Assembly: GCA_035498015.1 (NCBI GenBank) | Contig: DATKAO010000068.1 | Span: 1-43,744 of the forward strand | Reading direction: 5' to 3' | Source: Myxococcota bacterium | GTDB taxonomy: Bacteria; Myxococcota_A; UBA9160; SZUA-336 | Length of the DNA stretch: 43,744 bases | In this document: positions 1 through 43,744 of the stretch, piece after piece | Numbering within the stretch: position 1 is the stretch's first letter | Layout: every line of letters begins with the position of its first letter | Made by a program: the position numbers and the translations under genes | The notes under the pieces: model-generated | Seen by the model: only the letters and a program-made list of their open reading frames with translations | Databases searched by the model: none | Told to the model about the DNA's origin: nothing

Positions 1-780
<780 letters not shown>

Positions 781-979
781 GGGCGAGATCTTGGCGTTCC
801 CGGGGGCACCGCTTCAAGTCACTGGCCGGCGCCCGATTTCCCAGCCGGCACGGCCACTTCGCGGACCGCACGGCCGCGGGCCGGGAGTCCGCGCCGCGCG
901 GCGATATGATCCGGGCGAAGGGTGACTGATCGGAACGTGACTCGTCGGCGGTCCGCTTTCGCGCGCTCGGTCCCCCGGG

Positions 980-985
980 TAGAGT
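980..985 (+). promoter_or_regulatory. -10-like hexamer of the META lipoprotein gene
   Basis: TAGAGT ends 6 nt before the ATG at 992, so transcription would start at or next to the start codon. There is no Shine-Dalgarno between them. No clear -35 is visible. Confidence 0.45.
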
Positions 986-991
986 CGCCGG

Positions 992-1429
992 ATGCGCGGC
1001 TCCCGCATCTGGCTCGTGCTCGCCCTGCTCGCGCTCTCCGCTTGCGAGCCGCCCCCGACGGCGCAGAGCCCGCTCGCGCCGGTCCACGACTGGAGGCTCA
1101 CGCGGCTCGGCGAGCGCTCCGACGTGCCGGACGGCCAGAGCGGGCCGGCGCTCACGCTGCTCTTCGACACGGCGAAGGCCCAGGTCTCGGGCTTCGCGGG
1201 CTGCAACCGCTTCGCGGGCGGCTACACGCTGAACGGCGCCCAGCTGAGATTCGGCCCGCTGGCCGTGACCAGGATGGCGTGCGAGAAGGGGATGGAGCTC
1301 GAGGGCGCGTACCTCGCGGCGCTCGCTGCGGCCGACCAGCTGCATCTCTCCGGCGGCGAGCTCGAGCTGGTCGGCCCGGAGGGCGCCAAGACCGCGCTGC
1401 GTTTCCGGCCGCTCCAGCCGCCACCCTGA
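992..1429 (+). CDS. META (HslJ-like) domain lipoprotein
   Basis: A 145-residue protein that begins with a hydrophobic lipoprotein signal (about residues 5-18) ending in the lipobox LSAC, so it is probably exported and acylated at that Cys. The body fits the META/HslJ fold: an opening 'W.L' strand, then FAGCNRFAGGYTL near the middle and 'LAVTRMACEKGMELEGAYLAAL', the usual META core with a Cys pair. HslJ-like proteins are small envelope proteins linked to heat or novobiocin tolerance in E. coli; their biochemistry is poorly defined. The ATG at 992 is chosen because the signal peptide begins there and a -10-like TAGAGT lies 6 nt upstream. It stands alone, divergent from the monooxygenase. Confidence 0.85.
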   Translation: MRGSRIWLVLALLALSACEPPPTAQSPLAPVHDWRLTRLGERSDVPDGQSGPALTLLFDTAKAQVSGFAGCNRFAGGYTLNGAQLRFGPLAVTRMACEKGMELEGAYLAALAAADQLHLSGGELELVGPEGAKTALRFRPLQPPP

Positions 1430-1481
1430 GGCGCGCGACAGACTCGCTCCCGAGTTGCCGAAGCGAGCCCGGAGACTGAAC

Positions 1482-2747
1482 GTGGGAACGCGACTCGCCA
1501 TTCACGGGGGCCCGCCGCTGCGCAGCGCGCCGTGGCCGGTCTGGCCCGAGCACGGCGCGCCGGAGCGCGCCGCCCTCGAGCGCGTGCTCGCGAGCGGCAA
1601 CTGGGGCGGCTTCCCGAGCCCCAACACCGAAGCGCGCGCATTCGCCGAAGAGTTCGCGCGCTTCGCCGGCGCAGCGCACGCGGTGACCTGCGCGAACGGC
1701 ACGTTCTCGCTGATGCTCGCGCTGCAAGCCGCGCGCGTGACTCCCGGCGCCGAGGTGATCACCACGGCCTACACGTTCGTGGGCACGGCGGGCGGGATCC
1801 TGGCGGCGGGCTGCGTGCCTGTGCTGGTCGACATCGACCCCGAGACCTACTGCATCGACCCGGCGGCGGTGGCCGCTGCAGTGACTCCGCGAACCGCGGC
1901 GCTGCTGCCGGTACACCTGGCCTGCACGATGGCCGACATGGACGCGCTGGGCGAGATCACGGCGCGGCACTCACTCCTCTTGGTCGAGGACTGCGCGCAC
2001 GCGCACGGCGCACGCTGGCGCGGCCGCGGTGCGGGCGCGATCGGCGACTTCGGCTCGTTCTCGCTGCAGAGCTCGAAGCTCCTCACCGCTGGCGAAGGCG
2101 GCGTGGTCACCACGAGCGATCCGACCCACGCCTCCCGGCTCGCGTCGCTCGTGAACTGCGGGCGCAAGGAGCCGGGTGCCGACGCCTTCCCCGAGCAGAT
2201 GCTCGGCCACAACCTGCGCATGACCGAGTGGCAGGCCGCGGTGCTGCGCGCCCAGCTCGAGAGACTCCCGGAGCAGAACGCGCGGCGCGAGCGAAACCTG
2301 GTCCGGCTCGAGCGCGCACTGGCGTCGCTGCCGGGACTCACTCCGCTCCGCCGCGACCCGCGGGTCACCGCCCGCGCCGCCTACCAGTTCGTGCTGCGCT
2401 ACGACGCCAGAGCCTTCGCGGGCGTGCCGCGCGACCACGTGATCCTGGCGCTGCGCGCCGAGGGCGTGCCCTGCTCCGGCCGCTTCTACACCCCGCTCGC
2501 CGAAGACCCGCTGTTCGCGCCCGACCCGCTCACCAATCCCGCCGCGCGCCAGGGCGTGCGCTGGGACCCGGCGGCGTTTCCGCGCGCGCATCGGGCCGCC
2601 TTCGAGGAGTCGATCTGGCTGCCGCACGAGCTGTTCCTGGGCGGCGAGCGCGAGGTCGACGACGTGGCCGAGGCCTGCGCGCGCATCCAGCGCCACGCGG
2701 CCGAGCTGCGCGCGCGCCCGCCGCAAGGCCCGGTCAGTCGCCGCTAG
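1482..2747 (+). CDS. DegT/DnrJ/EryC1/StrS family PLP aminotransferase
   Basis: A 421-residue fold-type I aminotransferase of the sugar/cyclitol family. Visible features with the chosen start: substrate loop TAYTFVGTAGG at about 95-105, cofactor Asp in VEDCAHAHGA (D170), and the PLP lysine in SLQSSKLLTAGEGG (K199). The family moves an amino group, normally from Glu or Gln, onto a keto-sugar or keto-cyclitol. There is no sugar-nucleotide dehydratase, epimerase or glycosyltransferase nearby, so the substrate is open. The GTG at 1482 is preferred over the in-frame TTG at 1455: GGAG lies at 1471-1474, 7 nt before it, and family proteins usually begin close to a 'LAIxGGxP' stretch as here. Confidence 0.9.
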   Translation: MGTRLAIHGGPPLRSAPWPVWPEHGAPERAALERVLASGNWGGFPSPNTEARAFAEEFARFAGAAHAVTCANGTFSLMLALQAARVTPGAEVITTAYTFVGTAGGILAAGCVPVLVDIDPETYCIDPAAVAAAVTPRTAALLPVHLACTMADMDALGEITARHSLLLVEDCAHAHGARWRGRGAGAIGDFGSFSLQSSKLLTAGEGGVVTTSDPTHASRLASLVNCGRKEPGADAFPEQMLGHNLRMTEWQAAVLRAQLERLPEQNARRERNLVRLERALASLPGLTPLRRDPRVTARAAYQFVLRYDARAFAGVPRDHVILALRAEGVPCSGRFYTPLAEDPLFAPDPLTNPAARQGVRWDPAAFPRAHRAAFEESIWLPHELFLGGEREVDDVAEACARIQRHAAELRARPPQGPVSRR

Positions 2748-2762
2748 TGCCGGCGCTTCGGG

Positions 2763-2768
2763 TAGAGT
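2763..2768 (+). promoter_or_regulatory. -10-like hexamer of the APH-fold kinase gene
   Basis: TAGAGT lies 8 nt before the ATG at 2777, in the 29-bp gap after the aminotransferase. No Shine-Dalgarno is present, which fits a leaderless or very short-leader transcript. Confidence 0.4.
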
Positions 2769-2776
2769 GAGCGCCC

Positions 2777-3781
2777 ATGGAGCTGCCCGAGCTCGAGCAG
2801 AGACTGGTCCCTTTCGCCCGCGCGAAGTACGCCGACCCGGCGGCCGAGGTGTTCGCCGTGCACAAGATGCCCGGTCACGCGGGCTTCTCGTACGGCTTCT
2901 CGGTGCGCTCGCGCGGCGCGGCCGAGAGCTGGTTCCTGCGCCTGCCGCCGCCGAACGTGCAGTGGAAGGGCACGGCCGACGTGCTGCGGCAGGTGAGCGC
3001 ACTGCGCGCGCTCGACGGCGGCCCGGTGCCGCACTGCTCGGTGCGCTGGGCCGGCGAGGAGCTCGAGTTCTTCGGCCGGCCCTACTTCGTGGTGCAAAAG
3101 CTCGAGGGCGACGTGCTGATGCTGGGGCCCGGCGAGTGGGCCGAGCCGTTCCCGCTGGCCAAGCGGCGCGAGATGGCCGCGGCCGCGATGACTGCGCTGG
3201 CGCAGATCCACCGCGTGGACTGGCGCGCGAAATGCGGGTATCTCGGCGATCCGATCGCGTTCGAGGACGACGTGACTCGCTGGGACCGCTTCGTGGAGCG
3301 CGCGGCCGAGCCCGAGTCGATGGCGCTCGTGCCCGAGGTGCGCGCGAAGCTCCTGGCCTCGCTGCCGCACGGCGCGCCGATCGGCCTGTTCCACGGTGAC
3401 TACAACTGGCGCAACACCTTCTGGTCGAGGGAAGGCACGCTCCTGGCGGTGATCGACTGGGAGCTGTGCGGGATCGGCGCCACGCTGAACGACGTGGGCT
3501 GGGTCGCGACCTTCAACGACCCCGACGCCTGGGCGAAGGGCGGCGCAGTGACTCCCATGCTGCTGCCCGCCGACGAGCTGGTCGAGCTGTACCAGCGCGC
3601 CTGGGGCGAGGAGCTCGCCAGCGTGGACTGGTTCCGCGCGCTCGCCGCCTACAAGTTCGCGATCATCACCGGCCTGAACCTCGGCCTGCACCGGCGCGGC
3701 AAGCGCCACGACCCGCTGTGGGAGGTCACCGGCAAGTCGATCGTGCCGCTGCTCGAGCGCGCGCGCTCACTGCTGGGCTGA
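2777..3781 (+). CDS. APH-fold (aminoglycoside phosphotransferase family) kinase-like protein
   Basis: A 334-residue protein with the APH/choline-kinase fold. The catalytic loop HGDYNWRN sits at about residues 206-213 (Brenner motif HGDxxxxN) and the metal-binding Asp in VIDWE at about 227. The N-lobe opens 'MPGHAGFSYGFSV', standing in for the glycine loop. Length and the 'HGDYNWRN...VIDWE' pattern fit the APH subfamily often found beside acyl-CoA dehydrogenases in environmental bacteria (ACAD10/11-like), which act on small hydroxylated metabolites, rather than drug-resistance enzymes. No acyl-CoA dehydrogenase is adjacent. The substrate is unknown. The gene ends 1 bp short of the convergent TPR gene. 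Confidence 0.85.
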   Translation: MELPELEQRLVPFARAKYADPAAEVFAVHKMPGHAGFSYGFSVRSRGAAESWFLRLPPPNVQWKGTADVLRQVSALRALDGGPVPHCSVRWAGEELEFFGRPYFVVQKLEGDVLMLGPGEWAEPFPLAKRREMAAAAMTALAQIHRVDWRAKCGYLGDPIAFEDDVTRWDRFVERAAEPESMALVPEVRAKLLASLPHGAPIGLFHGDYNWRNTFWSREGTLLAVIDWELCGIGATLNDVGWVATFNDPDAWAKGGAVTPMLLPADELVELYQRAWGEELASVDWFRALAAYKFAIITGLNLGLHRRGKRHDPLWEVTGKSIVPLLERARSLLG

Positions 3782-3782
3782 C

Positions 3783-4715
3783 TCAGAGGCGGCGCGCCTT
3801 CTCGTCGGCCCTGAGCTGCCGGTGCAGCGCCAACAGCTCGGGGTCGGTCCTGCGCAGCTTGAAGCGGAGCTGGAGCTTCCTGGCCCAGATCACGAGCATG
3901 GTCCCGCCGGTGACTGCCGCCACCGCCGTGAGGACTCGCTCGAGGTCGTCGGAAGCCGGATTCATCCCATCGACGTGCGGGGTCGTGAGTCGGGAGAATG
4001 CGGACCACAGCACCCAGAGCGCGGCCAGGGCGCCCGCGGCCTTGCCGAGGCGCTGATCGAGCAGGGCCTGCAGATTCTGCTTGGCGAGGCCGTGGGTCGG
4101 ATCGAGTCGGATCGCAGAGCGGTACACCTGCGTCGCCTCGTCGGCCTTGCCCTGACGCTGCAGCGCCACCGCCAGGTTGTTCAGCGCGTGCGGGTCGGCG
4201 GGGTCGAGCGCGAGTGACTTGCGGTACTCCTGCTCCGCCGCCGGGTAGCGCTCCAGCGCGAGACAGACATCGCCGCTCACGCTCCATACGTCGGGGTTCG
4301 CGGGGGAGAGCTGCGCCGCGACGTCGACCGCTGCGCGCGCCCGACCGTAGTCACGGAGCTTCAGCGCTGCGATCGCCAGCATGAGGTGCTCCCAGGCCGA
4401 GCTGGGAGACAGTCTCACCGCCTCTTCGGCGGCGGCCAGCGCGTTCAGGTGATCGCCGAGCGCGCCCAGGACCTCCGACTTCCTGGCATACGGCGCCGAC
4501 CACTCCGGCGCCCGCGCACTCGCCGCTTCGAGCGCGCGCAGCGCCTGGTGATTCCGGCCGAGGCCGGCGAGCGCTCGGGCCAGCGCATAGTGACTCGCGG
4601 CGCGCGCCGGATCGGCGGCGATCGCGCGGCCGGCGTGGTCCAACGCCTCCTCGAAGCGCCGGAGAGCGAGCGCCGCGTGCGCCCGCGCCAGGCTCTCGTC
4701 GGCCGCCCGAGTCAC
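3783..4715 (-). CDS. TPR/transmembrane protein, paralogue 3 of 3
   Basis: A 310-residue protein, last of three tandem paralogues. Residues from about 10 to 210 are degenerate TPR units: 'ALALRRFEEALDHAGRAIAADP', 'ALAGLGRNHQALRALE', 'AEQEYRKSLALDP', then a well-conserved 'NNLAVALQRQGKADEA' unit. Two hydrophobic segments follow, about residues 225-245 and 262-283, then a charged tail ending ADEKARRL. The same tail signature ('DPEL..L...L.AD..A.RL') ends all three paralogues. Its GTG start overlaps the stop of paralogue 2 by 4 nt (GTGA, 4712-4715), so translation is probably coupled. The likely layout is a TPR scaffold facing the cytoplasm, held by a C-terminal hairpin. Function unknown. Confidence 0.85.
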   Translation of the reverse strand: MTRAADESLARAHAALALRRFEEALDHAGRAIAADPARAASHYALARALAGLGRNHQALRALEAASARAPEWSAPYARKSEVLGALGDHLNALAAAEEAVRLSPSSAWEHLMLAIAALKLRDYGRARAAVDVAAQLSPANPDVWSVSGDVCLALERYPAAEQEYRKSLALDPADPHALNNLAVALQRQGKADEATQVYRSAIRLDPTHGLAKQNLQALLDQRLGKAAGALAALWVLWSAFSRLTTPHVDGMNPASDDLERVLTAVAAVTGGTMLVIWARKLQLRFKLRRTDPELLALHRQLRADEKARRL

Positions 4716-5587
4716 AGCCGTCCCGCCTTGTGGTCTGCGTCGAGGCGCTTCTGCAGCTCGCGCAGCTCGGGGTCACGCGAGCTGACTCGCGGCGGGCGGA
4801 ACAGGCGCGCCACCCCGTATGCCAGGAGCGCGAGCGCGGCCGTGCCCCCGAGCGCCGCCAGGATCGCGCCGCCCGCCGCACCCAGGTAGAGCGCGATCCA
4901 TGCCAGGAAGAAGAGCCCGCCGGTGCTGACCTTGGCCGATTTCGTGCGCAGCACGCTGCGCAGGTTTCGCTTCGCGACCCGGAGCGTCGGATCCGCACGG
5001 ATGGCAGCCCGATACGTGTCGAGCGCCTCGTCGGTCTTGCCCTGCCGGTTGAGCACGAGCGCCAGGTTGTTGAGCGCCGCGCCGTCGGCGGCCGAGATCG
5101 CGAGTGACTGGCGGTAGTGCTTCTCCGCGAGGACGTTCTGCTTCTGCGCCAGGTAGACGTCCCCGGCGAGCCGCTGGATCCAGGCGTCTTGGGGAGCGAG
5201 CTCGAGCGCGCGTTCGCACTCCGAGCGGGCGCGCAGAGACTCGCCGACCTTCTGCGCCGAGAGCGCCACCGCGATGTGCGCCGCGGCGGAGTGGGGTCCG
5301 AGGCGCACCGCTTCCTCCGCGGCAGCGAGGGCTTTGCGCGGCCAGCCGAGGCTGCGCTCGATGTCGGAGCGCAGCACGTGGGGCAGGAACCATTCGGGCC
5401 GTTTCGCGCTCGCGGTGCCGAGCGCCTCGAGCGCAGCGGTATTGCGCTCGAGGCCCCAGAGACCCCGCGCGAGCGCGTAGTAGCCGTTGGCGTCGTTGGG
5501 GTTGGCGGCGATCGCCAGCCCCGCCTCGCGCACGGCGTCGTCCCAGCGCCGCAGCTCGATCGCCGCGTTGGCGCGCGCGAGACTCAC
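4712..5587 (-). CDS. TPR/transmembrane protein, paralogue 2 of 3
   Basis: A 291-residue middle paralogue, with the same architecture as its neighbours. TPR helices cover about the first 200 residues (for example 'AIELRRWDDAVREAGLAIAANP', 'ARSECERALELAPQD', 'NNLALVLNRQGKTDEALDTY'). One or two hydrophobic segments follow at about 225-262, rich in Ala, Gly and Leu, then a polar tail ending ADHKAGRL. Both ends overlap neighbours by GTGA: its GTG start with the stop of paralogue 1 (5584-5587) and its stop with the start of paralogue 3 (4712-4715). Sequence drift between the copies points to old duplication rather than recent copying. No enzymatic motif is visible. Confidence 0.85.
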   Translation of the reverse strand: MSLARANAAIELRRWDDAVREAGLAIAANPNDANGYYALARGLWGLERNTAALEALGTASAKRPEWFLPHVLRSDIERSLGWPRKALAAAEEAVRLGPHSAAAHIAVALSAQKVGESLRARSECERALELAPQDAWIQRLAGDVYLAQKQNVLAEKHYRQSLAISAADGAALNNLALVLNRQGKTDEALDTYRAAIRADPTLRVAKRNLRSVLRTKSAKVSTGGLFFLAWIALYLGAAGGAILAALGGTAALALLAYGVARLFRPPRVSSRDPELRELQKRLDADHKAGRL

Positions 5588-6507
5588 AGCCTTCCCGCGT
5601 GGTGGTCCGCTTCGAGGCGCTCGTGCAGTGAGCGCAGGTCCGGGTCGAGCTCACTCAGCCGTCGCCGGTACTCGCTCTTCACTCCCAGCACCCCGAGCGC
5701 CACGAAGGCCAGGCCGCAGAGCATGAACAGAAACATCACGTCGCCGCCCGACGTCTGCGCGTTCTCGGGCAGGCTCGAGCCCACATGGCCGAGCTGCAAG
5801 ACGAGCCACATCACGACGCCGATGCCGCCGATGCCCGCCTTCCCGAGCTTCTTGCCGAGCAGGTTGCGCAGGTTCCGCTTCACGACGTGCAGATTCGGGT
5901 CGGCGTTCACGGCCGCTCGGAACGCGTCGAGCGCCTCATCGGCCTTGCCTTGTCTCTGCAGGGCGAGCGCGAGATTGTTGAGCGCAAGCGCGTCGCCGGC
6001 GTCGAGCTCGAGCGAGCGGCGGTACTGACTCTCGGCCTGGGCGTTGGCGTGCTGTGCGAGAAACACGTCGCCGGCACAGCGCTGCAGCGGCGCGCTGCGC
6101 GGTGCGAGCGCCAGCGCGCGCCCCGACTCCCCACGCGCGCGCGCCGCGTCGCCGAGCTTCTGCGCGGACAAGGCGACGGCCATGTGCGCGGTGGCAGAGT
6201 GGGGATCGAGACGCAGCGCCTCTTCGGCGGCCGCGAGCGCCTGGCGATACGAGCCCGCGAAGCGCAGCACGTCGGAACGGAGCACGTGAGGAGGGGACCA
6301 GGTCGGTGACTTCGCGCACGCGGTCTCGAGCGCGTGCAGCGCCTCTTCTTCGCGCCCGAGCTCCAACAGCGCCCGGCCCAGGAAGTAATGGCCGCTCGGG
6401 CCCTCGGGATCCTCGCCGATCGCGCGCAGCGCCTCGTGGACCGCCTCCTGCCAGCGGCCGAGCTCGAGCGCCGCCTGCGCGCGCGCGAGGCTCGACGCTT
6501 CACTCAC
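5584..6507 (-). CDS. TPR/transmembrane protein, paralogue 1 of 3
   Basis: A 307-residue protein from a GTG at 6507. That start overlaps the AAA+ stop codon as GTGA (6504-6507), so I prefer it to the much longer open frame that runs back through the ATPase. TPR units ('ALELGRWQEAVHEALRAIGEDP', 'LGRALLELGREEEALHALE', 'NNLALALQRQGKADEALDAF') fill about residues 8-210. Two membrane segments follow, near 222-242 and 256-280, then a tail ending ADHHAGRL. The immediate coupling to the ATPase suggests that the TPR proteins are its adaptors or membrane dock. That partnership is inference from gene order. Confidence 0.85.
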   Translation of the reverse strand: MSEASSLARAQAALELGRWQEAVHEALRAIGEDPEGPSGHYFLGRALLELGREEEALHALETACAKSPTWSPPHVLRSDVLRFAGSYRQALAAAEEALRLDPHSATAHMAVALSAQKLGDAARARGESGRALALAPRSAPLQRCAGDVFLAQHANAQAESQYRRSLELDAGDALALNNLALALQRQGKADEALDAFRAAVNADPNLHVVKRNLRNLLGKKLGKAGIGGIGVVMWLVLQLGHVGSSLPENAQTSGGDVMFLFMLCGLAFVALGVLGVKSEYRRRLSELDPDLRSLHERLEADHHAGRL

Positions 6508-7700
6508 ACCAGGCCTCGCGCGCGCAGGTGCGCGAGCAGGTCGTCGTACACGCCGCCCTCGTTGGCGTACACCGCGTAGTTGCGCGCGGTGTCGAGCCAG
6601 GGGCGGATCGAAGGGCGCGCGTCGCGCAGCGCGGCCGCGAGCAGCTTGTCGTCGATCGGCTGCACGGCGCCGGCGTCGACCGTGCGCTCGAAGGCGAGCT
6701 CGGAGGCGGCGTTCACCAGCGCCTCGAGGTCGGCGCCCGAGAAGCCCTCGGTATCTCGCGCCACGCGTCCGAGGTCGGGTGCACCGGGCCGGCCCTCCAT
6801 CTTGAGTGACAGGATGCGCAGACGCGCGGGCAGGTCGGGCGGCGGCACGAACACCATGCGGTCGAAGCGCCCGGGGCGGCGCACCGCGGTGTCGACGTCC
6901 CAGGGATGGTTGGTCGCGCCCAGCACGAACACGTCGCGGTTGCGGCCGTCGACGCCGTCGAGCTCGGCGAGGAACTGATTCACCACGTTGCGGCCCGCGG
7001 AGTGCTTGAGCTGCGTGCGGCGCTGGCCCAGCGCATCGACCTCGTCGAAGAACAGCACCATGGGCGCCTGCCGGCGCGCGGTCTCGAACAGCTCGTGGAG
7101 CTTGCGCTCGCTCTCGCCGAGCCACATGTCGAGCACGTCGGAGAGACCGATCGACTGGAAGCGCGCGCCGAGCTCGCCTGCCAGAGCGCGCGCGATGAAC
7201 GTCTTCCCGCAGCCGGGCGGGCCGTACAGCAACAGGCCCCCGCGCAGGCTCTTGCCGAACTGCGCGAACAGCTCGGGCTTCTGCAGCGGCAGCAGGAACG
7301 AACGAGTCAGGCGCTGCTTCACGTCGTCGAGACCGCCCACGTCGGCGAAGGTGACTCGCGCCTCCGCCGCCTCGGCCACGTCCTCCTCGCTGACCAGGCG
7401 CAGGCGGCCGCGCGCCGGGGCCGGAGCCTGCGGCTCTCGAGCCTGCGCGCCCTGACCCTGCGCCGGCACCTGCTCCGGGTCAGCGTGAGCCGCTTCGTGG
7501 GCGCGCCGCGCCATCTCCTGCAGGTCGCGGCTCGCCGGGTCGAGCGTGAGGCCGAGCCCGGCCTCCTGGAGCGCCTCCTGCGGCGCTCCCAGCTCGAGGC
7601 AGCGGCGCGCCAGCGCGAGCCGGAGCTCGGGGCTGTCTTTCACGGCTGCGGCCGCGCGCAGGGCCGCGACCACGGGATCGCTGGACATGGAGGAGGACAT
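6504..7700 (-). CDS. Single-domain AAA+ ATPase with an N-terminal TPR-like region
   Basis: A 398-residue soluble ATPase. With the start at 7700: a TPR-like helix pair at about 24-70 (LELGAPQEALQEA...DP, resembling the first repeat of the downstream proteins), a Pro/Ala/Gln linker at 75-98, then one classical AAA domain with FADVGGLDDVK (118-128), Walker A GPPGCGKT (160-167), Walker B LFFDEVDALG (216-225), sensor-1 in GATNHPWD (N264) and the arginine-finger region RRPGRFDR (274-281). It resembles Cdc48/FtsH-class AAA domains but has no protease domain. No membrane segment is visible. The start could also be the ATG at 7688; neither has a Shine-Dalgarno. TAAGTT at 7714-7719 is a possible -10. 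It heads the operon with three TPR/membrane genes. Confidence 0.88.
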   Translation of the reverse strand: MSSSMSSDPVVAALRAAAAVKDSPELRLALARRCLELGAPQEALQEAGLGLTLDPASRDLQEMARRAHEAAHADPEQVPAQGQGAQAREPQAPAPARGRLRLVSEEDVAEAAEARVTFADVGGLDDVKQRLTRSFLLPLQKPELFAQFGKSLRGGLLLYGPPGCGKTFIARALAGELGARFQSIGLSDVLDMWLGESERKLHELFETARRQAPMVLFFDEVDALGQRRTQLKHSAGRNVVNQFLAELDGVDGRNRDVFVLGATNHPWDVDTAVRRPGRFDRMVFVPPPDLPARLRILSLKMEGRPGAPDLGRVARDTEGFSGADLEALVNAASELAFERTVDAGAVQPIDDKLLAAALRDARPSIRPWLDTARNYAVYANEGGVYDDLLAHLRARGLV

Positions 7701-7783
7701 CGGTCGCCAGAGCAACTTACAACACCCCCCCGCATGACTCACTGCAGCCGCGCTTGCGGCACGGCCTTCCGTTTCGTGGTGGA

Positions 7784-7803
7784 GTGCAACATATCGACTG
7801 CAC
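7784..7803. promoter_or_regulatory. Candidate operator, inverted repeat GTGCA-N10-TGCAC
   Basis: Perfect 5-bp arms separated by 10 bp in the divergent region between the AAA+ gene and the TetR gene. Position and symmetry fit a TetR-family operator, but five base pairs can arise by chance. Confidence 0.3.
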
Positions 7804-7828
7804 TGGCTTTTTCGCCTCGATTTCGAAC

Positions 7829-7857
7829 TTGCATTCGGTTTTCGGCTGACGTAGGCT
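7829..7857 (+). promoter_or_regulatory. Promoter of the TetR/diiron operon
   Basis: TTGCAT (7829-7834), a 17-bp spacer and TAGGCT (7852-7857), followed 10 nt later by the ATG at 7868. The region around it is locally A+T-richer than the flanks. The short leader has no Shine-Dalgarno. Confidence 0.45.
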
Positions 7858-7867
7858 GCGCGGCGAG

Positions 7868-8533
7868 ATGGCCCGTACTCCCCGCTCGGTCCCGAAGTCG
7901 GTCGTCGTGCTTGCGCGCGCCCGCACCCAGGCGCGCGGCGTGGCGACCCGCCGGCGCGTGCTGCAGGCCGCCGAGTCACTCTTCGCGCGGCGCGGCTACG
8001 AAGCCACCAGCATGGCCGACGTGGCCGAGCGCGCCTCGGTGGGCGTGGGCACGCTCTACCACCACTTCCCCGACAAGCGCGCGCTCCTGCTGGCGCTGAT
8101 CGACGACTGGGGCGACCGCGAGCTGGCCCATGGCCGCAACCGCCACGACGCCGACCGCCTGATCGGCGCCGGCGCGCGCGCCGCGTTCGGCGACGACCTG
8201 CGCGCGAGCTACGAGAGACTCTGCCGCGAGGGCGGCTTCTATCTCGTGCTGCTCGAGCTGGCCGAGCGCGACTCCGACGCGCGCCAGCGCCTGAACCGCA
8301 TCAACCAGGTGGCGGACGAGAGACTGCGCGACCTCCTGGCGCTGGGTCAGAAGCGCGGCGTGATTCGCGCCGAGATCGACCCGCTCGCCGCCTCGGTGCT
8401 GGTGCGCCGCTCGATCGAGGCGGCCGCGACCGAAGTGTTCGTGCACCGCATGACCGATCCCGCCCCCGAGCGGATGCTCGAGGGACTCACCGACATGATC
8501 TGCCGCTACATCTTCACCGAGGAGACCCGCTGA
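7868..8533 (+). CDS. TetR/AcrR family transcriptional regulator
   Basis: A 221-residue regulator. A TetR helix-turn-helix lies at about residues 25-70: 'ATRRRVLQAAESLFARRGYEATSM', 'ADVAERASVGVGTLYHHFPDKRALL'. The C-terminal half is a helical ligand domain with no recognisable ligand signature. The stop overlaps the next start as TGATG (8531-8535), so it is co-transcribed with the diiron gene and probably controls that operon and itself. A GTGCA-N10-TGCAC inverted repeat at 7784-7803 is a possible binding site. Ligand unknown. Confidence 0.9.
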   Translation: MARTPRSVPKSVVVLARARTQARGVATRRRVLQAAESLFARRGYEATSMADVAERASVGVGTLYHHFPDKRALLLALIDDWGDRELAHGRNRHDADRLIGAGARAAFGDDLRASYERLCREGGFYLVLLELAERDSDARQRLNRINQVADERLRDLLALGQKRGVIRAEIDPLAASVLVRRSIEAAATEVFVHRMTDPAPERMLEGLTDMICRYIFTEETR

Positions 8534-9630
8534 TGGCCACGCAACCCGTTGCCCCCCGTCTCGACTGGCAGGTGCTGGACACCTACAAGACCCCGATGGA
8601 GATCGCCTGGCAGTTCGACTACGAGATCGACATCGAGAAGCTGCGCAACCTGTACTCCAAGGCGAAGCAGAACCAGTGGGACGGCGAGCGCCAGCTCGCC
8701 TGGGACACGCACGTCGATCCGTCGAAGCCGATCGTCGGCGAGGACCGCTTCATGTTCCTGCAGATGCCGTTCATGCAGCGCATGTCGCAGTCACAGCGCG
8801 AGATGTTCACGGCGCACGCCACGGCCCAGCTCCTGTCGCAGTTCCTGCACGGCGAGCAGGGCGCGCTGATGACGGCGGCGGCGGCGACTCACGCCTGCCC
8901 CGACTACGAGGCGAAGCTCTACGGCGCCACGCAGACCATGGACGAGGCGCGCCACGTCGAGGTGTACGAGCGCTACGTGCGCAAGCTCGCGATCGTGTAC
9001 CCGATCTCGCCCTGGCTGAAGGAAGTCATCGACCTCACGCTCCAGGCGGATCACTTCGTGAAGATCCTGATCGGCATGAACATGGTGGTCGAGGGGCTGG
9101 CGCTGGCCGCGTTCCACAACATGCGCCGCCAGGCCACCTGCCCGCTGCTGCGCGACCTGACTCACTACGTGCTGCAGGACGAGTCGCGCCACGTGGCCTT
9201 CGGAAACGTCTACGTGAAGGAGACGATTGCCGGGATGCACCCCGACGACCGCGAGGACGTGGCGCAGTTCGCCTTCGAGGCCGTGAAGAGCATGGTCGAC
9301 TCACAGGGCGGCGTGGACGGCACCGGCCAGCGCAAGGGCGACCCGGGCTTCTTCAAGGTGCTCGAGCACTGCTCGATCGACCCCCAGGACTTCATCAAGG
9401 GCATCATCGAGGCGGGCGCCGCGGGCATCAACGCGAAGCTCCCGCCGGGTCACATCCACAGCTTCAAGGACTTGATGATGCCGGCGCTGGTGCGCGTCGG
9501 CGCCGTCACCCCGCGCACGCGCGAGCTCTACCAGGAAGCCGGCATCCCGGTCTGGGAGGATGCGAGCGTGCTCGAGTCGATGGAGGAAGGCAGCACCGGG
9601 GACATCGTGATGCCGGAGATCAAGCACTAG
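8533..9630 (+). CDS. Ferritin-like diiron oxidase/oxygenase family protein
   Basis: A 365-residue, mostly helical protein with a carboxylate-bridged diiron site pattern. Candidate ligands, in order: Glu in HGEQGAL, Glu and His in MDEARHVEVY (ExxH), Glu in VVEGLALAAF, and Glu and His in QDESRHVAFG (ExxH). Two ExxH pairs plus two single Glu residues is the signature of the ferritin-like superfamily that includes ribonucleotide reductase R2, AurF-type N-oxygenases and bacterial monooxygenases. It is longer than ferritins, and no electron-transfer partner is next to it. Substrate unknown; oxidation of a lipid or aromatic compound is plausible. It is second in a likely operon with TetR, OsmC and a transglutaminase-like gene. 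Confidence 0.8.
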   Translation: MATQPVAPRLDWQVLDTYKTPMEIAWQFDYEIDIEKLRNLYSKAKQNQWDGERQLAWDTHVDPSKPIVGEDRFMFLQMPFMQRMSQSQREMFTAHATAQLLSQFLHGEQGALMTAAAATHACPDYEAKLYGATQTMDEARHVEVYERYVRKLAIVYPISPWLKEVIDLTLQADHFVKILIGMNMVVEGLALAAFHNMRRQATCPLLRDLTHYVLQDESRHVAFGNVYVKETIAGMHPDDREDVAQFAFEAVKSMVDSQGGVDGTGQRKGDPGFFKVLEHCSIDPQDFIKGIIEAGAAGINAKLPPGHIHSFKDLMMPALVRVGAVTPRTRELYQEAGIPVWEDASVLESMEEGSTGDIVMPEIKH

Positions 9631-9633
9631 ACT
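9628..9633 (+). promoter_or_regulatory. -10-like hexamer before the OsmC gene (overlaps a stop codon)
   Basis: TAGACT lies 7 nt before the ATG at 9641. Its TAG is the stop codon of the diiron gene, so part of the match is forced. It may be chance. Confidence 0.25.
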
Positions 9634-9640
9634 GTCCGGC

Positions 9641-10093
9641 ATGTCGGAGCACAAGGTCGAGCTGTACTGGTCGCGCGGCGGGAAGTCGTTCACGTACGAG
9701 ACCTATCCGCGCGGGCATCACTGGCGCTTCAACGGCGGCACCGAGGTCGACGCCTCGTCGGCGCCCGAGTATCTGGGCGACCCGGCGCTGCCCAACCCCG
9801 AGGAGGCGCTGGTCGCGGCGATCTCGAGCTGTCACATGCTCACCTTCCTCTCGATCGCCGCGCGCAAGCGGCTCACCGTGGACTCCTACGAGGATTCGGC
9901 GCTGGGCCACATGGAGAAGAACGCCGACGGCGTGCTGGCGGTCACGCGCTGCGAGCTGCGGCCGCGCATCGTCTTCTCGGGCGCCAACCGGCCCGGCGCC
10001 GAGGAGCTCGCGCAGCTGCACGAGTCGGCCCACCACCACTGCTTCATCGCGAACTCAGTGAAGACCGAGGTCACGGTCGTCCCGCAGGACTGA
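9641..10093 (+). CDS. OsmC/Ohr family protein
   Basis: A 150-residue OsmC-fold protein. The two family cysteines are present in ISSCHMLTFLS (about residue 68) and HHHCFIANSVKTEV (about residue 131), the pair that reduces organic or lipid hydroperoxides in characterised members. The residues 'PEEALVAAISSCHMLTFL' are the classic family core. It lies 10 nt after the diiron gene and 8 nt before the transglutaminase-like gene. A peroxidase beside an O2-using diiron enzyme would be a sensible pairing, though that is inference. Confidence 0.88.
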   Translation: MSEHKVELYWSRGGKSFTYETYPRGHHWRFNGGTEVDASSAPEYLGDPALPNPEEALVAAISSCHMLTFLSIAARKRLTVDSYEDSALGHMEKNADGVLAVTRCELRPRIVFSGANRPGAEELAQLHESAHHHCFIANSVKTEVTVVPQD

Positions 10094-10101
10094 CTCCAGG
10101 G

Positions 10102-10734
10102 ATGCAGCCCGAGTCGAAGGCCTGGAACGGCTATCTCGAGGACACGATCGTGATCGACTGGCAGACGCCGGCGATCGTCGAGCGGGCGCGCGCGCTGGCC
10201 GCCGCGGGCCCGAGCGACGAGGCCAAGGCACGGGCCTGCTACGAGTTCGTGCGCGACGAGATTGCGCACACGGCCGACGCGGGCGGGGACGCCCTGCCCT
10301 GCCGCGCGAGTGAAGTCCTGGCCGCGGGCACGGGCATCGGGTTCGCGAAGAGCCACTTGCTGGCGGCGCTCCTGCGCTCGCTCGGGCTCCCGACCGGCTT
10401 CTGCTACCAGGTGGTGCGGCGCGCGCCCGACCAGCCCGAGCGCGTGCTGTACGGCTTCAACGGCTGCTATCTCTCGAGCCGCGCGCGCTGGGTCCAGCTC
10501 GACGCACGCGGGAACCGCGAGGGCCTCGACGCGCAGTTCTCGGTCGACGCTCCACGGCTCGCGGTCACGGCCGATCCCGCGCGCGGCGAGTGGCTCTACC
10601 CCACCATCTACACCCGCCCCGCGCCCGTGGTGGTGGACCTGCTCTCGCGCAACCAGTCACTCACCCGGATCGCGGAGCACATTCCGGACGAGCTGCCGGG
10701 AGTGACTCGCCCCGCGGGAGCGCCCGCCGCCTAG
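10102..10734 (+). CDS. Transglutaminase-like fold protein lacking catalytic Cys and His
   Basis: A 210-residue protein that follows the bacterial transglutaminase-like pattern: 'PCRASEVLAAGTGIGFAKSHLLAALLRSLGLPTGFCYQ', here quoted in parts: GIGFAKSHLLAALLR, then LPTGFCYQ, VLYGFNGCYL and WVQLDARGNREG. In the family as I know it these stretches read GICFAKSHLL and LHGLN. The Cys is therefore Gly (codon GGG at about 10339) and the His is Tyr, while the Asp in LDARGN is kept. It is likely a non-catalytic member that binds rather than cleaves. It is last in the TetR-diiron-OsmC operon and converges on the crotonase gene with a 3-bp gap. Confidence 0.75.
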   Translation: MQPESKAWNGYLEDTIVIDWQTPAIVERARALAAAGPSDEAKARACYEFVRDEIAHTADAGGDALPCRASEVLAAGTGIGFAKSHLLAALLRSLGLPTGFCYQVVRRAPDQPERVLYGFNGCYLSSRARWVQLDARGNREGLDAQFSVDAPRLAVTADPARGEWLYPTIYTRPAPVVVDLLSRNQSLTRIAEHIPDELPGVTRPAGAPAA

Positions 10735-10737
10735 CGC

Positions 10738-11523
10738 CTACCGCCCCTTGAAGGCAGGCTTTCTCTTTTCGAGGAACGCGCGCACGCCTTCCCTGTAGTC
10801 CTCGCTCTCGTAGCAGGCGGCGACGGCGGCCTCGATCCGGGCGTGGTCGCGGCGCGCGGGCTCCTTGGCCAGCTCGCGCGCGGCGATCTTCACGCCGCGC
10901 AGGGTGAGCGGGGCGTTCGCGGCGATCCGGTCCACGGTCTCGCGCACCAGCGCCTCGAGCGCGGCTTTGGGCGCGATCGCGTTGACCAGGCCCATGTCGA
11001 GCGCCTCGTCGGCGCGGTAGCGGCGCGCGGTGTACAGGATCTCGACCGCGCGCGAGTGACCCACGAGCACGATCAGCGGCTCGAGCAGGCCGGCGGAGTA
11101 ACCCAGACCCAGGCGCGCGGCCGGGATGGCGAAGCGCGCGTCGTCGGCGGCGAAGCGCAGGTCGGCCGCCAGCGCGAGCGCCACGCCGCCGCCCACGCAG
11201 AAGCCGTGGATCATCGCGACCAGCGGCTTGTCGAGCGCCGAAAGGGCGCGGAACGCCAGGCCCGACTCGCGGTCGTATTCGGAGGCTTTGCCGCCAGCGC
11301 CGCGCTGCGCTTCGAACTCCGAGATGTCGGCGCCGGACACGAACGCCGTCTCGCCCGCGCCGCGCATGACCACGACGCGCACGTCGTCGTCTTTCGCGAA
11401 CGCCTCGACCGCACCGGGAATCTGGCGCCACATCTGCGCGGAGACGGCGTTGCGCCGCTCCGGGTGGTCGAAGATGACCCAGCCGATCGACCCGTCCTTC
11501 TCGATCCGAACCGTTCCACTCAT
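10738..11523 (-). CDS. Enoyl-CoA hydratase/isomerase (crotonase) family protein
   Basis: A 261-residue crotonase. CoA/oxyanion-hole elements are present: FVSGADISEF at about 61-70 and HGFCVGGGVALALAAD at 106-121. The two glutamates of classical enoyl-CoA hydratase (in GGGCE and PE of the rat enzyme) are both Ala here (GGGVALA and IPAARLGLGY), so it may be an isomerase, a hydrolase-type or a binding member rather than a standard hydratase. The ATG at 11523 is chosen because the crotonase fold begins there; an in-frame upstream extension has no support. TACACT lies 8 nt upstream. Confidence 0.85.
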   Translation of the reverse strand: MSGTVRIEKDGSIGWVIFDHPERRNAVSAQMWRQIPGAVEAFAKDDDVRVVVMRGAGETAFVSGADISEFEAQRGAGGKASEYDRESGLAFRALSALDKPLVAMIHGFCVGGGVALALAADLRFAADDARFAIPAARLGLGYSAGLLEPLIVLVGHSRAVEILYTARRYRADEALDMGLVNAIAPKAALEALVRETVDRIAANAPLTLRGVKIAARELAKEPARRDHARIEAAVAACYESEDYREGVRAFLEKRKPAFKGR

Positions 11524-11531
11524 CGCGCGGG

Positions 11532-11537
11532 AGTGTA
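11532..11537 (-). promoter_or_regulatory. -10-like hexamer of the crotonase gene
   Basis: TACACT on the minus strand ends 8 nt before the ATG at 11523, with no Shine-Dalgarno in the gap. Confidence 0.4.
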
Positions 11538-11630
11538 ACAGAGCCCTCCCCCGCGGCCCCGTGGACACTCCCGCCTCAAGCGCCGGTTGCGTATTCCCGA
11601 TCGGATTGGAATGCGTTCACCGGGCGAGTC

Positions 11631-12836
11631 ATGACCGGCGAGCCGCCCGTCTTGTTGCTTGACGATGGCGAGCTAGAACCGGTGCGCCTGTTGCTCGAGG
11701 ACGTCGGCGCGGAGTTCGAGCGCGTGCGCGCCGTGGACGCGGGCGCGGGAGTCACTCTGCCGACGCGGCTGCTGATCACGACCGCGCGCGTGGCGCACGC
11801 GCTGCGGCTCGAGCGCACGTTGCTGCCGTCGCCCGACCGCGCCACCTGGATTGCGTTCGTGGTGGGTGACTCGAAGACCCAGCGCAACGCGCTGCAAAAG
11901 GCGGGCTTCGACTTTCTGATCCGCGAGCCGGTGCACCCCGCGGCGCTGCGCGTGCTCTTGCAGCGCGCGCTGTTCAAGGGCACGGACTCGCGCCGCGCGC
12001 CGCGCGTGGCCTTCGGCTGTCCGGTCCGATACCGGACCGGCTTCTGGGCCAAGCAGGCGACGCTCGTCGACCTGTCTCCCCGCGGCTGCCGCCTGCTGAT
12101 GCGCGCGAAGCTCGCGGAGAAGGTGGCGCTCAAGGTCGAGCTGCCGCGCGAGCTCGCGGGCGGAAAGACCCTGGTCCTGGCCGGGCACGCGGTGCGCGTG
12201 TCGCCCGCCCAGCGCGAGGGCGGTGTGGCCGAGGAGTACTCGGTGGGCATGCGCTTCGGCGCGCTCAACGCGCGCGCCCAGAAGCGGCTGCGCAGCGTGC
12301 TGGCCGAGCGCGTGATCGGTCCCTCCGCGCTCGCGAGCGCCGTGCCGTTCACGCCGGCCGAAGCGCGCCAGGGGGCGACCCCGACCCCGGCCGCCACGGC
12401 CCCCCAGGCCGGCGCCAAGGCGACACAGCACGGTGACGCCCCGCCGCGGCGCAAGCGCCGCCAGGGCGCGCGGGCACGCTACCGCAAACAGGTCACGGCG
12501 CTGGCCGGCGACGAGTCGTACATGATCCTGTGTCTCGACATCTCCGCGGGCGGCATGAAGATCGAGCCGATCGAGGGCATCACCGTGGGCGCGAAGATCA
12601 ATCTCGCGATCCAGCTCAACCCTCCGCGCGAGCCGGTGCTGGTCGAGGCCACCGTGCTGCGCGACGAGGGCGAAGGCGGGCTCGCGCTCCGCTTCGACTG
12701 GCTCTCGCCCGAGTCACGCCGCCAGCTCGAGCGCCTGGTCGCGATGCTGCCCTCGATCGAGGCGCTGCACGAAGAGGCGCGCCGCGTGGGCACGGTGCTC
12801 GCCACGCGCCTCAAGCGCTCGCCGCGCCCGAGCTAG
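11631..12836 (+). CDS. Tandem PilZ-domain protein with a receiver-like N-terminus
   Basis: A 401-residue cytoplasmic protein. Residues 1-115 look like a degenerate receiver fold (VLLLDDGELEPVRLLLEDVG at the start, 'VVGDSKTQRNALQKAGFDFLIREP' near 80-100), without a clear phospho-acceptor set. Two PilZ domains follow. The first has RRAPR (RxxxR) near 120 and DLSPRG (DxSxxG) near 146; the second has RARYR near 280 and DISAGG near 304. Both motif pairs are those that bind cyclic di-GMP. A Pro/Ala/Thr-rich linker (about 240-270) separates them. It is probably a c-di-GMP effector for surface or motility behaviour; no partner gene is adjacent. Confidence 0.88.
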   Translation: MTGEPPVLLLDDGELEPVRLLLEDVGAEFERVRAVDAGAGVTLPTRLLITTARVAHALRLERTLLPSPDRATWIAFVVGDSKTQRNALQKAGFDFLIREPVHPAALRVLLQRALFKGTDSRRAPRVAFGCPVRYRTGFWAKQATLVDLSPRGCRLLMRAKLAEKVALKVELPRELAGGKTLVLAGHAVRVSPAQREGGVAEEYSVGMRFGALNARAQKRLRSVLAERVIGPSALASAVPFTPAEARQGATPTPAATAPQAGAKATQHGDAPPRRKRRQGARARYRKQVTALAGDESYMILCLDISAGGMKIEPIEGITVGAKINLAIQLNPPREPVLVEATVLRDEGEGGLALRFDWLSPESRRQLERLVAMLPSIEALHEEARRVGTVLATRLKRSPRPS

Positions 12837-12837
12837 C

Positions 12838-13395
12838 TCACCACAGCCGGAAGCGGCGCCGGCCCTCGGTGCCCTGTTTTTCGCGCTGGGCGATGCGCGC
12901 GCGCAGGTCGCGCTGGCGGCGCGCCACGGCGCGGTCGCGCGTGATCCGCCCTTGCGGGTGGAACACGCGCTTGTCCTCCTTCACGCGGAAGGTGCAGAAA
13001 TCCTTGTAGCCGTCGAGCTCGTGGCGCAGCTCGTGACTCACGAGCTCGATCATGATCGCGTCGTCGAGGAAGCCCAGACCCGGCACGCTGTCGGGGATGA
13101 TGTCGTCGGCCTCGGTCAGGTAGCTGAGCGCGGCGATCACCCGGCGCTTCACCGCCTCGGGAATGCGCCACTCGTCGTCGTAGCTCATGGCGACGATGCG
13201 CTCGAGCCGGTCGAGCCGCTCGCGCACGTAGTCGGGCGGCTCGGCGGCGCGCGCCTGCTCGATCAGCGCCACGGCGGCCGCAGTGACTTCTTGCTCCTTG
13301 GCGGGGTTGGCGACGTCGATCGCTTTCGCCATGACGCGCCGGAAGTGTTTCAAGTCGCGCTCGCCCAGGGTGAAGCTGACTTTGAGCTCGGCCAT
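12838..13395 (-). CDS. DUF1232 (YkvA-like) family protein
   Basis: A 185-residue protein with the DUF1232 core 'ALSYLTEADDIIPDSVPGLGFLDDAIMIE', quoted here as IIPDSVPGLGFLDDA at about residues 104-118. The family signature is usually a short membrane-associated helix pair with 'xxPDxxPxxGxxDD'. A charged N-terminal region and an Arg/Lys-rich tail (QGRITRDRAVARRQRDLRAR) flank it. Function unknown. A second, more typical member is encoded at 26059-26514. It starts at an ATG with TAGACT 9 nt upstream and converges on the PilZ gene. Confidence 0.75.
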   Translation of the reverse strand: MAELKVSFTLGERDLKHFRRVMAKAIDVANPAKEQEVTAAAVALIEQARAAEPPDYVRERLDRLERIVAMSYDDEWRIPEAVKRRVIAALSYLTEADDIIPDSVPGLGFLDDAIMIELVSHELRHELDGYKDFCTFRVKEDKRVFHPQGRITRDRAVARRQRDLRARIAQREKQGTEGRRRFRLW

Positions 13396-13404
13396 CGGGG
13401 CGGG

Positions 13405-13410
13405 AGTCTA
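13405..13410 (-). promoter_or_regulatory. -10-like hexamer of the DUF1232 gene at 12838
   Basis: TAGACT on the minus strand ends 9 nt before the ATG at 13395. It is in the 70-bp divergent gap shared with the acyltransferase gene. Confidence 0.4.
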
Positions 13411-13465
13411 GCCGAGCGGAGTGTGCCATTTCAGCGCCTTTTCAGGGCGCTCTGGACGCGCGAGA

Positions 13466-14218
13466 ATGCGCGCCGTGCTCGGCCTACACCTGCTCTCACT
13501 CGCGTTCTGGGCGTTCCTGGTGCTGTCCTCCGTGGCGCTGTTCCCGCTGGCGCTGGCGATCTGGGCGGTGACCGCGCCGTTCGACCGGCGGCTCGTGGTC
13601 CTGCACCGCTTTACCTGCTTCTGGGGCTCGCTCTACACCTGGCTCAACCCGGCGTGGCCGGTCACGGTCGAGGGCCGCGAGCAGGTCGCGGACGGCGTGG
13701 CCTACGTGATGACCTCGAACCACCAATCGCTGGTCGACATCCTGGTGCTGTTCCGGCTGTTCCGTCACTTCAAGTGGGTCTCGAAGATCGAGAACTTCCG
13801 GGTGCCGCTGATCGGCTGGAACATGCGACTCAACCGCTACATCCCGCTCGTGCGGGGCCAGCGGGAGAGCGTGGTGGCGATGATGGCGATGTGCGAGCAG
13901 ACGCTCGCCCAGGGCAGCTCGGTGATGATCTTTCCCGAGGGCACGCGCTCGGCGGACGGCCGGCTCAAGGCGTTCAAGACCGGCGCGTTCGAGCTCGCGC
14001 TGCGCACCAAGGCACCGATCCTGCCCATCGCCCTGGACGGCACCGCGCGCGCGCTGCCCAAGCGGGGCTATCTGCTGCAGGGCCGCCATCCGATCCGCGT
14101 GCGCCTGCTCGCGCCGCTCGACCCGGCGACCTACGGCAGCGAGACACCCGAGTCACTCGCCGAGCGCGTGCGCCAGATCATCGCCCGGGAGCTGCCGCCC
14201 GAGCATCAGCCCGCCTGA
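13466..14218 (+). CDS. 1-acyl-sn-glycerol-3-phosphate acyltransferase (PlsC family)
   Basis: A 250-residue inner-membrane acyltransferase. An N-terminal hydrophobic stretch (about 5-37) precedes the catalytic NHQSLVD (H86, D91; HX4D), the acceptor-binding FPEGTRS at 156-162 and a third block 'APILPIALDGT'. This set makes phosphatidic acid from lysophosphatidic acid in phospholipid synthesis; related enzymes acylate other lipids. The ATG at 13466 is preferred to an in-frame GTG at 13421 because the membrane segment begins directly after it. The last 13 bp overlap the convergent EamA gene. Confidence 0.88.
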   Translation: MRAVLGLHLLSLAFWAFLVLSSVALFPLALAIWAVTAPFDRRLVVLHRFTCFWGSLYTWLNPAWPVTVEGREQVADGVAYVMTSNHQSLVDILVLFRLFRHFKWVSKIENFRVPLIGWNMRLNRYIPLVRGQRESVVAMMAMCEQTLAQGSSVMIFPEGTRSADGRLKAFKTGAFELALRTKAPILPIALDGTARALPKRGYLLQGRHPIRVRLLAPLDPATYGSETPESLAERVRQIIARELPPEHQPA

Positions 14219-15054
14219 AGCAAGAGCACCCCGAGGGCCACGCAGGCCGCGGCCGCGAAGCGGCGCCCGCCGAAGCCCTCGCCCAGCACGAGCGAGCCGA
14301 TCAGCGCCGCGAACACCACGCTCGTCTCGCGCAGCGCCGCGACGTTGCCCATCGCGCCGCGCGACATCGCCCACAGCACGATCCCGTAACCCAGGATCGC
14401 GAGCAGGCCGCCGGCCATGCCGCGCCGGCCGTCCGGGCCGAAGAAGGGCGCGAACCGCCCGCGCTGTCTCACCAGGGCGAACACGCAGAAGGCGAGGCTC
14501 GTGGCCCACATGTTCCAGGCGATGTAGCTCGGGGTGCTGCCCGAGTGGCGCACGCCTTGCCCGTCGAGATAGGTGTAACAGCCGATCATCGCCGCGGTGA
14601 GGAAGGCCGCGCCGATCGAGCGCGCCACGTCGGGGTGCGCCGCGCGCGGGTCGAACGCGAAGCTCGTCATCGCGGCCGACGCGAGCATGATCCCGCCGGC
14701 CTGCACCGGGCCCGGCACCTCGCCGGCGAAGCCCGCGCCGAGCAGGGTCACGAGCAGCGGCGCCGAGCCGCGCGCGATCGGATACACGAGTGACAGGTCG
14801 CCGAAGCGGTACGCGTAGAGCAGGAAGACCTGATAGCCGAAGTGGAACACGAGCGAGATGCCGAGATAGCGCAGCGCCTCGGGCGCCGGCACGGGCACGA
14901 ACAACGACGCCACGCCGCCCAGGACCACGCAGGTCGCCATCAGCGCGCCCAGAGTCACCACGCGGTCGCCGCTCGACTTGGTGAGCGCGTTCCAGCTCGC
15001 GTGCAGCAGCGCCGAAGACAGCACCAGTCCGGCGGCGAACGGGTCCAGGTGCAC
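14206..15054 (-). CDS. EamA/DMT-superfamily transporter
   Basis: A 282-residue protein with about ten hydrophobic helices arranged as two EamA halves. The first half opens 'SSALLHASWNALTKSSGD', a common DMT start, and the second carries 'WAMSRGAMGNVAALRETSVVFAALIG' with the conserved 'GSLVLGE' loop near the end, quoted here in parts. DMT proteins export or import small metabolites such as amino acids, nucleosides or drugs; the substrate cannot be read from sequence. It starts with GTG at 15054, only 7 nt after the stop of the FemAB/GNAT-like gene, so the two are probably one operon. Confidence 0.85.
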   Translation of the reverse strand: MHLDPFAAGLVLSSALLHASWNALTKSSGDRVVTLGALMATCVVLGGVASLFVPVPAPEALRYLGISLVFHFGYQVFLLYAYRFGDLSLVYPIARGSAPLLVTLLGAGFAGEVPGPVQAGGIMLASAAMTSFAFDPRAAHPDVARSIGAAFLTAAMIGCYTYLDGQGVRHSGSTPSYIAWNMWATSLAFCVFALVRQRGRFAPFFGPDGRRGMAGGLLAILGYGIVLWAMSRGAMGNVAALRETSVVFAALIGSLVLGEGFGGRRFAAAACVALGVLLLQAG

Positions 15055-15061
15055 GGCGCGC

Positions 15062-16201
15062 TCAGCTCGGCTTCAGCGCGCTGTGCTCGCGCAGCCATTC
15101 GATCCCGCCCTCGGCGCGCTCGCGCTCGTCGGCCAGGAAGCGCGCCACGGCGGCGCGCAGCCGGGGCTCGGCCAGCCAGTGCACGCTGTAGGTCGGCTCG
15201 CCGTCGAAGCCGCGCGCCTGCTTGTAGTCGCCACCCGCGCCGGGCTCGAAGCGCGCCAGCCCGCGCGCGATGCAGTGCTCGACCGCCGCGTAGTAACACA
15301 CCTCGAAGTGCAGGTTGCGCACCTCGCGCGTCGCGCCCCAGTAGCGCCCGTAGAGCGCGTCGCCCTTGGCCACGTTGAAGGTGCCGGCGATCGGCTCGCT
15401 GCCCGCGCTCGCGACCACGAAGCAGAGTCTTTCGCGGAAGCGCTCGCGCAGAAGCCCGAACAGCTTGCGGTTGAGATACTGCCGCCCCCAGGCGCGGGAG
15501 CGCACGGTCGAAAGGTAGAAGCGGAACATCGGCTCGAACAGCGCGTCGGGAATGGCCGCGCCCGCGAGCGTCTCCACGCGCACGCCGGCCTCGGCCACCT
15601 CGCGCCGCTCGCGCCGGATCTGGTTGCGCCGCCTGCTGCGAAAGCGCGCCAGCCAGTCGTCGAAGCAGCCGTAGCCGGCGTTCTTCCAGTGGTATTGCAC
15701 GCCGATGCGCAGCTCGAAGCCGAGCTGGCACAGCGCCGCGGCCTCGTCGCGCCGGCAGAAGTTCACGTGCACGCCGGACAGGTCGTTCTCGCGGCACAGC
15801 TCGAGCAGCGCCGCACCCAGCCGCGGCAGCCACTCCGCGCGTGACTCACTCTGCGCGACCAGGAAGCGGCCGCCGGTCACGGGCGTGAACGGCACGCCGA
15901 CCAGGAGCTTCGGGTAGTAGGAGATGCCCGCGCGCTCCGCCGCGTCGGCCCAGCCCCAGTCGAACACGAACTCGCCTTCGCTGTTCGTCTTCACGTACAG
16001 CGGCACCGCGGCCACGAGCCGGCCGCGCTCGCGCGCCACGATCGGCCGCGGCGCCCAGCCGCTGTTTCCGCCCACGCAGCCCGCCTCTTCGAGCGATGCG
16101 AGCCACTCCCACTCGAGAAAGGGCGACTCGTCGCCGACGAGCGCGTTCCACTCCTCGGCACGCAGCTCGCGCACGCCCGAGAGAGTCTCGACCTCCAGCA
16201 T
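15062..16201 (-). CDS. FemAB/GNAT-like (COG3146, DUF482-type) protein
   Basis: A 379-residue protein. Motifs of the COG3146 peptidogalycan-related group are visible: SPFLEWEWLASLEEAGCVG near residues 28-46, FDWGWADAAERAGISYYPKL near 80-99 (the characteristic 'F.W.WA.A....G..YYPKL'), 'YHWKNAGYGCFDDWLARFRSRRRNQIRRER' in the middle and 'FEPGAGGDYKQARGF' late. Members carry an acyl-transferase fold but no reaction is established. The ATG at 16201 is chosen; TACACT lies 8 nt upstream. It shares a 44-bp divergent region with clpS. Confidence 0.82.
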   Translation of the reverse strand: MLEVETLSGVRELRAEEWNALVGDESPFLEWEWLASLEEAGCVGGNSGWAPRPIVARERGRLVAAVPLYVKTNSEGEFVFDWGWADAAERAGISYYPKLLVGVPFTPVTGGRFLVAQSESRAEWLPRLGAALLELCRENDLSGVHVNFCRRDEAAALCQLGFELRIGVQYHWKNAGYGCFDDWLARFRSRRRNQIRRERREVAEAGVRVETLAGAAIPDALFEPMFRFYLSTVRSRAWGRQYLNRKLFGLLRERFRERLCFVVASAGSEPIAGTFNVAKGDALYGRYWGATREVRNLHFEVCYYAAVEHCIARGLARFEPGAGGDYKQARGFDGEPTYSVHWLAEPRLRAAVARFLADERERAEGGIEWLREHSALKPS

Positions 16202-16209
16202 CCGCGCGC

Positions 16210-16215
16210 AGTGTA
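16210..16215 (-). promoter_or_regulatory. -10-like hexamer of the FemAB/GNAT-like gene
   Basis: TACACT on the minus strand ends 8 nt before the ATG at 16201. It lies only 18 bp from the opposing clpS -10-like hexamer. Confidence 0.4.
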
Positions 16216-16233
16216 CCGCGGGGTACGCTCGGT

Positions 16234-16239
16234 TATCCT
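16234..16239 (+). promoter_or_regulatory. -10-like hexamer of clpS
   Basis: TATCCT ends 6 nt before the GTG at 16246. No Shine-Dalgarno is present, so a leaderless clpSA mRNA is likely. Confidence 0.45.
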
Positions 16240-16245
16240 GCAACG

Positions 16246-16592
16246 GTGCCCGACGAGCCGAAGCAGCCGCCGCCGATCCAGCCCCCGCAGCGCGAGCGCG
16301 AGCGCGAAGGCGGGCTGGCGACGCGCGACCGGCCGAAGGTCGAGCGCCCGAAACGCTTCAAGGTGATCCTCTGGAACGATGACTACACGCCGATGGAGTT
16401 CGTGGTGACGCTGCTCGAGACGCTGTTCGGCAAGAGCCCGTCGGAGGCGACGCAGCTCATGCTGCAGATCCACAAGGGCGGCATGGGCGTCGCCGGCGTG
16501 TACGTGCTCGAGATCGCCGAGACCAAAGTCGCGGCCGTGCATCAAAAGGCGGAGGAGCGCGGCTATCCGCTGCGCGCGGGATCGGAGCCCGA

Positions 16593-16596
<4 letters not shown>
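16246..16596 (+). CDS. clpS: ATP-dependent Clp protease adaptor ClpS
   Basis: A 116-residue N-end-rule adaptor. After a Pro/Gln/Arg-rich N-terminal extension of about 35 residues comes the ClpS core FKVILWNDDYTPMEFVV, then the helix 'LLETLFGKSPSEATQLMLQIHKGG' and 'VAGVYVLEIAETK'. The Asn-Asp pair in WNDDYTPMEF forms the pocket that holds N-terminal Leu, Phe, Trp or Tyr of substrates and hands them to ClpA. The GTG at 16246 gives the usual ClpS length, and a -10-like hexamer sits 6 nt upstream; longer open sequence upstream is low-complexity Arg/Pro and is not supported. The stop overlaps the clpA start as ATGA (16593-16596). Confidence 0.95.
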
Positions 16597-18855
<2,259 letters not shown>

Positions 18856-18872
<17 letters not shown>

Positions 18873-18896
18873 CGCGGGCCTGACTCGCGCGGGGCT
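18856..18896 (+). terminator. Inverted repeat at the clpA stop codon
   Basis: A perfect 14-bp stem: AGCCCCGCGCGAGT at 18856-18869 pairs with ACTCGCGCGGGGCT at 18883-18896, with a 13-nt loop that contains the TAG stop (18870-18872). There is no T-tract after it, so it is either a G+C-rich terminator of the non-canonical kind or an mRNA 3'-end stabiliser. Confidence 0.55.
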
Positions 18897-18949
18897 GCTC
18901 GGGCCGTCGCTCCGATGCGAGCTCGGTCCCGATCCCCCCATGAGGGACG

Positions 18950-19315
18950 TTAGAAAGGAAGCGGCGGAAGCGGCAGGCTGATCGCCACGTGCGGCGTGCG
19001 GATGGCGATCGCCGGACCCAGCGCGTAGACGGGCGCCGGCGGGTAGTAGACCGGTGCGGACGCCGCGTACACCGGCGGCGCGACATACACCGGCGCGGGC
19101 GCGTAGTAGCCGTAGTAACTCGGTCGCACGTAGCCGACCGGCACGGGCACCGGGAACGGCGCGACGAACCCCACGTGCGCGTGGCCACCGTGCCAGCCGC
19201 CGCCGTGCCAGGCGGGACCGCCGTGCCAGCCACCGCGATGGAGATCGTGCGCCGACGCCAGGGTCGGGAACGCGAGGGCGGCGGCGAACAGGGCCAGGAG
19301 CGTGAGCTTCTTCAT
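18950..19315 (-). CDS. Small secreted His/Gly/Trp- and Pro/Tyr-rich protein
   Basis: A 121-residue protein with a clear Sec signal (MKKLTLLALFAAALAFPTLASA, cut after about residue 22). The mature N-terminus is built on WHGG units (HRGGWHGGPAWHGGGWHGGH, about 24-44). The rest is rich in Pro, Tyr, Val and Ala, with repeats such as PVYVAPPVYAASAPVYYPPAPVY, here given in short form as PVY/PPVY units. It ends LPLPPLPF. A GGAGG lies about 11 nt before the ATG at 19315. Many His residues in a small envelope protein suggest metal binding or a surface coat; neither is shown. No homologue is recognised with confidence. Confidence 0.75.
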   Translation of the reverse strand: MKKLTLLALFAAALAFPTLASAHDLHRGGWHGGPAWHGGGWHGGHAHVGFVAPFPVPVPVGYVRPSYYGYYAPAPVYVAPPVYAASAPVYYPPAPVYALGPAIAIRTPHVAISLPLPPLPF

Positions 19316-19400
19316 GGTGCGAATTGCCTCCGTCCTTTCAAACAGCATCTGCCTGGCCCGGTTGCGGCGACCGTGAGGGACGTCACAGGGGACGCGGTGT

Positions 19401-19406
19401 TAGGCT
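19401..19406 (+). promoter_or_regulatory. -10-like hexamer of the propeller gene
   Basis: TAGGCT ends 6 nt before the GTG at 19413, with no Shine-Dalgarno between them. Confidence 0.45.
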
Positions 19407-19412
19407 GCGCCC

Positions 19413-20546
19413 GTGCGTGTGCTCCGCGCGCTTCTCGTTCTCTTCGTGGCGCTCGCGGCGCTCGTGTACTTCGGGCTGCGCGCGCGCTACGGCGGCGGCG
19501 AGCGCTTCCCGGACCGCACCGGCCCGCCCGAGCTCGACGGCGCGTCCGCGCTCGAAGTGGTAGCGAACCTCGACTACCCGCCCGGCAACGTGGCGGTCTC
19601 GGCGAGCGGACGCGTGTTCGCCACGTTCCACCCGGAAGGCGATCCGCCGTTCGCGGTGTTCGAGCTGGTCGATGGCAAGCCCGTGCCGTACCCGCCGGGC
19701 GGCCTGCCGGGCGGGCTCGGCTACCAGTCGGTGCTCTCGCTGCGCATCGACCGGCGCAACCGGCTCTGGGTGCTCGACTACGGGCGGCACGGGCTGGGCG
19801 CGCCGCGCCTGCTCGCGTTCGACCTGGCGACCGACGCGCTGGTGCACCGCCACGACTTCCCGTCGAAGGTCGCGTTCGCCGGCTCGCAGCTGAACGACTT
19901 CCAAGTGTCTCCCGACGGGAGACACGTGTACATCGCCGATGCGAGCATCTTCGCGCAGGTGCCCGCGATCGTGGACTACGACGTCTCGCGCCAGCGCGCG
20001 CGCCGGCTCCTGCAAGGCCACGAGTCGGTGCTGCCGGAGCGCTACGTGCCCGTGGTGCAGGGCGTGCGCATGGAGTTCTTCGGCATGTTCGCGATCCGGC
20101 CCGGCGTCGACTCGATCGCGCTCGACGACGCGGGCGAGTGGCTGTACTTCGCGCCCGTGACCAACAACTGGCTGTACCGCGTGCGCACCCAGGACCTCGA
20201 CGACGAGTCACTCGAGCGCGCGACGCTCGAGTCGCGCGTGGAGCGCTTCGCAAAGAAGACCATGAGCGACGGCATCGCGATCGACTCCGAGGGCGACTTG
20301 ATCCTGACCGACCCCGAGCACGACGCCGTGGTCGAGCTGGCGCGCGACCGCACGCTGCACACCTGGCTGCGCGACCCGCGCCTGCGCTGGCCCGACGGCC
20401 TGTCGTTCGGCCCCGACGGCTGGCTGTACGTGACCTGCAGCGCGCTGCACCACGTGATCCTGCGCGGCCAGGACGAGCGGCGCGCGAACGCGCCCTATCA
20501 GATCTTCCGCTTCAAGCCCGGAGTGACCGGCGTGCCCGGTCACTGA
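19413..20546 (+). CDS. Major royal jelly/yellow-family beta-propeller protein
   Basis: A 377-residue protein with one N-terminal membrane anchor or uncleaved signal (about residues 3-22), so it acts outside the cytoplasm. The rest is a six-bladed propeller of the yellow/MRJP type: 'PPGNVAVSASGRVFATFHPEG' near the start (in part: GNVAVSASGRVF), 'LRIDRRNRLWVLDYG' (family 'D..nrLWvlDsG'), 'LNDFQVSPDGRHVYIADAS', and 'SDGIAIDSEGDLILTDPE'. Related SMP-30/gluconolactonase propellers are calcium-dependent lactonases; for the yellow group in bacteria no general reaction is known. The gene converges on the CoA-transferase gene with a 6-bp gap. Confidence 0.82.
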   Translation: MRVLRALLVLFVALAALVYFGLRARYGGGERFPDRTGPPELDGASALEVVANLDYPPGNVAVSASGRVFATFHPEGDPPFAVFELVDGKPVPYPPGGLPGGLGYQSVLSLRIDRRNRLWVLDYGRHGLGAPRLLAFDLATDALVHRHDFPSKVAFAGSQLNDFQVSPDGRHVYIADASIFAQVPAIVDYDVSRQRARRLLQGHESVLPERYVPVVQGVRMEFFGMFAIRPGVDSIALDDAGEWLYFAPVTNNWLYRVRTQDLDDESLERATLESRVERFAKKTMSDGIAIDSEGDLILTDPEHDAVVELARDRTLHTWLRDPRLRWPDGLSFGPDGWLYVTCSALHHVILRGQDERRANAPYQIFRFKPGVTGVPGH

Positions 20547-20552
20547 GCGGAG

Positions 20553-22988
20553 TCAGCCCAGCGCCCCCGACGCCGCGAGCGCGGCGATCTGCTCGCGGTC
20601 GAAGCCCAGGATCTCGCCCAGCACGCGCCCGTTGTCGCAGCCGTAGCTGAGCGCGCGCTCGGGCACGCGCGCCGGCGTGCGCGACAGGCGGAAGCGCGGC
20701 GCCTCGACCGTGACGCTGCCCAAGGTCGGGTGCGGGATGGCCAGGTAGTGACCCCGGTGGCGGAGCTGCGCGTCGGCATAGAGCTCGGCCATGTCGAGCA
20801 CCGCGTGCGCGGGCACGCCCCGTGCCTGGAGCTCGCGCTCGGCGGCGTGCGCGTCGCGCTCGGCGGACCAGGCTGCGAGCGCGGCGTCGATCTCGCTGCG
20901 CCGCGCACGGCGGGCAGTCACCTCCGCGAGCCCCGGATCCGCGCCCCAGTCGGCGCGGCCGAGCGCCGCGCACAGCGCCGACCAGTCGCGCGCGTCGCGC
21001 ACCGCCAGCGCCAGCCAGCGGTCCGCGCCGGCCGCGGGGAACACGCCGTGCGGGTACAGCTCGGCGTCGTCGTTGCCCATGGGCACCGGCGTGCGCCCGT
21101 TCAGCGAGGCGTCGAGCAGCGCGGGCGCCAGGAAATGGAACGCGGCCTCGGCCTGTGACTGGTCGATCCACTGACCCTGGCCGGTGCGCTCGCGGTGCTC
21201 GAGCGCAGCCAGGATCGCGATCGCGTTGTAGCGCGCCGCCACGAAGTCGGTGTACGCGCCGGCGGGACCCACGGGCGCGCGATCGGGCCAGCCCACCAGG
21301 TGCTGGAAGCCGCACACCGCCGCCGCCAGGTTCCCGAAGCCCGCGAACTCGCGCAGCTCGCCGCTCTGGCCCATGAGCGCGCTCGAGATCAGGATCACGT
21401 CGGGCCGCAGGCGACACAGAGATGCGTAGTCCAGGCCCAGGCGGGCGAGCACGCCGGGCGCGAACGACTCGGTCACCACGTCGGCCCAGCGCACCAGCGC
21501 CTCGACCACGGGCCGTGACTCCGGGTGCGCGAGGTCGAGCGTGATGCACAGCTTGCCCGCGTTCGCGCCCTGCACCGGCCCCGAGCCGTCGGGGGAAGGC
21601 GCGCCGCCGTGCCACGGCGGGATGGTGCGGATCGTGTCCATGCGGCGCGTCGACTCCACGTGCACGACGGTCGCGCCGAAGTCCGAGAGCGTGCGCGTGG
21701 ACGCGGGCCCGGCGAGCACCCAGAACAGGTCCAGCACCTTCACGCCCGCGAGCGCCTGGCCGCTGGGCGCGCCCTGCGCGAAGCCCGCGCCGCGCGGCGC
21801 GCGCGGCTCGGCGCGCACTTCGGCCGAGTGCTCGCCCACGCGCGGCGGCGGCCGGAGATAGCGCAGCGGCGACGCGCCGAAGCGCGCGAACGGGCCCGGA
21901 TAGCGCACGCGCGTGCCGTCGGCGTGCTCGAGCTCGACGAAGCTCTCGCGCGCACGGAAGTGATCGAGTGACTCGAGCTCGCTGACCGCGAGCGTCGGCG
22001 CGACGAGCAGCTTGCGCGCCACCGCCTCGCGCAGGAGCTCCTGGTTCGTGCGCGAGGCGAACAGCCGCTCGAGGCCCGCGTCGAAGGGCGCGTAGAACTC
22101 CGGCTCGCACTGCCCGAGCAGCATGCGCAGCGCGAAGCTCGACCACTCCTCCTTCACGTAGCACTCGTCGCACAGCCCCTCCTCGTGCAGCCAGCGCGCC
22201 AGGCGAGTCAGAAACGGCCCGGTGGAGGGCAGGAAGCCCGGGCCCAGCACGACCCAGCCGTCGCGCGTCGGGTAGCGCGTGCGCATGACGAGCTTGCCCA
22301 GCGGCAGGAGGCCCGAGCTGCGCTGACCCTGCGGCTGGCGCCAGGGCGCGTCGAGGCTGCGGAACAGGGTCGCGAAGGTCATCGACTGCTGGGCCGACAC
22401 GTCCACGTGTTGCCCCAGCCCGGAGCGCTTGCGCTCGAAGTGAGCGACCAGCGCGCCGACCGCGGCGTCGCTCGCGGCGTGCGCGTGCACCTGCGGCAGC
22501 GCGCAGCGCAGCGGGGCACGGTCCGAGTCACCACACAGGAAGACGGGGCCGCTGGCAGCCGCGACCACCAGATCGGTCGTGGCGTAGTCCGCCTTGGGAC
22601 CGTCGCTGCCGAACGGAGTGATCGACACGTGGATGAGCCACGGATTCAGCCGCGCGAGCGAGGCGGGGTCGAGCCCCAGCGCCCGCATGCGGCCGGGCGG
22701 CGCCGACTCGATCAGGAAGTCCGCGCCGCGCGCCAGAGACACGAGCTCGCTGTGGTCGTCGGCGCGCTCGAGGTCCAGGACGAGGCTGCGCTTGCCGCGC
22801 GCGTACGACCAGAACGCGAGCGAGCGCTCCGGGCCCGGCTCGTCCTTCCAGAACGGCGGGCTGCGGCGCGCCGGCGAGCCGCCGGGCGGCTCGACCAGCA
22901 CCACGTCGGCGCCCAGGTCGGCGAAGATCTGCCCGCACAGCGCGCCGAGCGAGTCGGTGAGATCGAGGACGCGAAGCCCGTGCAGCAC
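20553..22988 (-). CDS. Fused double family III (CaiB/BaiF) CoA-transferase
   Basis: An 811-residue protein made of two CaiB/BaiF domains: about 1-385 and 412-811, joined by a Pro/Gly-rich linker. Ordinary family members are about 400 residues and dimerise as interlocked rings. In the second half the catalytic Asp is in GAYTDFVAARY (D581) followed by ALEHRERTGQGQWID. Aligning back from the GxGQ motif, the first half has His at that place (about residue 168, in QVHAHAASD). So one fused chain probably has one working site. Members swap CoA between acids; the partner acids are unknown. It starts at GTG 22988, 14 nt after mazG, with TAGGAT 6 nt upstream. Confidence 0.85.
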   Translation of the reverse strand: MLHGLRVLDLTDSLGALCGQIFADLGADVVLVEPPGGSPARRSPPFWKDEPGPERSLAFWSYARGKRSLVLDLERADDHSELVSLARGADFLIESAPPGRMRALGLDPASLARLNPWLIHVSITPFGSDGPKADYATTDLVVAAASGPVFLCGDSDRAPLRCALPQVHAHAASDAAVGALVAHFERKRSGLGQHVDVSAQQSMTFATLFRSLDAPWRQPQGQRSSGLLPLGKLVMRTRYPTRDGWVVLGPGFLPSTGPFLTRLARWLHEEGLCDECYVKEEWSSFALRMLLGQCEPEFYAPFDAGLERLFASRTNQELLREAVARKLLVAPTLAVSELESLDHFRARESFVELEHADGTRVRYPGPFARFGASPLRYLRPPPRVGEHSAEVRAEPRAPRGAGFAQGAPSGQALAGVKVLDLFWVLAGPASTRTLSDFGATVVHVESTRRMDTIRTIPPWHGGAPSPDGSGPVQGANAGKLCITLDLAHPESRPVVEALVRWADVVTESFAPGVLARLGLDYASLCRLRPDVILISSALMGQSGELREFAGFGNLAAAVCGFQHLVGWPDRAPVGPAGAYTDFVAARYNAIAILAALEHRERTGQGQWIDQSQAEAAFHFLAPALLDASLNGRTPVPMGNDDAELYPHGVFPAAGADRWLALAVRDARDWSALCAALGRADWGADPGLAEVTARRARRSEIDAALAAWSAERDAHAAERELQARGVPAHAVLDMAELYADAQLRHRGHYLAIPHPTLGSVTVEAPRFRLSRTPARVPERALSYGCDNGRVLGEILGFDREQIAALAASGALG

Positions 22989-22994
22989 GGCGAG

Positions 22995-23000
22995 ATCCTA
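22995..23000 (-). promoter_or_regulatory. -10-like hexamer of the fused CoA-transferase gene
   Basis: TAGGAT on the minus strand ends 6 nt before the GTG at 22988, in the 14-bp gap after mazG. It would give this gene its own leaderless transcript besides read-through. Confidence 0.35.
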
Positions 23001-23002
23001 CG

Positions 23003-23662
23003 CTACGCGGCTCCGTCCCGTTTTCGCGCCGCGAAGCGCGCGCAGGCGTCGCGCAGCGCCGCCTCGGGGTCGACCCCGCCGCTGGAAGCGGCCGCGGCCA
23101 GCGCGAACAACAGGTCGCCCCAACGCACTGCGTCGGCCGAAGCGAGCTCGGGCGCCAGGCGCTCGGCCAGCGCATCGGCCGGCGGCGCCACGCCCGCGCG
23201 CTTCCCGCGCTTGGCGAGCTTCGCTGCGCGCAGCAGCGCCGGCAGCGCGACGGGCACCTCGCCGTGCGGGTCGGCGCCGCGCGCCATCCGCTCGGCGCGC
23301 TTGTGCTCCTCCCACGCCCGCAGCACCTCGTCGGCGTCCCGGGCCGAGGCGTCTGCGAACACGTGGGGATGTCTGCGCACCAGCTTCTCGCACAGCCGCT
23401 CGACCACGGCGTCGAAGTCGAACAGCCCTGACTCGCGCGCCATCTGCGCGTGAAACACCACCTGCAGCAAGAGATCGCCCAGCTCGTCCGCTAGGTCGGA
23501 CCAGTCCTTGCGACGGATGGCGTCGTCGACCTCGTAGGCCTCTTCGATCGTGTAAGGTGCGATCGTTTCGAACGTCTGCTCGAGGTCCCACGGGCAACCG
23601 CCGTCGGGGGAACGCAGCTTCGCCATCAGCTCGAGCAGTCGCTCGACGTGCGCGTGTGTCAC
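23003..23662 (-). CDS. mazG: Nucleoside triphosphate pyrophosphohydrolase MazG
   Basis: A 219-residue MazG. The N-terminal domain is intact: CPWDLEQTFETI near 23-34, the metal-binding EEAYE near 40-44, and DELGDLLLQVVFHAQMA near 59-75, then KLVRRHPHVFAD near 93-104. The second MazG domain (from about 150) is shortened; E. coli MazG is 263 residues. The enzyme hydrolyses NTPs and dNTPs to monophosphates and PPi, cleaning damaged nucleotides or lowering ppGpp. GTG start at 23662 with TAGAAT 6 nt upstream. It is divergent from the acyl-CoA synthetase gene, start to start 37 bp. Confidence 0.92.
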   Translation of the reverse strand: MTHAHVERLLELMAKLRSPDGGCPWDLEQTFETIAPYTIEEAYEVDDAIRRKDWSDLADELGDLLLQVVFHAQMARESGLFDFDAVVERLCEKLVRRHPHVFADASARDADEVLRAWEEHKRAERMARGADPHGEVPVALPALLRAAKLAKRGKRAGVAPPADALAERLAPELASADAVRWGDLLFALAAAASSGGVDPEAALRDACARFAARKRDGAA

Positions 23663-23668
23663 GCGCGG

Positions 23669-23674
23669 ATTCTA
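23669..23674 (-). promoter_or_regulatory. -10-like hexamer of mazG
   Basis: TAGAAT on the minus strand (close to TATAAT) ends 6 nt before the GTG at 23662. It overlaps by 2 bp the TAGGAT (23673-23678) that could serve the divergent synthetase gene. Confidence 0.45.
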
Positions 23675-23699
23675 GGATAAGATCGGACAGGAGGGGCCG

Positions 23700-25490
23700 A
23701 TGAGCGCTCCCATGCAGTTTCCGCCGGCTCCGCTGACCGTGCGCGACCAGATCCGCGTGCGCGCGGAGCACCCGGAGTCGGCCGACAAGGTCTTCCTCTT
23801 GCACGATGCGCGGCGAGTCACCTACCGCGGCTTCCGCGACGAGTCAGCGCGCGCCGCGAACTTCCTGCTGGGGCGGCTGGGCCCGGCCACGGGTGACTCG
23901 GCGCCGCACGTCGCCATGCTGCTCGAGAACCACATCGAGCTGCTCACGCTGTACGGCGGCTGCGCCGTCGCGGGCGCGACCCTGTTCGGCGTGAACACGG
24001 GCCTGCGCGGCGAGACGCTGGCGGGCGTGCTCAACCAGTCACGCGCGCGCCTGCTGGTGGTGGAAGAGAAGCTCATGCCCGAGGTGGAGCGCATCCGCCG
24101 CGAGCTGAAGGGGATCGCGCCCGAGAACCTGCTCAGCCTGCCCGAGTACGCCGCCGCGCTGGAGCGCGAGCACGGCCCCGCGTCGAAGGCCCTGCCCTTC
24201 CCCGACGCGAAAGTGACTCCCCAGACCAACCTGATGGTGATCTACACCTCGGGCACGACCGGCCTGCCCAAGGGCATCAACAACAACCACTTCAAGCTGT
24301 GCGCGACCGGCATCGGCGTGTCCCAGAGCACGGGCATGGGCCAGGACGACGTCGGCTACGCCTGCATGCCGCTGTTCCACTCGAACTCGATGTTCGTGTG
24401 TCTCATGCCCTGCTTCTGGGTCGGCGGCTCGGTCGGCCTCCGCGAGCGCTTCAGCGGCAGCCGCTTCGTGCCCGACGTGCTGGAGTACGGCTCCACCTGC
24501 TGGAACTACGTCGGCGAGCCGGTGCACTACGTGCTGGCGGCGCTCGAGCGCGAGTACGGCGGCGACGAGGCGCGCATCCGCCGCGAAGTCACCGAGCACC
24601 CGCGCAACAAGCTGCGCTTCGCGGTCGGCAACGGCGCGTCACCGGTCGACATCGACCGCTTCTCGAAGTGGCTCGGCCTCGAGGACATGTTCGAGCTGTA
24701 CGGCTCGACCGAAGCCGCGATCAGCACCATGCGCCGCAAGGGCGACCCGCGCGGCAGCGTCGGCGAGATCACCGACGCCTCGGTGCGCATCCTGCGCGAA
24801 GACGGGCGCGAGTGCGTGCCCGCGCAGCTCGACGCCGACGGCAAGATCGCGAACTACGACGCCGCCGTGGGCGAGATCTGCCGCGTGAGCACCGACACCG
24901 GCCTGTTCCAGGGTTACTTCGACAACCCCGACGCGAACTCGTCGAAGTACCGCGGCGGCGTGTATCACTCGGGCGACCTGGGGCACGTGCTCGAGCGCGA
25001 CGGCAAGCGCTTCCTGTTCTTCGACGGCCGCACCGACGACTGGATCCGAAAGGACGGCGAGAACTTCTCGGCGCTGCAGGTCGCGCGCCTGCTCTCGGAG
25101 CACCCCGACGTTCCGCTGGCCGCGGCCTACGGCGTGCCGTGCTCGGTGTCGGACGAGCTGGTGATGGCGGCGCTGAAGCTGCGCGACGGCGCGCGCTTCG
25201 ACCCGAAGGGCTTCTTCGACTACTGCGAGCGCCAGGTCACCGCCGGCGGCATGGACCGCAAGTGGTTCCCCGACTTCGTGCGCGTGGTGAAGGACTTCGA
25301 GTACACCGGCACGCAGAAGGTGCTGGTGCGCGAGCTGAAGCGCGTGCACTTCGACCCGCGGCGCGTGTCGGACCCGCTGTTCTTCCGGGAGCGCGGTGAC
25401 TCGGCCTACAAGCCTTTCACCGCGCAGGACTGGGAGCGCGTGCGCGAGGTGTTCCGAGCCGCGGAGCGTCTGCACCTGCTCGAGCGCTAG
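23700..25490 (+). CDS. Long- or very-long-chain acyl-CoA synthetase (AMP-binding family)
   Basis: A 596-residue ANL-superfamily ligase. The P-loop YTSGTTGLPKG is near 180-190, the A5 motif YGSTEAAIST near 337, YHSGD near 421 and GRTDDWIRKDGENFS near 441. The extra glycine-rich 'RGGVYHSGDLG...DRTGDT'-like region and the overall pattern match the FadD6/FATP (very-long-chain) group, which activates fatty acids to acyl-CoA via acyl-AMP. The usual A10 Lys is in GTQKVLVREL near the end. A strong AGGAGG at 23689-23694 lies 5 nt before the ATG. It could feed the beta-oxidation genes at 30.9-33.9 kb. Confidence 0.92.
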   Translation: MSAPMQFPPAPLTVRDQIRVRAEHPESADKVFLLHDARRVTYRGFRDESARAANFLLGRLGPATGDSAPHVAMLLENHIELLTLYGGCAVAGATLFGVNTGLRGETLAGVLNQSRARLLVVEEKLMPEVERIRRELKGIAPENLLSLPEYAAALEREHGPASKALPFPDAKVTPQTNLMVIYTSGTTGLPKGINNNHFKLCATGIGVSQSTGMGQDDVGYACMPLFHSNSMFVCLMPCFWVGGSVGLRERFSGSRFVPDVLEYGSTCWNYVGEPVHYVLAALEREYGGDEARIRREVTEHPRNKLRFAVGNGASPVDIDRFSKWLGLEDMFELYGSTEAAISTMRRKGDPRGSVGEITDASVRILREDGRECVPAQLDADGKIANYDAAVGEICRVSTDTGLFQGYFDNPDANSSKYRGGVYHSGDLGHVLERDGKRFLFFDGRTDDWIRKDGENFSALQVARLLSEHPDVPLAAAYGVPCSVSDELVMAALKLRDGARFDPKGFFDYCERQVTAGGMDRKWFPDFVRVVKDFEYTGTQKVLVRELKRVHFDPRRVSDPLFFRERGDSAYKPFTAQDWERVREVFRAAERLHLLER

Positions 25491-25516
25491 CTCGGGCACC
25501 AAACCAAGGGGGGAAG

Positions 25517-26062
25517 ATGAAGCGACTCGTGGGTCTCTTGGTGGCCGTGGTGTGTCTGGCGAGCGCGAGCCCGAGTCAGGCGGGGCTGACCGGCTTCCTG
25601 TCGGTGAAGGTGAGCGGCACCATCCAGCAGCAGGTCGACCTGCCCGTGGGCTCGAAGGTCGGCAGCGCGAAGCTCAGCAACCAGACCATCTTCGACGATT
25701 TCGGGGTGTCGCCTGATCAGTACGAGCTGGTCATGAGCTTCGCCGGCCCGGTGGTGATCGAGCTCCTGCCCAAGAGCCTGCTCGCCAAGATGCCGGTGAT
25801 CCCGGTGTTCACGCTCGAGAACGGCGTCTTCCTGCTCGACTCGAAGCAGAACCAGGAGCGCTTCTCCGGCGGGCTGACTTCGCCGGCGAGCGCCGGTCTG
25901 TTCCAGGACCTCACCGGCGGCGCGAGTGGCATCCTCAAGTTCGGCTCGACCGGCTTCCCCAAGGCCGTGTCACTCACGGGCGAGGGCAGCTCGTTCCCCT
26001 CGCAGTCACTGTTCAAGCTGAAGGTCAGCTCGCATGGGATCTTCGTGCAGACGACGCCCTAG
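25517..26062 (+). CDS. Secreted protein of unknown function
   Basis: A 181-residue protein with a Sec signal of about 22 residues ending SPSQA. The mature part has no motif I recognise: it alternates short hydrophobic strands with Gly/Ser loops (GGLTSPASAGLFQDL, TGGASGILKFGSTG) and has no Cys, which suits a small beta-rich envelope protein. A purine-rich AAGGGGGGAAG precedes the ATG. It may be co-transcribed with the acyl-CoA synthetase 26 bp upstream. Its TAG stop shares the CTAG palindrome with the stop of the convergent DUF1232 gene (26059-26062). Confidence 0.75.
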   Translation: MKRLVGLLVAVVCLASASPSQAGLTGFLSVKVSGTIQQQVDLPVGSKVGSAKLSNQTIFDDFGVSPDQYELVMSFAGPVVIELLPKSLLAKMPVIPVFTLENGVFLLDSKQNQERFSGGLTSPASAGLFQDLTGGASGILKFGSTGFPKAVSLTGEGSSFPSQSLFKLKVSSHGIFVQTTP

Positions 26063-26514
26063 GCGGACTTGAAGCCGAGCAGCCGGGTCATCGTCTTGCC
26101 GATGACCGACTCCGACCACGAAGTGATTCGTCGCAGCACGTCGAGCAGGTCGGAGTGACCCGGCCAGTGCGCCTTCACCAGGTCGGGGTGCACGTGGTTG
26201 ATCACGCGCGAGACCGCCGCCGCCACGACCACCACGTCGTCGAGCAAGCCGATCGGCCCGAAGAAGATCTCGGGCAGGAGGTCGATCGGCGAGAGCGCGT
26301 AGCCCACGCCCGCCAGCGCCACGGCCTTGGCGCCGATCGGCACGCGCGGGTCCTGCGCCAGCCGGAACAGCAGCACGACCAGGTCGGGCAGGAACAGCAA
26401 CAGATCGAGCAGCCCCGGCCGCGAGCTCGGCCCGATGCTCGCGATCTGGGCGCGCAGCCGGTCGTAGATGCGGCGCTCGCGCGCGCGCAGGTCGATCTCG
26501 AGCTCGGGGGTCAT
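26059..26514 (-). CDS. DUF1232 (YkvA-like) membrane-associated protein
   Basis: A 151-residue protein. Family core 'AGVGYALSPIDLLPEIFFGPIGLLDDVVVV' occupies about residues 75-104 (key residues: SPIDLLP then GLLDDV), as two hydrophobic helices. A third hydrophobic stretch LLDLLLFLPDLVVLLFRL lies at about 38-56. The N-terminus is helical and charged. YkvA-like proteins are widespread and uncharacterised. The ATG at 26514 has TATCTT 6 nt upstream and no Shine-Dalgarno; longer open sequence upstream lies over the next gene and is not supported. Confidence 0.82.
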   Translation of the reverse strand: MTPELEIDLRARERRIYDRLRAQIASIGPSSRPGLLDLLLFLPDLVVLLFRLAQDPRVPIGAKAVALAGVGYALSPIDLLPEIFFGPIGLLDDVVVVAAAVSRVINHVHPDLVKAHWPGHSDLLDVLRRITSWSESVIGKTMTRLLGFKSA

Positions 26515-26520
26515 GCCGCG

Positions 26521-26526
26521 AAGATA
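26521..26526 (-). promoter_or_regulatory. -10-like hexamer of the DUF1232 gene at 26059
   Basis: TATCTT on the minus strand ends 6 nt before the ATG at 26514. It sits in the 16-bp gap after the large secreted-protein gene. Confidence 0.4.
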
Positions 26527-26530
26527 GCGC

Positions 26531-29347
26531 TCAGAGGCAGCTTCCGTTGGCGCCGGCCACGCACGGCAGCACCACGTTGGTCGTGGCACCGGTGCAGGCC
26601 GTGCACTTCGGACCCGGAGGCGAGTTGACCAACAGCTTGTAGCGGGCGGTATCCGCTGCGTTGATGTTGGCGGTGTTGTTCGTGTTCTGACCCAGGTCGA
26701 GGTCGAAGATTGCGCACGGCCGCAGGCCGGTGGTACCGCACGTATCCGTCGTGCGGTTGTGGTTGACCGACGCCTTGTACTGGGCCGTGTCACCTGCGTT
26801 CACATTGCCGCCGGAGTTGTTGAAGTCTCCGTCGCAAACGTTGCCGTAGCCGTCGTGGTCGTCATCGCGCTGGTCGCCGGTCAAGGTGGCCCACGGATTG
26901 AAGTCGAGGAAGGCATGCGCCCCCCCGGGTACGCGTGGGTTCGGCACGTTCACGCAATTGTCGCAGTCGTCGCCGACGCCATCGCCGTCGGCGTCCGGCT
27001 GCTTCGGGTTGGCGATGGTCGGGCAGTTGTCTTTCGAGTCGGGAACGCCATCACAGTCTGCGTCGGCCGGGAACGTGGCGATCGCGCAATCGTGGCCGTT
27101 GGCACCGACCGCCGGGCAGAGAGTCACGTTCAGCTTGAGCAGCCCATCGACGTTGTCCGAGAGGGCGACCACATCGGCGTCGCGGAAAGCCGCGGCAGAG
27201 ACCTGGTTGAATACCGGCGCCGCGTTCGAGCCCGAAACGGGGCAGCTTCCTGCAACGGACCAGCGCGCGGGGAACCTCGCGCTGCTGGCGGGGATCGAGC
27301 CCGACGTCCCGACGGAGTACTGGATGGACACGTCGTCCAAGCCAGTGGCATAGAAGGGATCGGTCTTGAGCCCGACCGGGCCGTTGCCGAGCCGCTGGTT
27401 GCAGGCCTCGATTCCCCTCATCGAGAAGGTGTTGTCCCCCAAGCAGCCGGGAATCCCGTCGGGGCCCGGTCCCGCGTCGAAGGTGCGATTGAACGAAGCG
27501 ACTGGAGCTCCGATCGCGGCGGCGGGCCAAGTCACACTGACACCTCCCGCACAGCACGGCTCGCCGATCGGCAGAACCGTGGCGTTCGCGAACGTGCCGC
27601 CGGCTCCGATTCCGACCCCGAACGCCGGCCCTGTTGGATCGACCAGCCCCATGTCCGCGTGGTCGAGCGGGCTCGTGCCGCCGGGTTGATCTCGGAAGTC
27701 CGACGCGCCGTACCCCGACGTACCGACCAGGAACAGCGGGATCTTGCCACTGATCACCGCGCCGCTGATGCCACCGATGCGCTCTGTCTGGTCCAAGGCG
27801 AGCTCGGGCAGCCCGTGGCTGCTGTAGCCCGGAGGCAGCCCCAGAGCGTTCGGCTGGCCATTGGTCGTGTCGGGATTGGCGTAGTCGATCGGCCCATTGC
27901 ACGCCACGCAGACCCCCTGGGCCGGCGACTGACTCGCGCACAGGGTGTTGCCGTTGACGGGATCCCCAGGTCGACAGCGATGCGGTCCGTCGGAGCAGCG
28001 CCCGATGAGCCCGTCCGGGTTGCCCCAGCCAGCGAGGCGGCAGCGAAGGTCGCTCGTTCCAACCCAGATGCCGAGCGTGAGCGGCATGGCAGAAATCGAG
28101 TCGCCGGCGCCCGCGATGCGTCCTTCGCCGCTCTGGATCGCGAGCTGCAGACCGGCGTTGCGGTCCTGCACTCCGGTCGCAAGGAGTGCCTCGCTCTCGG
28201 TCGTCGTCAGATCGTAGTCCTTGCCGCAGGTGGGCGGGCAGGTCGGGTGCGCCGCCTGCTCGGCAGGCGTGAGATCGCGCCGCCACAGAATCGAGACTGA
28301 GTCACGGCCGAACTGACTGCAGTATCCCTCGTCGCCGCTGTTCGCGCTGGCGGGCGTCGGGTCGATCTTCGCGTTGGTCGACCAACCGAGCGGTGGGTCG
28401 CAGGCCAGAGGGACGATGTGAGTCTTGATCACCGGATTCCCGATCCCCAGCTGACTCGAGTCCGGCGACTCGGTGACCCAATCCGACCAGAAGGAGTTCC
28501 CCAGGCCCCGGAGCTTCTCGATCCCCAACGCGGCATCGAGTGAGCTGCGCTCGACGGCCAGTCGAGTCTTTGCCACGTGGGTCGGCGTCTGGGTGACGCC
28601 CGTCCGCCCGATCGAGCCCGGTTCGCGCTGCGGAGTCGGGAACGCGGGTGGATTCTCGATCGGATAGCGCGGCGACGTCGTCGGAGCGTTGCTGCCGTTG
28701 ACGCTCGGTCCCAGCGTCGAAAACGAGATGCCGCTGCTCCCGCCGCCAACATCGAGCTCCAGCCCCAGCGCGAGGCCGTAGCCTCCGAGCGTCCGGTCCG
28801 GATCCCCGTCCGAGCACACTCCGTTGGGACTCCCGCACACGCTGAGCTCGTTGCCGAGGAAGCCCCCATCGCAGGAGCAATCGTCGCGGAACGGACCTCC
28901 GAACGGGTCCTCGTCCATGATGCAGTCCGGACCTTCGAAGCCGCACATCGCGCTCGGCCCGCTGTCGAGGATCTCCGGATCCTCGAGATAGGCGTCGGTG
29001 AGACAACCCAGATGGGGGTCGCCCGAGCAGTGACCGGCGCCGTGCGGCCAGACACAGGTGTTGCTGCCACCCGGGCCGCCCGTCGCGCCCAGGTTGCCGA
29101 GGCTGCAGCGCCCGGCCGGGACCACGGCCAGGTCACAGATCTGGCCCGGCGTGGCAGAGCAGTTGTAGCCGCCGCGATCGAAACAGCCTTCACCCGCGTC
29201 GCAGCTGCTGGCGTTCGAGTCGATCACGTTGTTGGGACCCGCCTGGAACACCCACTCGTACGCAAAGGTCTCGGCGGAGGCGGGTCCCGCGAGTCCGAGT
29301 GACAAGAGCAGCGCCGCGATACCGAGCGTGGCTCGCTGAGGCTTCAT
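26531..29347 (-). CDS. Large secreted protein with thrombospondin-3 and dockerin-like calcium repeats
   Basis: A 938-residue exported protein: Sec signal of about 25 residues (ending GPASA), a Cys-rich region (about 45-200), a long low-similarity middle (200-740), then thrombospondin type 3 repeats near 755-800 (DADCDGVPDSKDNCP, DADGDGVGDDCDNCV), each binding Ca2+ through Asp-rich loops. Near 840-915 are two dockerin-like units (DFNNSGGNVNAGDTAQYK and NNTANINAADTARYKLLVN), then a Cys-rich end. No enzyme motif is recognised. It is less G+C-rich than its neighbours by eye. It is probably a surface or adhesive protein. No cohesin is in the window. Confidence 0.82.
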   Translation of the reverse strand: MKPQRATLGIAALLLSLGLAGPASAETFAYEWVFQAGPNNVIDSNASSCDAGEGCFDRGGYNCSATPGQICDLAVVPAGRCSLGNLGATGGPGGSNTCVWPHGAGHCSGDPHLGCLTDAYLEDPEILDSGPSAMCGFEGPDCIMDEDPFGGPFRDDCSCDGGFLGNELSVCGSPNGVCSDGDPDRTLGGYGLALGLELDVGGGSSGISFSTLGPSVNGSNAPTTSPRYPIENPPAFPTPQREPGSIGRTGVTQTPTHVAKTRLAVERSSLDAALGIEKLRGLGNSFWSDWVTESPDSSQLGIGNPVIKTHIVPLACDPPLGWSTNAKIDPTPASANSGDEGYCSQFGRDSVSILWRRDLTPAEQAAHPTCPPTCGKDYDLTTTESEALLATGVQDRNAGLQLAIQSGEGRIAGAGDSISAMPLTLGIWVGTSDLRCRLAGWGNPDGLIGRCSDGPHRCRPGDPVNGNTLCASQSPAQGVCVACNGPIDYANPDTTNGQPNALGLPPGYSSHGLPELALDQTERIGGISGAVISGKIPLFLVGTSGYGASDFRDQPGGTSPLDHADMGLVDPTGPAFGVGIGAGGTFANATVLPIGEPCCAGGVSVTWPAAAIGAPVASFNRTFDAGPGPDGIPGCLGDNTFSMRGIEACNQRLGNGPVGLKTDPFYATGLDDVSIQYSVGTSGSIPASSARFPARWSVAGSCPVSGSNAAPVFNQVSAAAFRDADVVALSDNVDGLLKLNVTLCPAVGANGHDCAIATFPADADCDGVPDSKDNCPTIANPKQPDADGDGVGDDCDNCVNVPNPRVPGGAHAFLDFNPWATLTGDQRDDDHDGYGNVCDGDFNNSGGNVNAGDTAQYKASVNHNRTTDTCGTTGLRPCAIFDLDLGQNTNNTANINAADTARYKLLVNSPPGPKCTACTGATTNVVLPCVAGANGSCL

Positions 29348-29355
29348 GGTCCGAG

Positions 29356-29361
29356 AGACTA
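29356..29361 (-). promoter_or_regulatory. -10-like hexamer of the large secreted-protein gene
   Basis: TAGTCT on the minus strand ends 8 nt before the ATG at 29347, with no Shine-Dalgarno between. Confidence 0.35.
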
Positions 29362-29423
29362 CGCCGCCGGTCCACGGCGTCCATGAGCAATTGTTGCGCC
29401 GACCGACGACCCACCGGGACGTG

Positions 29424-30887
29424 TCAGGTCCGTGCGCCGAGATTCCCCGCCCAGCGCTCGCGCCGGAACGACCAGGTGAGCCAGACGGCGCGAGTCACAT
29501 GGTCGAACACGACCGTGCCCCAGACCCAGACCACGGGCAGGTGCAGCACGTTGGCGACCAGGAGGGCGAGCGGCACGCGAAAGATCCAGTTGCCGAAGAT
29601 CGCCGACCAGAGCGGCGTCTTCGTGTCTCCCGCGCCGCGCAGCGCCCCCGAGAGCGTGAAGTGCAGGCTCAGGAACGGCTGCGCCACGCCGAGCCAGACC
29701 ATGAACGGCTCGAGCGGCTCGATCACCGCCGGGTCGTGCGTGAAGAAGTGCGCGAAGCGGTCGCGCAAGAGGATGAACACGATGAACAGCGGCAGCGCGG
29801 CGATCAGCGACAGCCGCGCCGCGCGCCAGCCCGCGCGCGCGGCCACGCGCACGTCGCGCGCGCCCAGCGCCTGTCCCACCAGCGTCGACGCCGCGATCGA
29901 GATCCCCGTGGGCGCGATCCACGAGAAAGCCAGGATGCGCACGCCGATCGTGTAGGCCGCGATCGCCGGCGTGCCGTAGCTCGACAGCACGCGGTAGTAG
30001 ATGAACAGCGCGAAGTTGATCAAGAGCCGCTCGCCCGCGGCCGGCCACGACACGCGCGCGGTCTCGGCGAGCAGCGCGCGCACGCCGCTGAAGTCGGCGC
30101 GCGTGATGCGCAGCGCCGGGCTCTCGGGCCGGCCGCGCCGGCGAGTCATGGCCAGGAACAGCGTGAGCCCCGCGGCCTGCGAGGCCAGCGTCGCGATGCC
30201 GGCGCCGGTGAGTCCGAGCTGCGGCAGGCCGAAGACGCCGAAGATCAGGAGCCCGTTCAGGCCGAGCTTCACGACGGTGACTCCCGCCGCGATCGAGAGC
30301 GGCAAGGCCGTGTTGCGCGAGGCACGGAAGCCGCTCTCCATGGTGAGCGCGAGCGCGAACAAGACACTCGAGCTCATGGTCAGCCGGAAGTACGGGACCG
30401 CGAGCTCGACCACCTGCGGCGCGGCGCCGAGCAGGTGCATGGCGTCGCGCGGGAACGCGAGCCCCGCAGTCGCGATCGCCACCGCCCCCACGAAGGCGAG
30501 CGAGAGCGAGGCCGCGAAGGCGTGGCGCGCGCGCGCGGGGTCACCCGCGCCGATCGCGCGCGCCATCAGCGCGACGCACGCCGCCGAGAGACCGAACAGC
30601 GCGCCCTGCGCGAGCTGGTAGTACTGCGACGTGTAGCCCGCGGCGGCGACGGCCTCGGTGCCGAGCCGCCCCAGCATGAACACGTCGACCGACGAGACGG
30701 TCGTGGCCAGGAGCTGAGACACGACGGCCGGCCAGGCCAGCCGCACGATGTCGCGATCGGCGCGCCGGCGCAGCTCTTCGCGCGTCGGCGCGCCCGCCTC
30801 CAGCGCGATCGCTTCGCTGGGCAACGCGGCCCCGAGCTCGGGCTCGTAGGGCGCCTCGAGCTCGGAGTCGGGCTGCGTCTCACTCAC
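29424..30887 (-). CDS. MATE family multidrug/metabolite exporter
   Basis: A 487-residue protein with about twelve hydrophobic helices after a 45-residue acidic N-terminal tail. MATE marks include AWPAVVSQLLATTVSSVDVFMLGRLG at the first helix (in part: SVDVFMLGRLG), 'GYTSQYYQLAQGALFGLSAACVALMARAIGAGD' after it, and the mirrored 'WIAPTGISIAASTLVGQALGARD' in the second half, shown here as landmarks. MATE proteins expel cationic compounds using Na+ or H+. The GTG start at 30887 is 9 bp after the thiolase stop, so it may be the last gene of the beta-oxidation operon. Confidence 0.9.
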   Translation of the reverse strand: MSETQPDSELEAPYEPELGAALPSEAIALEAGAPTREELRRRADRDIVRLAWPAVVSQLLATTVSSVDVFMLGRLGTEAVAAAGYTSQYYQLAQGALFGLSAACVALMARAIGAGDPARARHAFAASLSLAFVGAVAIATAGLAFPRDAMHLLGAAPQVVELAVPYFRLTMSSSVLFALALTMESGFRASRNTALPLSIAAGVTVVKLGLNGLLIFGVFGLPQLGLTGAGIATLASQAAGLTLFLAMTRRRGRPESPALRITRADFSGVRALLAETARVSWPAAGERLLINFALFIYYRVLSSYGTPAIAAYTIGVRILAFSWIAPTGISIAASTLVGQALGARDVRVAARAGWRAARLSLIAALPLFIVFILLRDRFAHFFTHDPAVIEPLEPFMVWLGVAQPFLSLHFTLSGALRGAGDTKTPLWSAIFGNWIFRVPLALLVANVLHLPVVWVWGTVVFDHVTRAVWLTWSFRRERWAGNLGART

Positions 30888-30893
30888 ATGCGC

Positions 30894-30899
30894 AAGTTA
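30894..30899 (-). promoter_or_regulatory. -10-like hexamer before the MATE gene (overlaps a stop codon)
   Basis: TAACTT on the minus strand lies 6 nt before the GTG at 30887. Its TAA is the stop codon of the thiolase gene, so part of the match is forced. Confidence 0.25.
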
Positions 30900-32093
30900 G
30901 GAGAACTGAGCCTTTCGGTACATCGCCACGACGGCCGCGCCGCCCAGGCCGAGGTTGTGCTGCAGAGCGACCTTGGCGCCCGCCACCTGGCGCTTGTCGG
31001 CCTGGCCGCGCAGCTGCCAGGTGAGCTCGGAGCACTGCGCGAGACCCGTGGCGCCCAGCGGGTGGCCCTTCGAGATCAGTCCGCCCGAGGGATTCACCAC
31101 CACCTTGCCGCCATACGTGTTCGCACCCGAGTCGACGAACTCACCGCCCTTGCCGACCGGGCACAGACCCAGGCCTTCGTAGGTGATCAGCTCGTTGCAC
31201 GAGAAGCAGTCGTGGAGCTCCACGACGTCGACGTTCTCGGGGCCGAGGCCGGACTGCTGGTAGACCTTGCCGGCGGCCTTCTGGGTGAGGTCGAAGCCGA
31301 CGAGCTTGATCATGCTCTTCTCGTCGAACGTGCTCGGCAGGTCGGTCGCCATGGCCATGCCCACGATCTCGACCGCCTTCGACTCGAGCTTGTGCTTCTT
31401 CACGAAGTCCTCGCTCGCGAGCACCGCGGCGGCGCCGCCGTCGGAAGTCGGGCAGCACTGCAGCTTGGTGAGCGGACCGTACACGGTCGGCGCCTCGAGG
31501 ATCTGCGCCAGCGTGTACTCGTCCTGGAACTGCGAGTAGGGGTTGTTCACCGAGTGCTTGTGGTTCTTCCAGCCGATCTTGGCGAACTGCTCGGCGGTGG
31601 TGCCGTAGCGCTCCATGTGCTCGAGGCCCGCGTTGCCGAACATCTGCGGCGCGCCCGGCGCCTTGGCGAAGCCGCGCTCGGCGACCATGAGCTTGAAGTG
31701 CTTGTCCATCGGGGTGGTGCGGTCGGTGTATTTGATGCCGAGTGACCCCTTCTCCATCTTCTCGAAGCCCAGCGCCATGGCGCACTCGGCCAGGCCCCCC
31801 TCGATGAACTGCTTGGCCATGAACAGCGCGGTCGAGCCGGTCGAGCAGTTGTTGTTCACGTTGTAGATCGGGATGCCCGAGAGACCGAGCTCGTAGAACG
31901 CGCGCTCGCCGCAGGTCGAGTCACCGTAGCAGTAGCCCACGGCGGCCTGCTCGACCTCCGAGAACGGGATGCCCGCGTCGGCCAGCGCCTTCTGCCCCGC
32001 CTCGCGGCCCATGTCCGGGTAGTCCCATTCCTTCGAGCCCGGCTTCTCGAACTTGGTCATGCCGACGCCGACGACGAATACCTTGCGACCCAT
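30897..32093 (-). CDS. SCPx-type thiolase (lipid-transfer protein/thiolase family)
   Basis: A 398-residue thiolase of the sterol-carrier-protein-x group. The nucleophilic Cys is in NNNCSTGS (C83); the family's [11 protein letters not shown] stands where other thiolases have the NEAFA-type His motif, and [10 protein letters not shown] near the end carries the second catalytic His. SCPx thiolases cut 3-ketoacyl-CoAs with methyl-branched or sterol side chains. A GAGGAG lies about 12 nt before the ATG. It follows the MaoC hydratase by 14 bp and completes dehydrogenase-hydratase-thiolase steps encoded here in sequence. Confidence 0.92.
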
Positions 32094-32107
32094 GATTCAG
32101 TGACTCC

Positions 32108-32971
32108 TCAAGCTCTGAGCGTGATTGCTGCGTTGGAGATGACGGGCGCGTTGCGCTCCTTGCACTTCGCGCTGATCAGGATCTGGTTGCCTTCGCGCCA
32201 CAGCGAGGTCTCGATGGTCTCGCCGGGGAACAACACGCCGGCGAAGCGCGCCTGGTAGCGCGCGACCTTCGCGACATCGCCCCCGAGCATCTGGTCGACC
32301 GCCGCCTTGCACACGATCCCGAACGAGCACAGCCCGTGCAGGATCGGCTTGTCGAAGCCGCCGAGCTTGGCGAACGCGGGGTCGGCGTGCAGCGGGTTCT
32401 TGTCGCCCGACAGGCGGTAGAGCAGCGCCTGGTGACTCACGGTCGGTGACTCGACCACGGCGTCGGGCTTGCGCGTCGGCGCCTCGTTGCCCGCCTTGGG
32501 GCCAGCGTCGCCGCCGAAGCCGCCCTCGCCGCGCGCGAAGATCGAGAAGCGGTTGGTGAAGAGCGGCGCCCCGCCCTGCTCCTTGGTCTCGACCTCGACC
32601 ACGACGAGCGCCGCCTTGCCCTTGTCGTAGATGCCGGCGATCCGGCCCTGTGACTCGATCTTGGCGCGCACCGGGATCGGGCGGTGGATCTCGATGTCCT
32701 GCTCGCCGTGCAGCACCAGCGCGAAGTTGATCTGGATGCCCGGCACGCCGGCCATGCCGCCGACCGCGCCGAACACGGGAATCACTCCGTAGCTCGGCAG
32801 GACCTTCAGCTCCTTCTCGTAGGTGTACGAGAGCTCCTTGGGGTCGGTCGCCTTGCCCGGGCCGCTGCCCGCACCGATGCCCAGGTGGTAGAGGATGACC
32901 TGGTCCTGGCCCCACTCACCCGTGCTCGGCGCCAGCTTGGCACCGCGCGCCTTCTCCAGATCGATCGGCAT
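32108..32971 (-). CDS. MaoC-like (R)-specific enoyl-CoA hydratase 2
   Basis: A 287-residue double hot-dog hydratase, as in the hydratase-2 part of peroxisomal multifunctional enzyme 2. The active-site stretch SGDKNPLHADP is at about 188-198 (Asp190, His195), followed by GGFDKPILHGLCSFG, both hallmarks of hydratase 2. The N-terminal half keeps the fold without catalytic residues. It adds water to trans-2-enoyl-CoA to give the (3R)-hydroxyacyl-CoA. The ATG at 32971 is fixed by AAAGGAGA 8 nt upstream, the same leader type as the SDR gene 25 bp before it. Confidence 0.92.
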   Translation of the reverse strand: MPIDLEKARGAKLAPSTGEWGQDQVILYHLGIGAGSGPGKATDPKELSYTYEKELKVLPSYGVIPVFGAVGGMAGVPGIQINFALVLHGEQDIEIHRPIPVRAKIESQGRIAGIYDKGKAALVVVEVETKEQGGAPLFTNRFSIFARGEGGFGGDAGPKAGNEAPTRKPDAVVESPTVSHQALLYRLSGDKNPLHADPAFAKLGGFDKPILHGLCSFGIVCKAAVDQMLGGDVAKVARYQARFAGVLFPGETIETSLWREGNQILISAKCKERNAPVISNAAITLRA

Positions 32972-32996
32972 GGAAATGTCTCCTTTCGTTCCAGGC

Positions 32997-33902
32997 TCAG
33001 CCCATGAGGTCCTTGGCGATGACACGCATCTCGTCGCCAATGCTCTTGGGCACGATGTAGTTCTTCTCGTCCATGATCTGACCCAGGTGGTCGCGCACGT
33101 CCTCGAGCGTGACCGACTTGCCCTTGCCCGCGAACCAGCCGGGCGTGAGCCCGACGAACACGCGCGCGAAGCGCCCGCCGCCGACCGAGAACACCTCGTG
33201 CGACAGCTCGCAGGCCTCCGACACCAGGTAGCAGGCCAGCGGAGTCACCGTGGTCGGCTCCAGGTTCGACGCCATGGGGCCGAGCAGGTTCTCGGTGAGT
33301 CGCGTCTTGGCGATCGGCGCGATCACGTTCGACTTGATGTTGCTCTTCGCGCCTTCGACCGCGAGCACGTTCGACAGGCCCACCAGCCCCATCTTGGCCG
33401 CGCCGTAGTTGGTCTGACCGAAGTTGCCGAAGATGCCGGCCGCCGAGGCGGTGAACAGGAAGCGGCCGTAGTTCTGCTCCTTCATGGCGCGGAACGCGGG
33501 CTGACTCACGTAGAACGCGCCCTTCAGGTGCACGTCGAGCACGATCTCCAGGTCCGCGGGCTCGAGCTTGGCGAAGCTCTTGTCGCGCAGGATGCCGGCG
33601 TTGTTGATCACGATGTCGACGCGGCCGAACTTGTCGAGCGCGGTCTGGATGATGCCCTCGCCGCCCTGCGGGGTGGCGACCGAGTCGTAGTTCGCGACCG
33701 CCTGGCCGCCCGCGGCCTTGATCTCGTCGACGGTCTGGTCGGCCATCGAGTGACTCTTGCCGCTGCCGTCGGCCGCGCCGCCCAGGTCGTTCGCGACCAC
33801 GTGCGCGCCGCGGCGCGCCAGCTCGAGCGCGTAGGTCTTGCCCAGGCCGCCGCCTGCTCCGGTGATGACGGCCACTCGGCCGTCGAAACGAATGTCGCTC
33901 AC
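32997..33902 (-). CDS. SDR dehydrogenase, MFE-2 (17-beta-HSD4) type
   Basis: A 301-residue short-chain dehydrogenase. NAD-binding TGAGGGLG at 14-21, NDLGG at 38-42, NNAG at 100-103, and catalytic S153, Y166 and K170 in TASAAGIFGN and NYGAAK. The long N-terminal NAD loop (GGAADGSGKSHSMADQTVDEI) and 'HLKGAFYVSQPAFRAMKEQNYGR' are typical of the (3R)-hydroxyacyl-CoA dehydrogenase part of peroxisomal MFE-2. It should oxidise the hydratase product to 3-ketoacyl-CoA. GTG start at 33902 with AAAGGAGA upstream; the start overlaps the TetR stop as GTGA (33899-33902). Confidence 0.92.
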   Translation of the reverse strand: MSDIRFDGRVAVITGAGGGLGKTYALELARRGAHVVANDLGGAADGSGKSHSMADQTVDEIKAAGGQAVANYDSVATPQGGEGIIQTALDKFGRVDIVINNAGILRDKSFAKLEPADLEIVLDVHLKGAFYVSQPAFRAMKEQNYGRFLFTASAAGIFGNFGQTNYGAAKMGLVGLSNVLAVEGAKSNIKSNVIAPIAKTRLTENLLGPMASNLEPTTVTPLACYLVSEACELSHEVFSVGGGRFARVFVGLTPGWFAGKGKSVTLEDVRDHLGQIMDEKNYIVPKSIGDEMRVIAKDLMG

Positions 33903-34546
33903 GATCGTCTCTCCTTTCCCTTGGCGCCGCCGAGTGACTCGGAAACGAGGCGTTTCCAGAGCTCGAACAACCGGCGCCGTTCGGTGTCGTCGTCGCGCAG
34001 GATCCGCTGCAGGGCCATCCCGCGCATCATGTGGAAGGTCAGCTCGAGCAGCGCGCCGAAGTCGCGCGAGTCACTGCCCGCGAGCTCGCCGAACAGGCGC
34101 GACATGGCGCGGCCCACCTGGCGCTCGAAGCGCACCAGGTTGTCGCGCAGCGCGGCGTCGGTGCGCGACGCCACCCACAGCTCGAGCGCGGCCGCGAACA
34201 AGGGGCCGGAGAAGCTGGCCCAGATGGCGTCGAGCGCGGTCGCCAGCCGCAGCTCGGGCGGACCCTCGCGGGGCACGTCGGCCAGGAGCTCCGCGGCGCG
34301 GCGCTTGGCCAGGTGCGCGACCGCGGCGATCACGAGGTCGGCCTTGGTCGGGTAGTGGTGGAGCTGCGCGCCGCGCGAGAGGCCGGCGCGCGCGCACACG
34401 GCGGTGGTCGAGGTGGCCGCGTAGCCGACCTCGACCAGCGACTCGAGCGTGGCGTCGAGCAGGCGCTGGCGCGTCGACGCGCTGCGCTCTTCCTGGGTGC
34501 GCCGTTCGGGACGGCGCACCTGTGCTGCCGGGGAGGGGGGTGCCAC
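33899..34546 (-). CDS. TetR family regulator of the beta-oxidation operon
   Basis: A 215-residue TetR regulator. The helix-turn-helix region is at about 20-70 (LLDATLESLVEVGYAATSTTAVCARAGLSRGAQLHHYPTKADLV in parts: TAVCARAGLSRG, QLHHYPTK). The C-terminal domain has 'FHMMRGMALQRIL', like regulators of lipid genes. It is the first gene of the operon SDR-MaoC-thiolase-(MATE), with which it overlaps by 4 nt, so self-control of the whole set is likely. GTG start at 34546. A strong promoter (34557-34585) and a 9-bp inverted repeat lie just upstream. Confidence 0.9.
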   Translation of the reverse strand: MAPPSPAAQVRRPERRTQEERSASTRQRLLDATLESLVEVGYAATSTTAVCARAGLSRGAQLHHYPTKADLVIAAVAHLAKRRAAELLADVPREGPPELRLATALDAIWASFSGPLFAAALELWVASRTDAALRDNLVRFERQVGRAMSRLFGELAGSDSRDFGALLELTFHMMRGMALQRILRDDDTERRRLFELWKRLVSESLGGAKGKERRS

Positions 34547-34556
34547 TGCGGGCCGC

Positions 34557-34581
34557 AGCTTAGGGGGTCAGAAACAAACAG

Positions 34582-34585
<4 letters not shown>
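34557..34585 (-). promoter_or_regulatory. Promoter of the TetR/beta-oxidation operon
   Basis: On the minus strand: TTGACT (34580-34585), 17-bp spacer, TAAGCT (34557-34562), then 10 nt to the GTG at 34546. The -35 lies over the stop codon of the upstream aminotransferase gene. Confidence 0.6.
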
Positions 34586-35733
<1,148 letters not shown>

Positions 35734-35786
35734 CAGCGCCCCGTTTGGTCCGGGCGGCGGCGCGTGGTATACAGGACCCGCGGACC

Positions 35787-35818
35787 TAACACTGTTATAG
35801 CGTCTCGCACCGTTATAG
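35787..35818. promoter_or_regulatory. Candidate operator region: TAACA-C-TGTTA palindrome and 18-bp direct repeat
   Basis: TAACACTGTTA (35787-35797) is a perfect 5-1-5 palindrome. CACTGTTATAG (35790-35800) recurs as CACCGTTATAG (35808-35818), 10 of 11 bases, 18 bp apart. Read on the minus strand both copies contain TATAAC, a -10-like element for the aminotransferase. The region is unusually A+T-rich and lies before a TetR gene controlling an RND pump, so it is probably its binding site. Confidence 0.55.
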
Positions 35819-35835
35819 GACTTGCACGCCGTTCC

Positions 35836-36468
35836 ATGGAACCCCAGCTCCAGCCCGCGGCCCTGCGCCGCAACCGCCAGCGCGAGGAAGCCCGCCGGGC
35901 CATCCTCGACGCGACCGAAGCGATCCTGCTCGAGGACGGCGAGGAGCTCTTGTCGATCCGCAAGCTCGCGCTGCGCTGCGGCTATACGGCGCCCACGATA
36001 TACCACTATTTCCGCGACAAGGACGGACTCATCGACGCGCTGCTCGAGGAGCGCTTCTCGCGGCTCTTGCAGCGCATCCGGCGCGTCGCGCTCGTCGCCG
36101 ACCCGGTGGCGAACATCCGCGAGTACTCGCGCGCGTTCTTCCGCTTCGCGTCCGCCAACCCGACCTTCTACCGCGTGATGATCCGCGGCTCGAGCGACGG
36201 CGGCGAGCGCAAGATCCAGGCCGCCGAAGCGGCGCGCGAGATCATGTCGGACCAGCTGCGCGCGCTGGCGGCCGCCGGCCGGCTGTGGACGACCGACGTC
36301 GACGCCGCGCTCCAGTCACTCTGGGCGGTGCTGCACGGCGTGGTCGCGCTGCGGCTGGGCAACCCCAAGTACGGTTGGTCGAAGAATTTCAGCGAGGTTG
36401 CGCTGGAGACGGTGCTGCGCGGACTGGTCCGCCCCGCCCTGGCCCGCAACGGAAAAGGCCCGTCGTGA
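35836..36468 (+). CDS. TetR/AcrR family regulator of the RND efflux operon
   Basis: A 210-residue regulator. The helix-turn-helix region spans about 15-62, with 'AILDATEAILLEDGEELLSIRKLALRCGYTAPTIYHYFRDKDGLID' represented by IRKLALRCGYTAPTIYHYF. The C-terminal domain ('FFRFASANPTFYRVMI', 'LQSLWAVLHGVVALRLGNP') matches the TetR_C group that often guards efflux genes. The stop overlaps the adaptor start as GTGA (36465-36468). The ATG at 35836 is chosen because the DNA-binding domain begins soon after it; upstream open sequence is over the operator. The likely site is at 35787-35818. Confidence 0.9.
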   Translation: MEPQLQPAALRRNRQREEARRAILDATEAILLEDGEELLSIRKLALRCGYTAPTIYHYFRDKDGLIDALLEERFSRLLQRIRRVALVADPVANIREYSRAFFRFASANPTFYRVMIRGSSDGGERKIQAAEAAREIMSDQLRALAAAGRLWTTDVDAALQSLWAVLHGVVALRLGNPKYGWSKNFSEVALETVLRGLVRPALARNGKGPS

Positions 36469-37601
36469 AGAAGACACGCATCGCACTCACTCTGTCGCTC
36501 GCCGCTGCGCTCGCGCTGGGCTGCTCGGGAAAGAAGCAGGAGAAGGCCGTCGCCGCGCCCAACGTGTCGCTGGGCGACGCGACCGCGGTAGACATCGACG
36601 ACCGCATCGAGGCGACGGGCGAGCTGGTGTCTCCCAACCACGCGAAGATCGCGGCCGAGGTCGGCGGGCGAATCACTTCGCTGTACATCAACGAGGGCCA
36701 GCCCGCGCACGCCGGCGACCGCGTGCTCGAGATCGACCCCGAACGGCGCGAGCTCGATCTGCGCGCCGCGCGCGCCAGCAACGCCGAGGCGCAGGCGGGG
36801 CTCGCCGACCAGAAGCGCGCCGCCGAGCGCGCCGCGGCGCTGTTCAAGAAGAACGTCGCCTCGCAGGCGCAGCTCGACACGGCGCAGACCCAGCTCGAGC
36901 TGGCGCGCTCGCGCGCCGACGCGGCGGCCGCCCAGCTCGGCCAGTCCGAGCGCGCGCGCCGCGACGCCGAGGTGAAGGCGCCGTTCGCGGGCCTGATCGC
37001 GCAGCGCTTCGTCTCGGTGGGCGAGTTCGTGCAGCCCGGCACGCCGCTGTTCGAGCTGGTCGCGCTCGACCCGATCGAGGTCGAGTTCCGCGTGGCCGAG
37101 GTCGACTCCAGCCGCGTGCGCTCCGGACAGGTGGTCGACGTGCGCGTCGCGCCGTTCCCCGACGAGGTGTTCCAGGCCACGGTCACCCTCGTCTCGCCCA
37201 TGATCGACCCGGCGTCGCGCACGCTGCGCGTGAAGGGCACGCTCGCGAACCCGGACGGCAAGCTGCGCCCCGGCCTGTTCGCGCGCGCAGACCTCGGCGT
37301 CGCGCACCGCGAGGCCGTGCTGATGATCCCCGACGAGGCCGTGCTCGAGCGCTCCGACGGCAAGGTCGTGTTCCGCATGGCCGGCCCAGACAAAGTCGAG
37401 CGGCGCGTGATCCAGACCGGCGCGCACAAGGGCGGCAAGGTCGAGGTCGTCGAGGGCCTGGCGAACGGCGACAAAGTCGTGACTCGCGGGCACACCGCGC
37501 TGGTCGACGGCGCGATCGTGGCGATCCGGAACCCCGACGGCAGCCTGACCGAGCCCGACGTGGCGAGCGGCGTCGCGCACGAGCCCGCGCGGACCGAGTG
37601 A
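36465..37601 (+). CDS. RND efflux periplasmic adaptor (membrane fusion lipoprotein)
   Basis: A 378-residue adaptor of the HlyD/AcrA type. GTG start at 36465, overlapping the TetR stop. A lipoprotein signal ends in LALGC (C20). Then come the first beta-barrel/lipoyl half (EVGGRITSLYINEGQPAHAGD), a helical hairpin of about 65 residues (about 105-165, Ala/Gln/Arg-rich), the second lipoyl half (VKAPFAGLIAQRFVSVGEFV), the barrel and the membrane-proximal domain (RVIQTGAHKGGKVEVVEGL, GDKVVTRG). It links the pump to an outer-membrane channel. No TolC-type channel gene is next to it. Confidence 0.92.
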   Translation: MKKTRIALTLSLAAALALGCSGKKQEKAVAAPNVSLGDATAVDIDDRIEATGELVSPNHAKIAAEVGGRITSLYINEGQPAHAGDRVLEIDPERRELDLRAARASNAEAQAGLADQKRAAERAAALFKKNVASQAQLDTAQTQLELARSRADAAAAQLGQSERARRDAEVKAPFAGLIAQRFVSVGEFVQPGTPLFELVALDPIEVEFRVAEVDSSRVRSGQVVDVRVAPFPDEVFQATVTLVSPMIDPASRTLRVKGTLANPDGKLRPGLFARADLGVAHREAVLMIPDEAVLERSDGKVVFRMAGPDKVERRVIQTGAHKGGKVEVVEGLANGDKVVTRGHTALVDGAIVAIRNPDGSLTEPDVASGVAHEPARTE

Positions 37602-37602
37602 C

Positions 37603-40600
37603 ATGACGTTCTCCGACATCGCGATCCAGCGGCCTGTCCTGACCTGGATGATGATGCTCGCGCTCGTGGTCGCGGGCGTGCTGGGAGTCACTCGGCTGGG
37701 CGTCGACCAGTATCCGCCCATGGAATTCCCGAACGTGATGGTGGTGGCCACGCTCGAGGGCGCGAACCCCGAGGCGATGGAGGAGGACGTGACCGACGTC
37801 CTCGAGGAGAACCTGAACACCATCGCCGGCGTGCGCGAGCTGCGCTCGACCTCGATCACGGGTATCTCGCAGATCGCCGTGGAGTTCCAGCTCGGCACCA
37901 ACCTCGACCGCGCGATCCAGGACGTGCGCGACGAGGTGGGCAAGGCGCGGCGCAACCTGCCGCGCGAGGTCGAGCCGCCCACGATCAGCAAGCTCAACTT
38001 CTCGGACCAGGCGATCCTCTGGATCCCGTTCAGCTCGAACCGCTCGCCGGTCGAGACCTCGGAGTACGTGCGCCGGCACGTGAAGCCGCTGCTCGAGACG
38101 ATCCCGGGTGTGGGCGGCATCCAGCTGTTCGGCCGGCGCGACCGCGCGATCCGCATCTGGGTCGACGGCGAGGCGCTGCGCTCCCGCGGGCTGGCGGCCA
38201 CCGACATCATGAACGCGCTGCGCCGCGAGCACGTCGACATTCCCGGCGGGCTGGTCGAGGGCGAGCGCGTCGAGTGGACGGTGAAGACCGACGCCGAGTT
38301 CCACTCGGTCGACGCCATGGAGAAGATGGTGATCGCGCAGCGGCCCGACGCGCCGGTGCTCCTGCGCGACGTGGCGCGCGTGGAGGACGGCGAGGACGAT
38401 GTGCGCGCGACCGCGCGCTTCCGCGGCATCCAGACCGTGGGCGTGGGGGTGCGCAAGCAGTCGGGCGGAAACACGGTCGCGATCTGCGACGAGGTGCAGC
38501 GCCGCTTGGATCAGCTCCGGCCGCTCCTGCCCGAAGGCATCACGATCGGCGACGGCCACGGCTTCATCGACTTCTCGCAGTCGATTCGCGAGTCGGTGTC
38601 CGAGACGGAATTCGCGCTGGTGTTCGGCGGGCTGCTCGCGGTGTTCACGGTGTTCGTCTTCCTGCGCCGCACGCGGCCCACGCTGATCGTGGCCACGGCC
38701 ATCCCCGTGTCACTCATCACCACCTTCGCGCTGGTCTGGATCGCGGGCTACACGCTGAACACGATGACCCTGCTCGGCATGGCGCTGGCGATCGGCGTCG
38801 TGATCGACGACGCGATCATCGTGCTCGAGAACATCGAGCGGCACCGCGAGATGGGGAAGTCACCCATGGAGGCCGCGCGCGACGGCACGCGCCAGATCAC
38901 CTTCGCCGCCACCGCGGCGACGCTTTCGGTCACGGCCGTGTTCCTGCCCGTGGTGTTCGTGCAGGGCATCATCGGCAACTTCTTGTCGGAGTTCGGGCTC
39001 ACCGTCGCGGGCTCGGTGCTGATCTCGCTGTTCGTCGCGCTCACGCTGACTCCCATGCTGGCGGCGCGCGTGCCGCCGCCCAAGGAGCGCGCGCACGGCA
39101 GCATCTACCACTATCTCGAGCGCGCGTTCGAGAAGCTCGAGCAGGCTTACCGCGCCGGCCTGCGCTTCACCCTCTCGCACCAGTGGCCCACGCTGGGCTT
39201 CGCCGCGCTCTCCTTCGTCGCCATCGTGGTGATGTTCAGCCGGGTCGAGAAGGAGTTCTTCCCGCCCTCCGACCGCGGGATGTTCTTCTCCATGTTCGAG
39301 ACACCGCCCGGCACGGCACTCGCCGCGACCGAGGCGATGCTCGACGTGAACGAGAAGTACGTGATGGCCCAGCCCGAGCTCGTGGGGCTGTTCGAGGCGG
39401 TGGGCCTCGGCGGTCCCGACGGTGTGCCGCGCGCGAACCGCGGGATCATGTTCGCGACGTTGAAGCCGCTGCGCGCTCGGCAGCGCCGCGTGCAGCAGAT
39501 CATCGAGGACGCACGCGCCGTGCTCGAAGCCGTACCCGGGCAGAACATCAAGATCATGGACCCGTCGGTCATGCAGGCGGGCGGCGGCCAGGCGCAGTTC
39601 GAGGTCATGCTGCGCGGGAACCTTGCGCTCCAGGACCTGGACGAGGCCGCGGACAAGTTCATCGCACGGCTGCGCGCGAAGGGCGGCTTCGTCGGCATCG
39701 ACAAGAGCTTGAAATTGGGCTTGCCCGAGGTGCGCGTGCTGCCCGATCGCGAGAAAGCCGCCGAGCTCGGCGTCGACGCGACCCAGCTCTCGCAAGTCGT
39801 GCAGCTCCTGATCGGCGGGCTCGAGGTCGGGCAATTCAAGGACGGCGGCCACCGCTTCGACATCCGCATGCGGCTCGACCGCCAGAACCGAGATACTCCA
39901 GACGCGATCGAGCAGCTCTACGTGCGCAGCATGGACGGCAAGCTCACCTCGCTGCGCAACCTGGTGAAGCTCGAGACGGGCGCCGCGCCCTCGGAAATCA
40001 CACGCAGCAACCGGCAGCGCAGCGTCTCCGTCACTGCGAACCTCACCCCCGACAAGAAGCTCGGCACCGCGATCGAGGACGCGTTCGCGGTGGGCAAGGA
40101 GGTCCTGCCCGAGGACATCACGCTGGGACTGTCGGGCTCGGCGCAGTCACTCCAGGAGAGCGGCAAGCAGTTCCTGCTGGCCGTGGGCCTGGGTCTCCTG
40201 GTCATCTACATGGTGCTGGCCGCGCAGTTCGAGAGCCTGGTGCACCCGCTCACCGTCATGCTCGCCGTGCCGTTCGCGATGGTCGGGGCGCTGGGCGGCC
40301 TGCTCCTGACTCACAACACGATCAACCTGTTCAGCATGATCGGCATCCTGCTGTTGTTCGGGCTGGTGACCAAGAACTCGATCCTCCTGGTCGACTACGC
40401 CAACCAGCTGCGCGCCGAGGGCCTCGACAAGGTCACCGCCATGAGCCGCGCTGCGCCGATCCGCATGCGGCCGGTGCTGATGACCGGCGTGGCGATGATC
40501 TTCGGCGTGCTGCCCGCCGCGTTCGGCGTCGGCCCTGGCGCCGAGACACGCCAGCCGATGGCGGTCGCGACCGCGGTCGGGATGCTGTCGTCGGTGGTGT

Positions 40601-40758
40601 TCACGCTCCTGATCGTGCCGGTCTTCTACATCAAGCTCGACGACGGCATCGAGTGGCTGAAGCGCACGCTGCGCCGGCGCCCGTACGCCGCCGCCCCTCA
40701 GGCCCCGCGCGGCGCGTCGGAGCACACCCTGCCCCAGGCCGACAAGCCCGCCGCCTAG
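37603..40758 (+). CDS. RND multidrug efflux transporter (HAE1-type permease)
   Basis: A 1051-residue inner-membrane pump, the usual length of AcrB-class proteins. The proton relay is complete: adjacent Asp residues in VVIDDAIIVLENIERH (D402, D403; AcrB D407, D408) and the Lys in VTKNSILLVDYANQL (K924; AcrB K940). Two large periplasmic loops follow TM1 and TM7, as expected. It starts 1 nt after the adaptor stop. It pumps hydrophobic or amphipathic compounds out in exchange for protons. Substrate unknown. It ends 90 bp before the Fur-controlled operon. Confidence 0.95.
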   Translation: MTFSDIAIQRPVLTWMMMLALVVAGVLGVTRLGVDQYPPMEFPNVMVVATLEGANPEAMEEDVTDVLEENLNTIAGVRELRSTSITGISQIAVEFQLGTNLDRAIQDVRDEVGKARRNLPREVEPPTISKLNFSDQAILWIPFSSNRSPVETSEYVRRHVKPLLETIPGVGGIQLFGRRDRAIRIWVDGEALRSRGLAATDIMNALRREHVDIPGGLVEGERVEWTVKTDAEFHSVDAMEKMVIAQRPDAPVLLRDVARVEDGEDDVRATARFRGIQTVGVGVRKQSGGNTVAICDEVQRRLDQLRPLLPEGITIGDGHGFIDFSQSIRESVSETEFALVFGGLLAVFTVFVFLRRTRPTLIVATAIPVSLITTFALVWIAGYTLNTMTLLGMALAIGVVIDDAIIVLENIERHREMGKSPMEAARDGTRQITFAATAATLSVTAVFLPVVFVQGIIGNFLSEFGLTVAGSVLISLFVALTLTPMLAARVPPPKERAHGSIYHYLERAFEKLEQAYRAGLRFTLSHQWPTLGFAALSFVAIVVMFSRVEKEFFPPSDRGMFFSMFETPPGTALAATEAMLDVNEKYVMAQPELVGLFEAVGLGGPDGVPRANRGIMFATLKPLRARQRRVQQIIEDARAVLEAVPGQNIKIMDPSVMQAGGGQAQFEVMLRGNLALQDLDEAADKFIARLRAKGGFVGIDKSLKLGLPEVRVLPDREKAAELGVDATQLSQVVQLLIGGLEVGQFKDGGHRFDIRMRLDRQNRDTPDAIEQLYVRSMDGKLTSLRNLVKLETGAAPSEITRSNRQRSVSVTANLTPDKKLGTAIEDAFAVGKEVLPEDITLGLSGSAQSLQESGKQFLLAVGLGLLVIYMVLAAQFESLVHPLTVMLAVPFAMVGALGGLLLTHNTINLFSMIGILLLFGLVTKNSILLVDYANQLRAEGLDKVTAMSRAAPIRMRPVLMTGVAMIFGVLPAAFGVGPGAETRQPMAVATAVGMLSSVVFTLLIVPVFYIKLDDGIEWLKRTLRRRPYAAAPQAPRGASEHTLPQADKPAA

Positions 40759-40771
40759 CCCAGGGGCGCGT

Positions 40772-40801
40772 TTGACCGCGCTTTCGCACTCCGGCTAGAC
40801 T
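40772..40801 (+). promoter_or_regulatory. Promoter of the porin/flavoprotein/ApbE operon
   Basis: TTGACC (40772-40777), an 18-bp spacer and TAGACT (40796-40801). Transcription should begin near 40808, inside the Fur box that follows. A GAGGGAGG lies about 8 nt before the porin ATG at 40849. Confidence 0.6.
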
Positions 40802-40803
40802 CC

Positions 40804-40824
40804 TTTTGATAACGATTATCAAAA
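40804..40824. promoter_or_regulatory. Fur box (iron-responsive operator)
   Basis: A perfect palindrome: 9-bp arms TTTTGATAA and TTATCAAAA separated by CGA. Its core TGATAAC-G-ATTATCA matches the Fur 7-1-7 consensus (TGATAAT-N-ATTATCA) at all but one base. It lies just after the -10 and over the likely transcription start, a classic place for repression when iron is plentiful. This is a striking A+T-rich island in a G+C-rich region. Confidence 0.85.
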
Positions 40825-40848
40825 TCGGTTTCAGAGGGAGGGCCGTCG

Positions 40849-42198
40849 ATGTCCGTCCGAGCCGTGGTGTGTTTGGGGTGGGGTTGCTGCGCGCTGTGGG
40901 CGCTCGCGGGCGCGCCGCCGGCCTGCGCCGACCCGCCGGCGCCCGCGCCCGCCGCGAGTGACCGCGACGTCGCGCGCGACGACGAGATCGCGGACCTGAA
41001 GCGCCAGCTCTCGACCGTGGTCGACGAGGTCGAGAAGCTGCGGGCCCAGGTGGCCGCGCCCGAGCAGGAGACCGAGCTCAAGGCGCAGAACGGCTTCGGT
41101 CCCGCGGCCGCCAAGGTCTACTCGATCGCCAAAGGCGTCTCGATCGGCGGCTACGTCGAGGGTCACTACGGCTTCAAGGACATGGGCGACGCGCGCGGCG
41201 ACAACGAGGCGAACCTCGACCGCGAGGTCTTGTATCTCGGCTACAAGTTCAACGACTGGATCGCCTGGACCTCGGAGATCGAGTTCGAGAACGCGACCAC
41301 CGAAGAGAACGGCTCGGTCACGGTCGAGTTCTCGACGCTGGACTTCATGTTCAAGCCCGAGATCAACGCGCGCGTCGGCGTGCTGCTCTTGCCGATGGGC
41401 ATCCTGAACGAGGTGCACGAGCCGCCCTTCTACTACTCGACCTTCAAGCCGCAGGTCGAGACCGCGATCATTCCCACCACCTGGTCGGACTACGGAGCCG
41501 GCGTGTACGGCCGCATCGGCGAACAGCTCAGCTACCGCGTGTATCTCGTCGACGGCCTGAACGCGCAGGGCTTCGAGAGCGGCGGCATTCGCGAGGGCCG
41601 GCAGGCCGCGAGCGAGGCGCTCGCGAACGATCTCGCGTTCGTGGGCCGGCTCGAGTGGGAGCCGCTCGCGGGCCTGTCACTCGGCACCTCGTACTATCAG
41701 GGCAACTCGGGTCAGAACCAGAAGATCGACGTGCTGGGCAGCGAGCAGAAGCTGCCCAAGGCACCGGTCTCGATCTGGGAGCTGCATTCGATCTACCGCT
41801 GGCAGGGGCTGACCCTGCGCGCGCTGTACGCGCAGTCGCACATCGGCAACGCGGGTGAGTTGTCGAGCCTGTTCAGCGCCGCGGACCACGACGAGCCGGT
41901 GATCTCGAGCCGCATGTTGGGCGGCTACGGCGAGGTCGCGTATGATGTCATGCCGCTGCTGTCGCCCGGCTCGGAGATGTCTCTCGAGCCGTTCTTCCGC
42001 TGGGAGTATCTCGACACACAGAACAACGTCCCGTCCGGCTTCGTCGCGGATCGCCAGTGGAAGCAGCGCGTGTACGTGCCCGGCATTCAGTTCAAGCCGA
42101 TCCCGAACGTCGTGCTGAAGCTCGACTATCGCAACGTCGACGACTTTGCCGGGAAGGTGGGGGATCAGGTCGACCTTGGCTTCGGGCTGGTGTTCTAG
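40849..42198 (+). CDS. Outer-membrane porin with N-terminal coiled coil
   Basis: A 449-residue protein. Signal peptide of about 27 residues, then an Ala/Pro-rich stretch, a heptad-like coiled coil at about 44-70 (DDEIADLKRQLSTVVDEVEKL), then many alternating beta strands with aromatic girdles (GGYVEGHYGFKD, VLYLGYKFNDWIAWTSEIEF, GAGVYGRIGEQLSYRVYLVDGL) and a C-terminal strand ending VDLGFGLVF, with the terminal Phe that BamA recognises. It resembles phosphate-selective (OprP/DcaP-like) porins with a coiled-coil stalk. As first gene behind a Fur box it may admit an iron complex or an electron carrier; that is inference. Its end overlaps the next gene. Confidence 0.88.
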   Translation: MSVRAVVCLGWGCCALWALAGAPPACADPPAPAPAASDRDVARDDEIADLKRQLSTVVDEVEKLRAQVAAPEQETELKAQNGFGPAAAKVYSIAKGVSIGGYVEGHYGFKDMGDARGDNEANLDREVLYLGYKFNDWIAWTSEIEFENATTEENGSVTVEFSTLDFMFKPEINARVGVLLLPMGILNEVHEPPFYYSTFKPQVETAIIPTTWSDYGAGVYGRIGEQLSYRVYLVDGLNAQGFESGGIREGRQAASEALANDLAFVGRLEWEPLAGLSLGTSYYQGNSGQNQKIDVLGSEQKLPKAPVSIWELHSIYRWQGLTLRALYAQSHIGNAGELSSLFSAADHDEPVISSRMLGGYGEVAYDVMPLLSPGSEMSLEPFFRWEYLDTQNNVPSGFVADRQWKQRVYVPGIQFKPIPNVVLKLDYRNVDDFAGKVGDQVDLGFGLVF

Positions 42199-42724
42199 CC
42201 TCGCGCTCTGTCTCGTGCTCGCGGCGGGCCCGGCGCGTGCGACCGTCTACGCGACGCAGGACGCGGCGCTGCACGACGCCTTCCCCGACGCCGACGCGAT
42301 CGAGGCCAAGAGCTACGTGCTCGACGACGCGCAGGTCGAGCGCGTGCGCCAGCTTGCCGAGACCGAGGTCGACCGCAAGCTGTGGACGATCCACACCGCG
42401 CGGCGCGCGGGGCAGACGCTGGGCTACGCGCTGCTCGACCTGCGCACCGTGCGCACGCTGCCCGAGGCGCTGCTGGTCGTGCTGACTCCCGAGGGCACGG
42501 TGCGTTCGCTGCGCATCCTGGCCTTCCACGAGCCGGCCGAGTTCCAGCCGCCGCCGCGCTGGCTCGCGCTGTTCGAGGGCCGCAAGCTCGACGACGAGCT
42601 CAAGCTCAAGCGCGGCATCCAGCAGATCACGGGCGCCACGCTGTCGTCGCAGTCGGTGACTCGCGCGGTGCGCACGGCGCTCGCGCTGTACCAGGTGCTG
42701 ATCCAGAAGCCCGCGGGGGGGTGA
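42146..42724 (+). CDS. Exported FMN-binding domain protein (likely ApbE substrate)
   Basis: A 192-residue exported protein: a signal peptide of about 31 residues with basic n-region, then one FMN-binding domain. Its flavinylation loop is ITGATLSSQSVT; the Thr of GAT is T165 and would take the covalent FMN. The Asp that usually precedes the motif six residues back is Gln here. The start is uncertain: TTG 42146 gives a basic signal peptide but overlaps the porin by 53 nt; TTG 42176 is possible. It should act in the periplasm as a one- or two-electron carrier. It lies 4 bp before the membrane gene. Confidence 0.85.
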   Translation: MPGRWGIRSTLASGWCSSLALCLVLAAGPARATVYATQDAALHDAFPDADAIEAKSYVLDDAQVERVRQLAETEVDRKLWTIHTARRAGQTLGYALLDLRTVRTLPEALLVVLTPEGTVRSLRILAFHEPAEFQPPPRWLALFEGRKLDDELKLKRGIQQITGATLSSQSVTRAVRTALALYQVLIQKPAGG

Positions 42725-42728
42725 GTCG

Positions 42729-43265
42729 ATGCGCTTCGTGGTCTCGGGCGAGATGAGCCGGAACCGCCTGTTGCAGGTGATCGTGCTGCTCTACTCGCTG
42801 TACGTCGCGCTGCTCTGGGTCACGAACGCCCTGCTCTACTTCTCCAAGATGTCGCTCACTCCGGCGTCGGTGGTGAGCTACTACCTGGGCTCGGAGCAGG
42901 CCTTCACCGAGCCGCGCAGCTATCTCGGCATGCTCGAGATCTCGCACTTCCACCTGTTCGCGATGGGCATGCTGCTCATGGTGCTCACGCACCTGGTGTT
43001 GTTCGTGCCGCTTGGCAACCGCACCAAGATTGCGCTCGTCGTGACTCCCTTCCTGTCGGCGCTGCTCGACGAGGGCTCGGGCTGGCTGGTGCGCTTCGTG
43101 TCTCCGGGCTTCGCCTGGGCGAAGATCGCCGGCTTCCTGGCGCTCCAGGGCAGTCTGGCGGCGCTGGTCGGGCTCGCGGTCTGGTCGGTGCTGTCGGGCA
43201 CCTCCGACAACTACCGCAGCGGCGAGAACGGCGCGGAGCTCGACGACGACGAGGAGCTCGATTGA
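42729..43265 (+). CDS. Four-helix membrane protein with His motif (putative haem/quinone partner)
   Basis: A 178-residue integral membrane protein with about four helices: 14-38, 70-95, 100-122 and 131-155, and an acidic C-terminal tail. Conserved-looking His residues sit in HFHLF (H73, H75) and THLVLF (H88), within or next to helix 2, suitable as haem-b or quinone ligands. I do not recognise a named family. Its place between an FMN-binding protein and ApbE suggests that it feeds electrons across the inner membrane to the flavoprotein. ATG start at 42729; the stop overlaps the ApbE TTG start as TTGA (43262-43265). Confidence 0.8.
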   Translation: MRFVVSGEMSRNRLLQVIVLLYSLYVALLWVTNALLYFSKMSLTPASVVSYYLGSEQAFTEPRSYLGMLEISHFHLFAMGMLLMVLTHLVLFVPLGNRTKIALVVTPFLSALLDEGSGWLVRFVSPGFAWAKIAGFLALQGSLAALVGLAVWSVLSGTSDNYRSGENGAELDDDEELD

Positions 43266-43744
43266 GGCGCGGCGCGCGCGCGGCCGCGCTCGCGGCGTGT
43301 CTCGCGTGCGCCCGGCCCGAGCCCCTGCCCGATGCGCGCGTGGTGTGTCCCGCCATGGTCTCCGACGGCCAGTACCGCATGGGCACGGTGCTCGAGATCA
43401 GCCTGTGCGCGCCGGACCGCGCCACGGGCGAGGCGCTGCTGCGCGAGAGCTTCGCCTCGGTGGCCGCGCTCGAGCACGCGAGCTCGACCTTCGACGCCGC
43501 GAGCGAGGTCTCGGCGCTGAACCGCGCCGCCGGCCGCGGTCCGCAGCGCGTGTCGCCGGCGCTCGCGCGACTCACTGCCGACTCGCTGGCCTTGACGCCC
43601 GCAACGCGCGGCACGTTCGACGTGACGGTCGGGCCGCTGATCGCGCTGTGGAAGGCGGCGGCCGAGGCGGGCCGGCTGCCCGGCGCGGCCGAGCTCGCGG
43701 CGGCGCGCGCGCGGGTGGGCGCGGAGCGCGTGGCGGTCGATGCC
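43262..43744 (+). CDS. apbE: FAD:protein FMN transferase ApbE, N-terminal part (runs off the right edge)
   Basis: An open frame of 161 residues to the end of the window, so the gene is truncated. From the TTG at 43262 (4-nt overlap with the membrane gene): a short hydrophobic signal with Cys residues (LAACLAC), hence maybe a lipoprotein, then the ApbE landmarks: YRMGTVLEIS near 38-47, TFDAASEVSALNRAAG near 75-90, and RGTFDVTVGPLIALWKAA near 117-134. ApbE moves FMN from FAD to the Thr of exported FMN-binding proteins, fitting the gene two places upstream. The Asp/Thr-rich Mg2+ site lies beyond the window. Confidence 0.9.
   Translation, partial: MRRGARAAALAACLACARPEPLPDARVVCPAMVSDGQYRMGTVLEISLCAPDRATGEALLRESFASVAALEHASSTFDAASEVSALNRAAGRGPQRVSPALARLTADSLALTPATRGTFDVTVGPLIALWKAAAEAGRLPGAAELAAARARVGAERVAVDA

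Follow-up and report, generated by a model that had tools for sequence, protein, structure and literature searches.

In this study, we found that positions 3783-7700 of the window (the whole stretch of DNA that was analysed, 43,744 nucleotides from a Myxococcota bacterium) carry a tripled version of a widespread, uncharacterised bacterial gene pair, which consists of a classic AAA ATPase and a TPR protein with membrane helices. We consider it reasonably probable that the two components form a non-proteolytic, membrane-docked remodelling machine, which would unfold, extract or release its client proteins. This reading is based on the presence of all catalytic residues, an aromatic pore loop and a TPR-like N-terminus in the ATPase, and on the near-constant TPR-membrane neighbour.

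The locus comprises four genes on the minus strand, the ATPase (P0001) being followed by three TPR-membrane proteins (P0002, P0003 and P0004):

6504..7700, minus strand: P0001, classic AAA ATPase, 398 aa (Pfam and AlphaFold2)
5584..6507, minus strand: P0002, TPR-membrane protein 1, 307 aa (Pfam and AlphaFold2)
4712..5587, minus strand: P0003, TPR-membrane protein 2, 291 aa (Pfam and paralogue comparison)
3783..4715, minus strand: P0004, TPR-membrane protein 3, 310 aa (Pfam and paralogue comparison)
6504..6507, minus strand: GTGA overlap of 4 nt, ATPase to TPR protein 1 (sequence)
5584..5587, minus strand: GTGA overlap of 4 nt, TPR protein 1 to TPR protein 2 (sequence)
4712..4715, minus strand: GTGA overlap of 4 nt, TPR protein 2 to TPR protein 3 (sequence)

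At all three junctions the downstream GTG start overlaps the upstream TGA stop. A sequence-only reading of this DNA had described an AAA protein and three TPR/membrane paralogues coupled by GTGA overlaps, and every one of these elements was present in the reading frames and Pfam matches; it had also considered equal production of the proteins likely, which the overlaps do not by themselves imply. A -4 nt overlap was possible in 46 of 73 scorable ATPase/TPR pairs elsewhere (a count obtained with a start picker biased towards -4, the misassigned L086 being excluded), and this recurrence exceeds chance. There are two start candidates for P0001, ATG 7700 and ATG 7688. Other genes near the locus encode APH, TetR, AurF-like and DegT proteins; the TetR gene is divergent and lies next to the ATPase, and no inverted-repeat operator for it was detected in 7640-7900. 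GC content (0.70-0.74) was the same as that of the surroundings and gave no compositional mark of transfer.

P0001 matched PF00004 with 141.5 bits and AAA_lid_3 with 38.9 bits. In an AlphaFold2 model built on 54 relatives (mean pLDDT 89.9), a linker that is disordered (79-109) separates four N-terminal helices (9-71) from the AAA core and its lid, after which come another three helices at the C-terminus. The regions discussed below are as follows:

7488..7676, minus strand: TPR-like N-terminal domain of P0001, residues 9-71, two helix hairpins (AlphaFold2 and TPR_19 matches of relatives)
6843..7235, minus strand: AAA core, residues 156-286 (Pfam and conservation over 54 relatives)
6516..6611, minus strand: family-specific C-terminal tail, residues 364-395 (conservation over 54 relatives)

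First, the N-terminal helices (9-21, 24-36, 40-53 and 58-71) were modelled with a block pLDDT of about 96. P0001 itself remained below Pfam significance for TPR, and 35 of the 54 relatives matched TPR_19 at E<=1e-3; helices and family matches together bear out the earlier proposal of a TPR-like N-terminus. Second, the AAA core contains a Walker A motif (GPPGCGKT), a pore loop (WLG), a Walker B motif (FFDE), a sensor (NHPWDVD) and arginine fingers (RRPGR). Column conservation revealed that Walker A and B, N264, P266, W267, D270, R275 and R278 were invariant in all 54 relatives and that position 193 of the pore loop was W or Y in 53 of them; such an aromatic pore loop is consistent with a putative hexameric, polypeptide-threading unfoldase. 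Third, the conserved and partly family-specific C-terminal tail follows the pattern W..A.NY..(F/Y)AN..G.YD(D/E)L..Y, with W368 and A372 present in 54/54 relatives and G383 and D386 in 53/54, and its first helix aligns to the C-terminal helix of p97 D2.

The nearest solved folds to the P0001 model were p97 D2 and Vps4 (Z 26-28); p97 D2, NVL and Rix7 ranked first, and Vps4 and spastin appeared about 1-2 Z units below. NCBIfam models for CDC48 (207.2 bits, cut-off 802.65), FtsH (204.5 bits, cut-off 600, for the AAA part only), PAN (201 bits) and CdvC (163.5 bits, cut-off 650) all scored far under their cut-offs. Thus, P0001 belongs to the classic AAA proteins and represents a separate family among them. 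Pfam and NCBIfam analysis of the locus proteins revealed neither a protease domain in the ATPase nor a protease gene at the locus, as had been anticipated from the letters alone.

P0002, P0003 and P0004 each matched TPR families in Pfam. Identity to P0002 was 57% for P0003 and 43% for P0004, compared with only 33-34% for the best outside protein, and the three are therefore true paralogues, as first proposed. The AlphaFold2 model of P0002 (mean pLDDT 92.9) consists of six TPRs (6-202), a hairpin of helices (207-287) and, at the C-terminus, one more helix (289-306), and a structure search with the TPR model returned nothing beyond generic TPR superhelices.

5647..5889, minus strand: predicted membrane hairpin of P0002, residues 207-287 (AlphaFold2)

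This hairpin is formed by two long helices (207-243 and 248-287) that contain the hydrophobic stretches. Since its flanks are rich in K/R and its loop is K/R-free, as read from the sequence, the positive-inside rule suggests that the TPRs and the tail of P0002 are probably both cytoplasmic.

To place the pair in a wider context, we collected 81 ATPase relatives, 80 found by scanning 84,980 representative genomes and one (L010) from the phylum. They span at least seven phyla, being labelled in their records as Actinomycetota, Pseudomonadota, Myxococcota-like MAGs, Armatimonadota, Chloroflexota, Planctomycetota, Bacteroidota and Acidobacteriota. A same-strand adjacent TPR-membrane gene, in either order, was present in 74 of the 81, so the link between ATPase and TPR/membrane protein noted earlier holds far beyond this locus. 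In the other relatives the partner was convergent (L116), cut by a contig end (L081) or located slightly further upstream (L073), or the sequence ended at a contig edge (L110 and L111); only L047 and L112 were truly solo ATPases. The gene order was mostly ATPase-TPR, with TPR-ATPase found in a Myxococcota-type group. L040 has an extra, divergent TPR-membrane copy, and this copy and the convergent one of L116 show that the link outlasts rearrangement. The number of partner TM helices varies widely, with about four to six predicted in L052, L067, L078 and L101. The same free-standing two-gene cassette was observed on annotated Streptomyces and Actinomyces plasmids. The annotation of these plasmids names its products 'ATP-binding protein' and 'tetratricopeptide repeat protein'. 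Distances among ATPases and among partners correlated (r=0.76, permutation maximum 0.12), with a correlation of only 0.22 among diverged pairs; because of this drop, the co-divergence may merely mirror shared ancestry. The pairing itself is real and ancient.

Within the phylum, the ATPase was present in 47 of 379 genomes. The TPR partner was detected at E<1e-50 in 26 genomes, all of which contained the ATPase (hypergeometric chance 1e-27, assuming independent genomes and uncorrected for kinship). The sequence-only reading would have been contradicted by TPR genes occurring mostly without the ATPase, and strong partners were found in ATPase genomes only; weaker TPR matches appeared in six ATPase-less genomes, some of them within reading frames that are long and unrelated. 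In this survey, L159, L160 and L174 had no partner next to the ATPase. In its own genome, the ATPase profile gave 512 bits at the locus versus 245 for the next (FtsH-like) match, and the TPR profile gave 255-270 bits for P0002-P0004 versus 99 for the next match. Among about 107 loci, three partners in tandem were found at this locus alone, about 93 having one partner and a handful two. TPR genes are frequent (the genome under study has 43 matches at E<=1e-5), which would suit an explanation in which generic TPR proteins lie next to the ATPase by history, with no joint function. However, the adjacency recurs in several phyla and in both gene orders, the starts are coupled, and a sharp score gap separates the partners from other TPR proteins, all of which make such an accident of history very improbable.

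The distribution of the pair among close relatives was patchy: it occurred in 2 of 60 near relatives, the genome under study counted. In a genome of the same genus (G001), the DegT and AurF-like flanks were kept, and an MBOAT gene (named from its sequence) and another gene replaced APH, the TPR genes, the ATPase and TetR between them. Based on these retained flanks with different genes in between, the unit is gained or lost as a block. This variable site between conserved neighbours within one genus, the patchiness (2/60 near relatives and 47/379 genomes in the phylum), the occurrence of the family on large actinobacterial plasmids and a weak resemblance to IetA, a defence ATPase, could all be expected of a stress or anti-phage module, in which a damaged envelope or an infection would be sensed by the TPR-membrane protein, with the ATPase serving as effector or remodeller. 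However, the similarity to IetA is that of any classic AAA protein (104.6 bits versus a cut-off of 510), no IetS-like protease is adjacent, and no recurring defence genes were seen around the pair. Furthermore, a search of viral contigs by generic patterns, in which an absence counts for little, yielded no family member and only distant AAA proteins (best 3e-53, whereas the relatives retained from genome contigs reached about 1e-77 or better), and phage records gave only FtsH-like or unannotated AAA matches. A stress or anti-phage role therefore appears rather improbable.

For the remodelling machine favoured here, we propose the following mechanism. Six ATPase subunits would assemble into a threading ring, and the partner would keep this ring at the cytoplasmic membrane, on its inner side. 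Docking would occur by packing of the ATPase's N-terminal TPR pair on the cytoplasmic TPR superhelix of the partner, perhaps also with the help of the ATPase's conserved C-terminal tail, and the partner may in addition collect clients. ATP hydrolysis would then pull a client through the pore, which would unfold it, draw it out of the membrane or free it from a complex, in each case without degradation. At this locus the partner gene was probably duplicated twice, which may have yielded several docking or client-recognition variants, probably made from one translationally coupled mRNA. A membrane-docked remodeller was also the original interpretation of the locus, and the tie between ATPase and partner, the missing protease and the domain anatomy fit it. 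The same interpretation put forward a heteromeric TPR scaffold, a conceivable arrangement at a locus whose three partner copies are exceptional. Clustering of neighbouring ORFs across loci gave clade-specific clusters and apparent frame-shadows of the two genes (judged from breadth, not position by position) and no recurrent third gene; without a co-inherited client gene, the substrate is unconstrained.

A further feature of this locus is the C-terminal GRL signature of the TPR proteins:

5587..5649, minus strand: C-terminal signature of P0002, LDPDLRSLHERLEADHHAGRL (aligned with two orphan proteins)
4715..4777, minus strand: C-terminal signature of P0003, RDPELRELQKRLDADHKAGRL (alignment of tails)
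3786..3848, minus strand: C-terminal signature of P0004, TDPELLALHRQLRADEKARRL (alignment of tails)

The shared tail, originally recognised as AD..A.RL, was found in all three proteins. Its consensus, LDPxLRxLxxxLxxDxxAGRL, also occurs in two orphan TPR-membrane genes in genomes G071 and G119, which belong to one other genus; the two orphan genes are neighbours of PknB-like kinase genes, and the ATPase is present elsewhere in each of these genomes, with different TPR partners. A profile of this five-protein tail group revealed no additional member in the 379 phylum genomes, and an ungapped five-tail profile gave no z >3.5 among 98 proteins of the general partner family. Thus, the expectation that the signature is shared outside the locus was only partly confirmed, by two orphan genes of one other genus, the tail not being detectable in the general partner family. 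We do not claim it as a family-wide partner feature, and this includes a likeness noticed by eye in Solirubrobacter partners (DDRRARRL).

The tail suggests another possible organisation, with a logic similar to that of Vps4 and ESCRT-III: the TPR-membrane proteins would be both scaffold and substrate, the ATPase would dismantle them via the GRL tail, and the three paralogues would be comparable to several ESCRT-III subunits. Such an organisation would agree with the fold relationship of this classic AAA protein to Vps4 (Z 26-27), with the presence of several paralogous partners, with the exposed C-terminal tail that five proteins conserve, and with the published reading of the TPR+TM gene as standing at the archaeal place of snf7 (PMC11237479). 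On the other hand, the tail is missing from the general partner family, and most loci have one partner only. In addition, we know of no ESCRT-III-like polymerisation of TPR superhelices, and dismantling of a TPR scaffold at this locus seems unlikely. A broader version would extend the Vps4 logic to a machine present across several phyla, in which a TPR-membrane scaffold instead of ESCRT-III docks the ATPase and is dismantled by it, with this locus as a multi-subunit form and the tail as the handle for the ATPase; we regard this generalisation as quite unlikely.

To our knowledge, bacterial p97/Vps4-type motors beyond FtsH and the proteasome ATPases have scarcely been studied. With regard to the remodelling machine proposed here, the conserved motor and its dedicated membrane TPR partner make a possible bacterial machine for non-proteolytic membrane extraction or disassembly accessible to study, and the pair occurs in actinobacteria and proteobacteria that can be cultured (Streptomyces, Solirubrobacter, Cellulosimicrobium, Thiobaca and Rubrivivax). 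The three-copy locus provides a natural test of whether one partner can stand in for another as a docking site or each serves as an adaptor for its own clients.

Finally, we compared the locus with known systems. Vps4 is defined by its MIT domain and its ESCRT-III partner. Similar to Vps4/CdvC, P0001 has a single classic AAA ring and an N-terminal helical domain predicted to serve in docking, presumably at membranes, and its fold matches that of Vps4 from archaea and yeast (Z 26-27). However, P0001 had no MIT match at E<=0.01 in Pfam and is TPR-like instead; it also lacked a Vps4_C match, yet the alignment of its model with Vps4 structures extends as far as residues 384-388. No Snf7 gene lies beside it, the neighbours being TPR, APH, TetR and AurF-like genes, and the score of the CdvC model was far below its cut-off. 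Since both the MIT domain and the ESCRT-III partner are absent, assignment to Vps4 was rejected. CDC48/p97/VCP has the closest AAA domain by both profile and structure (p97 D2) and a similar WLG-type pore loop, but it contains two AAA rings and an N-domain, whereas P0001 has one ring and no p97 N-domain. FtsH resembles P0001 in its AAA domain and is likewise bacterial and membrane-linked, but it carries a zinc protease and its own membrane segment, both of which P0001 lacks.

Several other assignments were also rejected. For the IetAS defence system, the ATPase falls far below the IetA cut-off, and TPR and TetR genes, not a subtilisin-like IetS, are adjacent. P0001 is a classic AAA protein and not MoxR, and no vWA match was found in the four proteins, which is inconsistent with a MoxR-vWA-TPR (Bat-type) system. 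Defence profiles (PADLOC and PHROGs) gave only generic AAA or TPR similarity. Pex1/Pex6 with Pex26, and Msp1/ATAD1, are eukaryotic membrane-held AAA motors that extract proteins without degradation, and they serve here as a comparison of the way of working only, with no membership implied.

The closest description of the pair itself is one sentence in a study of 2024 (mSystems, PMC11237479), the sole relevant paper in our literature search (weak on subscription journals), which mentions bacterial VPS4-like AAA ATPases adjoining a gene with TPR and 6TM (example ACB74714.1) and reads this TPR+TM gene as occupying the place of snf7 in archaea. That pair, matched by description and not by accession, is very probably the family of P0001. 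The sequence-only reading had stated that no known system name fits; the pair is indeed without name or experiment, and this one sentence qualifies the statement. Both descriptions share a single classic AAA ATPase adjoining a TPR protein with membrane helices, but the partner in PMC11237479 has six TM helices, whereas P0002 has two predicted helices (one hairpin), and three copies and a GRL tail are found here. Therefore, the existence of the pair is already known (PMC11237479), and what is particular to this locus is the triplication of the partner together with the GRL tail.

The interval between the DegT and AurF-like genes had different contents in two genomes of the window's genus:
Window 1455-3781: reference coordinates of the site in the window
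L190:4332-11000: reference coordinates of the site in the other genome
Between these two flanks, the window carried APH, three TPR, AAA and TetR genes, and the other genome an MBOAT-like gene and one further gene. Thus, this interval looks like a variable spot.

The regulator gene lies divergently from the ATPase operon, their starts being separated by 167 nt, and overlaps the AurF-like gene on the + strand:
Window 7868-9630, + strand: TetR regulator gene and AurF-like di-iron gene
G001, a genome of the window's genus, lacked TetR as well as the AAA/TPR genes at the syntenic position, so TetR could regulate the ATPase operon. No inverted-repeat operator for TetR was found in window 7640-7900.

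Several TPR genes elsewhere had other arrangements:
L183:2525-3799, - strand, and L187:3307-4695, - strand: best TPR match, genomes G121 and G354
L040:6888-7961, - strand: extra TPR-membrane gene, divergent from the ATPase gene
L184:3682-4737, + strand: orphan TPR-membrane gene with the GRL tail (the C-terminal signature of the window's three paralogues)
L185:4248-5321, - strand: orphan of the same kind
In G121 and G354, the ATPase had no adjacent TPR gene, and the best match, on a separate contig, is possibly its unlinked partner; its neighborhood was alike in both genomes, with an adjoining gene starting MDFSMFDDE or similar. L040 also had the usual downstream partner.

Some database records were doubtful. 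The titles of L066, L094 and L106 (MAGs titled Bifidobacterium breve and Klebsiella pneumoniae) look wrong because their TPR-ATPase pairs were of Myxococcota-like type. Two oppositely oriented ATPase copies on a single 13,876-base Isoptericola contig (NZ_LWGM01000067.1; L099/L100) are probably an inverted-repeat assembly product.

Finally, PknB-like Ser/Thr kinase genes adjoined both GRL-tail orphans (L184 and L185; two genomes of one genus).

Follow-up and report, generated by a model that had tools for sequence, protein, structure and literature searches.

In NQR and RNF, the periplasmic partner (NqrC/RnfG) carries an FMN_bind domain and belongs to a multi-subunit complex. According to the main texts of two papers, MsrQ-like and PepSY-like cytochromes link the inner membrane to ApbE-flavinylated domains by electron exchange (PMC8238504; PMC11334425). 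Small membrane proteins with conserved histidines also occur beside apbE or ferrosome genes; as the main text of PMC11334425 describes them, haem b is shown for DUF4405, which has six TM helices and four central His, and for FezC, which is modelled as a homodimer. The main text of the 2021 flavinylation survey further reports genomes that have extracytosolic flavinylation and no identified membrane electron-transfer component (PMC8238504).

We analysed a 43,744-nucleotide stretch of DNA from a Myxococcota bacterium (the window), at the end of which a porin, an FMN_bind protein, a four-TM protein and ApbE are encoded in this order in a tight operon (Table 1). The ATG of the four-TM gene follows the FMN_bind stop by 4 bases, and its own stop is overlapped by 4 bases by the TTG start of ApbE. 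The operon resembles NQR and RNF in its FMN_bind protein and differs from them in having a single four-TM protein, not a multi-subunit complex. The flavin-based electron-transfer system is itself of a known kind, and the four-TM protein is its new membrane component. With a probability of roughly 0.55, we propose that this protein serves a compact flavin redox system as its electron-transfer subunit in the inner membrane, with a putative haem b that would connect the quinone pool and FMN.

Table 1 Genes of the operon and histidine codons of the four-TM gene (positions in the window).
Feature	Position	Strand	Basis or remark
Outer-membrane porin	40849..42198	+	Signal, N-terminal coiled coil and about 16-strand barrel; AlphaFold2 model and Foldseek
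Periplasmic FMN_bind protein	42176..42724	+	Pfam FMN_bind above cut-off, E 9e-7; ORF opens at 42146, likely TTG start at 42176 picked by reading the sequence
Four-TM protein	42729-43265	+	178 aa, ATG start
HFH motif codons	42945-42953	+	His73, Phe74, His75
His88 codon	42990-42992	+	In the four-TM protein gene
ApbE FAD:protein FMN transferase	43262..43744	+	N-terminal 161 aa only; contig ends inside the gene

A sequence-only reading had placed the four-TM gene between a flavoprotein and its maturation enzyme, and both flanks agree with it, the downstream one matching Pfam ApbE at E 2.4e-21 over profile positions 1-114. The FMN_bind protein also matched RnfG, weakly and below the cut-off. Its predicted flavinylation acceptor is Thr165 (numbered from 42146), and the ApbE acceptor position of 80 aligned FMN proteins is occupied by Thr (78) or Ser (2). 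A search for the pattern [ST]GA[ST] had found it in just 27 of 79 FMN proteins, which seemed to oppose flavinylation; the alignment, however, showed that the first residue varies while the acceptor Thr/Ser is present in all 80. The locus has the marks of a flavinylation-associated system: apbE lies in the cluster, as does an extracytosolic substrate that has an acceptor site for ApbE. A second, truncated ApbE match (profile 68-263) lies at a contig edge in the same genome (G000:C43:1-603), and may or may not be the remainder of the window's ApbE. The AlphaFold2 model of the porin (pLDDT 85.7) gave OmpC-type and OprP/OprO porins as its best Foldseek matches (E 1e-10 to 1e-12). At 36285-40758 of the window, immediately before the porin gene, lie a TetR-like gene and an RND efflux pair of pump and membrane-fusion protein, all named from their translations. 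The pump has no homologue across 80 related loci.

Modelling the four-TM protein as a monomer by AlphaFold2 (pLDDT 86.7, pTM 0.77), we obtained long helices at residues 7-40, 65-90, 97-123 and 126-156 and a short helix at 45-53. Its only histidines are 73, 75 and 88, and the model places all of them on the second TM helix (65-90), as had been claimed from the letters of the sequence. The further idea that a pair of axial ligands would be spaced by about 14 residues did not hold. The spacings are 13 residues (75-88) and 15 residues (73-88) on one continuous helix, which amounts by helix arithmetic to about 20-22 Å and is wrong for a single haem, so the His73/His75 pair and His88 cannot clasp one haem between them. 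By the same arithmetic, His73 and His75 would point to opposite faces of the helix, while His73 and His88 would share a face at a distance of about 22 Å.

The four-TM family is missing from the protein-family catalogues that we searched. No relative was found beyond chance level in Pfam, NCBIfam or PDB sequences (GtrA, E 0.41), no Pfam family matched more than 2 of 81 family members even at E 0.1, and a plasmid collection held no relative. The earlier description of the protein as otherwise unassigned thus stands, as the profile searches match no family of other function. Among the best 50 of 245 Foldseek matches of the model, none reached E ≤ 0.001; comparison with the four-TM MAPEG proteins in this set gave a best E of 0.37, with TM-scores of about 0.4-0.6 and rmsd of about 9-12 Å. 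The VIA-align rows shown were soluble or generic four-helix bundles with Z up to 10.6, a level common for helical bundles. Among the papers that searches of the open PMC literature brought up, none was recognisably on this operon or this family; the words "porin" and "hypothetical" are absent from the main text of PMC8238504, and "porin" from that of PMC11334425.

We also compared the family directly with described haem b proteins. The likeness to DUF4405 and FezC lies in small size, conserved His and gene neighbourhood, as described in the main text of PMC11334425; compared with DUF4405, the four-TM protein has four TM helices and three conserved His with an i,i+2 pair, and no profile relation to it. 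Homology to DUF4405 was not supported, with an hhalign probability of 0.28% and the DUF4405 profile matching none of the 81 members up to E 0.1. Homology to MsrQ/Ferric_reduct was likewise not supported (0.64%; no Ferric_reduct or PepSY match among the 81 members); MsrQ-like and PepSY-like proteins, as they appear in the cited main texts, share the proposed electron-exchange role of the four-TM protein without a sequence match to it. The DUF4405 and MsrQ sets miss each other as well (1.85%), which makes the hhalign negative for haem b families a weak one; these sets came from the same phylum and comprised 28 of 29 (DUF4405) and 25 of 30 (Ferric_reduct) fetched loci, the rest having failed a hydrophobicity filter, with locus L182 excluded from the start. 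A Ferric_reduct (MsrQ-type) protein is encoded on another contig of the window's genome (G000:C16:16001-16345).

Conservation of the histidines had been set beforehand as a check. A motif-seeded scan, with FHLFAMGM as one seed, collected 80 loci from Myxococcota/Deltaproteobacteria MAGs, Methylococcales and one Krumholzibacteriota MAG, among others. Aligned with the window protein, these gave 81 rows with a mean column identity of 62% and 15 invariant columns, in which His73, His75 and His88 are included. The seed could bias the His count, so we re-tested conservation by searching 235 genomes from the window's phylum with the whole profile. Sixty genomes matched, 41 closely (E ≤ 6.4e-59) and 19 remotely. 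All three His are again invariant in the 41 close, unseeded members, along with Glu70, Glu115, Trp119, Arg122 and Lys132. Met79, which lies within the seed, is kept in only 35 of these 41, and the seeded set is therefore biased at that position.

The alignment of the 81 rows shows the His-x-His followed by MxM ('HFHLFAMGM'), which raises the question of a metal permease or metal site. Copper or iron would be bound by the two motifs, reduced by the flavin or cytochrome and imported by the membrane protein, the porin admitting the metal complex. A reductase and a porin would fit such a role, and the family occurs in genomes of methanotrophs, which need copper. However, besides the variation of Met79, the MxM is not kept in the two more distant branches described below, and no further gene recurs around 25 compared loci. 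We regard this explanation as unlikely.

Those 25 loci, mostly from Methylococcales, hold the porin in 24, the FMN gene in 25 and the four-TM gene in 25 cases, and no other cluster of protein-coding genes is spread to a similar extent among them; antisense frames overlapping the three genes cluster too. At the 80 seeded loci we counted FMN_bind homologues in 79, porins in 65 and apbE in 43, with many contigs short or cut and the truncated window copy as the apbE query. At 40 unseeded loci the FMN gene was present in 39, the porin in 34 and apbE in 37 (same strand in 30, opposite strand in 7). An operon of the porin, FMN_bind, four-TM and ApbE type is common to Myxococcota and Methylococcales. 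In the Methylococcales loci apbE is not adjacent, and one Methylomonas genome that we checked has two ApbE elsewhere. This bears on whether the four-TM protein is a cofactor-free anchor that docks the FMN protein and ApbE to each other, as its close operon with ApbE might suggest. Methylococcales keep the four-TM protein without a neighbouring apbE, the most distant branch keeps it with haem c and without ApbE, and the invariant His would be left unexplained, all of which makes such an anchor very unlikely.

Sequence comparison divides the family into three branches: F, which includes the window protein, X from other Myxococcota, and C from Pseudomonadota. The hhalign probabilities are 99.7% for F-X, 97.5% for C-F and 97.8% for C-X. 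Branch X comprises the remote matches in the window's phylum, 17 of 19 of which were fetched. It keeps Glu70, His73, His75 and His88, and its loci carry the FMN gene (16/17), apbE (11/17) and the porin (7/17). At one branch X locus (L094:5079-5822, +), the expected place of the porin, next to the FMN gene, is taken by a divergently encoded DUF6662 protein.

Branch C came from a profile search of 398 genomes in the phylum of a Methylomonas genome (Pseudomonadota), in which 31 matched, nearly all remotely. The 29 frames examined are mostly 240-300 aa long, and all 29 have a CxxCH haem-c motif between TM1 and TM2. Homologues of FMN, apbE and porin genes were found at none of nine branch C loci (12 kb each); their neighbours include a small monohaem cytochrome c (4/9), a trihaem cytochrome c (3/9) and a HemN-like gene named by reading its translation (4/9). 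Scanning three branch C relatives (from L117-L145 and L146-L154), we obtained no Pfam or NCBIfam model above cut-off.

Across 127 rows (81 F, 17 X and 29 C), His73 and His75 are present in every one, and only Gly54, His73, His75, Leu76, Phe77 and Trp119 are universal or nearly so. In branch C, position 88 is Arg, Ala or Leu instead of His, and position 70 is Arg or Lys instead of Glu; Met41, Met79, Lys132, Glu115 and the MxM are not kept across branches. The absence of His88 from branch C points to His73-x-His75 as the essential pair. Whichever periplasmic carrier is used, flavin or haem c, the His-x-His core is retained, and this constancy speaks for a subunit that transfers electrons in the membrane. 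The conserved His are candidate ligands of a membrane redox cofactor, and haem b in the four-TM protein is a plausible candidate.

A haem-free route was also considered, in which His73/His75 would form a site at the periplasmic face for quinol binding and deprotonation, and FMN would be reduced directly by quinol. The small size of the protein, its three His and the invariance of Glu70, Glu115 and Lys132 in branch F would suit such a site, as would the lack of a second conserved His set for bis-His ligation. However, Glu115 and Lys132 are lost in X and C, Glu70 is replaced in C, and an i,i+2 pair that faces opposite sides suits two cofactors better than one site. This route is possible, and we doubt it.

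In haem-copper oxidases, a His-x-His on TM X ligates two haems. As in the four-TM protein, this motif of haem-copper oxidase and NOR subunit I belongs to a unit of four helices and stands on the second of them, a likeness at the level of the motif only, and we saw it in the COX1 loci compared as well. Because the His-x-His is so alike, we tested whether the four-TM protein is a divergent relative of subunit I that corresponds to its third four-helix repeat (TM IX-XII). Locally, hhalign did align F best with COX1 at that motif, over 16 columns. Yet the hhalign probabilities are only 0.2-3.9%, no COX1 match occurs among the 81 members, and no further conserved His is present. Without the His columns, the anchored match takes only rank 21 among 336 TM-like positions and rank 10 among 309 for F, and lower ranks for X and C. 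Outside the His pair, the resemblance does not clearly exceed background; homology to COX1 was not supported, and we give common descent with subunit I hardly any weight.

Returning to the electron-transfer subunit, its orientation can be proposed from branch C. A haem c domain must be periplasmic, since cytochrome c maturation takes place there. The CxxCH thus puts the TM1-TM2 loop of branch C in the periplasm, so that TM2 would run from periplasm to cytoplasm, with His73/His75 in its periplasmic third and His88 near its cytoplasmic end. The N and C termini would both lie inside. With only three conserved His per chain, a bis-His haem needs an oligomer, as is modelled for FezC in the main text of PMC11334425, or a non-His ligand; Met41, Met79 and Lys132 are candidates for the latter, though unconserved across branches. 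We infer that, in an oligomer, a membrane cofactor is bound by the His73/His75 pair, with haem b as the likeliest candidate; any haem at His88 would be a second one. Through this cofactor, the quinone pool and the periplasmic FMN would exchange electrons. In branches F and X the carrier beside it would be covalent FMN, and in branch C haem c. The sequence-only reading had made the four-TM protein the electron donor; the context gives good support to a redox role in exchange with the flavoprotein, in which it may be donor or acceptor. Transfer from quinol to FMN seems likelier than the reverse, and the FMN protein may then reduce a small acceptor for which the porin would be the entry. The neighbourhood encodes neither a cytosolic nor a quinone-binding partner. 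More speculatively, the family might represent an undescribed, oligomeric class of membrane cytochrome, in which an i,i+2 His pair on one helix would hold two haems on opposite faces, by analogy with TM X of haem-copper oxidases, and the core would be paired with a covalent-FMN protein or with haem c; we consider this a tentative suggestion.

The four-gene operon offers a candidate membrane component for some of the survey genomes mentioned at the outset. Close matches show the four-TM gene in 41 of the 235 genomes searched in the window's phylum, and it also occurs in methanotrophs. Its three branches form a natural experiment, in which the same membrane core goes with flavin in two branches and with haem c in the third, and the interchange of flavin and cytochrome carriers thereby becomes directly testable. 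The main text of the survey has a section headed on modular flavinylation/cytochrome usage (PMC8238504), and the carrier swap, if read in this way, would extend such modular usage to a new membrane protein.
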